The notes under the pieces are model-generated. The model saw nothing but the letters and a program-made list of their open reading frames with translations, was not told the origin of the DNA and ran no database searches. DNA of 44,006 bases from contig CAIVAR010000137.1 in the NCBI GenBank assembly GCA_903904005.1, positions 1 to 44,006 on the forward strand, written 5' to 3'. Position 1 is the first letter of the stretch. Each line of letters begins with the position of its first letter. The position numbers were made by a program, and so were the translations under genes. Source of the DNA: an uncultured Anaeromyxobacter sp. (GTDB lineage Bacteria > Myxococcota > Myxococcia > Myxococcales > Anaeromyxobacteraceae). This document shows, piece by piece, positions 1 through 44,006 of the stretch.

Positions 1-22
1 CCTGGACGGACTGGCAGGGGGC

Positions 23-51
23 TCTACAAAGGCGCGTTACCGACCTAGGCT
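23..51 (+). promoter_or_regulatory. Possible promoter of the radical SAM gene
   Basis: TCTACA (23-28), a 17-nt spacer, then TAGGCT (46-51), whose last base is 9 nt before the ATG at 61. Matches to the sigma-70 consensus are partial; the geometry would give a leaderless or near-leaderless mRNA. Confidence 0.3.
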
Positions 52-60
52 ACCTGAAGG

Positions 61-1113
61 ATGTCCGCCCTCGCTGACCCGGTGCTTCACGCGCCCGCGC
101 CCCGCGCACGCTTCTTCGTGCGGGAACCGGGTGGGCGGCTGCGCTGCACGCTCTGCCCCCGCGGGTGCCGCCTCGGCGACGGGCAGGCCGGGTTCTGCTC
201 GGTCCGCCGGAACGAAGCGGGCGAGATGGTGTCGCTCGCATACGGCCGGAGCACCGGCTTCGCGGTCGATCCCATCGAGAAGAAGCCGCTCCACCACTTC
301 CTCCCCGGCACGGACGTCCTCTCCTTCGGCACCGTCGGGTGCCAGCTCGGCTGCCGGTTCTGCCAGAACTGGAGCACCTCGAGGGCGGCGGCGTCGGGGC
401 GCGGCATGGTCGCGAGCACGCCGGAGCAGGTGGTGGATCTCGCCGTCGCCTCCGGCTGCCCCTCCATCGCCTTCACCTACAACGACCCGGTCATCTGGGC
501 GGAGTGGGCCATCGACGTGGCCCGGGAGGCGCGCCGCCGAGGGGTCCGGACGGTCTTCGTCACCTCCGGCTACGTGGAGGAGCGGGCCCGCGAGGAGATC
601 TTCTCCTGGATGGACGCGGCCAACGTCGACCTCAAGGCCTTCACCGAGGACTTCTACGCGAAGGTGACCCTCTCCCACCTCGCCCCGGTCCTCGAGACGC
701 TCGAGTGGCTGGCCCGGGACGGCAGGGTCTGGACCGAGGTGACGAACCTGCTCGTCCCCGGCCTCAACGACGATCCCGAGGAGACCCGCCGGCTGGCCGG
801 CTGGATCGGCTCCCGGATGGGGCCGGACGTCCCGCTCCACTTCTCCGCATTTCACCCGGCGTGGAAGATGACCGACCGGCCGCGGACGCCGCCCGGGACG
901 CTCACCCGGGCCCGCCGCATCGCGCGCGAGGTGGGGCTGCGCCACGTCTACACCGGCAACGTGCGCGATCCGGAGGGGCAGGCGACGCTGTGCCCGCGCT
1001 GCGGGTTCGCGGTGATCGCGCGGGACGGGAACGCGGTGCTGCGGAACCGGCTCGGGCCGGCGGCGACCTGCCCGGAGTGCCGGGAGCGGATCGCCGGGCG
1101 CTTCGAGGTCTAG
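61..1113 (+). CDS. amrS: AmmeMemoRadiSam-system radical SAM enzyme (AmrS-like)
   Basis: A 350-residue radical SAM protein of the pyruvate-formate-lyase-activating-enzyme-like family. The cluster-binding CxxxCxxC motif is C94-C98-C101 in the context GCQLGCRFCQNW. An N-terminal cysteine group (C29, C32, C36, C46) and a C-terminal zinc-ribbon-like pair of CxxC motifs (about residues 313-340) are typical of the subfamily whose neighbours elsewhere are AMMECR1 and Memo proteins; neither partner is in this window. Its substrate is not established. The ATG at 61 has gaagg directly against it, too close for a normal ribosome site, and a possible -10 element 9 nt upstream, so the transcript may be leaderless. 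It ends on a CTAG shared with the convergent lipoprotein gene. Confidence 0.88.
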   Translation: MSALADPVLHAPAPRARFFVREPGGRLRCTLCPRGCRLGDGQAGFCSVRRNEAGEMVSLAYGRSTGFAVDPIEKKPLHHFLPGTDVLSFGTVGCQLGCRFCQNWSTSRAAASGRGMVASTPEQVVDLAVASGCPSIAFTYNDPVIWAEWAIDVAREARRRGVRTVFVTSGYVEERAREEIFSWMDAANVDLKAFTEDFYAKVTLSHLAPVLETLEWLARDGRVWTEVTNLLVPGLNDDPEETRRLAGWIGSRMGPDVPLHFSAFHPAWKMTDRPRTPPGTLTRARRIAREVGLRHVYTGNVRDPEGQATLCPRCGFAVIARDGNAVLRNRLGPAATCPECRERIAGRFEV

Positions 1114-1736
1114 GGATCCAGGACGCCGAGGAGCGGGGAGGTGAGCAGGATGGGGGTGCAGGTTCCCCCGGGACCCGGCTTCGCGAGGCCGCAGGCGATC
1201 TGGCCCGAGCAGGTGGCCAGATCCGCGATGCAGAAATCCACTTTGCCCCAGTAGCTGGGACAGGTGCGCAGCTGCGCGGTGCAGGTCTGGTCCGCCGGAA
1301 TCTTGGGCGCGAGGGCCTGGGCCCGGAGGATCACGTTGTTCATGCAGGTTTCCCGCGACTGCTCCGGGGGCGGGCACAGGCAGATGCGCTCCCCCAGCTC
1401 CTGGCAGGGCGTGAAGCAGCCGTCCGGGAGCGGGAGGGCGAGGCCGCAGGCCACCTTTCCCGCGCAGGTGTTGAGCATGTAGGCGCAGGTGTTGAGGTCC
1501 CCGCCCGGGTCCGGGCACGAGCCCAGGATGGAGCTGCAGTAGTCGACCTCCCCGCCGACGGGGGCGGCGGCGCGGACGCGCGCCTTCACGTTGGTCTTGC
1601 AGTTGTTGCGGACCTGCCCCTCCGGTTCGCACTGGCAGATGCGATCGCCCAGGTCCTGGCAGGGCGAGCTGCACCCGGCGGCGCCGACCGCGAGGGCCAG
1701 TCCGAGGGCGAGCGTGAGGGGGTGGAGGCTCTTCAT
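1110..1736 (-). CDS. Duplicated, 20-cysteine lipoprotein of unknown function
   Basis: Predicted 208-residue lipoprotein: a hydrophobic N-terminal signal ends at a lipobox-like GAAGC with C22 as the candidate lipidated residue. The mature part is an internal duplication. Ten cysteines at 26, 34, 36, 46, 67, 74, 84, 91, 97 and 107 recur at 111, 119, 121, 131, 152, 159, 169, 176, 182 and 193, an 85-residue period with one single-residue slip at the end. Each copy opens CQxLGxRIC. No CXXCH is present, so it is not a cytochrome; disulfides or metal binding are possible. I do not recognise a named family. The start at 1736 is chosen because it gives the signal peptide directly. Its stop overlaps the stop of the convergent radical SAM gene in a shared CTAG. 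Confidence 0.75.
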   Translation of the reverse strand: MKSLHPLTLALGLALAVGAAGCSSPCQDLGDRICQCEPEGQVRNNCKTNVKARVRAAAPVGGEVDYCSSILGSCPDPGGDLNTCAYMLNTCAGKVACGLALPLPDGCFTPCQELGERICLCPPPEQSRETCMNNVILRAQALAPKIPADQTCTAQLRTCPSYWGKVDFCIADLATCSGQIACGLAKPGPGGTCTPILLTSPLLGVLDP

Positions 1737-1746
1737 GAGGCGGCGG

Positions 1747-1775
1747 AGGATCGCCCGAACCCCCCCCGGGGTCAA
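1747..1775 (-). promoter_or_regulatory. Possible promoter of the cysteine-rich lipoprotein
   Basis: On the minus strand TTGACC (1775-1770), a 17-nt spacer and GATCCT (1752-1747) lie 10 nt before the ATG at 1736. The -35 matches five of six consensus positions, the -10 three of six. The -35 overlaps the stop codon of the upstream isomerase gene. Confidence 0.35.
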
Positions 1776-2362
1776 GCGCGGCCGGCGGCGGCCAGGGCCT
1801 CGATGGCGAAGTCGAGCCGGTCGTTGCCGATGAACATCTCCTGCCCCACGAAGAAGGTGGGTGCGCCGAACGAACCCCGGTCCACTGCCTCCTGGGTCTG
1901 GGCCTTCAGCGCGTCCTTGAAGTTCGCCGCCTCGGCCACCAGCGCCGCGCCGTCGAGGCCGGCCCGGGTCGCCGCGTCGGCCACCACCGCGGCGTCGGAG
2001 ATGTCCCGCCCCTCGGCCCAGTAGGCCCGGTAGATGGCATGGGTGTAGGGCACGAGCTTCCCGAGCTTCTCGGCGGCGAAGGCGGCCCGGAGGGGCAGCA
2101 CCGTGAGCACCGGGAACCGCGGGGGCCACGCGAACGGGACCCCCAGCCGCTTCGCCCAGCGGACGCAGTCGGTCGCGAGGTAGGGCGCCTTGGCGGCGAC
2201 CTCGATGGGGGCCTTGTTCCCGGTGGCGTTGAAGACGCCGCCGAGCAGGAAGGGGCGCCAGCGGAGGGTGCCGCCCACCCGCGCCACCTCTGCCTCCACG
2301 CGGGTCGAGGCGAGGTAGGAGTAGGAACTGACGAAGTCGTAGAAGAATTCGAGAGTGGCCAT
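1772..2362 (-). CDS. 2-hydroxychromene-2-carboxylate isomerase / DsbA-fold (GST kappa-like) protein
   Basis: A 196-residue thioredoxin-fold protein. The N-terminus EFFYDFVSSYSYLAS is the HCCA-isomerase/GST-kappa signature, with a serine where DsbA has its active-site cysteine. A helical insert follows, and the C-terminal GAPTFFVGQEMFIGNDRLDF motif is typical of this family. Known members isomerise 2-hydroxychromene-2-carboxylate with glutathione in naphthalene-type degradation, but no degradation genes are nearby, so the substrate is open. The ATG at 2362 is 20 nt from the divergent lolA start, so the two share one very short AT-rich promoter region. Confidence 0.85.
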   Translation of the reverse strand: MATLEFFYDFVSSYSYLASTRVEAEVARVGGTLRWRPFLLGGVFNATGNKAPIEVAAKAPYLATDCVRWAKRLGVPFAWPPRFPVLTVLPLRAAFAAEKLGKLVPYTHAIYRAYWAEGRDISDAAVVADAATRAGLDGAALVAEAANFKDALKAQTQEAVDRGSFGAPTFFVGQEMFIGNDRLDFAIEALAAAGRA

Positions 2363-2382
2363 CGTCCCTATATAACGGATCC
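2363..2382. promoter_or_regulatory. Short divergent promoter region (isomerase / lolA)
   Basis: Only 20 nt separate the two divergent start codons. They contain the palindromic TATATA (2369-2374) extended to TATATAAC, able to act as a -10 element on either strand 6-8 nt from each ATG. Neither gene has a Shine-Dalgarno sequence in this gap. Confidence 0.35.
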
Positions 2383-3018
2383 ATGCTCTCCCTCGCCGCC
2401 CCCCTCGCGCTCCTGCTCGCCGCCGCCCCCGCCGGGGCACCAGCGGCCGCCGACGCGACCGCGCTGGCCCGGAAGGTCCAGGGCTTCTACGAGTCCACCC
2501 GCGACCTGCGCGCCCGCTTCGTGCAGACCTACACCTACGCCGCGCTGGGGCGCCGCCAGGTCTCCAGCGGAACGCTCGAGGTGAAGAAGCCGGGGAAGAT
2601 GCGCTGGGACTACCAGTCACCAGCCGTGAAGACCATCGCGGTCAACGGCTCGCGCCTCGTCCAGTGGGAGCCCGAGGCCAACCAGGCCTTCGTCGACGAG
2701 AAGTTCGACGCCACCGCCATGAGCGCCGCGGTCACCTTCCTCATCGGCAAGGGGAGCCTGGAGAAGGAGTTCCACCTGTCCACCGGGGAGGGGGGGGCGC
2801 TCGTGCTCCGCCCCCGGCAGGCCGACGCGCGCGTCGAGACCGTGACGCTCACGGCCGGCCCGGACGGCGAGGTGACCCGGACACGGGTGGTGGACGGGCA
2901 GGGCAACGTGAACGACATCGCCTTCGCGGAGATCCGCCGGAACGCCGGGATCCCGGACGCCCGGTTCGAGATCGAGTTGCCGGCCGGGGTCCGCCGGCTG
3001 GCCCTGCCGGGAAAGTAG
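2383..3018 (+). CDS. lolA: Outer-membrane lipoprotein carrier protein LolA
   Basis: A 211-residue periplasmic chaperone that would shuttle lipoproteins from the LolCDE transporter to the outer membrane. A signal peptide of about 23 residues ends in ...APAAADA. The mature protein carries family features: ARFVQTYTY near the start, the SGTLEVKKPGKMRWDY segment and the following beta-sheet core. Length is normal. It probably begins a two-gene unit with the MATE exporter 13 nt downstream. Lipoprotein genes are frequent in this window, which fits an active Lol pathway. Confidence 0.9.
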   Translation: MLSLAAPLALLLAAAPAGAPAAADATALARKVQGFYESTRDLRARFVQTYTYAALGRRQVSSGTLEVKKPGKMRWDYQSPAVKTIAVNGSRLVQWEPEANQAFVDEKFDATAMSAAVTFLIGKGSLEKEFHLSTGEGGALVLRPRQADARVETVTLTAGPDGEVTRTRVVDGQGNVNDIAFAEIRRNAGIPDARFEIELPAGVRRLALPGK

Positions 3019-3031
3019 CCCCGCGGGCGGC

Positions 3032-4408
3032 GTGGTGGAGGCGACGACAGGCCCGGCGCGCGTGGCGCCCACCCTGCGGGGGCTGCTCGTGCTGGCCTGG
3101 CCCATCGTCGTGTCCCGGTCGTCGCAGGTGGTGATCGGCATCGCCGACGCCTACATGGTGGCCCACCTGGGCGAGGCGGCGCTGGCGGCCACCACCGCCG
3201 GGGCCATGAACACCTTCACCCTCTTCATCCTCCCGCTCGGCGTGGTCTTCATCGTCTCCTCCTTCTCGTCCCAGCTCCTCGGGCGGGGTGACCTGGCCGG
3301 CGCGCGCCGCTACGGCTTCTACGGCCTCCTCGTGGCCGCGGTGACGCAGCTCCTCGGGGTGGCCGGGATCCCGTTCGTCGAGCCGGCCCTGCGGGGGTTT
3401 GCCTTCGCACCCGACGTGCGGGAGATGCTCGCCGGATACCTCGTCATCCGGCTCTGGTCCGGAGGCGCAGCCATCGGGATGGAGGCGCTCGCCAACTACT
3501 ACGGAGGGCTCGGGAACACCCGGCTGCCCATGCTCGCCAGCGTGGCGGCCATGCTGCTCAACGTCGCCGGGAACTGGCTCCTCATCGACGGCCACCTGGG
3601 CGCGCCGGCCATGGGGGTGCGCGGGGCGGCGCTCGCGAGCGCGATCTCCACCGGCGTCGCCTTCGCGGGGCTGCTCGCCGTCTTCCTGTTCGAGCGGCGC
3701 CCGGCGGGCGGGCGCTGGCCGCGGCTGCGCGTGGCGGAGTTCCTCCGCATGCTCCGCTTCGGGATCCCGTCGGGGCTCAACTGGTTCTTCGAGTTCGCGG
3801 CCTTCATGTTCTTCGTGAACGTGGTGGTGGCGGGGCTCGGGACCACCGCGCTCGCATCGCTCATGGCGGTCTTCCAGCTCAACTCGGTGGCCTTCATGCC
3901 GGCCTTCGCGCTGGCGAGCGCGGCGGCCATCCTGGTGGGGCAGGCCATCGGCGCCGGGGCCAAGGGGGAGGTCCCCCACCTCGTCCGGCTCGGATTCGCC
4001 GCGGCCGGGACCTGGCAGGGGCTCGTGGGCATCCTCTACCTGGCGGCGCCGCGCCTGCTCTTCGCCCCGTTCGTCGGCGATCCCTCGACCGCCGGCGCGC
4101 TCCTCGACGTCGGGGCGAGGATGCTCGCCTTCTCGGCGGCGTGGCAGCTCTTCGACGCCGCGGCCGCGGTGCTCGCCGAGTCGCTGCGCGCGGCGGGGGA
4201 CACGGCCTTCGTGCTCTGGGCCCGGCTCGGGGCCGGGTGGCTGGTGTTCGTGCCGGGCTCCTGGATCACCGTCCGGCTGTACGGCGGAGGGGACATCGCG
4301 GCGGTGGCCTGGCTCGTCGTCTACCTGGGGCTGCTCGCGCTCATCCTCTTCCTGCGCATGCGCGGAGGCGCCTGGCGGCGGCTGGAGCTGGTCGAGCCGG
4401 TTCCCTGA
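3032..4408 (+). CDS. MATE-family multidrug/toxin efflux transporter
   Basis: A 458-residue polytopic inner-membrane protein with about twelve hydrophobic segments in two homologous halves. The first half opens with PIVVSRSSQVVIGIADAYMV, the pattern of MATE (NorM/DinF) exporters, which expel cationic or other compounds using a sodium or proton gradient. The substrate cannot be read from sequence. The start is a GTG at 3032, with a second GTG one codon on. It follows lolA by 13 nt and is likely co-transcribed. Confidence 0.85.
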   Translation: MVEATTGPARVAPTLRGLLVLAWPIVVSRSSQVVIGIADAYMVAHLGEAALAATTAGAMNTFTLFILPLGVVFIVSSFSSQLLGRGDLAGARRYGFYGLLVAAVTQLLGVAGIPFVEPALRGFAFAPDVREMLAGYLVIRLWSGGAAIGMEALANYYGGLGNTRLPMLASVAAMLLNVAGNWLLIDGHLGAPAMGVRGAALASAISTGVAFAGLLAVFLFERRPAGGRWPRLRVAEFLRMLRFGIPSGLNWFFEFAAFMFFVNVVVAGLGTTALASLMAVFQLNSVAFMPAFALASAAAILVGQAIGAGAKGEVPHLVRLGFAAAGTWQGLVGILYLAAPRLLFAPFVGDPSTAGALLDVGARMLAFSAAWQLFDAAAAVLAESLRAAGDTAFVLWARLGAGWLVFVPGSWITVRLYGGGDIAAVAWLVVYLGLLALILFLRMRGGAWRRLELVEPVP

Positions 4409-4465
4409 ACCGGCCAGACGTTCCGTTTACCTCGGGAGGGGAGGGTGGCGAAGGTCGAAGCGTTG

Positions 4466-4471
4466 TACCTT
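4466..4471 (+). promoter_or_regulatory. Possible -10 element before the iron-sulfur membrane protein gene
   Basis: TACCTT ends 8 nt before the ATG at 4480; there is no Shine-Dalgarno sequence between. The 71-nt gap after the MATE gene is otherwise purine-rich and holds no clear terminator. Confidence 0.25.
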
Positions 4472-4479
4472 CCGTCCGC

Positions 4480-5526
4480 ATGTCCGAGCTCGTCACCATC
4501 GGAGCCGCCCCGCCGGCGAAGCGCGCCCGGTGGCGGAACCCTTACCGCGCCATTCCGGCCGTGCGCTGGGGCGTGCAGGGGCTCTACCTCGCCTTCCTGC
4601 TCCTCGTCGGCTGGGAGTTCTGGCGCTTCCACGCCCAGGCGGTGGGTGCCGGGCCGGTGACGGCGGCGCGCCCCCCGTCGGTCGAGTCCTTCCTCCCCAT
4701 CAGCGCGCTCGTCGGGCTGAAGCACTTCCTCCTCACCGGGTACTGGGATCCGGTCCACCCGGCCGGGCTCACCATCCTCTGCGCCGCCATCGTGGGGGCG
4801 CTGCTGGCCCGGAAGGCCTTCTGCGGCTGGGTCTGCCCGGTGGGGACGATCTCCCGCGGGATCGAGTGGCTGGGGGAGAAGCTCCTCTGGCGCCGCCGCT
4901 GGCCCACCGTGCCGCGCTGGCTCGACCTCCCCCTCATGTCGGTGAAGTACCTGCTCCTCGCCTTCTTCGCCTGGGCCATCCTCTGGCAGATGCCGGTGGC
5001 CGCGCTCGACGGCTTCATGCGCTCCCCGTACAACGTGGCCGCCGACGCGAAGATGCTGCTCTTCTTCCAGGACCTCTCGGCCACCGCGGCCGGGATCCTC
5101 GCCGCGCTCGTGCTCCTGTCACTCGTGGTCAAGAACGCCTGGTGCCGCTGGGGCTGCCCGTACGGGGCGCTCCTCGGGCTCGCCAGCTTCTTCTCGCCGC
5201 TGCGCATCGTCCGCGACACCGCCACCTGCAACGATTGCGGAGCCTGCTCGCGGGCCTGCCCGGTCGACATCCCGGTCCACGCCCGGGCGCAGGTCCGCTC
5301 CCCGGAGTGCACCGGCTGCCTCTCCTGCGTGGCGGCGGGCACCGTGCCCTCCTGCCTGGGGGTGAGCCCGGCGAAGCGGATTTCACCCTGGGTTCTACCC
5401 ACGGTCGGCGTCGGGGCGATGCTCGTCTTCTGGGGGGTGGCGGTCGCCACCGGCTTCTGGACGAGCGAGGTGCCGCTCGAGGCCTTCCGGCGCGCCTACC
5501 GGATGGCCCCCATGATCGGCCACTGA
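4480..5526 (+). CDS. NapH/NosR-like membrane 4Fe-4S electron-transfer protein
   Basis: A 348-residue inner-membrane protein. It has about five hydrophobic segments, two CxxxCP motifs at membrane boundaries (C115/C119 in CGWVCPVG and C222/C226 in CRWGCPYG), then a ferredoxin domain. The first cluster motif is classical (C250, C253, C256, C260). The second is unusual: C277, C280, C283, then the fourth cysteine eight residues on at C292. A last membrane segment lies near 305-325. NapH and NosR pass electrons from quinol to periplasmic reductases; no nap or nos gene is in this window, so the partner is unknown. The ATG at 4480 is preferred over upstream in-frame codons because it places the first membrane helix near the N-terminus. 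Confidence 0.82.
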   Translation: MSELVTIGAAPPAKRARWRNPYRAIPAVRWGVQGLYLAFLLLVGWEFWRFHAQAVGAGPVTAARPPSVESFLPISALVGLKHFLLTGYWDPVHPAGLTILCAAIVGALLARKAFCGWVCPVGTISRGIEWLGEKLLWRRRWPTVPRWLDLPLMSVKYLLLAFFAWAILWQMPVAALDGFMRSPYNVAADAKMLLFFQDLSATAAGILAALVLLSLVVKNAWCRWGCPYGALLGLASFFSPLRIVRDTATCNDCGACSRACPVDIPVHARAQVRSPECTGCLSCVAAGTVPSCLGVSPAKRISPWVLPTVGVGAMLVFWGVAVATGFWTSEVPLEAFRRAYRMAPMIGH

Positions 5527-6428
5527 TCGGTTCGAAGCACGGGTGGGGGCGCGCACGCCACCTCCACGCGCGCGCCGGTCCGCGGGTGGTCGAGCGCGAG
5601 CCACCAGGCGTGAAGCCGGTAACCCGGGTCGCCGGGAACCGCATGGCCGCCGGGGAACGGAAGGCCGCCCGGCGCGTAGAGCGGATCGCCCACGAGCGGG
5701 TGGCCGGCGAAGGCCAGGTGGATGCGGATCTGGTGGGGACGGCCGGTCTCGATCTCCACCTCGAGGAGGGACGAGGGGGCGTCCCCGCCGCGCCGCTCCA
5801 GGACGCGCACCCGGCTCCGCGACGGGCGCCCCCCCGGGGCGGCCGCGTGGAGCGTCCCGGTGGGGGCATAGGGGACCTCACCGATGGGGGCGTCGACGTC
5901 GAAGGCGTCGCGCGCGGGGTGGCCCGCGCAGAGGGCGAGGTAGACCTTCCGGATGCGCCGCTCCCGCATGGCCGCCTGCACCGCGGCCCCCGCCGCGGCG
6001 GTCCGGGTGAAGAGCACCACCCCCGACGTGTCGCGCCCCAGCCGGTGCACCGGCACCGCGCCCGGGTCGCGCCGGCGGACGACCGCGAGCAGGGTCGACT
6101 CGAGGTAGAGGCCTCCGCCGGGCAAGGTGGGCAGCCCCCGCGGCTTGGCCACGGCGAGCAGTTCCGCGTCCTCGTGCAGGACGGCGGTGCAGACGGGCGC
6201 GTCCGGCTCGTCCCAGGGCGGGCGCGCCCAGGTGAGCCGCTCGCCGGCGCGGAGCACCCGGCCGGCCGGGGCCACGACGCCGTCTACCCGGACCGCCCCC
6301 GCCGCGATCCGCCCGAGCCACTCGGCCTCCGGGGCGCGTTCCCAGCGGGTGCAAAGGTGGTCGAGGACCGTCCGCCCGGCGCCCCGGGCGTCCACCTGTT
6401 CGCCGTACTCGTATCCCCGGTTGCGCAT
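5496..6428 (-). CDS. RluA-family pseudouridine synthase
   Basis: About 310 residues. An N-terminal S4-like RNA-binding stretch ([18 protein letters not shown]) precedes the RluA catalytic domain, with the signature HRLGRDTSG containing the catalytic aspartate and the later [19 protein letters not shown] motif. These enzymes isomerise uridine in rRNA or tRNA; which site is modified cannot be told here. Its 3' end overlaps the convergent iron-sulfur protein gene by 31 bp. The ATG at 6428 is preferred; a GTG two codons upstream at 6434 is possible. The promoter region is shared with argG. Confidence 0.87.
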
Positions 6429-6449
6429 GGGCACCGACGATGGTACGTC
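6421..6449 (+). promoter_or_regulatory. Possible argG promoter
   Basis: TTGCGC (6421-6426), a 17-nt spacer and TACGTC (6444-6449) ending 8 nt before the ATG at 6458. On the other strand TACCAT (6445-6440) could serve the divergent pseudouridine synthase gene, so the two -10 elements would overlap. Confidence 0.35.
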
Positions 6450-6457
6450 GCGAGGCC

Positions 6458-7813
6458 ATGAGCCGCATCTACAAGTCGCTTCCCCCGAAGGGCACTGCGC
6501 TCGGGATCGCCTTCTCCGGCGGCCTCGACACCCGCTGTGCGGTGGCCTGGCTCGCCGAGCAGGGGCTGTCCGTCCACGCCTACACCGCCGACCTGGCCCA
6601 GCCCGACGAGCAGAACCCGGCCGACATCCCCCCCATCGCGATCCAGCACGGCGCGGTGAAGGCGAAGCTCATCGACTGCCGGGAGTCGATGGTGCGGGAG
6701 GGGATCGCCGCCATCCAGTGCGGGGCCTTCCACCTCTCGTCGGGGAGCAAGAAGTACTTCAACACCACGCCGCTGGGGCGCGCGGTGACCACCACCGCCA
6801 TCGTGCGGGCCATGCGCGAGGACGGGGTCCACGTCTTCGGCGACGGGTCCACGCACAAGGGCAACGACATCCAGCGCTTCTACCGCTACGGGATCCTCGT
6901 CGACCCCGACCTGCGCATCTACAAGCCCTGGCTCGACCAGGCCTTCGTCACCGCCTTCGGCGGGCGCAAGGAGATGAGCGAGTACCTCGAGCGGCGCGGC
7001 CTGCCCTACAAGATGGGCACCGAGAAGGCCTACTCCACCGACGCCAACGTGCTCGGCGCCACCCACGAGGCGAAGGACCTCGAGCGGCTCGACACCGGCA
7101 TGCGCATCGTCGCCCCCATCATGGGGGTCGCCCACTGGAAGCCCGAGGTGAAGGTCGCCGCCGAGGAGGTGACGGTGACCTGGGAGAACGGACTGCCGGT
7201 GGAGCTCTCCGGACGCCGCTTCGCCTCGCCGTACGAGCTCTTCCTGGAGGCCAACGCCATCGGCGGCCGGCACGGCCTGGGCATGAGCGACCAGATCGAG
7301 AACCGGGTCATCGACGCCAAGAGCCGCGGCGTCTACGAGGCGCCGGGCATGGCGCTCCTCCACCTCTCCTACGAGCGGCTGCTCTCCGCCATCCACAACG
7401 AGAACACCCTCGACCTCTACTTCACCCTGGGTCGAAGGCTGGGGCGCATCCTCTACGAGGGCAAGTGGTACGACCCCGAGGCGCTCATGCTCCGCGACGC
7501 GCTGACCCGCTGGGTCGCCCCGTCCGTCTCCGGGTCGGTGACGGTGGAGCTCCGCCGCGGCGACGACTGGAGCTACCTCGACACCCGGGCCCGCTACATG
7601 AGCTACGCCCCCCACAAGCTCTCGATGGAGCGGGTGGAGAACCCGGCCTTCACGCCGGAGGATCGCATCGGCGCCCTCGAGCTGCAGAACCTGTCGGTGG
7701 GCGACAACCGGGACCTGCTCCTCCACCACCTCGAGGCGGTCCGGGCGCTCGGCAGCGGGGCCCCGCAGGCGCCGCGCCTCGGCGCGCTGCTCGGGGCGGA
7801 CGAGAAGGACTGA
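6458..7813 (+). CDS. argG: Argininosuccinate synthase
   Basis: Condenses citrulline and aspartate with ATP to argininosuccinate, the penultimate step of arginine synthesis. At 451 residues it is the long type related to E. coli ArgG. Visible features are the P-loop-like [10 protein letters not shown] near residue 17, [45 protein letters not shown] and [15 protein letters not shown]. The ATG at 6458 matches the start of E. coli ArgG; an in-frame ATG six codons upstream at 6440 is less likely. No other arginine gene lies nearby. The convergent kinase gene ends 6 nt away. Confidence 0.95.
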
Positions 7814-7819
7814 CCCGGA

Positions 7820-9862
7820 CTAGCCCGGATCGGGGGCGTCGAGGAGCGCCCGGACCCGGGCCACCAGCGTGGCCGGGGTGAAGGGCTTGGCCAGGAAGGC
7901 GATCCCCGAGTCGAGGACGCCGCTCCGGGCGATGACCTCCTGCGGGTATCCCGAGACGAAGAGGGCGCGCAGGCCGGGGCGCCGCAGCCGCAGCGCGTCG
8001 ACGAGCGCCTTCCCGCTCATCCCCGGCATGACCACGTCGGTCACCACGAGCTGCAGCGCACCGGGCTCGCCCTCGACGATCCCCAGCGCCTCCGGGCCGC
8101 TGCCGGCCACGAGCACGCGGTGGCCGGCCCCGCGCAGCGCCCGGACGGTGACCGCCCGGACGCGGGGGTCGTCCTCCACCACGAGCAGGGTCTCGGTGCC
8201 CCGCGCCGCGGCCGCCACCGGAACGGGGGGCGGGGGCGCCTCCTCCGGAGCCTTCCGGGTGCGCGGGAAGCGGATCTCGAAGGTGGTCCCCTGGCCGGGC
8301 TCGCTCTCCACCAGCACCCGCCCGCCGTTCTGGACCACGATCCCGTGGACGGTGGCGAGCCCCAGCCCGGTTCCCTTGCCGACCTCCTTGGTGGTGAAGA
8401 ACGGCTCGAAGAGCCGTTCCTGGACCTCCGGGCTCATGCCGGCGCCGGAGTCGCGGACCACCAGGTGGACCCACTGGCCGGCGGACGGGCTCGCCGCGGA
8501 GGGGCCCGGGTCGAGCACCGCGTTGCGGGTCTCGATGACGAGCTTTCCGCCCCGCGGCATGGCGTCGCGGGCGTTGGCCGCGAGGTTGAGGAGCAGCTGC
8601 TCCATCTGTCCGGGATCGCAGAGCGCGAGCCAAAGCCCCTCCTGCGCGTGGACCTCGAGCTCGATGTCCTCGCCGAGGACGCGGCGCAGGAGCCGCTCGC
8701 TGGCGCGGACCACCGTGTTGAGGTCGAGCGGGACCGGGGAGATGAGCTGCTTGCGGGCGAAGGCGAGCAGCTGGGTGGTGAAGTCCCGGGCGCGCTCGGC
8801 GGCCTCGCGGATCTGATCGGCGTCCTCGGGGTCGACGGGGCGCCCCTCGGCCTGCGCCTCCCGGATGCCCTCCGCGCAGCTCAGGATCACCGTGAGCAGG
8901 TTGTTGAAGTCGTGGGCCACCCCACCGGCGAGCCGGCCGATGCTCTCCAGCTTCTGGCTCTGGCGGAACTGCTCCTCGAGCCGTCGCTGCTCGGTGACGT
9001 CGCGGGCGTTCACCACCACCCCGCGCACGGCCGGATCGTCGAGCAGGCTGCGCCCGGAGCCCTCGATGAGCCGCCAGCTGCCGTTCCGGTGGCGGTGTCG
9101 GGCAGTCACCGGTACCGCCGATTCGCGGGAGCCCGAGTCGGCGGTGCGCTGGGCCTCCTCGAGCAGCGGGACGTCGTCGGGGTGGATGAGCCCCAGGTCC
9201 GCCAGCCGCCGTCCCAGCACCTCCTCCGACTTCCATCCCAGCGTCTCCTCGGCGCTCCGGCTCCAGTACTGGATCCGCTTGTCGGCGTCGAAGACCAGGA
9301 TCATGTCGGTGGCGTGCTCGGTCAGCGCCCGGAACCGCGCCTCGGAGGTGCGCAGCGCATCCTCCCCGTGCCGGATGGCCCGGCGCGTGAGGGTGCGGAG
9401 CAGCCCGAAGGCCAGGAGGGCGAGGGGGGCGAGGACGAGCGCCAGCAGGGCGCCCCGGACGACGATGGGGCGGAGCGATCGGGTCACCTCCACGTGACCC
9501 ACGGTGAGCCCGGCGTCGAGCACCGGCCAGGAGCGGGTCAGGTGGGGCGTGGCGACGGTGCCTCCCATCTCGGCCACCGTCGCGCCCTCCTGGTTGGTCA
9601 CGCGGCGTCGGTCGTCGGACCCCTCGCCGGGGCGCTCGGCGACCGCCTCGAGCAGCCGGACGTGCTCGTAGCGCCACATCTCGGGGTTGGCGGCGATGAT
9701 GCGGTTCACCGCCTGTGCGTCGTACTCCGCCTCGGCCTGGACGCTCCCCTCCTGGTACCGGTAGGAGAAGAGGACGTAGGCCCCGATGGGCAGCACGACG
9801 ACGGCGAGCGCCAGGAATCCGGCCAGGGCGGCCACGATGCGCGGGATGCCGGTCGGACGCAT
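7820..9862 (-). CDS. Hybrid sensor histidine kinase (PAS-HisKA-HATPase-REC)
   Basis: A 680-residue inner-membrane hybrid kinase. Two membrane segments (about 8-32 and 132-155) bracket a roughly 100-residue periplasmic sensor. A PAS domain follows (about 170-295), then a HisKA box with GRLAGGVAHDFNNLL, ATPase motifs (NLAANARDAM, DSGAGM, GKGTGLGLATVHGI), a proline-rich linker, and a C-terminal receiver with VVEDD and the phospho-acceptor in VVTDVVMPGMSG. No DNA-binding domain is attached, so phosphate must pass to another protein. Its ATG overlaps the stop of the upstream binding-protein gene as TGATG, indicating translational coupling and probably joint function. Confidence 0.9.
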   Translation of the reverse strand: MRPTGIPRIVAALAGFLALAVVVLPIGAYVLFSYRYQEGSVQAEAEYDAQAVNRIIAANPEMWRYEHVRLLEAVAERPGEGSDDRRRVTNQEGATVAEMGGTVATPHLTRSWPVLDAGLTVGHVEVTRSLRPIVVRGALLALVLAPLALLAFGLLRTLTRRAIRHGEDALRTSEARFRALTEHATDMILVFDADKRIQYWSRSAEETLGWKSEEVLGRRLADLGLIHPDDVPLLEEAQRTADSGSRESAVPVTARHRHRNGSWRLIEGSGRSLLDDPAVRGVVVNARDVTEQRRLEEQFRQSQKLESIGRLAGGVAHDFNNLLTVILSCAEGIREAQAEGRPVDPEDADQIREAAERARDFTTQLLAFARKQLISPVPLDLNTVVRASERLLRRVLGEDIELEVHAQEGLWLALCDPGQMEQLLLNLAANARDAMPRGGKLVIETRNAVLDPGPSAASPSAGQWVHLVVRDSGAGMSPEVQERLFEPFFTTKEVGKGTGLGLATVHGIVVQNGGRVLVESEPGQGTTFEIRFPRTRKAPEEAPPPPVPVAAAARGTETLLVVEDDPRVRAVTVRALRGAGHRVLVAGSGPEALGIVEGEPGALQLVVTDVVMPGMSGKALVDALRLRRPGLRALFVSGYPQEVIARSGVLDSGIAFLAKPFTPATLVARVRALLDAPDPG

Positions 9863-10755
9863 CAGTCGGCCGGGGCGAAGTCGAGGGGGAGCGCGCCCAG
9901 CTCGCGAAGGAGCGTCTGCCCGCGCGGCGAGCCGAGGAAGGCCAGGAAGTGGCGCACGCCGTCGCTGGCCGGTGCACGGAAGACCAGGTGGATCGACTTC
10001 ACGAGCGGATAGCGCCCCGAGGCGAGGTTCTCCACCGTGGGCTGGACGCCGTTCCAGTGGAGCGGCCGGAGGGGATGCGACTCGGAGCGGATCTGGAGGA
10101 GGGTGGTCGGGCCGATCGAGCCGGGCGAGCGGGCCAGCATCTCGTTGCACTCGGTGTTGGTCACCGCGACGAGCATCCCGGGACGGCCCGAGGCGGCGTC
10201 GACCGCGCCCGCGACCGCGGGCGAGATGGAGCGGAGCAGGTCGGTGTCGGCGTCGGACCGGGGCCGGAGGACGGGACGGATGCGCTGCCCATCGGGCCAG
10301 GTGAGCCGCTCCCCCTGGTAGATGGCGACGAGTTCCTCGGTGGTCAGCCCGGGGACGCCGACGCGCGGCCCCACGGCGAAGAGGAAGGGGGTCCGCGCCA
10401 CCTCGCGCGACGCGAGTCCGAGCGTCTGCTCGCCGTCCCGCAGGGGGCGCCCGCTCATCCCGAGGTCGAGCGCGCCATCGGTGACGGCCTGGATGGCGCC
10501 GGTGCTCCCCATGCTGGGAAGCACCCGCACGCGGATCCGGGCGTCCTGCGCGGTCGCCGCGTCTCCCAGCCGGGCCATGGCCGCCACGGCGCTGCCCGTG
10601 CCCCCGACGCGGACCGGCTCCATGGCCGACACGCCCGGCGCCGCCAGGGCGCAGGCGACGGCCAGCACGGCCTGGAGCGCCCACGGGGCGATGGAAGAGG
10701 GAGGTGGAATGGGGCTCGAGATGGATCGGGACGATGAAGCGCAGGATTCTGACAC
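9862..10755 (-). CDS. PstS-like periplasmic substrate-binding protein
   Basis: About 297 residues, type 2 periplasmic-binding fold. A hydrophobic signal ending APGVSA is followed by VRVGGTGSAVAAMARLGD and a VLPSMGSTGAIQAVTDGALDLGMSG segment, the ligand-site pattern of PstS-family phosphate-binding proteins. No transporter permease or ATPase is adjacent; instead the stop overlaps the start of a hybrid kinase, so it may present a ligand to that sensor. Start uncertain: the GTG at 10755 gives a long polar stretch before the signal peptide and lies only 16 nt past a terminator; no ATG exists between it and the signal. Confidence 0.72.
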   Translation of the reverse strand: MSESCASSSRSISSPIPPPSSIAPWALQAVLAVACALAAPGVSAMEPVRVGGTGSAVAAMARLGDAATAQDARIRVRVLPSMGSTGAIQAVTDGALDLGMSGRPLRDGEQTLGLASREVARTPFLFAVGPRVGVPGLTTEELVAIYQGERLTWPDGQRIRPVLRPRSDADTDLLRSISPAVAGAVDAASGRPGMLVAVTNTECNEMLARSPGSIGPTTLLQIRSESHPLRPLHWNGVQPTVENLASGRYPLVKSIHLVFRAPASDGVRHFLAFLGSPRGQTLLRELGALPLDFAPAD

Positions 10756-10770
10756 GGGCGCCACCCCCGC

Positions 10771-10805
10771 AAAAGGGGGGAACCCCGCGGCGTGGCGTCG
10801 CGGGG
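10771..10805 (-). terminator. Rho-independent-type terminator after the rnj-yajQ-rimO-esterase operon
   Basis: CCCCGCG (10783-10789) pairs perfectly with CGCGGGG (10799-10805) around a 9-nt loop. On the minus strand it is followed by a pyrimidine tract ending in TTTT (10782-10771). It lies just beyond the esterase stop at 10818. Confidence 0.6.
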
Positions 10806-10817
10806 AGGTTCGGCGCG

Positions 10818-11470
10818 TCAGCCGGCCGGGGACTCGTCGATCCGCCGGGTCAGCCACCCGGCCAGGTCGCGCAGGCTCTGCTCCGAGATCTCGTGCCCGA
10901 TCGGGTACTCGCGGTAGTCGACGCGGAGCCCCAGCGCGCCGAGGACGTCGCGCGCCTCGTGGCCGAAGGCGACCGGGACCACCGGGTCGGAGCGGCCGTG
11001 CTGCCAGAGCACCGGGAAGCCGGCGAGCCCCGGGACGGGGAGGGAGGGGACGGCGCGCCGGGTGATCCGGCCCGAGTGGGCCACGATCCCGCGGAGCATC
11101 TCCGGCCGGGCCAGGGCGCAGGCCGCGGCCATGGAGGCTCCCTGGCTGAAGCCGACGAGCCAGACGCGCGACGGGTCGGCGCCGTAGGCGAGGGCGGCCT
11201 CCCCCGCGAAGCGGAGGATCGCGTCCCGGCTCTCGACGACGTGCTGGAAGTCGATGCGCGGCGGGGATTCGCTCCAGTCGATGTCGAACCAGGAGTGGCC
11301 CATCGGCTGGGCCTCGTGCGGCGCCCGCGCCGAGACCACGACGAGCCGCGGATCGAGGAAGGGCGAGAGGCCGAAGAGGTCCTGCTCGTCGGCGCCCAGG
11401 CCGTGGAGCAGGACGGCCATCGGCGGGCGGTCCGAGGCCGTCCCGGGGGGGCGGGCGACGTGCTCGAGCG

Positions 11471-11474
<4 letters not shown>
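10818..11474 (-). CDS. Phospholipase/carboxylesterase-family alpha/beta hydrolase
   Basis: A 218-residue cytosolic serine hydrolase of the bacterial carboxylesterase/phospholipase (YpfH-like) group. The nucleophile elbow is GFSQG with S110; D163 in GRSDPVVP and H194 in PIGHEIS complete the triad, and LLHGLGADE forms the oxyanion region. The natural substrate is unknown; relatives cleave short acyl esters. Its ATG overlaps the rimO stop as ATGA, so it is the last gene of that operon, followed by a terminator. Confidence 0.85.
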
Positions 11475-12898
<1,424 letters not shown>

Positions 12899-12902
12899 GG
12901 AA

Positions 12903-13769
12903 CTAGCGCTTCTCCACCGGCGCCGGCAGCGTGCTCACGAGGGGCACGCCCATGGGGCCGACCGGGATGTAGATGACCGAGTGGTTGGGGCTGCCCACCA
13001 TGGCCTTCTGGGCCTCGATGGCCTCGTGCTGCACGTAGAGCGGGGTGAGCCGTTGCTGGATGATCTGGGTCGCCTTGGCGATGCCCTCGGCCTCGACCAC
13101 GCGCCGCTCGGCGTCCTTGCGCGCGATCTCCACCTGGGTGGAACGGGTCTCGAGGTCCTGCGACACCGCGAGCTTGTTCGAGACGGCCTGGGCCACGACG
13201 GCGGGGTACTGGAGGTTCCCCACCACCACGTTCATGATCTCGAAGGGCGAGTCCTTGGTCTTCTCCTGGGCCCAGCGGGTGAGCTCGTTGCTGATCCTGG
13301 CGATGTTCTCGTTGAGCGGGAAGGCGTCGTACTGCGCCACCGCGCCCCGGATCTCGGTCCGGAGCGGCTCCTTCAGGTAGTTGCCGAAGGCCACCTGGAC
13401 CTGGTTCGGTCCCTCGCCGAGGGTGGTGTACTGCTCGATGAACTCCTTCACCCGGTCGCCGCGCACCCGGAAGATGGTGTGGGCGCGGAAGGAGACCATC
13501 AGCTTGTCCTTCGTGAGCACGGCGTTCTCGCCGGTGAAGTCCTCGGCGTAGCTGAAGGGGGTGACCGAGACGTTCATCACGCTCACCAGCCAGGAGAGGC
13601 CGTAGCTGGTCGGGCCGGTCTGGAGCCCGACGTAGCTCGCCTTGCCCACGATGGCGCCCCGGGTGAGGTACCCGACGTAGCCGGCGGGGGTCGCGGGGTT
13701 CTTGCAGGCGGTGAGGCCGAGCAGGGAGAGGACGGCGATGAACAGGGGTGCACGGGGGCGGATTCGCAT
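12903..13769 (-). CDS. SPFH/prohibitin-domain lipoprotein
   Basis: A 288-residue protein with an SPFH (band 7/prohibitin) domain at about 30-200 and a helical stretch rich in [16 protein letters not shown], the coiled-coil signature after SPFH domains. Unusually the N-terminus is a signal peptide with lipobox LTAC, predicting a lipid-anchored periplasmic or outer-membrane form instead of a transmembrane helix. SPFH proteins assemble into membrane scaffolds. The ATG at 13769 follows GAGGAAA and is preferred; an ATG at 13784 would overlap the yajQ stop as ATGA but lacks a ribosome site. Confidence 0.82.
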
Positions 13770-13780
13770 GGTCGGTTTCC

Positions 13781-14269
13781 TCATTCGCGGAAGTTCTGGA
13801 ACTGGATGGGGATGCCCAGGTTGCCGCCCCGGATGAGGGCCATGGCCTCCTGCAGGTCGTCCCGCTTCTTGCCGGTGATGCGCACCGCCTCGCCCTGGAT
13901 GCCGGCCTGGACCTTGAGCCCCGAGCCCTTCACGAGCGCCACAATCTTCTTGGCGTCCTCCTGCTTCAAGCCCCGGCGGAGCTTCACCAGCCGCTTCACG
14001 TGGCCGCCGGCGGCCGGCTCGATCGGCTGCGGGTCGAGCCCCTCGAGCGGGACGCTGCGCTTGGCGAACTTCTCCATGAGGACGGTGTAGGCCGCGTCGA
14101 CCCGGCCGTCGCTGTTGGCCTTGAGGAGGATGGCGCCGTCCTCCTGGCGCGTGACCTCCGTCGACGTCCCCTTGAAGTCGAACCGCTGCGCGATCTCCTT
14201 TCGCGCGTGCTGGAGGGCGTTCTCCACCTCCATCATGTCGAGGTCGCTCACCGCATCGAAGCTCGGCAT
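13781..14269 (-). CDS. yajQ: YajQ-family nucleotide-binding protein
   Basis: A 162-residue YajQ/DUF520 protein with the expected length and landmarks: MPSFDAVSDLDMMEVENAL at the start, RFDFKGT, the LVKLRRGLKQEDAKKI segment and a C-terminal ...RGGNLGIPIQFQNFR. Some family members bind cyclic di-GMP and act with transcription factors; others bind nucleotides or tRNA. GGAGG lies about 10 nt before the ATG. It sits 32 nt after RNase J and 11 nt before the SPFH gene. Confidence 0.92.
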   Translation of the reverse strand: MPSFDAVSDLDMMEVENALQHARKEIAQRFDFKGTSTEVTRQEDGAILLKANSDGRVDAAYTVLMEKFAKRSVPLEGLDPQPIEPAAGGHVKRLVKLRRGLKQEDAKKIVALVKGSGLKVQAGIQGEAVRITGKKRDDLQEAMALIRGGNLGIPIQFQNFRE

Positions 14270-14301
14270 CCGAAGAATCCTCCCGGCGCGTCGCGCCGCG
14301 T

Positions 14302-15954
14302 TCAGATCGACAGCACCACCACCTGCACCGCCGGCCGCCTCCCCACCTCCCGCCGGAACCAGCGCCGCACCGCGAGCGACCCCTCCCGCTCCATCGACGC
14401 CGCGTCCCGCTCTCCGGCCGGCAGGGCCAGGATCGCCCGGGAGACCTCCCCGGCCACCTCCGCCTCCCGGCCCGAAAGCCCCGCCGCGCCCCGCCCCCGG
14501 ATCTCCGGGGAGCGCACCGGCTCCCCCGTCGACCGGTCGACCAGCACCGCCACGAGCACGATCCCCAGCTCGGCGAGCCCCCTCCGGTCTCGTACCACGT
14601 CCTCCGAGACGGCGGCGAAGCCCCCGTCCCGCGCCAGGTGGACCCGTCCGGAGGGGAGGCGCTCCTCGAGCCGGCGCACCCCGCCGTCCGAGAGCTCGAG
14701 CACCTCGCCGTCGACGAGGACATGACGCCGGTCGGCCCCGAGCCCCTCGGCGGCGGCGTGTGCGGCGTGGCGGGAGAGGTGGCGCATCTCGCCGTGGATG
14801 GGGAGGAAGTGGCCGGGGCGGCAGAGGCGCACCAGCCGGCGCTGCTCCTCCTCCTGTGCGTGGCCGGAGGCGTGGAGCGCCCGGAAGTCCTCCCAGAGCA
14901 CCTCGGCGCCGCGGGCCACGAGCCCGTCCACGGTGCGGCCGATGGCGACCTCGTTCCCCGGGATGAAGCGGGAAGAGAGGAGCACCCGGTCGCCGGGGCG
15001 GACGGGGAGCCCGGAGAGCTCCCCGCGGGCGGCGCGCCCCAGCGCGCTGCGCGGCTCCCCCTGGGTCCCGGTCACGACGACGCAGGCCTCCCGCGGCCGG
15101 AGGTCGCGCGCCTCCTCGAAGGACGCGAGTTGCCCGGGGGCGAGCCGGAGGTAGCCGAGCTCCACGCCGAGCCGGACGCTCTCCTCCATCGATCGCCCCA
15201 CCGGCACGAGGCGCCGGCCGTAGGCCCGCCCCGCGTCGGCCACCTGCTGGATCCGGTGCAGGTGGGAGGAGAAGCAGGCCACCCAGATCCGTCCGGGGGC
15301 CCCTTCCATCGCTCCGTGGAGGGCCGGCCCCACCTCCGACTCGGACAGCGAGGTCCCGGGGCGGTCGGCGTTGGTGGAGTCGGAGAGGAGCAGCCGGATC
15401 CCCTCCCTCCCGAGCGCCTCGATGCGGGAGAGGTCGGTGCCCCGCCCGTCGAGCGGGGTCTCGTCGATCTTGAAATCGCCCGAGTGGTACACGAGCCCCT
15501 GGGGCGTGGCGATGGAGAGGGCGCACGCGTCCGGGATGGAGTGGGCCACGGGGACGAACTCGGCCGCGAAGGGGGAGCCCTCGCCGGGGCGGACCACCTC
15601 GCCGTCCCGCACCTCGCGCAGGTCGGCCCGGACGCCCGCCTCCTCGAGGCGGGGGCGCAAGAGCGCGAGCGCGAGGCGGGGCCCGTAGACCGGCACCGGC
15701 ACGTCTCGCAGCAGGAGCGGCAGCGCCCCCAGGTGGTCCTCGTGCCCGTGGGTGAGGAGCACCGCGCCCACCCGGTCGCGCCGCTCCCGGAGCCAGGAGA
15801 GGTCGGGGGAGATGGCCTCCACGCCGAAGGGCTCGGCCGGGAAGAGCAGGCCGCAGTCGACGACGGCGATGCGCTCCTCGCACTCCAGCGCGAGGCAGTT
15901 CATGCCGATCTCGCCGAGGCCGCCGAGGGCGGCGATGCGGACGGGGGAGGCCAT
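14302..15954 (-). CDS. rnj: Ribonuclease J-type metallo-beta-lactamase nuclease
   Basis: A 550-residue RNA exo/endonuclease of the RNase J family, acting in mRNA decay and rRNA maturation. The metallo-beta-lactamase core has LTHGHEDHLGALP (zinc ligands), HSGDFKID and a beta-CASP domain with SDSTNAD; the late ligand region is PIHGEMRHLSRHA. A C-terminal domain follows. It heads the minus-strand operon. The ATG at 15954 has no spaced Shine-Dalgarno and a TAGATT element 6 nt upstream. Confidence 0.92.
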   Translation of the reverse strand: MASPVRIAALGGLGEIGMNCLALECEERIAVVDCGLLFPAEPFGVEAISPDLSWLRERRDRVGAVLLTHGHEDHLGALPLLLRDVPVPVYGPRLALALLRPRLEEAGVRADLREVRDGEVVRPGEGSPFAAEFVPVAHSIPDACALSIATPQGLVYHSGDFKIDETPLDGRGTDLSRIEALGREGIRLLLSDSTNADRPGTSLSESEVGPALHGAMEGAPGRIWVACFSSHLHRIQQVADAGRAYGRRLVPVGRSMEESVRLGVELGYLRLAPGQLASFEEARDLRPREACVVVTGTQGEPRSALGRAARGELSGLPVRPGDRVLLSSRFIPGNEVAIGRTVDGLVARGAEVLWEDFRALHASGHAQEEEQRRLVRLCRPGHFLPIHGEMRHLSRHAAHAAAEGLGADRRHVLVDGEVLELSDGGVRRLEERLPSGRVHLARDGGFAAVSEDVVRDRRGLAELGIVLVAVLVDRSTGEPVRSPEIRGRGAAGLSGREAEVAGEVSRAILALPAGERDAASMEREGSLAVRRWFRREVGRRPAVQVVVLSI

Positions 15955-15960
15955 CCCTTC

Positions 15961-15966
15961 AATCTA
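15961..15966 (-). promoter_or_regulatory. Possible -10 element of the RNase J operon
   Basis: Minus-strand TAGATT (15966-15961), preceded by C so that it reads CTAGATT, lies 6 nt before the ATG at 15954. No convincing -35 is visible. Confidence 0.28.
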
Positions 15967-15994
15967 GTCGGCCTTGAGGTAAGGTGCGGCCGCC

Positions 15995-18328
15995 GTGGCC
16001 GAAGATCCCATCCTCGACCCCCTGAACGACGCCCAGCGGGAGGCGGTCCTGCACGGAGACGGCCCGTTGCTGGTCCTCGCCGGGGCCGGTTCCGGCAAGA
16101 CCCGCGTCATCGTGCACCGCATCGCCCACCTGATCCGGGGGCGCGGGATCGCGCCCTGGCACGTGCTCGCCGTCACCTTCACCAACAAGGCGGCCGGCGA
16201 GATGCGGGAGCGGCTCGCCGACCTGCTCGGACTCGAGGGGGCCGACGCCTGGGTCCAGACCTTCCACGCCTTCGGCGCCCGCTTCCTGCGCCGGGAGGCG
16301 GCGCGGGCCGGCCTGCCGCCCTCCTTCGCCATCTACGACGACGACGACCAGAAGCGGCTCGTCAAGCGCATCCTCGGCGACATGGGCATCTCCGACGACG
16401 GCCGCTTCGGGCCGCGCGACGTGCTCTCCCGCATCGACCGCTGGAAGAACCTGGGCCATTCCCCCTCCTCGGTGCGCTTCGAGGACCACGACGTGGAGAC
16501 CGAGCGGAGCCTGGAGGTCTGGCGCCGCTACGAGAAGGCGCTGGCCCGGGCCGGCGCGGTCGACTTCGGGGACCTCCTCCTGCGTCCGGCCCAGCTCCTC
16601 GACGCCGACCCCGAGCTGCGGGCCCGCTGGTCGACCCGCTTCCGCCACGTGCTCGTCGACGAGTTCCAGGACACCAATCCCGCCCAGTACCGGCTGCTGC
16701 GGCTGCTCTGCGGAGAGCGGCGGAACGTCTGCGTGGTGGGGGACGACGATCAGGCCATCTACCGCTGGCGGGGCGCCGACGTCGGCAACATCCTCGACTT
16801 CGACAAGGACTTCCCGGGCACCGGCGTCGTCAAGCTGGAGCAGAACTACCGCTCCACCGCCAACGTGCTCGCCGCCGCCCACGCGGTGATCTCGCGGGCC
16901 ACCCGCCGCCGGGAGAAGAAGCTCTGGACCACGCGGGAGGCGGGGGCGCCGCTCGCGCTGCTGGTGGCCCAGGACGAGCACGAGGAGGCGCAGCGCATCG
17001 CCGCCGCGGTGGAGGCCGAGCGCCACCGGGGAACGCGCGGCGACGAGATCGCCGTGCTGTACCGGGTGAACGCGCAGTCGCGCCCCATCGAGGCCGCGCT
17101 GCGGGCGGCCCGGGTCCCCTACGTCATCGTCCGGGGCACGAGCTTCTACGAGCGGGCCGAGGTCCGCGACGCCGCGGCCTGGCTGCGCCTCGCGCTGAAT
17201 CCGTCCTCCGACATCGACCTGCTGCGGGTGGTGAACCGCCCGGCCCGGGGCATCGGCGAGAAGACCATCGAGCGGCTGCAGGCCTTCGCGGCGGCGAGCG
17301 GGCTCACCCTCTTCGAGGCGGTGGGGCGGCGGGACGAGATCGACGACCTCAAGACCGCGGCGCGCCGCAACCTGGGCGAGTTCCACGAGGTGGTGGCCGG
17401 CCTCCACCGCGACCTCCCGGGCCTGGAGGCGGGCGCTGCCGTGCAGGAGGCCGTGACACGAAGCGGATTGATCGAGCGGCTCCGCGCCGAGGGGACCGAC
17501 GAGGCCGCCGACAAGGTGGAGAACCTGCTCGAGCTGGTGGCGGCGGCCCGGGAATTCGACGAGGCGCTGGCCGTGGAGCGGCCGTCGCGGGATCCGGAGG
17601 AGGTGCTCCCGCCGCCGCTGGCCCGCTTCCTCGAGCAGATCGCCCTCATCGGCGACGCCGACGGGCCGACGCCGGAGGGGCGGGTGGCGCTCATGACGCT
17701 CCACGCGGCCAAGGGGCTCGAGTTCGAGGTGGTCTTCGTCGCCGGGATGGAGGAGGGGATGCTGCCGTACGAGCGCCCCTGGCGGCGCGACACCGTCGAC
17801 GACGGGGAGCGCTCGGCCGAGCTCGACGAGGAGCGGCGCCTCTGCTACGTCGGCATGACCCGCGCGAAGTCGCGGCTCGTGCTCTCGCTGGCCCGCCGCC
17901 GCATGGCCTACGGCGACGCCGGCCCGAGCTGGCGGGAGCGCGAGCCCTCCCGTTTCCTCGGCGACCTTCCGCCCGAGCTCTTCGGCCTGCCCTCCCGGCC
18001 GCCGCCCCGCCCCGCGCCGACCGCCCCGGTGGTCCGACGCCACCCCGGCGCGCTGCCCGGCGAGCCGGTCATCGAGTACGACCAGCAGGCGGCGCCTCCG
18101 GCGGCGCCCAGGAGCCATCCGGCAGGGCAGACCGTCGACTACTCCTTCGACCAGCGGCCGGAGGAGGGGAGGGCGCCCTTCGCGCCAGGCGACCGGGTGG
18201 CGCACCCCACCCTCGGCGAGGGGCTGGTGCGCGGCTGCGACGGCACCGGTCCGCAGGCCAAGGTGACGGTCGTCTTCCCGGGGATCGGGGAGAAGCGCGT
18301 GATCGCGAAGTTCCTGCGGCGAAGCTAG
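15995..18328 (+). CDS. UvrD/PcrA-type superfamily 1 DNA helicase
   Basis: A 777-residue 3'-5' DNA helicase for repair and clearing of DNA-protein complexes. All motifs are present in order: LAGAGSGKT (I), VDEFQDTN (II), GDDDQAIYRWRGA (III), LEQNYRS (IV), MTLHAAKGLEFEVVFVAG (V), EERRLCYVGMTRAK (VI). The last about 50 residues (FAPGDRVAHPTLGEGLV...) are the Tudor-like PcrA/UvrD tail that contacts RNA polymerase. The start is a GTG at 15995 with a good TGAGGTAAGG upstream. The stop is shared as CTAG with the convergent HNH gene. Confidence 0.93.
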   Translation: MAEDPILDPLNDAQREAVLHGDGPLLVLAGAGSGKTRVIVHRIAHLIRGRGIAPWHVLAVTFTNKAAGEMRERLADLLGLEGADAWVQTFHAFGARFLRREAARAGLPPSFAIYDDDDQKRLVKRILGDMGISDDGRFGPRDVLSRIDRWKNLGHSPSSVRFEDHDVETERSLEVWRRYEKALARAGAVDFGDLLLRPAQLLDADPELRARWSTRFRHVLVDEFQDTNPAQYRLLRLLCGERRNVCVVGDDDQAIYRWRGADVGNILDFDKDFPGTGVVKLEQNYRSTANVLAAAHAVISRATRRREKKLWTTREAGAPLALLVAQDEHEEAQRIAAAVEAERHRGTRGDEIAVLYRVNAQSRPIEAALRAARVPYVIVRGTSFYERAEVRDAAAWLRLALNPSSDIDLLRVVNRPARGIGEKTIERLQAFAAASGLTLFEAVGRRDEIDDLKTAARRNLGEFHEVVAGLHRDLPGLEAGAAVQEAVTRSGLIERLRAEGTDEAADKVENLLELVAAAREFDEALAVERPSRDPEEVLPPPLARFLEQIALIGDADGPTPEGRVALMTLHAAKGLEFEVVFVAGMEEGMLPYERPWRRDTVDDGERSAELDEERRLCYVGMTRAKSRLVLSLARRRMAYGDAGPSWREREPSRFLGDLPPELFGLPSRPPPRPAPTAPVVRRHPGALPGEPVIEYDQQAAPPAAPRSHPAGQTVDYSFDQRPEEGRAPFAPGDRVAHPTLGEGLVRGCDGTGPQAKVTVVFPGIGEKRVIAKFLRRS

Positions 18329-19266
18329 GCCGCGGCGCAGCACCTCCAGGCCGCGACCGGTTCGCATGCCCGCGGCACCCTGGCCGCGAAACGGTCCATG
18401 AGTCCGCTGCCGTACTCCTGCCGCGCCGTGAACTGATTGTGAAACCGGCAGAGGAGGCGCAGGTTCGCGGCGTCCGACGCGCCACCGCGACCCCGCGGCA
18501 GGACGTGGTCGAGTTCCAGCCGAAGGGTGGAGCCGCAGATCCCGCCGCCCTCGAGCGGCCACCGGCAGCGCCCCTCGTCGCGGGCCCAGACCTCCCGCTT
18601 CACCTCGGCGGAGATGCGGCTGGGGTCTGCCTTCCGGCCTCCCGCGCGCGGCGCGGCCTCGATGCCGCGGCGCTTGCGATGCCTGGTCAGGATGAGATCG
18701 AGACCTACCTCCAGGAGGACCTCGGTCGAAGCAACCGGATGCGAATGCGAAAGTGCGTCCCGTACCGAATCGAGCTTGGAGAGGAAGCGCCTCGACACGG
18801 TCATGTGAAGCCGACGAAGGTCCTCGGTGAGCGGAGTGACCGGGGGAGTCGCCGAGGTACTCACCCGAAGGAGTGGTTCCGCCGGCAGAACCATGACAGG
18901 ACTGTCGCAGTACGCGTCCACGGATGTCGCGGCAGGCCGAGCTGTCATCACGGCGGTCACGAGGTCCCGCAGCGGAGGGTTCTCGACCGGTCGGATCGAA
19001 GCGGTCAGCTCGGCTGCCTCCCGCAGGGCCACGAGCACATCCGAATGCTCCTGGATCAGTTTCGAAGCCACGTTCCGGGAGTGTGCGGCGCTCTTCGATA
19101 GCCGGAGCCGCCGGTGGAGGAACCAGAAGAGGCTCGAGTAGCCGAGCTCCTCCCAGCCCCGCAGCCGATCGAAATCGGCAAGGGCCACGAGGAACTCCGC
19201 CATCGCGCCGTGCTCCCGCGAGAGGAGCTCGGCCAGCCGGTCGGCGAGGACGCGTGCGTTGCTCAT
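18325..19266 (-). CDS. HNH endonuclease with an N-terminal helical domain
   Basis: A 313-residue protein. The N-terminal half is helical, with the LRGWEELGYSSLFWFLHRRL stretch seen in HNH proteins common in Myxococcota. The C-terminal HNH nuclease region runs CRWPLEGGGICG...LELDHVLPRGRGG...NLRLLCRFHN: a CxxxxxxxxxC pair, the catalytic LDHV histidine and the terminal RFHN. Such genes are often multicopy and partly mobile, but their role is not known. Third-position GC looks somewhat lower than in neighbours, compatible with transfer. It is transcribed towards, and shares its stop with, the helicase gene. Confidence 0.82.
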   Translation of the reverse strand: MSNARVLADRLAELLSREHGAMAEFLVALADFDRLRGWEELGYSSLFWFLHRRLRLSKSAAHSRNVASKLIQEHSDVLVALREAAELTASIRPVENPPLRDLVTAVMTARPAATSVDAYCDSPVMVLPAEPLLRVSTSATPPVTPLTEDLRRLHMTVSRRFLSKLDSVRDALSHSHPVASTEVLLEVGLDLILTRHRKRRGIEAAPRAGGRKADPSRISAEVKREVWARDEGRCRWPLEGGGICGSTLRLELDHVLPRGRGGASDAANLRLLCRFHNQFTARQEYGSGLMDRFAARVPRACEPVAAWRCCAAA

Positions 19267-19302
19267 GCGTTCAGTGTCGCACGCGACCCCGACAGGTCCG
19301 GT

Positions 19303-19321
19303 GATTCACCCGGGGTGAATC
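19303..19321. promoter_or_regulatory. 19-bp perfect palindrome, operator-like
   Basis: GATTCACCC (19303-19311), one central G, then GGGTGAATC (19313-19321). It lies in the 85-nt gap between the divergent HNH and hydrolase genes, where a -35 element for the hydrolase would fall. The short arms with a 1-nt centre suit a dimeric repressor site more than an RNA hairpin. Confidence 0.5.
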
Positions 19322-19336
19322 GTCACTGCGCCGAGT

Positions 19337-19342
19337 TACAAT
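19337..19342 (+). promoter_or_regulatory. Possible -10 element of the hydrolase-ogt-DUF2141 operon
   Basis: TACAAT (five of six consensus positions) ends 9 nt before the GTG start at 19352. No Shine-Dalgarno sequence lies between. The 19-bp palindrome is centred 25 nt upstream. Confidence 0.38.
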
Positions 19343-19351
19343 CCCCCTCCC

Positions 19352-20173
19352 GTGCTCCCCGTCCTCCGCATCGCCGGCGCCGTCGCCCTCCTTCTCGCCG
19401 CCCTCGCCGTGGTGGTCTGGTTCGGCCAGCGCCACCTCGTCTACTTCCCGAAACGGACCGAGCTCGCGTCGGACACGCGCCTCGCCCGCTCCCGCGGGCT
19501 CGAGCCCTGGCTCGACGGCTCCGGCGCCTTCCTCGGCTGGCGAGCGCCGGCCCCCGGCGGCGCGGCGGTGGCCCGGGCGATCGTCCTCCACGGCAACGCG
19601 GGCTCGGCCCTCGACCGCAGCTACCTCCGGGACGTCCTCCAAGGCCCGGGCCAGCCGGCCATCGACGTCTTCCTCCTCGAGTACCCCGGCTACGGCCCCC
19701 GGGCGGGCGAGCCGACCGAACCCTCCATCGTCGACGCCACCGTCCAGGCGGTCGACCTCCTCGGCCCGGACCTGCCGGTCCTCCTGGTCGGCGAATCCCT
19801 CGGCAGCGCGGCCGCCTCCCTCGCCGCGGCGGCCCGCCCCCGGGTGGCGGGGCTCCTGCTCGTGACCCCGCTCGCCAGCGTGCCGGCGGTGGCCCGGCGC
19901 CACTACCCCTTCGTCCCCTCGTTCCTGCACCGGGACACCCTGCGGGCCGACCTGGCGCTCCCCCGCTACGCCGGCCCGGTGGGCTTCCTCGTCGCCGGGC
20001 GGGACGAGGTGACATTCCCCGACCTGGCCCGCGACCTCTTCGGCGCCTACCCGGGTCCGAAGCGGCTCTGGGAGGAGCCGGCGGCCGCCCACAACACCCT
20101 CCCGTATCGCCCCGGAAGTCCGCTCTGGGCGGAGATCACCGGCTTCCTCCTGGGCTACACTCCCCCCCGATGA
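19352..20173 (+). CDS. Membrane-anchored alpha/beta hydrolase
   Basis: A 273-residue hydrolase with one N-terminal membrane segment (about 5-25) that would hold the catalytic domain on the membrane. VLHGNAGSA forms the oxyanion region, GESLG carries the nucleophile serine, GRDEVT holds the likely acid and AAHNT the likely histidine. The layout resembles YfhR/ABHD13-type proteins; substrate unknown. The start is a GTG at 19352. Its stop overlaps the next ATG (ATGA), so it is coupled to the alkyltransferase gene. Confidence 0.82.
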   Translation: MLPVLRIAGAVALLLAALAVVVWFGQRHLVYFPKRTELASDTRLARSRGLEPWLDGSGAFLGWRAPAPGGAAVARAIVLHGNAGSALDRSYLRDVLQGPGQPAIDVFLLEYPGYGPRAGEPTEPSIVDATVQAVDLLGPDLPVLLVGESLGSAAASLAAAARPRVAGLLLVTPLASVPAVARRHYPFVPSFLHRDTLRADLALPRYAGPVGFLVAGRDEVTFPDLARDLFGAYPGPKRLWEEPAAAHNTLPYRPGSPLWAEITGFLLGYTPPR

Positions 20174-20661
20174 CCGCCCTCGCCCGCTTCAAGTCGCCGG
20201 TCGGGACCCTCTCGGTGGAGGCCACCGACGACGGGGTCTGCAGCGTCCGCTTCGGCGGCCGCGACGGGGCGCGCCCTCCCATCAGCAAGAAGACCCGGCA
20301 CAACCTGGAGGCCGGCCTCCAGGCCCTCGCCGACTACTTCTCCGGACACCCCCCGCTCTTTCCCCCGTTCGACCTGCACGGCACCGTGCACCAGAAGCTC
20401 GTCTGGAACGCGCTCCAGGAGATCCCCTGGGGGGAGACAATCACCTACGGTGAACTGGCCGGGCGGCTCGGGTCGCGCGGCGCGCGCGGGGTGGGGAACG
20501 CCAACGCGCACAACCCCGTGTCCATCCTCGTCCCCTGCCACCGGGTGGTGGCCGCCCGCGGCGGGCTCGGCGGCTACTCCGGCGGCCTCGACGTGAAGCG
20601 CTGGCTGCTGGCCCACGAGGCGGCCCACGGGCCGGTGCTGCGGCCGCCCCGCCGGGCCTGA
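20170..20661 (+). CDS. ogt: Methylated-DNA-[protein]-cysteine S-methyltransferase
   Basis: A 163-residue suicide DNA-repair protein that removes methyl groups from O6-methylguanine onto its own cysteine. The active site is VPCHRVV with C123; IPWGETITYGELA and the glycine-rich GGLGGYSGGLDVKRWLL stretch are family hallmarks. There is no Ada regulatory domain, so it is the Ogt type. ATG at 20170 overlaps the preceding stop. Confidence 0.93.
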   Translation: MTALARFKSPVGTLSVEATDDGVCSVRFGGRDGARPPISKKTRHNLEAGLQALADYFSGHPPLFPPFDLHGTVHQKLVWNALQEIPWGETITYGELAGRLGSRGARGVGNANAHNPVSILVPCHRVVAARGGLGGYSGGLDVKRWLLAHEAAHGPVLRPPRRA

Positions 20662-20670
20662 GCCGTTCCG

Positions 20671-21102
20671 ATGCGCGCCGCCATCGCGATCCTGGGGATG
20701 CTCCTCGCGGCCGGCGATCCCCCCGCGGCCGGTGGCGCCACGCTGGTCGTCCAGGTCGAGGGGCTGAAGGACGACCAGGGCGGGGTTCACGCGGCGTTAT
20801 ATGCTTCCGAGGAGGGCTTCCCCACGAAGCCGGAGAAGGCGCTCCGCCACGCCGACGGCAAGATCGAGGGCGGCCGTGCCCGCATCGTCTTCGAGGGGAT
20901 CCCCCCCGGCGGATACGCGGTTTCCGTCTACCACGACGAGAACGGCAACGGCCGGCTCGACACCGGGTTCCTGGGGATCCCCACCGAGGGGCTCGCCTCC
21001 TCCAACGACGCCAAGGGCTTCATGGGGCCGCCCAGCTTCGACAAGGCCCGCATCGACGTGGGCCCGGGCGAAAACCGGATCACGGTCCGGGTCGGTTACT
21101 AG
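20671..21102 (+). CDS. DUF2141-family secreted protein
   Basis: A 143-residue protein with a short signal peptide (to about residue 23) and one DUF2141 domain: VQVEGLKDDQGGVHAALY, then GIPPGGYAVSVYHDENGNGRLD and GIPTEGLASSNDA. The family is periplasmic or secreted with no proven role. It sits 9 nt after ogt and closes the operon. The final TAG forms a CTAG shared with the convergent membrane-protein gene. Confidence 0.85.
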   Translation: MRAAIAILGMLLAAGDPPAAGGATLVVQVEGLKDDQGGVHAALYASEEGFPTKPEKALRHADGKIEGGRARIVFEGIPPGGYAVSVYHDENGNGRLDTGFLGIPTEGLASSNDAKGFMGPPSFDKARIDVGPGENRITVRVGY

Positions 21103-22199
21103 CCGCGGGTCCGGTAGTGCTTCGCGAAGTCCAGGAAGAGGTCGCTCGGGGTCTGATCGAAGCCGAGCGGCTGCATGAGGAGCAGCCAGCCCACCAGCAC
21201 CGCCCGCGCCGTCGATGCAGCCCGCGCGCCCATCACCCCCACCGCCATGGGCGCGAAGAGCAGCACCGCGCCGTGCCACCAGTCGTAGATGTCGGTGAGC
21301 GCGAGCCCCAGTGCCGCGACGACGAGCCCGGCCACGAGCGGCCCCCCGTACCACCAGGAGGCGGCGGCCGCCGCCACGCTCGCCACCACCACCGCCCAGA
21401 AGCGCGCCCCCTGGCCGATGACGCCGAGCGACGGGTGGAGCGTGTCGAGGTAACCCTTGGTCACCGGCCACTGGAGCAGGAAGGTCCCCACCACCACCGC
21501 GCCGGCGACCGCGACCACCGCGATGGCTCCCCAGGGGCGCCGTTCCCGGGGCTCCCGGAGCGCCTGCCAGAGCGCCGCCACCCCCACCGGCACGAGCGCC
21601 ACCGCACGGTAGTGGAGCAGCCCCGCGCCGGCGAGCCACAGGAGCGCTGCGCCCGGACGTCGCCGGTGCAGCTCCCGGAGCGCCATGGCCCCGGCCCCCA
21701 GGAAGGCCGGGTCGTAGAAGCCCTGCAGGGCCAGGCGGACGAGGTACATCCAGGCGATCATCCCGATCACGGCGCGCCCACCCGGTGCCAGGTCGGAGAG
21801 CAGCGCGAAGATCGCGAGCATCGCCAGGTGGGCGACCACCAGCATCCAGAGGACACCCACCCGCCCGAAGGTCTCCTGGGACATGGGGACGAACCGGCCG
21901 AGGAGCGCGGTGGGGAGGAAGACCGCGAACATCCCCGGCGGGTAGTTCACCGGCATCTGTGGCCAGGCCCCGGTCTCCTGCGGGTAGCCCAGCCCGCGCG
22001 CAGAGCGCTCCAGCGGAAGCCGGTAGGCGTCGAGCCCCCGGTGGAGGAAGACCCAGGTGGCGTGGGCGTGGTGGAGGTGGTCGGTGTAGCCCGCCGACAG
22101 GTCGCCGTAGGGGCTCTGGTTGGTGAGGGGAACGAGCGCGGTGAGGCCCAGGGAGGCGGCGACCAGCGCGGCGAGCGCGCGGCGCGGCGGCCTCTCCAT
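21099..22199 (-). CDS. Polytopic membrane protein, possible GT87/GT-C-like glycosyltransferase
   Basis: A 366-residue inner-membrane protein with roughly eight to ten hydrophobic segments. An early luminal loop holds acidic and aromatic residues (SAGYTDHLHHAH...) followed by MPVNYPPG, resembling the first loop and YPP motif of lipid-linked GT-C glycosyltransferases (GT87/DUF2029 group). That assignment is tentative. It is 3 nt downstream of a methyltransferase gene and probably co-transcribed, suggesting both work on a glycan or lipid. Confidence 0.6.
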   Translation of the reverse strand: MERPPRRALAALVAASLGLTALVPLTNQSPYGDLSAGYTDHLHHAHATWVFLHRGLDAYRLPLERSARGLGYPQETGAWPQMPVNYPPGMFAVFLPTALLGRFVPMSQETFGRVGVLWMLVVAHLAMLAIFALLSDLAPGGRAVIGMIAWMYLVRLALQGFYDPAFLGAGAMALRELHRRRPGAALLWLAGAGLLHYRAVALVPVGVAALWQALREPRERRPWGAIAVVAVAGAVVVGTFLLQWPVTKGYLDTLHPSLGVIGQGARFWAVVVASVAAAAASWWYGGPLVAGLVVAALGLALTDIYDWWHGAVLLFAPMAVGVMGARAASTARAVLVGWLLLMQPLGFDQTPSDLFLDFAKHYRTRG

Positions 22200-22202
22200 G
22201 GG

Positions 22203-23153
22203 TCAGATCCGCTCGGCGCTCACCAGCATGTTGTCGCCCAGGTTGACCGGGACCGGCCAGTGGGTGGGCACGACCCGGGTGAGCGCGCGGGCGACCGGCG
22301 CCAGCGCCGGGAAGCTGGCCCCGAGCTTCCGGAGCAGGTAGCCGGCCGAGACGGTGTGGCTGTAGGTCCCGACGTCGAGCACCCGGAACCCGGCCTCCTC
22401 GAGGAGGGCCGAGAGGGTGGGCCGGTCGAAGTAGACGAGGTGCATGTCCATGAGCCAGGGCCAGCGGGCGCCGAGCAGGCGGGCCACCAGGCTCCCGGTG
22501 TCGATGGTGGAGAGGTGGAGGCGGCCGCCGGGGACGAGCAGCATGCGGGCCGCCGCCAGCTCCTCCCGGGGGTCGGGGAGGTGCTCGATCACGTCCCACA
22601 TGGTGAGCACGTGGTACCGGTCGGCGGAGTTGGCCCGGACCTCGAGCGGCTCGGTGTGGACGGTGAATCCCTGGGACCGGGCCAGCGCCGACGCCCAGCG
22701 GGACAGCTCGAGCCCCTCGGCCCGGAACCCCCGCTCCCGCGCCACCTCGAGGAAGTACCCGCAGTAGGCGCCCACGTCGAGGAGGCGCCGCCCCCCGGCG
22801 GGCCCGAGCGACCGGACCACGCTGCGGAAGGTGAGGATCCGGTTGTCCCGCTCGGCCATGTAGAGCGGGTCGACCACGCCCGAATAGGCCTCCTCGAGCG
22901 CCTCGTCCGGGGGCATGGGCCACTGGAAGAGCAGCCCGCAGTCGTCGCAGCCGTAGATGGGCGGGTGGTGCCGGTGGCCGAAGCTGGTGCACCGCCAGGC
23001 ACCGGCGTCGAGGGGGACCATCTCCCCGCGCGCCGGAAACCGGAGCGACAGGCGGGAGTCGCCGCAGAGCACGCAGCGGTCCGGAACGGGGAGGAGGGTG
23101 CGAACCGGCTCCCGGGCGATGGCTGTGGATTCCTTCACGAGGGGCGACCTCAT
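22203..23153 (-). CDS. SAM-dependent methyltransferase with an N-terminal zinc ribbon
   Basis: A 316-residue class I methyltransferase. Two CxxC pairs (CVLCG and CDDCG, about residues 27-72) form a zinc ribbon. LLDVGAYCGYFLEVARERG is the SAM-binding motif I, TMWDVIEHLPDP the motif around the active site, and LLVPGGRLHLSTID a later strand. Such enzymes often modify sugars of surface polysaccharides. No Shine-Dalgarno precedes the ATG at 23153; a GTG six codons later is an alternative. It leads the unit with the polytopic membrane protein. Confidence 0.85.
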   Translation of the reverse strand: MRSPLVKESTAIAREPVRTLLPVPDRCVLCGDSRLSLRFPARGEMVPLDAGAWRCTSFGHRHHPPIYGCDDCGLLFQWPMPPDEALEEAYSGVVDPLYMAERDNRILTFRSVVRSLGPAGGRRLLDVGAYCGYFLEVARERGFRAEGLELSRWASALARSQGFTVHTEPLEVRANSADRYHVLTMWDVIEHLPDPREELAAARMLLVPGGRLHLSTIDTGSLVARLLGARWPWLMDMHLVYFDRPTLSALLEEAGFRVLDVGTYSHTVSAGYLLRKLGASFPALAPVARALTRVVPTHWPVPVNLGDNMLVSAERI

Positions 23154-23160
23154 AACACCG

Positions 23161-23217
23161 GGGACCGGGGTGCGCCAAGCGCCGGGGGCGCCACGCCCTT
23201 GCCGCTCCCCCGGTCCC
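23161..23217. repeat. Large inverted repeat in the methyltransferase/glgC divergent region
   Basis: GGGACCGGGG (23161-23170) is the exact reverse complement of CCCCGGTCCC (23208-23217), 37 nt apart, with a smaller nested GCGCC/GGCGC pair (23172-23176, 23187-23191). The right arm lies inside the spacer of the putative glgC promoter. Confidence 0.45.
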
Positions 23218-23226
23218 TGCTAGAGT
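23199..23226 (+). promoter_or_regulatory. Possible glgC promoter
   Basis: TTGCCG (23199-23204), a 16-nt spacer and TAGAGT (23221-23226). Unlike other unit heads here, the gene also has a strong AGGAGG (23234-23239) six residues before ATG 23245, so a normal leader is expected. Confidence 0.42.
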
Positions 23227-23244
23227 CCCCGGCAGGAGGCACAC

Positions 23245-24489
23245 ATGACTTCGGTGCTGGCGATGATCCTGGCGGGCGGAGAGGGGAGGCGGCTCGATCC
23301 GCTGACGCGGGAACGGGCCAAGCCCGCCGTCCCGTTCGGCGGCCGCTACCGCATCATCGACTTCGTCCTCTCCAACTTCGCCAACTCGGGCGTGGTGCGG
23401 ATGAAGGTTCTCGTCCAGTACAAGTCGGACTCGCTCAACACCCACGTGCAGCGGGCCTGGCGACTCACCTCGCTCCTGAACGAGTACGTGGAGATCGTGC
23501 CGGCCCAGATGCGCTACGGGCCCAAGTGGTTCGAGGGCTCGGCCGACGCCATCTACCAGAACCTGAACATCATCACCGACGAGGAGCCGGAGCACACCTT
23601 CGTCTTCGGCGCCGACCACGTCTACCGCATGGACGTGCGGCAGATGATGGAATACCACCAGGACAACCAGTCCGACCTGACCGTGGCCGCCATCCCGGTG
23701 CCGCGCGCCCTGGCTCAAGAGTGCGGGATCATCGAGATGGCCGCCGACGGCCGCATGATCGGGTTCGTGGAGAAGCCCAAGCCGGGGACCGAGAAGACCA
23801 TGCCCGGCGACGACACCCAGTGTCTGGCCTCCATGGGCAACTACCTCTTCCGCACCGACGCGCTGGTGCAGGAGATCGTCCGCGACGCCGGCGACGCCGC
23901 CAGCGCCCACGACTTCGGCAAGTCGATCGTCACCTCGATGCATTCGCGCAAGCGGGTCTTCGTCTACGACTTCATGACCAACAAGGTGCCCGGCCAGTCG
24001 GAGAAGGAGCGCGGGTACTGGCGCGACGTGGGGAGCCTGGACGCCTACTACCAGGCCAACATGGACCTGGTGGACGTGGACCCGGTCTTCTCCCTCTACA
24101 ACTTCGACTGGCCAATCTTCACCATCCGTTACAACTACCCCCCGGCCAAGTTCGTCTTCAACAACGAGAAGGACCGGCGCGTCGGGCACGCCACCGACTC
24201 CCTCATCTCCGAGGGGTGCATCGTCTCGGGCGGCCACGTCCACCGCTCCATCGTCTCCCCCCGGGTCCGCGTGAACAGCTACTCCTACGTGGAGGGCTGC
24301 ATCCTCTTCGAGGACGTCACGGTGGGGCGCCACTGCAAGATCCGGCGCGCCATCATCGACAAGCACGTCGAGATCCCCCCGGGAACGGTCATCGGCTACG
24401 ACCCCGAGGAGGACAAGGCGCGCTTCCAGGTGACCGAGAGCGGGATCGTGGTCATCCCCAAGGGGATGCGGATCGAGCCGAAGGGATAG
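23245..24489 (+). CDS. glgC: Glucose-1-phosphate adenylyltransferase
   Basis: A 414-residue enzyme that makes ADP-glucose from glucose-1-phosphate and ATP, the committed step of glycogen synthesis. The nucleotide-binding start [21 protein letters not shown], the [13 protein letters not shown] segment, [19 protein letters not shown] and GFVEKPKPG are diagnostic. The C-terminal part carries left-handed beta-helix repeats. A strong AGGAGG precedes the ATG. No other glycogen gene is near; the M16 peptidase genes start 22 nt downstream. Confidence 0.95.
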
Positions 24490-24511
24490 ATCCCGGTTAG
24501 AAGGGAGGGCG

Positions 24512-25891
24512 ATGCCCACCCTCCTCGCACTCCTCGCCGCCGCGGCCCTGGCCGCCGGCCCGTCCACCCCGTCGGTCCCGTTCGAGCAGTTCACCCTGCC
24601 GAACGGGCTCCACGTCATCCTCTCCGAGGACCACACCGCGCCGCTCGTGGGCGTGGACGTCCTCTACGACGTGGGCTCGAAGGACGAGAAGCCCGGCCGC
24701 ACCGGCTTCGCCCACCTCTACGAGCACCTCATGTTCCAGGGGACCGAGAACCTCCCCAAGGGGGAGGCCGACCGGCTCGTCGAGGCCGCCGGCGGCAGCG
24801 GGAACGCGTCGACGAGCCCCGACCGGACCCAGTACTGGGAAGAGGTCCCGTCGAACGCGCTCGAGCAGGTGCTCTTCATCCAGTCGGAGCGGATGGGGCA
24901 CCTCCTCCCGACCCTCGACCAGGTGAAGCTCGACAACCAGCGGGAGGTGGTCCGCAACGAGCGGCGCGAGACCTACGAGATGAAGCCGTACGGCATGGCC
25001 TGGACGGTCATCCTGGAGAACCTCTGGAACCCGGAGTTCCCCTACCACTGGCAGCCCATCGGCTCGCACGAGGACCTCCAGGCCGCCTCGCTCGCCGACG
25101 TGCGGGAGTTCTTCCAGCGCTGGTACGGGCCGGCGAACGCCTCGCTCGCCATCGTCGGCGACATCGACCCGGTGAGGACCCGGGCGCTCGTGGAGAAGTA
25201 CTTCGGCCACATCCCGCGCTCCGATCCGCCCCGGCGCGCGCCCCCCGTCCCGCGCCTGCTCGAGGGCGAGCGGAAGGTGACGATCGAGGACGACGTGCAG
25301 CTGCCCCGGCTCTACCTGGCCTGGCAGACGCCGAAGGAGTACGCCGACGGCGACGACGCCCTCTCCCTGCTCGCCGACGTGCTCGCCGGATCCAAGTCGA
25401 GCCGGCTCGTGCGCCGGCTGGTGATGGAGGAGCGCATCGCCCAGAGCGTCATGGGGGGGCAGCAGTCCCAGGCCCTCGCCGGGATGTTCGTGTTCGTGGC
25501 GAGCCCGAAGCCCGGGGTGGACCCGGAGCGGCTGCGCATGGCGATCGACGAGGAGATCCGGCGGATCGCGCGGGAGGGGCCCACGGCCGAGGAGCTGCAG
25601 CGGGCCAGGAACCGCGTCGAGGCCCAGGTGATCTTCGGCCTCGAGCCGGTCGGCGGTTCCGGTGGACGGGCCGCCCACCTGAACGAGTACTACTGGGAGA
25701 CCGGCGACCCCGGATACCTCTCGAAGGACCTGGAACGCTTCCGTGCCATCACCGCGGAGGACGTGCGGGCCGCCGCCGAGCGCTACCTCGCGAACGACCG
25801 GCGCGTGGCGCTCACCGTCGTGCCCCGGGCGGCCCCGCCCGCCGCCGCACCCTTGGCCGCCCCCGCCGCCGGAACGGAGCTCCGCCGATGA
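24512..25891 (+). CDS. M16 zinc peptidase, catalytic subunit
   Basis: A 459-residue insulinase/processing-peptidase family protein with a short signal peptide. The inverted zinc motif HxxEH is present as H68, E71 and H72 in AHLYEHLMFQGT, and the distal glutamate ligand lies in VVRNERRETYE. Two homologous half-domains fill the length. It is preceded by GGGAGG and followed, with an ATGA overlap, by a second M16 protein lacking the motif. The pair fits the M16B heterodimers in which one subunit supplies zinc and the other part of the substrate site. Likely periplasmic. Confidence 0.92.
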   Translation: MPTLLALLAAAALAAGPSTPSVPFEQFTLPNGLHVILSEDHTAPLVGVDVLYDVGSKDEKPGRTGFAHLYEHLMFQGTENLPKGEADRLVEAAGGSGNASTSPDRTQYWEEVPSNALEQVLFIQSERMGHLLPTLDQVKLDNQREVVRNERRETYEMKPYGMAWTVILENLWNPEFPYHWQPIGSHEDLQAASLADVREFFQRWYGPANASLAIVGDIDPVRTRALVEKYFGHIPRSDPPRRAPPVPRLLEGERKVTIEDDVQLPRLYLAWQTPKEYADGDDALSLLADVLAGSKSSRLVRRLVMEERIAQSVMGGQQSQALAGMFVFVASPKPGVDPERLRMAIDEEIRRIAREGPTAEELQRARNRVEAQVIFGLEPVGGSGGRAAHLNEYYWETGDPGYLSKDLERFRAITAEDVRAAAERYLANDRRVALTVVPRAAPPAAAPLAAPAAGTELRR

Positions 25892-27363
25892 GCGCCCGGA
25901 AGATCGCGCCCCTCCTCGCCCTGCTGGCCCTCGCCGCCTGCGCGACGACCGCCAGCCGGCCCGAGCCCACGCCGCCCGCATCCCCGCCACCGGCCCCGCT
26001 GGCCGCGCCCCCGCCCGTGGCGAGGCCCCCGCTCCCCGCGCTCGGCGAGCCGGCCGACCTGCGCCTGCCCGCCACGCAGCGGTTCACCCTCGGCAACGGT
26101 CTCCCGGTCCGGCTCGTGGAGTACCACCGCCTCCCCATCGTCGCCGTGCAGCTCGTCCTGCTCGAGGCCGGGGCCGCCCGTGACCCGGCCTCCCTGCCCG
26201 GCGTGGCCTCCTTCACCGCCTCGATGGTCACCGAGGGTACGACGCGGCGCTCCTCCATCCAGATCTCCGAGGAGCTGGGCTTCCTGGGTGCGAGCCTGGG
26301 CGCCGGCGCCGGCATGGACTCGGCCCAGGTGTCCGGGTACGCCCTCTCCCGCCACCTTCCCCGGCTCCTCGAGCTGCTCGGCGACGTGGTCGCGAACCCG
26401 GCCTTCCCGGCATCCGACTTCGCGCGCGTCCAGGACCAGCGCAAGGTCTCGCTCCTGCAGCAGCGGGACCAGCCCGGGGCCATCGCGACGAAGACGTTCG
26501 GCAAGCTCTTCTGGGGGGACCACCCCTACGGCCACTGGACCGGTGGGACGGAGGAGTCGGTGGCGAAGAGCACGCGCCAGGACCTGGTGCGGTTCCACGC
26601 CGACCACTGGCGCCCGGGCGCCGCCGAGCTCGTGGTGGTGGGCGACGTCGACGCGCCGACGCTGCGGGCCGAGCTCGAGCGCACCCTCTCCGGCTGGAAG
26701 GGGGCCGCGCCGGCCCGGATGCTCGCCCTGGAGGATCCGGTCGCCCGGCGCCGCGCGGTGCTCGTCGAGAAGAAGGGCGCGCCCCAGACCTTCCTCGTGC
26801 TGGGCATGCCCGGCATCTCCCGCAGCGACCCGGACTACGTCATCGCCCAGGTGCTCTTCCAGGTGCTCGGCGGCGGCTCCGCCTCGCGCCTCTTCCGCGA
26901 CCTGCGCGAGGACAAGGGTTACACCTACGGTCTCTCGGCGCGGGAGTCGGCGAGCCGGCTGGGCGGCCTCTCGTACATGGGGGGCAGCGTGCGTGCCGAC
27001 GCCACCGGCCAGGCCATCGGCGACCTGCTGGCGCAGGCGAAGGCGCTCTGCGACGTCCCGGTACCCGCGGCCGAGCTCGACGACGCCAAGGACGGCATCG
27101 TCCGCTCGCTCCCGGGCGACTTCGCGACCGCCTCGGGCATCGCCGGGCGGCTGGCGGAGCAGGCGGTCTACGGGCTGCCCGGGGACTGGTGGGCGAGCTA
27201 CCCGGCCCGGGTCCGGGCGGTGACGGCGGCCGACGTCCAGCGGGTGGCCCGGCGCGTGCTCGACGCCGGGAACCTGGTCACCGTGATGGTGGGCGACCCG
27301 GCCGTGGTGAAGCCGCAGCTCTCCGGGCTCCCGCTCGGCGAGGTGCAGGAGCGCAAGCCATGA
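25888..27363 (+). CDS. M16-family lipoprotein, non-catalytic subunit
   Basis: A 491-residue lipoprotein (lipobox LAAC near residue 18) with a proline/alanine-rich linker to about residue 60, then an M16 fold. Where the partner has HLYEH this protein reads SFTASMVTEG, so the zinc site is absent. RDLREDKGYTYG, the conserved R/Y region of M16B partner subunits, is retained. It likely tethers an M16 heterodimer to a membrane. Coupled by ATGA overlaps both to the catalytic subunit and to the nuclease gene downstream. Confidence 0.9.
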   Translation: MSARKIAPLLALLALAACATTASRPEPTPPASPPPAPLAAPPPVARPPLPALGEPADLRLPATQRFTLGNGLPVRLVEYHRLPIVAVQLVLLEAGAARDPASLPGVASFTASMVTEGTTRRSSIQISEELGFLGASLGAGAGMDSAQVSGYALSRHLPRLLELLGDVVANPAFPASDFARVQDQRKVSLLQQRDQPGAIATKTFGKLFWGDHPYGHWTGGTEESVAKSTRQDLVRFHADHWRPGAAELVVVGDVDAPTLRAELERTLSGWKGAAPARMLALEDPVARRRAVLVEKKGAPQTFLVLGMPGISRSDPDYVIAQVLFQVLGGGSASRLFRDLREDKGYTYGLSARESASRLGGLSYMGGSVRADATGQAIGDLLAQAKALCDVPVPAAELDDAKDGIVRSLPGDFATASGIAGRLAEQAVYGLPGDWWASYPARVRAVTAADVQRVARRVLDAGNLVTVMVGDPAVVKPQLSGLPLGEVQERKP

Positions 27364-28277
27364 GGGAGCTCCAGAACGAGTTCTCCTGGTCCAAGTCGCG
27401 CCACGAGAAGTTCGCCGAGTGCCCGCGCGCCTACTGGTTCCACTACTACGGCTCCTGGGGCGGCTGGGACGCCAAGACCGGGCCGGCCACCCGCGAGCTC
27501 TACGTCCTGAAGAACCTCTCCTCCCGCTGGCAGTGGGCCGGGTCGGCGGTGCACGAGGCCATCCGTCACATGCTGAACCGCTCCCGCTTCACCGGGGACG
27601 GCAAGTCGCTCGAGAAGCTCCTCGAGGAGACGCGGCAGCGTTCCCGCACGCAGTTCGCCGGCTCGCGGGAAAAGGGCTACTGGCGCGACCCCAAGCGCAT
27701 CCCCGGGCTCGTCGAGCACGAGTACGCCGAGCCGGTCGGGCCGGAGGAGTGGAAGCGCATCTGGGACGAGCTCATCGAGGGCTCGATCCGGAACTTCTAC
27801 GGCAGCCAGACCTTCGACCGGATCCGCGCCATCCCCGCGAGCCGCTGGCTCACGGTGGACGAGCTCGACACCTGGACCTTCGAGGGCACCAAGATCTGGG
27901 TGGCCATCGACTTCGCCTACCGTGACGAGGACGATCGGATCCACGTGCTCGACTGGAAGACCGGCAAGGAGCGGGGCGCCGACCACATGCAGGTGGCCCA
28001 GTACGCCCTCTACGCGCAGCGGAAATGGAACGCCGCGCCCGAGTCGGTGGTGGGTGGCCTCGTCTACCTCTCCACCGGCGCCGACCGGGTGGACGTGGCG
28101 GTGGACGCGCCGGCGCTCGAGGCGGCCCAGGGACGGATGCGGGAGAGCATCGCCGGGATGAAGGAGCGGCTCGACGACCCGCTCCGGAACGCGGCGTCGA
28201 AGGAGCGCTTCCCCCAGATCGAGGACCGGACCGCCTGCCGCCGCTGCCCGTTCCGCCGCCCCTGCGGGCGGATGTAG
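27360..28277 (+). CDS. RecB/AddB/Cas4-type PD-(D/E)XK nuclease with Fe-S cysteine signature
   Basis: A 305-residue stand-alone nuclease. Active-site elements are in order: H65, D184, D198-x-K200 (LDWKTG) and a QxxxY motif (Q211, Y215). Four cysteines match the cluster arrangement of AddB and Cas4: C21 in AECPRAYWF and C293, C296, C302 at the extreme C-terminus (C-x2-C-x5-C). No helicase or CRISPR gene adjoins it, so it is probably a DNA-processing exonuclease of unknown pathway. The ATG at 27360 overlaps the preceding stop as ATGA. Its TAG abuts the convergent gene's stop as TAGCTA, with no gap. Confidence 0.88.
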   Translation: MRELQNEFSWSKSRHEKFAECPRAYWFHYYGSWGGWDAKTGPATRELYVLKNLSSRWQWAGSAVHEAIRHMLNRSRFTGDGKSLEKLLEETRQRSRTQFAGSREKGYWRDPKRIPGLVEHEYAEPVGPEEWKRIWDELIEGSIRNFYGSQTFDRIRAIPASRWLTVDELDTWTFEGTKIWVAIDFAYRDEDDRIHVLDWKTGKERGADHMQVAQYALYAQRKWNAAPESVVGGLVYLSTGADRVDVAVDAPALEAAQGRMRESIAGMKERLDDPLRNAASKERFPQIEDRTACRRCPFRRPCGRM

Positions 28278-28904
28278 CTACAGCGCGAACCCGGCCGCGA
28301 TCTGCGGCACCCAGTAGGCGCAGGTGCCGGTGCAGTTCGTGAAGACCCGCTCGTAGGCGATGCCGAGCAGGAAGGTGGCCGGCCCCACCGAGGCGAAGGA
28401 GAACCCGCCCCGCACGCCCCAGGCGTCCTGCGGCAGGAGGCCGCCGGAGACGAACCAGTGGGCGTAGTAGCCGCCCACGTAGGGGACGATGCCCCCCGGA
28501 ACCGGCAGGAACCAGTCGACCCCCGGCTTCACCATGAACACCGTGGGTGAATCACCGAAGGAGAAGCCCAGGTCGAGGGTGGGCAGCACCCCCCCGTAGA
28601 TGAAGTAGCCGACCCCTCCGCCCAGGCTCACCGCCGACTGCCCGTAGGCGAAGGTCGCCCCGAGCGTGCCCCAGAGCCGGAGCCGGCGCACCGACCACTC
28701 GGGGACCGACTGCTGGCCCGGCGGCAGGGCGCCGCGGGGCGGCGCGGAGGGCGGTGGCTCGTCGGCCGCCTCCTCGGGCGGGGGCGGCGGAGGCGGGGGC
28801 GGAGGGGCGGCCTGCGAGGGGCCGACGTACTGGGCGTGGGCCGGCGCGGCCGAACCGGCCGAGACGGCGAGGGCGACGACGAGGGCGAGGCGCGCGGTCC
28901 GCAT
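28278..28904 (-). CDS. Secreted protein with polyproline linker and beta-barrel-like domain
   Basis: A 208-residue protein with a signal peptide (cleavage near AHAQ, residue 25), then a ten-proline run and more Pro/Glu-rich sequence to about 65, then alternating glycine/aromatic strands that suggest a small outer-membrane beta-barrel. No family is recognised. It follows the PabB-PabC gene by 19 nt, with a possible -10 element in the gap, so it may have its own promoter. Confidence 0.7.
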   Translation of the reverse strand: MRTARLALVVALAVSAGSAAPAHAQYVGPSQAAPPPPPPPPPPEEAADEPPPSAPPRGALPPGQQSVPEWSVRRLRLWGTLGATFAYGQSAVSLGGGVGYFIYGGVLPTLDLGFSFGDSPTVFMVKPGVDWFLPVPGGIVPYVGGYYAHWFVSGGLLPQDAWGVRGGFSFASVGPATFLLGIAYERVFTNCTGTCAYWVPQIAAGFAL

Positions 28905-28912
28905 GCGGGAGA

Positions 28913-28918
28913 AGTCTA
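28913..28918 (-). promoter_or_regulatory. Possible -10 element before the beta-barrel-like gene
   Basis: Minus-strand TAGACT ends 8 nt before the ATG at 28904. It sits in the 19-nt gap after the PabB-PabC stop; no -35 is evident. Confidence 0.27.
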
Positions 28919-28923
28919 TCCGC

Positions 28924-30645
28924 TCACGGGACGAGCCGCGCCTCGATCCAGCCCCGCAGTGCGTTCACCAGCCAGAACCGCCGGGCCCGCACCAGGTCCC
29001 CGGGGCGGAGCGTCCGCTCCCGCACCTCTCCGCGCGCGAGCAGGCCGGCCCGGAAGACGCCCGGGAGGAGCCCGGCGTCGAGCGGCGGCGTGACCCGCTC
29101 GCCGTCCAGGTCGGCCACCACGTTCGTGAACGTCCCCTCGGTGAGCTCCCCCTCCCGGTTCAAGAGCAGCACGTCGAAGGCGTGGGGGCGGGTGGCGCGG
29201 CGCCGGTCGTAGGGCTCGCGCCGGGTGGTCTTGTGGAAGAGGGCGGCGTCCCGGCGGTCGACCGGATCTCCGGAGAGGGCCACCGGGACCGGCCCCTCCA
29301 CGGGGGCGGGCAGGGGCATCCGCTCCAGCACCACCTCGCCGGCGGGATCGAGGAGGAGGCGCAGCCTCGCGTCGCCGGACTCCGCGCCGATCCGCTCCCG
29401 GAGCGCCGCGAGGTCGAGGGGGATGGCGTGGTAGCGGGCCGAGCCGGCGAGGCGCAGCAGGTGCCCCTCCAGGAGCGCCACCCGACCGTCCTCGAGCCGC
29501 ATCGTCTCGAGGAGCGTCGGGGTCCCCGGCGTCGTCTCGAGCACCCGGGTCTTGGCGAGCGCCTCGTCCCACTCGGCGGCCGGCTCGGAGTCCCAGGTGA
29601 TCCCGCCGCCCGTTCCGTAGGTGGCCTCCCCGGTGGCGAGGTCGACCTCCGCGGTGCGGATGGCCACGTTGAAGCAGGCGTCCCCGCCCGGGGCGATGGC
29701 GCCCACCGCGCCGCAGTAGACGCCGCGGGGGGAGCGCTCCAGGTCGGCCACGAACCGCATGGCGGCGACCTTGGGCGCGCCGGTGACCGAGCCGCAGGGA
29801 AAGGTGGCCGCGAAGAGCTCGGCGAGGTCGACCCCGGGGCGCAGCCGGGCCGAGACCGTGGAGGTGAGCTGCCAGACGGTGCGGAGCCGCTCCACCTCGA
29901 GGAGCGGCCCGGCATGGACCGAGCCGGTGACGGCCACCCGGCCGAGGTCGTTCCGGAGGAGGTCGGCGATCATCACGTTCTCGGCCCGGTCCTTCTCCGA
30001 CGCGGCCAGCGCGAGCCGGACCCGCTCGTCCTCCGCGAGGAAGCGTCCGCGCCGGGCCGTCCCCTTCATGGGGCGCGAGGTCACCCGGTCGCCCTGCCGC
30101 AGGAGGAAGAGCTCCGGCGAGGCGGAGGCGACGGCGCGATCCCCGGTGCGCACGTAGGCCGAGTCGCCCGAGCCCTGCGCCCCGCGCAGCCGGTGGTGGA
30201 GGTCGAGCGGGTCGCCCTCCATCCGGCCCCCGAGACGGAAGGTGAAGTTCACCTGGTAGACGGCGCCGGCGGCGACTCCCTGCCGGATCGCCTGCACCGC
30301 CTCCGCGTGGACCGCGGCGTCGAGCTCCGGCGCGGCACCGGCGAGCCGGGCGTCGGCCGGCCGCGGAGCGGGCACGGGGAGCGGGGCGTCGTGCAGGCCG
30401 AACCAGGCGAGCGGTCCCGTTCCCGGCCGCACCCGGAGCGCGGCGTCGAAGGCCGGCGCCGCCTCGTAGGCCACGAAGCCGATCGCCCATCGCCCCGCGC
30501 GCGCCGCGCCCTCGGCGGCCCGGAGGACCGGCACGACCTCGGCGAGGGTCCGGGCCTCGATCACCTCGCGGGGTGCGCCGAAGGCGAGCGGGCCCCAGCC
30601 CGCCGAGTCGAGCTCGAGCAGGGCGTGGACTAGCGGTCCGTCCAA
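28924..30645 (-). CDS. pabBC: Aminodeoxychorismate synthase component I fused to aminodeoxychorismate lyase (PabB-PabC)
   Basis: A fusion of about 573 residues for p-aminobenzoate, hence folate, synthesis. The PabB half makes aminodeoxychorismate: it shows YQVNFTFRL, SRPMKGTARRG, MIADLLRNDLGR, FPCGSVTGAPK and RGVYCGAVGAI. The PabC half is a PLP lyase of the branched-chain aminotransferase fold, with FHKTTRREPYDRRR (candidate lysine) and GELTEGTFTNVVADL. The amidotransferase PabA is not in the window. Start uncertain: no ATG or GTG precedes the conserved region, so a TTG at 30645, overlapping the upstream gene by 16 bp, is the best choice. Confidence 0.87.
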   Translation of the reverse strand: MDGPLVHALLELDSAGWGPLAFGAPREVIEARTLAEVVPVLRAAEGAARAGRWAIGFVAYEAAPAFDAALRVRPGTGPLAWFGLHDAPLPVPAPRPADARLAGAAPELDAAVHAEAVQAIRQGVAAGAVYQVNFTFRLGGRMEGDPLDLHHRLRGAQGSGDSAYVRTGDRAVASASPELFLLRQGDRVTSRPMKGTARRGRFLAEDERVRLALAASEKDRAENVMIADLLRNDLGRVAVTGSVHAGPLLEVERLRTVWQLTSTVSARLRPGVDLAELFAATFPCGSVTGAPKVAAMRFVADLERSPRGVYCGAVGAIAPGGDACFNVAIRTAEVDLATGEATYGTGGGITWDSEPAAEWDEALAKTRVLETTPGTPTLLETMRLEDGRVALLEGHLLRLAGSARYHAIPLDLAALRERIGAESGDARLRLLLDPAGEVVLERMPLPAPVEGPVPVALSGDPVDRRDAALFHKTTRREPYDRRRATRPHAFDVLLLNREGELTEGTFTNVVADLDGERVTPPLDAGLLPGVFRAGLLARGEVRERTLRPGDLVRARRFWLVNALRGWIEARLVP

Positions 30646-32006
30646 GTTTCCGTCCGCAGGAGCGCGGGGACCTCGGTGGCGAGGGACGGATCGGGCCGCA
30701 CCACCATCTTGCGGACCGTGTCGGCCACCCGCGCCCCTCCCGGCATCGAGAGGACGGCGTCGAACCAGGTCGCCTCGTCGTAACGGCCGTCCCGCGCGCT
30801 GTAGAAGACCTGTCCCCAGAACTGCAGGAGGTCCCACGGCGGATCGCGCCGGAGGCCGGCGGCCTCGGTGAGCAGGCTCGCAACCTCGCCGCAGCGGTAG
30901 ACCGTCTCCCAGCGCCCGTCGCGGGCGGCGGTGGAGAGCGGCCCCGCCTCCAGCAGGCGGAGGCACTCCGCGGTGTCGTCGGAGGCGATCTGCCGGAAGC
31001 GCTCCCGGGTGAGGACGTCGAGGTCGACGAGCGCGCGGAGCGCCCAGGCGTCCGCGCCCCCCTCGTCGAGCCAGGGGCTCGCGCCGTCGGCGGGGCGGAA
31101 CTGCTGGTCGAGCCAGAGGTGGGCCGCCTCGTGGGCGAGGAGCCGCGCCTGCTTCTCCCACACCAGGGGATCCTCGTCCCGCCCGAACCGGGAGCCGAGC
31201 CGGGCGTCGAGCTGGACCACCCCCTCGAGCGTGCCGCCCCCGAACGAGAGCGCACCCGGCTCACGCTCGGTGCCGTAGGAGAGGAAGAGGGTGGGGCGGT
31301 GGACGAGCTGCCATCCCGTCCGGGCGGCGTAGTGGGCGAAGACCCGGGGGGCGAGGGAGAGCGTGCGGTCGCGCAGCCAGGCCGGCATCCCGCCGTCGAC
31401 CACCGCCATCCCTGCGGGCGTGTCGTGGATGGGCGAGGTCCCGAAGGCGGCGTAGGTACCGTCGCCGCGCGAGCTCCACCGGGCCGGTCCCGGGTGCACC
31501 GCCCCGCCCACCACGACGAGGTCGCCCCTGCGCGGGACGAGCTCGAACTGGAGCTTCCAGGGATCCTCGGTGGCCGGACCCGCCACGTCGAGGACGCCGG
31601 TGTAGAGGAGCACCGTCCCGTCCGCGAAGGGGATGAAGGCCTGGTAGTCCTTCTCCGGCTTCCGGGCGTATTCGACGATCACCGCCTCGAAGGCGTCGAA
31701 GGGGGCGCCGGAGGAGACGATGCGGTCGACCCCGCCGTCGGTGACGATGGAGAGCCCGGGCGTGCGCAGGATCCACTGCCGCTTTCGATCCCCGTATCCC
31801 GGGCGCGCGAGCCGGAGCTCCCGGACCGGGTGGGGAAGGCGCCAGGCCACCGCCCAGCCGGCGCCGGGGGGCAGGTGCTCGACGCGGATCGAGGCCGTGC
31901 CCGGTGGCAGGGCGGGCGCCACCGCGGCCGGGGACGCCGCAGGCTTCGGTGCGGCGTGGGAGCAGGAGACGACGAGGAGGAGGGCGGGAAGCAGGGTCCG
32001 ATGCAC
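30630..32006 (-). CDS. M1-like gluzincin zinc metallopeptidase lipoprotein
   Basis: A 458-residue predicted lipoprotein (lipobox VVSC at 12-15) with a zinc peptidase signature: H292-E293-x-x-H296 in LLAHEAAHLWL, then E315 in LDEGGADA. The HExxH-x18-E spacing is that of gluzincins (M1 type). GALSFGGG lies upstream where M1 enzymes have the GxMEN region. The N-terminal about 200 residues are beta-rich without a recognised family. The start is a GTG at 32006, 10 nt after the M28 gene. Confidence 0.72.
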   Translation of the reverse strand: MHRTLLPALLLVVSCSHAAPKPAASPAAVAPALPPGTASIRVEHLPPGAGWAVAWRLPHPVRELRLARPGYGDRKRQWILRTPGLSIVTDGGVDRIVSSGAPFDAFEAVIVEYARKPEKDYQAFIPFADGTVLLYTGVLDVAGPATEDPWKLQFELVPRRGDLVVVGGAVHPGPARWSSRGDGTYAAFGTSPIHDTPAGMAVVDGGMPAWLRDRTLSLAPRVFAHYAARTGWQLVHRPTLFLSYGTEREPGALSFGGGTLEGVVQLDARLGSRFGRDEDPLVWEKQARLLAHEAAHLWLDQQFRPADGASPWLDEGGADAWALRALVDLDVLTRERFRQIASDDTAECLRLLEAGPLSTAARDGRWETVYRCGEVASLLTEAAGLRRDPPWDLLQFWGQVFYSARDGRYDEATWFDAVLSMPGGARVADTVRKMVVRPDPSLATEVPALLRTETWTDR

Positions 32007-32016
32007 GGGGGATGGC

Positions 32017-34296
32017 CTAACGCGGCGCGGGGGCGTTCGCCCCGATCCGCACGCGACGGGTGAAGAGGGTGAGGTCCCCCTCCTGCTGCGTCACCGCCCA
32101 GGGCGGGCGCGCCGCGGCGACGGCCGCCGCCGCCGGTGGGAGCCCCGGCGACTGGTCGGCGACCACCAGCTCGACCGGACCGGACGACTCCGCGGCGAAC
32201 GCCACCTCGATGCCCTCCGGACGCGCCGGGAAGCGGTACAGCCACCAGCCGCCGTACCAGCGGGCGAGCTTCGGGACGGGGAGCGGGACCCAGACGCCGT
32301 CGAGCGTCAGGGCGAAGATGTTCACCGAGGGAGGAACGGCGAGCTGGATCTCGCCCGCTCCGCGCGGGGAACGGAGCCGCGCGCGCCAGTGGAGCTCGTT
32401 CGCGTCGCGCCGATCCTCGAGGATCTCCACCTCCGGGCCCGGGACCGGCAGGCGATCGGTGGCGGCCTCGAACGACGGCCGCAGCGCGCCCCAGCCGAAG
32501 CGCACCCGCGCCGTGAGGGAGAAGGGTGCCGCCGACCGGACCGCGTCGGGTAGCCGCCCCGAGTCGGCGTAGGCGAGGACGTGGGCGAGCGGGGTGTCGG
32601 CCTCCTGGTGGAAGTAGACGATCACCCGCTCCGGCGCGTCGGCGTCGGCCCCGGGGAGCAGGCAGGCCACGCCGAGCGAGACGGCGCCGAGGAGCGCGGG
32701 GATCGCCACGGCGGCGGCGCGGGCGCGCAGGGTCGTCGCCGCCGCGAGCGGGAGGAGCGGGAGGGCGACGAGCGCCACGGTCACCGCCACGGCGCCCCCC
32801 GCCGCGTGCCCCAGGGCCGGGTAGAGGAGCCAGGCCGGGGGGAGGAGGACGAGTCCGGCCGCGACGAGCGTGAGCAGGTCGGTGGCCGCCTCGCCCCGCG
32901 CCCCGGCACGCCGGGCGAGGATGCCCGCGACGCCCCAGACGAGCGCCGGGACCACGAGCAGGTAGGAGGCGCCGGGGAGCGTGGCGGCGAGGGCGACGGC
33001 CATGCCGGCGAGGAGGAGCCGGACGCCGTCCCGCAGCCCGCCGGGCCCGGCCCGCCCTCCGAGCAGGAGCGCGGGGAGGAGCCCGCCCGCGGTCCCGGCG
33101 AGGAGGAACGAGGCCACGAGCGGCCCCGGGTTCGCAACCCAGGGGCGGAAGATCGGATCGAGCCCGAGCGCGCGCCCGGCCAGGTGGCCCGCCACCGCCC
33201 CCCCGCCGAGCCCGAGCGGAAGGGCGAGCGCGCCGAGCGCGATCCGCGCCGCCCCGGTCGCACCGCGCCGGACGTCGGCCACCACGCCGCCGAGGGCGAG
33301 GAGGAGGGCGGCGAGCGCCGCCGGCAGGGCGAGCCCCTCCGGGAAGCGGACCACCACGAGCCCGAGCAGGTCGAACCAGACCGCCTCCCCCTCGGCGATG
33401 ATCGGCCCGGAGAGGGCGCGCACCAGCGCGAGCGCGTTCTCCCCCTGGTGCTGCACCGAACGCGGGTCGAGGTGGGCGAGGTCGTCCCTCGGCGTGTGGT
33501 AGCGAACCGCGCCGTCGACGAAGGCCAGGTTCGCCCCCGGAACCCGGAGCCGGCGCAGGACGGTGAGGTTGGTGTCGTTGGGGAGCATCCGGTAGACGGT
33601 CGAGAGCAGCGAGCTCCCCATCGGCCGCCGGGCCCCCTCGGCGAAGCGGCGCGCGACGGCCGCGCCCCCGCCGGTGGTCTCGAAGAGGAGGCTCGGGCCA
33701 CCGGTGCCGCGGGCCTCCAGGTTGACGATGGCTCCCACCTCGCTCGCCGCCGGGTCCTTCAGGAAGGCCTCGGCGCCACCCAGGCCCGACTCCTCCGCGT
33801 CGTCCACGAGCAGGATGACGTCGGACCCGGCCGGCTCGGCACGGAGCGCCCGGGCGAGCTCGAGGACGATGGCCACGCCCGAGCCGTCGTCGGCCGCGCC
33901 CGGTCCGGCCGGGACCGAGTCGTGGTGGGCCGAGACGAGCACCGCCTTGCCGCGCGTCCGGCCGGGCATCCGGACGACCACGTTCGAGACCGGCGTGCAG
34001 GAGAGGTAGCGGTTGCAGGTGAGCGACGATTCGACCCGCGGCTCGAACCCGAGCGCGCGGAACTCGGCGACGACCGCGTCCCGTACCCGTCGCCCGGCCT
34101 CGGACCCCGCGGGGTGGGGCACGCCCTCGCCGGCCGCGTCGAGCACCCGTCGCAGGCGCGGAAGGGCCCGCTCGGCGGAGAAATCGCCGGACGGGACGGA
34201 GGAGGGGAGGGGCGCCGGGGGGCGGAGCCCGAGCCAGGTCGCCGCGAGCAGCGCCGCGAGCAGGAGGAGACCGGCGGAGAGGGCGCGCCCGTTCAT
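32017..34296 (-). CDS. M28 metallopeptidase fused to a polytopic membrane domain
   Basis: A 759-residue protein. One N-terminal membrane segment leads to an M28 aminopeptidase domain (about 40-310) with ligands and catalytic residues in SAHHDSVP (H124, D126), GAADDGSG (D136), DDAEES (E168, E169) and YHTPRDD. Then come about eight membrane segments (about 325-580) and a soluble C-terminal domain. The order resembles eukaryotic ER metallopeptidase 1 (Ermp1/Fxna). ATG 34296 is chosen; a CAGAAT sequence lies 8 nt upstream. The substrate is unknown. Confidence 0.85.
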   Translation of the reverse strand: MNGRALSAGLLLLAALLAATWLGLRPPAPLPSSVPSGDFSAERALPRLRRVLDAAGEGVPHPAGSEAGRRVRDAVVAEFRALGFEPRVESSLTCNRYLSCTPVSNVVVRMPGRTRGKAVLVSAHHDSVPAGPGAADDGSGVAIVLELARALRAEPAGSDVILLVDDAEESGLGGAEAFLKDPAASEVGAIVNLEARGTGGPSLLFETTGGGAAVARRFAEGARRPMGSSLLSTVYRMLPNDTNLTVLRRLRVPGANLAFVDGAVRYHTPRDDLAHLDPRSVQHQGENALALVRALSGPIIAEGEAVWFDLLGLVVVRFPEGLALPAALAALLLALGGVVADVRRGATGAARIALGALALPLGLGGGAVAGHLAGRALGLDPIFRPWVANPGPLVASFLLAGTAGGLLPALLLGGRAGPGGLRDGVRLLLAGMAVALAATLPGASYLLVVPALVWGVAGILARRAGARGEAATDLLTLVAAGLVLLPPAWLLYPALGHAAGGAVAVTVALVALPLLPLAAATTLRARAAAVAIPALLGAVSLGVACLLPGADADAPERVIVYFHQEADTPLAHVLAYADSGRLPDAVRSAAPFSLTARVRFGWGALRPSFEAATDRLPVPGPEVEILEDRRDANELHWRARLRSPRGAGEIQLAVPPSVNIFALTLDGVWVPLPVPKLARWYGGWWLYRFPARPEGIEVAFAAESSGPVELVVADQSPGLPPAAAAVAAARPPWAVTQQEGDLTLFTRRVRIGANAPAPR

Positions 34297-34340
34297 CGGG
34301 GGCCATTCTGTCACGCCGGCGGCGCGCACGAGGGCGCCGG

Positions 34341-34386
34341 AAAAGAAGAGGGCCGGCCCGGGGCAGAGGGTACCCCGGACCGGCCC
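34341..34386 (-). terminator. Strong terminator after the Ig-repeat protein gene
   Basis: GGGCCGG (34350-34356) pairs with CCGGCCC (34380-34386), then after one C-A mismatch CCGGGG (34358-34363) pairs with CCCCGG (34373-34378), leaving a 9-nt loop. On the minus strand it runs into a T-rich tract (34349-34341). Confidence 0.75.
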
Positions 34387-34410
34387 GTGCTGAGCGTTGC
34401 TGCTGCGGCG

Positions 34411-36723
34411 CTACTTCACCTGCACCACCACGTTCTGGACCTTCGTGCCGAGCGTCGACTGGATGCTGATCGGCGTCGAGCAGGCGGCGGTCCCCTGGAA
34501 CTGCCAGGCGCCGTTCACGACCGGGGCGGTGCCGATGACGGTGCCGCCAACGACCGAGCCCCTGTAGATGGTGATGGTGTTGCCGGCCGAGACGTTGCTC
34601 GTGCCCGACAGACGCCACTTGTTCGGCAGCGAGCAGTTGCCGGGGGCGCGGATGGTGAGGTTCTCGGCCGCGGCGACGGTGACCGTGACGGTGGCCGGAG
34701 CCGACGTCTGGACGGTGCCGTTCGTGCTCGGCAGGTTCGACACCCGGTACTGGAAGGTGCGGGTCCCGGCCGTGGTGGCGGTGTAGGTGATGGCGCCCGT
34801 GGTGGGGTTCACCGACGTGGTGCCGGTCGAGGGAGCCGTGGTGACGGTGACGGAGGCCGGGTTGAGCGTGCCGCCGTTGGCGCTGTCGTTGGCGAGCACG
34901 TTGATGACGACCGACTGGCCGGCGGTCACGTTGATGGCGCCCGCGGTCGGGTCGGCGACGGCCGACGGCACGGGGCCGTTCGGGTCGGCGGTGACGGCGA
35001 CGTTGACCGTGCCCACGTTGGACACGCCCACCCCGTTCGCCACGGTGTACCTGATGACCGCGTTGCCGGTCACGGTGGGGGCCCGGTAGAAGATCTGGCC
35101 GTTCAGCACGGAGGCGGTGCCGATGACCGGGGCCGGGGCGACGATGGTCAGGGTGGCCGGGTTGATGCCGGCGCCGGTGTCGTTGGCGAGCACGTTGATG
35201 GGGATCGCCGCGACGGTGTTCTGGACCACCTCGGCGGTGTCGTCACCGGCGTAGGGAACGCCGGCGGGGTAGGCGGGGGCGTTCGCGACCGTCGTGTCGG
35301 CGATGCCCTGGCCGCCCTTGGAGGAGGCGACCCGGACGAAGGCCGGGGGGACCGGGCCGGCGGCGGCGGCGAAGGTCACCTCGGCGCGGTCGACGGTGGA
35401 GACGGTTGCGGTGGCGGTCGGGTAGCCGGCGAGGGAGAGGGCGGCCGGCGGGATCGTCGGGCTCACCGTGATGTCGCCCTTGTCGCTGGAGGTGGCGACG
35501 ACCGTCAGCGTGCCAGTGGAGGCGTCGTAGCTGGCCGACTTCACGACCACCTCGTCGACGACGTGGCTGACGATGGAGGTCGGGGGAACGTCGTTGCTGT
35601 TGGTCACCGTGATCTGGGTGGGGACGTCGATGCTGGGAACGGGGATGCCCTGCGCGTACCAGTCGCCGAGGGTGGTCGGGCCTGCCAGCAGGACCGGGGC
35701 GACCGAGTGGCCGGCGGCGGTGAGCTTGGGGCCGTTGACCTGGCCGGGGCTCTTCGAGGCGCGGGCCATCACGTCGACCTGCGAGGCGGCGTCGTTGCGG
35801 GAGAAGGTGGCGCGCGTCACGCTCAGCGGGCTGCCCACCGGGACGGTCGGGTCATGCAGCATGCCGGTGACGGTGAACAGGTTCTCGCGGTAGCAGGTGT
35901 CGGGGAGGCCCGGGCCGTCGAAGGGGCCGCAGATCTCGAACCAGTTGGTGTTGAAGGGGCTGCCCGTGATGTAGCGCGGGGTCACGCCGTCGCCGAGGAA
36001 GTACCGGCTGACGTTGGGGATGAAGCCGGTGACCTCGTCGAAGGGGAGGACGAGGGGCTGCGCGGCGGGGCCGCCCGGGAAGGGAACGAAGGCGACGCCG
36101 GTGGCCGGGTCGATCTGGGTATCCTCGACGTGCTGGAGGAACGGGCCGACACGGCTCGAGAGCGCGTCGGTGAAGATGCCGGGGGCGGTCCCGACGTCCT
36201 CGGTGAAGACGATGTCGCGGTTGCCGACGCCGGCGATGATGTTGGAGAAGGTCTCGGTGCCGTACGGGTGGGTGACCGTGTAGGTGCCGTCGAAGGGCAC
36301 GCCGGCCGTCACGCGGATGCGGGAGAAGACCGCCTGCTGGCCGATGGCCGGCGCGCCCGACGCGAAGGCGGCCTCGAGCGCGAGGACCAGGAGGGCCTTC
36401 TTGCCGCCGGGGAGGGCGACGGGGTTCGAGACGACGCGGTGGAAGAAGACCTCGTCCGGGAAGTTGGTGGGGAAGACGTACGGAGGCGTCGGGCCCGCGA
36501 GCAGGCAGGCCGTCTCCTGGGTGAGGAGCGGGTCCTGGACGGCGGTGACCTTGGGGAGGCAGAGGTCGAGGACCATCCCGTTCAGGTCCTGGTACCAGAT
36601 CGGGAAGCCGTTGCCAGGAGGCGCGGGGTTGTTGGCGGGGCCGACCCGATTCAGGTCTGCGGAGGCAACGCTCGCCAGGGCGAGCATCGTGACTGCTGTG
36701 GAGATCTTGGCGAGCTGCTTCAT
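34411..36723 (-). CDS. Large secreted protein with two bacterial Ig/cadherin-like repeats
   Basis: A 770-residue exported protein: signal peptide ending near ASVASA (residue 22), a 450-residue N-terminal region without a recognised family, then two repeats of about 95 residues beginning near INVLANDTGAGINPATLTI and INVLANDSANGGTLNPASVT, the pattern of Big/cadherin-5-like domains in surface proteins. A C-terminal 85-residue beta-rich domain has paired cysteines. There is no LPxTG-type anchor. Codon use is less GC-biased than in neighbours and the composition is Thr/Val/Ala-rich. AGGAG lies 8-12 nt before the ATG at 36723. Confidence 0.78.
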   Translation of the reverse strand: MKQLAKISTAVTMLALASVASADLNRVGPANNPAPPGNGFPIWYQDLNGMVLDLCLPKVTAVQDPLLTQETACLLAGPTPPYVFPTNFPDEVFFHRVVSNPVALPGGKKALLVLALEAAFASGAPAIGQQAVFSRIRVTAGVPFDGTYTVTHPYGTETFSNIIAGVGNRDIVFTEDVGTAPGIFTDALSSRVGPFLQHVEDTQIDPATGVAFVPFPGGPAAQPLVLPFDEVTGFIPNVSRYFLGDGVTPRYITGSPFNTNWFEICGPFDGPGLPDTCYRENLFTVTGMLHDPTVPVGSPLSVTRATFSRNDAASQVDVMARASKSPGQVNGPKLTAAGHSVAPVLLAGPTTLGDWYAQGIPVPSIDVPTQITVTNSNDVPPTSIVSHVVDEVVVKSASYDASTGTLTVVATSSDKGDITVSPTIPPAALSLAGYPTATATVSTVDRAEVTFAAAAGPVPPAFVRVASSKGGQGIADTTVANAPAYPAGVPYAGDDTAEVVQNTVAAIPINVLANDTGAGINPATLTIVAPAPVIGTASVLNGQIFYRAPTVTGNAVIRYTVANGVGVSNVGTVNVAVTADPNGPVPSAVADPTAGAINVTAGQSVVINVLANDSANGGTLNPASVTVTTAPSTGTTSVNPTTGAITYTATTAGTRTFQYRVSNLPSTNGTVQTSAPATVTVTVAAAENLTIRAPGNCSLPNKWRLSGTSNVSAGNTITIYRGSVVGGTVIGTAPVVNGAWQFQGTAACSTPISIQSTLGTKVQNVVVQVK

Positions 36724-37023
36724 TTTCGGACTCCTCGTTGCGCGGCGAATTGCCGGGCTCTCCACCACGAGACACTTGACCTGTGTCAAGCCCTGTCCCC
36801 TGATCAGGGTATAGTCGACCGGAGGTATCCAGATTGAACCCCTGGAGAGCAGGATCAATTTCCGGAATCATGGCGCGCTGTGGCACGTGCGCGCGCCTGA
36901 TCGCACTCGGGGAAACTTCGCTTACCCGCCTCGCCGCGATCGGGCGCGACGGCTACCGGATCGGCTCCGGATTCCGGTCGCCGTCCCGCATGGGTTCCCC
37001 TCGATCCGGGGGTCGCGTCGCGA
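36724..37023. promoter_or_regulatory. 300-nt intergenic region upstream of the Ig-repeat gene
   Basis: This is the longest non-coding stretch in the window, and less GC-rich. It holds the inverted repeat CTTGAC-ctgt-GTCAAG (36775-36790), the palindrome CCCTGATCAGGG (36798-36809) and, directly after it, TATAGT (36810-36815) on the plus strand, with GGTATA giving TATACC on the minus strand. I see no gene or RNA in it. It is the likely control region of the secreted protein gene. Confidence 0.45.
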
Positions 37024-37638
37024 TCAGCGGCTGGCGCCGCCCCGTCGCTGCGGCATCTGCCCCCGGTTGGCCGGCAGCGTCGACGGCGGGGGGTCGGGAG
37101 GAGGCGGCGGCGCGATCGACGGCGGCATGTCCAGCTCGAAATCGTAGGTCGCGCGGGCGCCTGCCGGATACGAGGTGCCCTTCACGACCTGTCCGCGCAG
37201 GGTGCGCTGCGCGCATTCGACGAGCCCCGCGGTCGCGCCGCCCCAGCTCTTCACGCGGGAGTCGAGCACCGCGAAGCCGCCGCCCGACTGGGCCTCGAGA
37301 TCGAGCGTGAGGACGCCCGGGAGCGGGGAGTGGGGAGGGTAGGTGCGGAAGCAATCCACGAGCGGCTCGGAGAGCGCGATCCGGACCGCGCCAGCCGGAA
37401 GCTGGAGGCTCCGCGGGCCGGGCGGGTAGCCCTTCGCGCCCTTGGCCTGGGCCAGGGCCTCGGCGGCGATCACCGCCGGCGAGGAGGCGGACGGGCCCGA
37501 CGGCTGGACCGGTCCCGGCGCCTGGACGGCGGGTGAACCGCCGCCCGTGTCACCCCCGGTGAACAACAGCACCGCCCCGATCGCCACCGCGCCCAGGAAC
37601 AGGATGGCCCCGACGGCCAGGAGCACGAGTTTCTTCAC
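37024..37638 (-). CDS. Membrane-anchored protein with AgmX/PglI C-terminal-like domain
   Basis: A 204-residue protein: one N-terminal membrane helix (about 4-28), a Pro/Ser/Gly-rich linker to about 60, a domain with two cysteines spaced as in the AgmX/PglI C-terminal family (VDCFR... LPGVLTLDLEAQSGGG ... VECAQRTLRG ... YPAGARATYDFEL), and a proline-rich tail. AgmX proteins in myxobacteria are linked to gliding and TonB-like envelope machinery; the match is by pattern only. GTG 37638 overlaps the regulator stop as GTGA, so it belongs to the kinase-regulator operon. Confidence 0.6.
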   Translation of the reverse strand: MKKLVLLAVGAILFLGAVAIGAVLLFTGGDTGGGSPAVQAPGPVQPSGPSASSPAVIAAEALAQAKGAKGYPPGPRSLQLPAGAVRIALSEPLVDCFRTYPPHSPLPGVLTLDLEAQSGGGFAVLDSRVKSWGGATAGLVECAQRTLRGQVVKGTSYPAGARATYDFELDMPPSIAPPPPPDPPPSTLPANRGQMPQRRGGASR

Positions 37639-39005
37639 GGCGAGTCCTTGTCCCTCCCCGCCTCGACCAGGCCGTGGCGGGCCAGCTTCTCGTAGAGGGT
37701 CGACCGGTGCAGCCCGGAGAGCTCGGCCGCCTTCCCCACCGCGCCCCCGGCCTCCCGCAGGAGGTCCTCCAGGTACTTCCGCTCCCAGGCGTCGCGGGCG
37801 GCCCGGTAGCGCCCCTCGCCGGCGATCTCGGCGGCGCGCGCCGCGATCTCGGGGGGGAAGTCGCCGACGGCGAGGTGGTCGCCGCGGGCGAGGAGCAGCG
37901 CCCGCTCGATGGCGTGCTCGAGCTCCCGGATGTTCCCCGGCCAGGAATGGTCGAGCAGCGCACGCATCGCCTCGGCGTCGGGCATGAGCGGCGGCCGCGA
38001 CAGGCGCACGGCGTGCTTCTGCACGAGGTGCTCGATGAGCAGGGGGATGTCCTCGCGCCGCTCCCGCAGCGGGGGCAGCCGCATGGGGACGACCCGGAGC
38101 CGGTACCAGAGATCCTCGCGGAACTTCCCGTCCTGCACCGCCTTCTTGAGATTCTCGTTGGTCGCCGCCACCACCCGCACGTTGGACTTCTGCGGCTTGC
38201 GGCTCCCCACCGGGATGAACTCGCCGTCCTGCAGGACACGGAGCAGCTTGGGCTGGAGCAGCGGGGAGAGCATGCCGATCTCGTCGAGGAAGAGGGTTCC
38301 CCCGTCGGCCTCGGCGAAGAAGCCCTTGCGGGCCTGGTCGGCGCCGGAGAAGGCTCCCTTCTCGTGGCCGAAGAGCTCGCTCTCGGCCAGGTTCTCCGGG
38401 ATGGCGCTCATGTTGAGCGCCAGGTACGGCCCCTTGGCCCGGCCGGAGAGGCCGTGGATGGTCCGGGCCAGCACGTCCTTTCCCGTCCCGCTCTCCCCCT
38501 CGATGAGCACCGGGACGTCGGACGGGGCGATCCGCTCGGCGATGGAGATGATCTCCTTCATCGACTGGCTCTTGCCCACCATCCCCTGCACCGAGAAGGT
38601 GCCGGAGAGCTGCTGCTTGAGCGTCCGGTTCTCGCGGCGGAGGGCGCCGTGCTCGGCGGCGCGCTGCACCATCACCTCGAGCTCCTCCGGATCGAAGGGC
38701 TTCTTGAGATAGTCGAAGGCGCCGGCCTTCATGGCCTCGACCGCCGTCTCCACGGTGGCGAAGGCGGTCATGATGATGACCGGGATCTCCGGGACCTTCA
38801 CCTGGAAGCGCTTCAGCCCCTCGAGGCCGTCGATGCCGGGCATGCGCAGATCGGTGACGATGACGTCGAACTCGGCCCGGTCGAGCGCCGGCAGCGCCTC
38901 GGCGACCGAGGCGAAGTCGTAGACGTCGAAGCTGCGCGACAGGGCGCGCTTCACCATCTGTCGCGCCGAGTCCAGGTCGTCGATGACCATCACGCGCAGC
39001 TTCAT
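37635..39005 (-). CDS. NtrC-family sigma-54-dependent response regulator
   Basis: A 456-residue transcription activator: receiver domain (VIDDLD, phospho-acceptor in VTDLRMPGIDG), AAA+ domain with Walker A GESGTGKD and Walker B GGTLFLDEIG, an arginine-rich RERREDIP segment, and a Fis-type helix-turn-helix (GKAAELSGLHRSTLYEKL). The sigma-54 contact loop reads GAFSGA in place of the usual GAFTGA. Start ATG 39005 and the kinase stop overlap as ATGA, making them a two-component pair. Targets are unknown; the divergent cytochrome gene is a candidate. Confidence 0.92.
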   Translation of the reverse strand: MKLRVMVIDDLDSARQMVKRALSRSFDVYDFASVAEALPALDRAEFDVIVTDLRMPGIDGLEGLKRFQVKVPEIPVIIMTAFATVETAVEAMKAGAFDYLKKPFDPEELEVMVQRAAEHGALRRENRTLKQQLSGTFSVQGMVGKSQSMKEIISIAERIAPSDVPVLIEGESGTGKDVLARTIHGLSGRAKGPYLALNMSAIPENLAESELFGHEKGAFSGADQARKGFFAEADGGTLFLDEIGMLSPLLQPKLLRVLQDGEFIPVGSRKPQKSNVRVVAATNENLKKAVQDGKFREDLWYRLRVVPMRLPPLRERREDIPLLIEHLVQKHAVRLSRPPLMPDAEAMRALLDHSWPGNIRELEHAIERALLLARGDHLAVGDFPPEIAARAAEIAGEGRYRAARDAWERKYLEDLLREAGGAVGKAAELSGLHRSTLYEKLARHGLVEAGRDKDSP

Positions 39006-40468
39006 GCACCCTCCTTCGCACCGGGCAGCCGGATGGAGAACGTGGCCCCCGCCCCGGGCCGGCTCTCCACCGACACGGAGCCGCCGTGGGCCTCGACCGC
39101 CTGCCGCACGATGGCCAGCCCCAGCCCCGTGCCGGTCGCCTTGGTGGTGTAGAACGGCTCGAACACCTTCGCACGGGTCTCTTCGTCCATCCCCGGTCCG
39201 TCGTCCTGGACCTGGAGGACGAGGTCGCTCCCGTCGCGCCCCCCGGAGAACCGCAGGATGCCCCCCCCGTCCGGCTGCATCGCCTGGATGGCGTTCAGCC
39301 CCAGGTTCATGAAGGCCTGCCGGATGAGCTCGGGGTCGATGCGGACCTCCGGCGCGTCGGGGGCGTAGCGCAGCTCCACGGCCACGGAGGCCGACTTGGC
39401 GGCCGGTCCGAGCATCTCCGCCACCTCGCTCATCACCGGCTCGGCCGGCTGGACCTGGGCCTTGCCGGGGCGGGCCCGGGCGAAGACCAGGAAGCGCTCC
39501 ATCAGCCCGGCCGCCCGGACCACCTCCCGCTTCACCGCCTCGAGGTCGGGCCGGTTGGGATGCCCCTCGGGCAGCTCGCGCAGGGCGACGGCGTTGAAGC
39601 CCCGGATCACGTTGAGCGAGTTGCCGAGCTCGTGGGCGAAGCCGGCGGCGATGCCCCCCAGCGTGGCGAGCCGGTCGGCCCGCAGCACCTCGCGCGTCTT
39701 CTGCTCGACCCGCTCGGCCAGCGAGGAGATGAGCTTCTCGTTCTCCTGCCGCCGCTCCTCCAGCCGCAGCGACATCTTGTTCACCGCGGTGACGAGGTCG
39801 GCGAGCTCCCGGTCGGGCGGAACGGGCAGCTGCACCCCGCTCTCCTCGCCGAGCCGCTCCGAGGCCTCCACCACCAGCTCGAGCGGACGGGCGATCCGGA
39901 TGAGGAAGTAGCTCGCCATCATCAGGCCGACCGCGATCCAGAACGCGGCCACCACCGCCACGCCCCAGGCCAGGCGGCGCGCGTCCCCCACCACCTCCTC
40001 GTGCGAGTAGTCGAGGTAGAAGGCCCCGACGAGCTCCCCCTCCCGGAGGATCGGCGCGCTGGCCACGATGCCCTCGGGGTGGATGAGCCGCTGCAGGGCC
40101 TCGAGGGGCGTGGCCCCGCGCTGGAAGATGCTCGGCGGGGCGTGCTCGGGGCAGGGCTCCTTCCGGACGGCGGCGCAGGCCACCAGCCCGCCTCCCCGGT
40201 TGACCACCCAGACCCGGTCGAAGGGGCCGGCCTGGAGAACCCGGCTCGCGAGCGCGTCGAGGGCCTCCTTCCCGCCCGGCTCGATCCCGTCCGGGAGCAG
40301 CCAGCGCGAGGCCGACGGGGCCGACGAGGCGGCGATGGCGCTCCCCTCGCGCAGGAGCAGCTCCTGGCCGCGCAGGAGGTCGCGCCAGAGGGCCACCGCC
40401 GTCACCCCCGTGGTCGCGAAGACCACGAGGCCGGCGATGAGGACGAAGAGCTTGAGGCGGAGGGTCAC
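39002..40468 (-). CDS. NtrB-type membrane sensor histidine kinase
   Basis: A 488-residue kinase: membrane helix about 5-27, a periplasmic sensor of about 130 residues, a second helix about 160-185, HAMP (RIARPLELVVEASERL), HisKA with GFAHELGNSLNVI (phospho-histidine) and ATPase motifs NLGLNAIQAM, DDGPGM and GTGLGLAIV. The sensor domain holds a cysteine-rich stretch (ACAAVRKEPCPEH). The start is a GTG at 40468, only 39 nt from the divergent dodecaheme cytochrome gene. Confidence 0.9.
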   Translation of the reverse strand: MTLRLKLFVLIAGLVVFATTGVTAVALWRDLLRGQELLLREGSAIAASSAPSASRWLLPDGIEPGGKEALDALASRVLQAGPFDRVWVVNRGGGLVACAAVRKEPCPEHAPPSIFQRGATPLEALQRLIHPEGIVASAPILREGELVGAFYLDYSHEEVVGDARRLAWGVAVVAAFWIAVGLMMASYFLIRIARPLELVVEASERLGEESGVQLPVPPDRELADLVTAVNKMSLRLEERRQENEKLISSLAERVEQKTREVLRADRLATLGGIAAGFAHELGNSLNVIRGFNAVALRELPEGHPNRPDLEAVKREVVRAAGLMERFLVFARARPGKAQVQPAEPVMSEVAEMLGPAAKSASVAVELRYAPDAPEVRIDPELIRQAFMNLGLNAIQAMQPDGGGILRFSGGRDGSDLVLQVQDDGPGMDEETRAKVFEPFYTTKATGTGLGLAIVRQAVEAHGGSVSVESRPGAGATFSIRLPGAKEGA

Positions 40469-40492
40469 TATCGGGGCCCGGGATCGTTCGAC

Positions 40493-40498
40493 TAGAAT
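40493..40498 (+). promoter_or_regulatory. Possible -10 element of the dodecaheme cytochrome gene
   Basis: TAGAAT (five of six consensus positions) ends 9 nt before ATG 40508 without a Shine-Dalgarno between. No sigma-54 element was recognised in this 39-nt divergent gap. Confidence 0.35.
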
Positions 40499-40507
40499 GC
40501 CACCCCC

Positions 40508-41398
40508 ATGCGCCGGAGGCCCCTTTTTTACGTGGTCGCGGTCGTGGCGGTGCTCCTCTTCCTCGCGGCCGTCGCCGGGATCTGGCGGCTCAAGCGCTTC
40601 GTGGACACCGATCCGCGCCTCTGCGCGCAGTGCCACCGCGCCAGCCCCGAGTTCTCGCTCTGGGCCAAGGGAACCCACAAGAGCGTCTCCTGCCAGCGCT
40701 GCCACCACTCCTCGCCCGAGCAGGGGCTCGCCATGCTGCGCGCCTTCGTGGCCGGCCGCTCGCCGGCGGGGTCGAAGGCCCACGCGCCGGTGGAGATCGG
40801 CTCCTGCGCCTCCTGCCACCTCTCCCACGACGGAAACTGGCCCCAGGTGGGCAATTCCCGCGGCCACCGGATCCACTTCGAAGAGAAGGGGATCGCCTGC
40901 GTCACCTGCCACGCCGAGGGGATGCACGGCTTCCACCCGCTCACCGAGAGCTGCCGGAAGTGCCACGGCGAGCACACCGTCCGGGCGCAGGGCATGGCCA
41001 GGCTCCACTGCTTCGTCTGCCACGACTTCCTCTCCCCCGACCCCGGCCTGCTCCCCACCCGGCGGGACTGCCTGCGCTGCCACCGTGCCGAGGGGGTCCA
41101 TCCGGCCCGCTTCTCCGACGCCGCGCCCATGCAGTTCGACTGCGGCACCTGCCACAAGCCCCACGCCGCCACGCCGGCCGAGGCCCTCCACCGCTGCACC
41201 GACTGCCACGTGATGGCCGGGACGGCCGGGCTGCACGCCCGCCACGGCAAGGAGCGCTGCACCGCCTGCCACGGCCCCCACCTCTGGGTGGCCGGCGAGG
41301 CCGACTGCCTGCGCTGCCACGACGGGGCCGGGAAGCACGCCGCGAAAAAGGGCTGCGTCTCCTGCCATTCCTTCCGTGCGGGGCCAGCGCGGAAGTAG
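40508..41398 (+). CDS. Membrane-anchored dodecaheme c-type cytochrome (NapC/NirT-like N-terminus)
   Basis: A 296-residue cytochrome with an uncleaved N-terminal helix (about 6-26) and twelve CXXCH haem sites beginning at C39, C62, C100, C131, C149, C168, C188, C212, C230, C251, C267 and C283, about one haem per 22 residues. The first part (LCAQCHRASPEFSLWAKGTHKSVSCQRCHH) resembles NapC/NirT quinol dehydrogenases, which pass electrons from membrane quinol to periplasmic partners. The remainder looks like a nanowire-style haem chain. Eleven further histidines could serve as sixth ligands. It lies divergent to a two-component system and close to a CbcL-like gene. Confidence 0.93.
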   Translation: MRRRPLFYVVAVVAVLLFLAAVAGIWRLKRFVDTDPRLCAQCHRASPEFSLWAKGTHKSVSCQRCHHSSPEQGLAMLRAFVAGRSPAGSKAHAPVEIGSCASCHLSHDGNWPQVGNSRGHRIHFEEKGIACVTCHAEGMHGFHPLTESCRKCHGEHTVRAQGMARLHCFVCHDFLSPDPGLLPTRRDCLRCHRAEGVHPARFSDAAPMQFDCGTCHKPHAATPAEALHRCTDCHVMAGTAGLHARHGKERCTACHGPHLWVAGEADCLRCHDGAGKHAAKKGCVSCHSFRAGPARK

Positions 41399-41507
41399 AC
41401 GAAGCCGGTCGACGTCCCGGCTCGCGCATTTCATGGCGCCCTGCGTCTTGACGGGATGTGCGCGATTCCCGCACCTTCCGGGAGCGTTCCCACCGGAGGT
41501 CTCCCAC

Positions 41508-41828
41508 ATGCGTTTCATGGCACTGATCGTGACCCTCGCATCCTGGCTCATGATCTCGACCTTCGCCTTCCCGCAGAGCGGCGAGTCGTTCCTGCTGGCC
41601 TGGATCGTGGCCCTGCTGGTGTCGGGGATCTCGATCGCGTCGCCGGGCCGCATGAACCTGCGGCTCATCATCTCCGGACTGGCCTTCATCCTCTTCTGGG
41701 CCGCCATCCTGCTCCCCGACGTCTCCTTCGCCGCCCGGGTGAGCAACGGCACCGTGGGCGCGCTGCTCTTCGCGCTCGGCATCGTCCCCTCGCCGGTCCG
41801 GCGCGACGACGCGAAGTCGCGGGCGTAG
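41508..41828 (+). CDS. Small polytopic membrane protein (SPW-repeat-like)
   Basis: A 106-residue protein with about four hydrophobic segments and a short charged tail. GGAGG lies 8-12 nt before ATG 41508, which supports this start over the upstream in-frame extension. The WLMISTFAF and ILFWAAILLP stretches loosely recall SPW-repeat membrane proteins; no function follows. It is 109 nt after the dodecaheme gene and may be co-transcribed. Confidence 0.68.
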   Translation: MRFMALIVTLASWLMISTFAFPQSGESFLLAWIVALLVSGISIASPGRMNLRLIISGLAFILFWAAILLPDVSFAARVSNGTVGALLFALGIVPSPVRRDDAKSRA

Positions 41829-41856
41829 GGGCCCGACGCAACTCGACCCCGGCCGC

Positions 41857-41881
41857 GCCCCGGTGAGGGGACGACCGGGGC
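41857..41881. terminator. Possible bidirectional terminator between convergent genes
   Basis: GCCCCGGT (41857-41864) pairs perfectly with ACCGGGGC (41874-41881) around a 9-nt loop, in the 84-nt gap between the convergent small membrane protein and CbcL-like genes. There is no T-tract, so factor-independent termination would be weak. Confidence 0.35.
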
Positions 41882-41912
41882 CGAAGGGCCCTTCCGGCAG
41901 CAGGGACCGCGC

Positions 41913-43607
41913 CTACGGGTCCTGCGGGTCCTTCTTCTTCACGAGCTCCTCGTACTGTCCACGGTGCTCCTCCTCGAGCATCGCGTGGCTCATCTTGCCG
42001 GTGAGCCAGACCCAGTTCATCGGGAAGATCGAGGGCTTCAGGTGCGCGTTGTAGAAGTGCACCACGAAGAGGAAGAGCAGCGCGAGCGTCGCCTCCTCGC
42101 CGTGGATGATCTGGGCCGAGGTGAGCACCCAGTGCGGCGCCCACTTGGCGAAGAAGACCGGGAACCAGAGCACGAAGCCGGTGCCGACCATCATGATCAT
42201 GCCCCAGAACACCGCCCAGTAATCGAACTTCTCCAGGTAGCTGTACTTCCCGTAGGCGGGGCGCTCGCCGAAGCCGAGCATGTAGCGGATGTTGTCGCGG
42301 ATCTCGCCGACGTCGCGCGGGCCGGGCAGCATCGAGAAGGCGAGCGTCCGCCGCGCCCCGTGCAGCACGAGGTAGAGGATGTGGTACGCGCCCGAGATGA
42401 TGATCATCACGGCGGCGATGCGGTGGAGCAGCGCCGCGCCGTGCGGACCGCCGAAGAGGGCCAGGATCTTGCGCGAGGTCTCGATGGCCTCCGGGGAGCC
42501 GGCGCCGCGCAGCGGCCAGCCGGTGACGCCGAGCAGGATCACGCCGCTGAGCATCATCCAGTGCTGGGCGCGCTGGTGGAGGTCGAAGCGCTGCACGAAC
42601 TCCGCCTCCTTGAGCGGATCGTGTCCGTGCCCGGCCTTCTTCATGCGGATCTTGTGGCGAACCTCGGCGAAGAGGTCGAGGGCCACGTGGCCGGCGAAGA
42701 AGATCAGGGTGAGCGCCGCGAGCCACGAGAAGACCACGTGGAGGAAGTGCGGGATCTTGCTCTCGCTGTGCGCGGGATCGTGGTGGGCGATGAGCTTGGC
42801 GAAGTTCTCGTTCGCCCCCTCGTGGCAGCGGCCGCAGGTCTGCGCGCGGTGGGTGCCGGCGACGGGGGAGGCCGGGTCGGTCTTGGCCAGGATCTTGTGG
42901 GCGTTCGGGTGGAGCACACCCTTCGCGTCCTTCTCGGCCACGCCGTGGCAGTCGGCGCAGGCCGGGGCGCGCGCCGATCCGGTGTTGACGAGCCGGCCGT
43001 GGATCGAGTCGTGGAAGGTGACGACGACGTCGCCCTTGAGCCCGGCCTTCTCGGCGAAGACCGGGTCGGCGTGGCACTTCTCGCAGCGCTCGGAGATGGC
43101 GCGCGCGCCGGGGGAGAACTTCACGCCGGCCGCGGCGGGGGCGGCCACCGGCTTCACGATCTCGTGGACCGCGCCGTGGCAGCTCGCGCAGGTGGGGCCG
43201 GCCACCTTGGCGTCGCCCTTCATCCACTTTCCGTGGACGGAGGCGGCGAGCTGCTCGACCACCTCGGAGTGGCAGTTCCCGCAGGCCAGGTAGGCGCGCG
43301 GGGCGGTGCTCGCCTTGAGCGCCTCGAAGCGGGCCATCGTCGCGGCGTCGGCGCCCTCGAGGGCGGGGAGCTCGTGCGGGCCGGGCGCCTGGTAGCCGGC
43401 GTGGCAATCGGTGCAGCCGAAGGTGCCGTGGACCGACTTCCCGAACTGGGCAGGGCGGACGCCGGACTCGCCGGGCTTCGACGCCACGTGGCAGTCGAGG
43501 CAGGCCTGGTTGGGGTCGGACGCGGCCGCCTGGGCGGGGGCGTCGGCCGCGGCGGCGGCCATCGGGAACGTCAGGAGCAGCGACAGGAGGAGGGTAGGTA
43601 CGCGCAT
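41913..43607 (-). CDS. CbcL-like fusion: seven-heme cytochrome c plus diheme cytochrome b
   Basis: A 564-residue protein. A signal peptide (about 22 residues) is followed by a periplasmic domain with seven CXXCH sites starting at C36, C65, C109, C140, C175, C217 and C258. After a membrane helix near 290-312 comes a HydC/FdnI-type cytochrome b domain with about four more helices and candidate haem-b histidines in FDLHQRAQHW, ALLHRI, GAYHILYLVLHG and VVHFYNAH. The order and b domain match Geobacter CbcL, an inner-membrane menaquinol oxidoreductase used for low-potential extracellular acceptors, which has nine c-haems. ATG 43607 is chosen for the signal peptide; upstream sequence is AT-rich (43660-43690). 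Confidence 0.9.
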   Translation of the reverse strand: MRVPTLLLSLLLTFPMAAAAADAPAQAAASDPNQACLDCHVASKPGESGVRPAQFGKSVHGTFGCTDCHAGYQAPGPHELPALEGADAATMARFEALKASTAPRAYLACGNCHSEVVEQLAASVHGKWMKGDAKVAGPTCASCHGAVHEIVKPVAAPAAAGVKFSPGARAISERCEKCHADPVFAEKAGLKGDVVVTFHDSIHGRLVNTGSARAPACADCHGVAEKDAKGVLHPNAHKILAKTDPASPVAGTHRAQTCGRCHEGANENFAKLIAHHDPAHSESKIPHFLHVVFSWLAALTLIFFAGHVALDLFAEVRHKIRMKKAGHGHDPLKEAEFVQRFDLHQRAQHWMMLSGVILLGVTGWPLRGAGSPEAIETSRKILALFGGPHGAALLHRIAAVMIIISGAYHILYLVLHGARRTLAFSMLPGPRDVGEIRDNIRYMLGFGERPAYGKYSYLEKFDYWAVFWGMIMMVGTGFVLWFPVFFAKWAPHWVLTSAQIIHGEEATLALLFLFVVHFYNAHLKPSIFPMNWVWLTGKMSHAMLEEEHRGQYEELVKKKDPQDP

Positions 43608-43747
43608 ATGGTCCGGTGGGAGGCCCCGTGCAGGGGGTGTGCCTGAGCGGCGCAGGATAAGGGGTTGTATTTCAAAAGCATTGCGCTGGATCAGATCCGG
43701 GGTCGGCGCACGGATTGCGTTTACGGGGACGGGGCGCAAAAGGAAAT

Positions 43748-43774
43748 GCGGTCCCGGAGGTTTCCCGGGACCGC
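43748..43774 (-). terminator. Terminator of the gene running off the right end
   Basis: GCGGTCCCGG (43748-43757) pairs perfectly with CCGGGACCGC (43765-43774), loop of 7 nt. On the minus strand a TTTCCTTTT-like tract follows. It lies 28 nt past the stop codon at 43802. Confidence 0.6.
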
Positions 43775-43801
43775 GCATCTCCTGGAACCGCTCCGCCGAG
43801 A

Positions 43802-44006
43802 CTAGGCCTTCGTCGCCTCGGTGGCCGGCTTGGCGGGGGCGGCGGTGAGGACGCCGACCGCGGCACCGGCGACGGCGCCACCGACCGCGAAGAGGGAGCC
43901 GACGCCGAGGGCGCCCATGACCATGCCGAAGACGATGAGGGCGCGGACGAAGAAGGTGGGCTGGACGGGGGTGCCGAAGATGCCGCCGGCGAGGAGGACG
44001 CCCGCG
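43802..44006 (-). CDS. C-terminal part of a small hydrophobic membrane protein (cut by window edge)
   Basis: The open frame continues past the right edge; 67 residues are visible before the TAG. They contain two hydrophobic segments separated by GTPVQPTFFVRALI, then a short Ala/Pro/Lys tail (APAKPATEATKA). The arrangement loosely recalls a c/K-type ATPase proteolipid, but no membrane glutamate is visible in the expected second helix, so I leave it unnamed. Its own hairpin terminator follows. Confidence 0.6.
   Translation of the reverse strand, partial: AGVLLAGGIFGTPVQPTFFVRALIVFGMVMGALGVGSLFAVGGAVAGAAVGVLTAAPAKPATEATKA

Follow-up and report, generated by a model that had tools for sequence, protein, structure and literature searches.

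Two multihaem cytochromes encoded in the 44-kb window (the whole stretch of DNA analysed here, 44,006 nucleotides), termed A and B, probably form the two halves of a single inner-membrane complex that transfers electrons between quinone and periplasm and is served by a dedicated regulator. The complex would be a variant, in myxobacteria, of the Cbc5 (CbcABCDE) type of Geobacter. Anaeromyxobacter is a soil bacterium that reduces metals, uranium and organohalides, and to our knowledge its inner-membrane electron-entry points are poorly defined. A locus that is nearly universal in the family and comes with its own regulator is a well-bounded five-gene target for asking which acceptor is served and how the cell decides. 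In the literature searched, which covered the relevant papers in part, we found no published description of the A/B locus.

Gene content and conservation of the A/B locus

A six-frame count over the window revealed 12 CxxCH motifs in A, seven in B and none elsewhere. Since every motif of the window is confined to these two genes, their presence is not a matter of chance. The predicted 12 and seven c-haems plus a diheme b domain were confirmed, with motif counts, a PF01292 match and conserved ligand histidines in agreement, and an electron-transfer module of two multihaem cytochromes is supported. The pair had also been described as convergent; A and B do lie on opposite strands in this way, but a small membrane ORF is located between them (Table 1). 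Neither a reductase nor an outer-membrane conduit is encoded in the window, as stated in the original prediction, which however overlooked the histidine kinase (HK), the sigma-54 regulator (RR), the small membrane protein gene S and the better match to Geobacter Cbc5.

Table 1. Positions of the locus features in the window
Feature	Position	Strand	Remarks
A: 12-haem c-type cytochrome with N-terminal membrane anchor	40508..41398	+	13 conserved spare His
A, predicted N-terminal membrane helix (residues 3-34)	40514..40609	+	part of A
106-aa membrane ORF between A and B	41508..41828	+	window's genus only; no family match
B: signal peptide, 7-haem c domain and FdnI-like diheme cytochrome b domain (CbcA-CbcB-like fusion)	41913..43607	-	
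B, membrane domain (residues 285-564), five predicted helices	41916..42755	-	H349/H395/H502/H517, equivalents of the FdnI ligands
B, 7-haem periplasmic domain (residues 36-275)	42783..43502	-	7 CxxCH motifs
Candidate sigma-54 (-24/-12) promoter AGGCACACCCCCTGCA	43629..43644	-	37 bp before B
S: small (~100 aa) membrane protein, 3' part only	43802..44006	-	cut by window/contig end
HK: membrane histidine kinase (HAMP-HisKA-HATPase), divergent from A in the window	39002..40468	-	4-bp overlap with RR
HK, periplasmic Cys pair C98-x7-C106	40151..40177	-	
RR: NtrC-type sigma-54 response regulator (receiver, AAA+ with GAFSGA, Fis HTH)	37635..39005	-	PF00072, PF00158, PF02954

The locus survey, using gene calling and tblastn over 30 loci, yielded the conserved order S - B - A - HK - RR (the latter an NtrC-type sigma-54 regulator), in which S is not universal: it was found upstream of B in 13 loci. 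The truncated S of the window, which lies on contig C137 of a 4.56-Mb genome, is 75% identical to a gene of about 102 aa upstream of B in Anaeromyxobacter. Both cytochrome genes are present in 23 of 24 Anaeromyxobacteraceae genomes (G011 has neither), with an identity of 51–89% over the full length within the family. They are adjacent in 22 of the 24, among them G021, where the contig end cuts B; in G013 each gene lies at a contig end, which is compatible with adjacency. HK adjoins A in all 20 family genomes read in which the contig extends far enough.

The named relatives in which A is 82–85% identical are metagenome genomes of Anaeromyxobacteraceae; Anaeromyxobacter oryzae, A. soli, A. terrae and strain PSR-1 are among those further away. 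A strict-pattern scan of genome contigs with A returned only loci of the Anaeromyxobacteraceae type; in a phylum-wide profile search, four genomes from outside the family yielded strong homologues over the full length. The arrangement also occurs in three Myxococcota genomes from outside the family, G034, G163 and G107. The first two belong to other orders of the phylum and have a collinear arrangement; in G034, B and A are separated by a 3-haem gene. Searching plasmids with A gave weak cytochrome matches only, on two plasmids, and no relatives of B were found in viral contigs or plasmids.

In the genera g2, g5 and g6 the genes (S)-B-A-HK-RR lie on one strand, and A and HK as well as HK and RR often overlap by 4 bp. 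The locus is operon-like in most genomes. In g1 (the genus of the window), g3, g4 and G107, which belongs to another family, A alone is inverted but still located between B and HK, and there it cannot share a transcript with B. The inverted state appears in several separate branches of the HK+RR tree, of which some deep branches are weakly supported, and A is therefore likely to have flipped on more than one occasion, or to have flipped at an early stage and then reversed. No other evidence speaks as strongly for a joint function of A, B and the two-component system as this persistent arrangement. The original prediction saw in A and B two alternative quinol oxidases; since their linkage to each other and to a dedicated two-component system beside them is conserved, they look like partners and not like alternatives.

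The two cytochromes

B comprises 564 aa when counted from a conserved ATG at 43607 (a longer ORF reaches 43778), with 7 CxxCH motifs followed by a helical membrane part that matches PF01292, a family of the b561/FdnI type (E 2e-9). Multihaem cytochrome domains of Pfam were matched in both proteins. The AlphaFold model of B, calculated from a 22-sequence alignment, has a pTM of 0.64. Its membrane part resembles FdnI (1kqf_C) with a Z score of 15.4 over 206 residues, while the next family scores far lower, and Foldseek likewise returned FdnI (E 1.9e-4) and otherwise only weak matches of the NrfA type. In the HMMER alignment H349, H395, H502 and H517 of B correspond to H18, H57, H155 and H169 of FdnI, which are the haem ligands there, and all four are invariant in 22 of 22 sequences. 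By comparison with FdnI rather than with CbcL, none of the b-domain ligand positions is missing, and the refuting condition named in the original prediction, a b domain devoid of haem ligands, did not arise. Seven spare histidines in the c part (60, 125, 148, 203, 275, 287 and 290) are also invariant, and their number equals that of the c-haems; H287 and H290 are located at the membrane border, where the first membrane helix begins. Three more histidines, H307, H344 and H409, are invariant as well. The prediction of a c/b fusion, an N-terminal multihaem part joined to an FdnI-like b domain in a CbcL/FdnI-type architecture, thus holds.

A is a protein of 296 aa with a single hydrophobic helix (residues ~5–32) and 12 CxxCH motifs that contain all 24 of its cysteines; the g4 versions have 10 motifs and lack the final two. 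The 13 conserved spare histidines for 12 haems and the lack of any free cysteine suit bis-His electron-transfer haems and no catalytic site. Modelled with AlphaFold, haems absent, A gave a poor model (pLDDT 48.5), which was set aside.

According to the original prediction, A is a NapC/ImcH-like quinol dehydrogenase equipped with a 12-haem wire, B is a CbcL, and they act as alternative oxidases for acceptors of differing potential. We consider this unlikely. A does share the N-terminal anchor followed by a haem pair with ImcH, CymA and the NapC-NirT-NrfH proteins: the anchor directly precedes haem 1, as would be asked of a NapC/NirT/NrfH protein, and the first ~60 residues are weakly NrfH-like, with a match to TIGR03153 over residues 10–67 (E 2e-7) and one to the 2j7a profile. 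The TIGR03153 score of 31.1 bits, however, is below the 134.2-bit cut-off, and A has no match to PF03264 at E<=1, whereas a PF03264 search of its own genome matched four other loci. The Met located two residues past the first CxxCH, the haem-1 ligand in NrfH, is absent from all 22 sequences when aligned to the CTSCHIM of NrfH. ImcH has three transmembrane helices, one CX3CH and 5–9 CX2CH motifs (PMC6295460); A was rejected as an ImcH because it has one helix, no CX3CH and 12 CX2CH. The conserved linkage of both genes also argues against alternative oxidases. A PF03264 protein at G000:C124 with a CX3CH-type first motif was not called ImcH either, since cytochrome c domains of the SoxA/TsdA and cbb3 types are attached to it.

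One diverged homologue of A with 11 haems, encoded in G163, passes PF03264 (31.3 bits). The anchor region may therefore go back to a distant shared ancestor, but this does not make A a quinol dehydrogenase. The quinone-reactive partner of the pair is likely B.

Proposed electron path and its control

If A and B form one complex, electrons from menaquinol would enter B at the diheme b domain and bis-His haems at the membrane border would carry them to the 7-haem periplasmic domain. From there they would pass to A as a membrane-anchored 12-haem wire, which may hand them to cytochromes in the periplasm or the outer membrane. HK would sense a periplasmic signal, probably a redox signal, and RR together with sigma-54 would switch on B and the remaining locus when this acceptor route is needed. 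That electrons run the other way, from extracellular or periplasmic donors via A and B to menaquinone, is very unlikely: Fe(II) oxidisers have CbcL/MtoC homologues (PMC6295460) and a reversed CbcBA has been proposed for syntrophic sulfate reducers (PMC10553843), but the locus itself shows no sign of an external electron donor.

The locus is linked neither to an acceptor nor to an outer-membrane partner. Elsewhere the genome of the window encodes a decahaem MtrC/MtrF-like lipoprotein (C57) and a 42-haem cytochrome (C37); the search of this genome for MtrB (PF11854) gave no match, nor did a query with the putative porin from G163, a search run without positive control. In G163 itself the 11-haem homologue of A is flanked by genes for NrfD, FeS and 4-haem proteins and by a porin-cytochrome-like set, namely a cytochrome with 13 haems, a protein of 431 aa that matches no family and a lipoprotein with 11 haems. 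This neighbourhood resembles a route leading from the inner membrane to the outer one, and such a gene context speaks for the A family as a periplasmic link. A further pair of a b-type and a 9-haem cytochrome is encoded at C11, showing that there are more entry points, and thus the A/B module is probably specialised and conditionally expressed.

RR contains a Walker A motif in addition to the receiver, the GAFSGA loop (GAF[ST]GA) and the Fis HTH, as expected for an NtrC-type regulator, and rpoN is encoded in the genome of the window. A GG-N10-GC site is located 31–43 bp before B in 18 of 22 genomes; in the window, 8 of 500 shuffles gave an equally good site. The predicted leader would be only ~6–17 nt long, and because the site is so close to the start codon of B we regard it as no more than a candidate. 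By eye, possible sites of this kind were also noticed ahead of S, for which we make no claim.

The conserved cysteines of the kinase allow for another reading, in which A and B are mainly the sensing arm of the two-component system and the electron flow reports the redox state of the quinone pool or the periplasm to HK, which then controls sigma-54-dependent respiratory genes elsewhere. Each of the 24 family-type kinase sequences read, to which some genomes contribute two, has a periplasmic C-x(7-8)-C pair, HK and RR are strictly linked, A and HK often overlap by 4 bp in the collinear genera, and no reductase or conduit is linked to the locus. We nevertheless regard this reading as quite unlikely: 19 c-haems would be costly for a sensor, B is built like the quinone oxidoreductases of respiration, the Cys pair is missing from the kinases of G034 and G163, which have the same arrangement, and the sigma-54 candidate before B suggests that the locus itself is the target. 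A respiratory complex under the control of its own two-component system remains our preferred reading. It might even be that the locus is a distinct respiratory module of Myxococcota that regulates itself. The kinase would then use its Cys pair to read the electron flow through a single complex, made up of the fused CbcA-CbcB-like quinone oxidoreductase and the 12-haem wire, and the redox state of the acceptor would be coupled directly to the sigma-54 control of this very entry point for electrons. We put forward this more far-reaching proposal only tentatively.

Comparison with known electron-transfer systems

The membrane domain of B shares its fold and the four haem-ligand positions with E. 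coli FdnI, the cytochrome b556 of formate dehydrogenase-N. In contrast to FdnI, B has an additional N-terminal helix and a covalently joined multihaem domain in place of the iron-sulfur partner.

Judged by its architecture, B could just as well be placed in the broad CbcL/MtrH/MtoC class, the members of which have 3–23 CX2CH motifs in the N-terminal part and an FdnI/HydC-like b domain in the C-terminal part, mostly with six helices and in a few cases with 4–5 (PMC6295460). As in this class, a multihaem c domain (7 CX2CH) and a C-terminal diheme b domain with conserved histidines are combined in one polypeptide. CbcL itself has nine haems and six helices (PMC9129911), whereas B has seven haems and five modelled helices plus a signal peptide. 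The pairing with a 12-haem cytochrome and a two-component system further distinguishes B from the class.

The closest known system, judged by architecture and gene order, is Cbc5 of Geobacter. For this comparison we take GSU0592 to be omcQ/cbcC. The Cbc5 order is cbcA (a 7-haem cytochrome c), cbcB (a cytochrome b), cbcC, which has 11 haems in G. metallireducens, and then cbcD and cbcE (PMC10470525); cbcC is omcQ (PMC11434368), and GSU0592 has 12 motifs (PMC2825233). The sequence of a 7-haem c, a cytochrome b and an 11/12-haem c cytochrome, together with the number of haems, recurs in B followed by A (inverted in the window), and electron transfer between quinone and periplasm at the inner membrane is presumably common to both systems. 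On the other hand, the 7-haem and b parts are fused in one polypeptide in B, a dedicated histidine kinase and an NtrC-type regulator are attached directly to the A/B locus, and A is inverted in some lineages. Control of such a system by sigma-54 would have a parallel in Geobacter, where Joshi et al. reportedly found in 2021 that cbcBA depends on the sigma-54 activator BccR. CbcBA acts near -0.2 V (PMC12307469).

CbcE is a membrane protein of the Cbc5 cluster, and the A/B locus has the small membrane protein S upstream of B. No CbcD-like monohaem gene is located beside B and A in the window or its relatives, where only G034 has the 3-haem gene between them; since CbcD is missing, we do not file the locus as a member of Cbc5 but describe it as working like Cbc5. 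Taken in this sense, the comparison suggests that the Cbc5-type arrangement of Geobacter extends, in a fused form, to the myxobacteria.

Relatives of the dodecahaem cytochrome and the gap next to it

In genus g4 of the Anaeromyxobacteraceae, the homologues of the membrane-anchored cytochrome A (L010 and L016) end early and carry 10 haem motifs instead of 12. The 17-haem protein of G107 includes a stretch related to A as well as a near-threshold match to the NapC/NirT profile PF03264 in mid-protein, and it is possibly a fusion. The distant A homologue of G163 is flanked by NrfD, FeS and 4-haem genes on one side and by genes for a 13-haem cytochrome, a 431-aa protein without known family and an 11-haem lipoprotein on the other; this gene set looks like an inner-to-outer-membrane conduit. 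The small ORF next to A was seen in the window's genus only, with about 90% identity among its members.

Locations of the features discussed
Feature	Location	Genome or context
10-haem MtrC/MtrF-like lipoprotein, 42-haem cytochrome	L128:1517-4582 and L129:9753-13043	own genome
NapC/NirT-family protein	L107:7793-9169	G000:C124
b-type and 9-haem cytochrome set	L106:8215-13462	G000:C11 28000-46000
Distant A homologue and flanking genes	L098:2661-12393	G163:C5 237000-253000
17-haem protein	L095:4671-6374	G107
Small membrane ORF	window 41508-41828	between convergent A and B

Other cytochromes of the same genome and the membrane domain of B

The C124 NapC/NirT-family protein has an atypical first motif, CAAACH, and is joined in one polypeptide with cytochrome c domains of the SoxA/TsdA and cbb3 types. 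On C11, separate genes encode a b-type cytochrome (239 aa) and a 9-haem cytochrome, neighboured by NrfD, FeS, triheme c7 and lipoyl/GCV_H-like genes, with kinases and regulators close by; this set is a candidate for another quinone-cytochrome complex, distantly akin to the c/b cytochrome B. Within the membrane domain of B (window 41916-42755), the invariant histidines 307, 344 and 409 have no counterpart among the FdnI ligands; they could conceivably belong to a quinone site or to an additional, third haem b.
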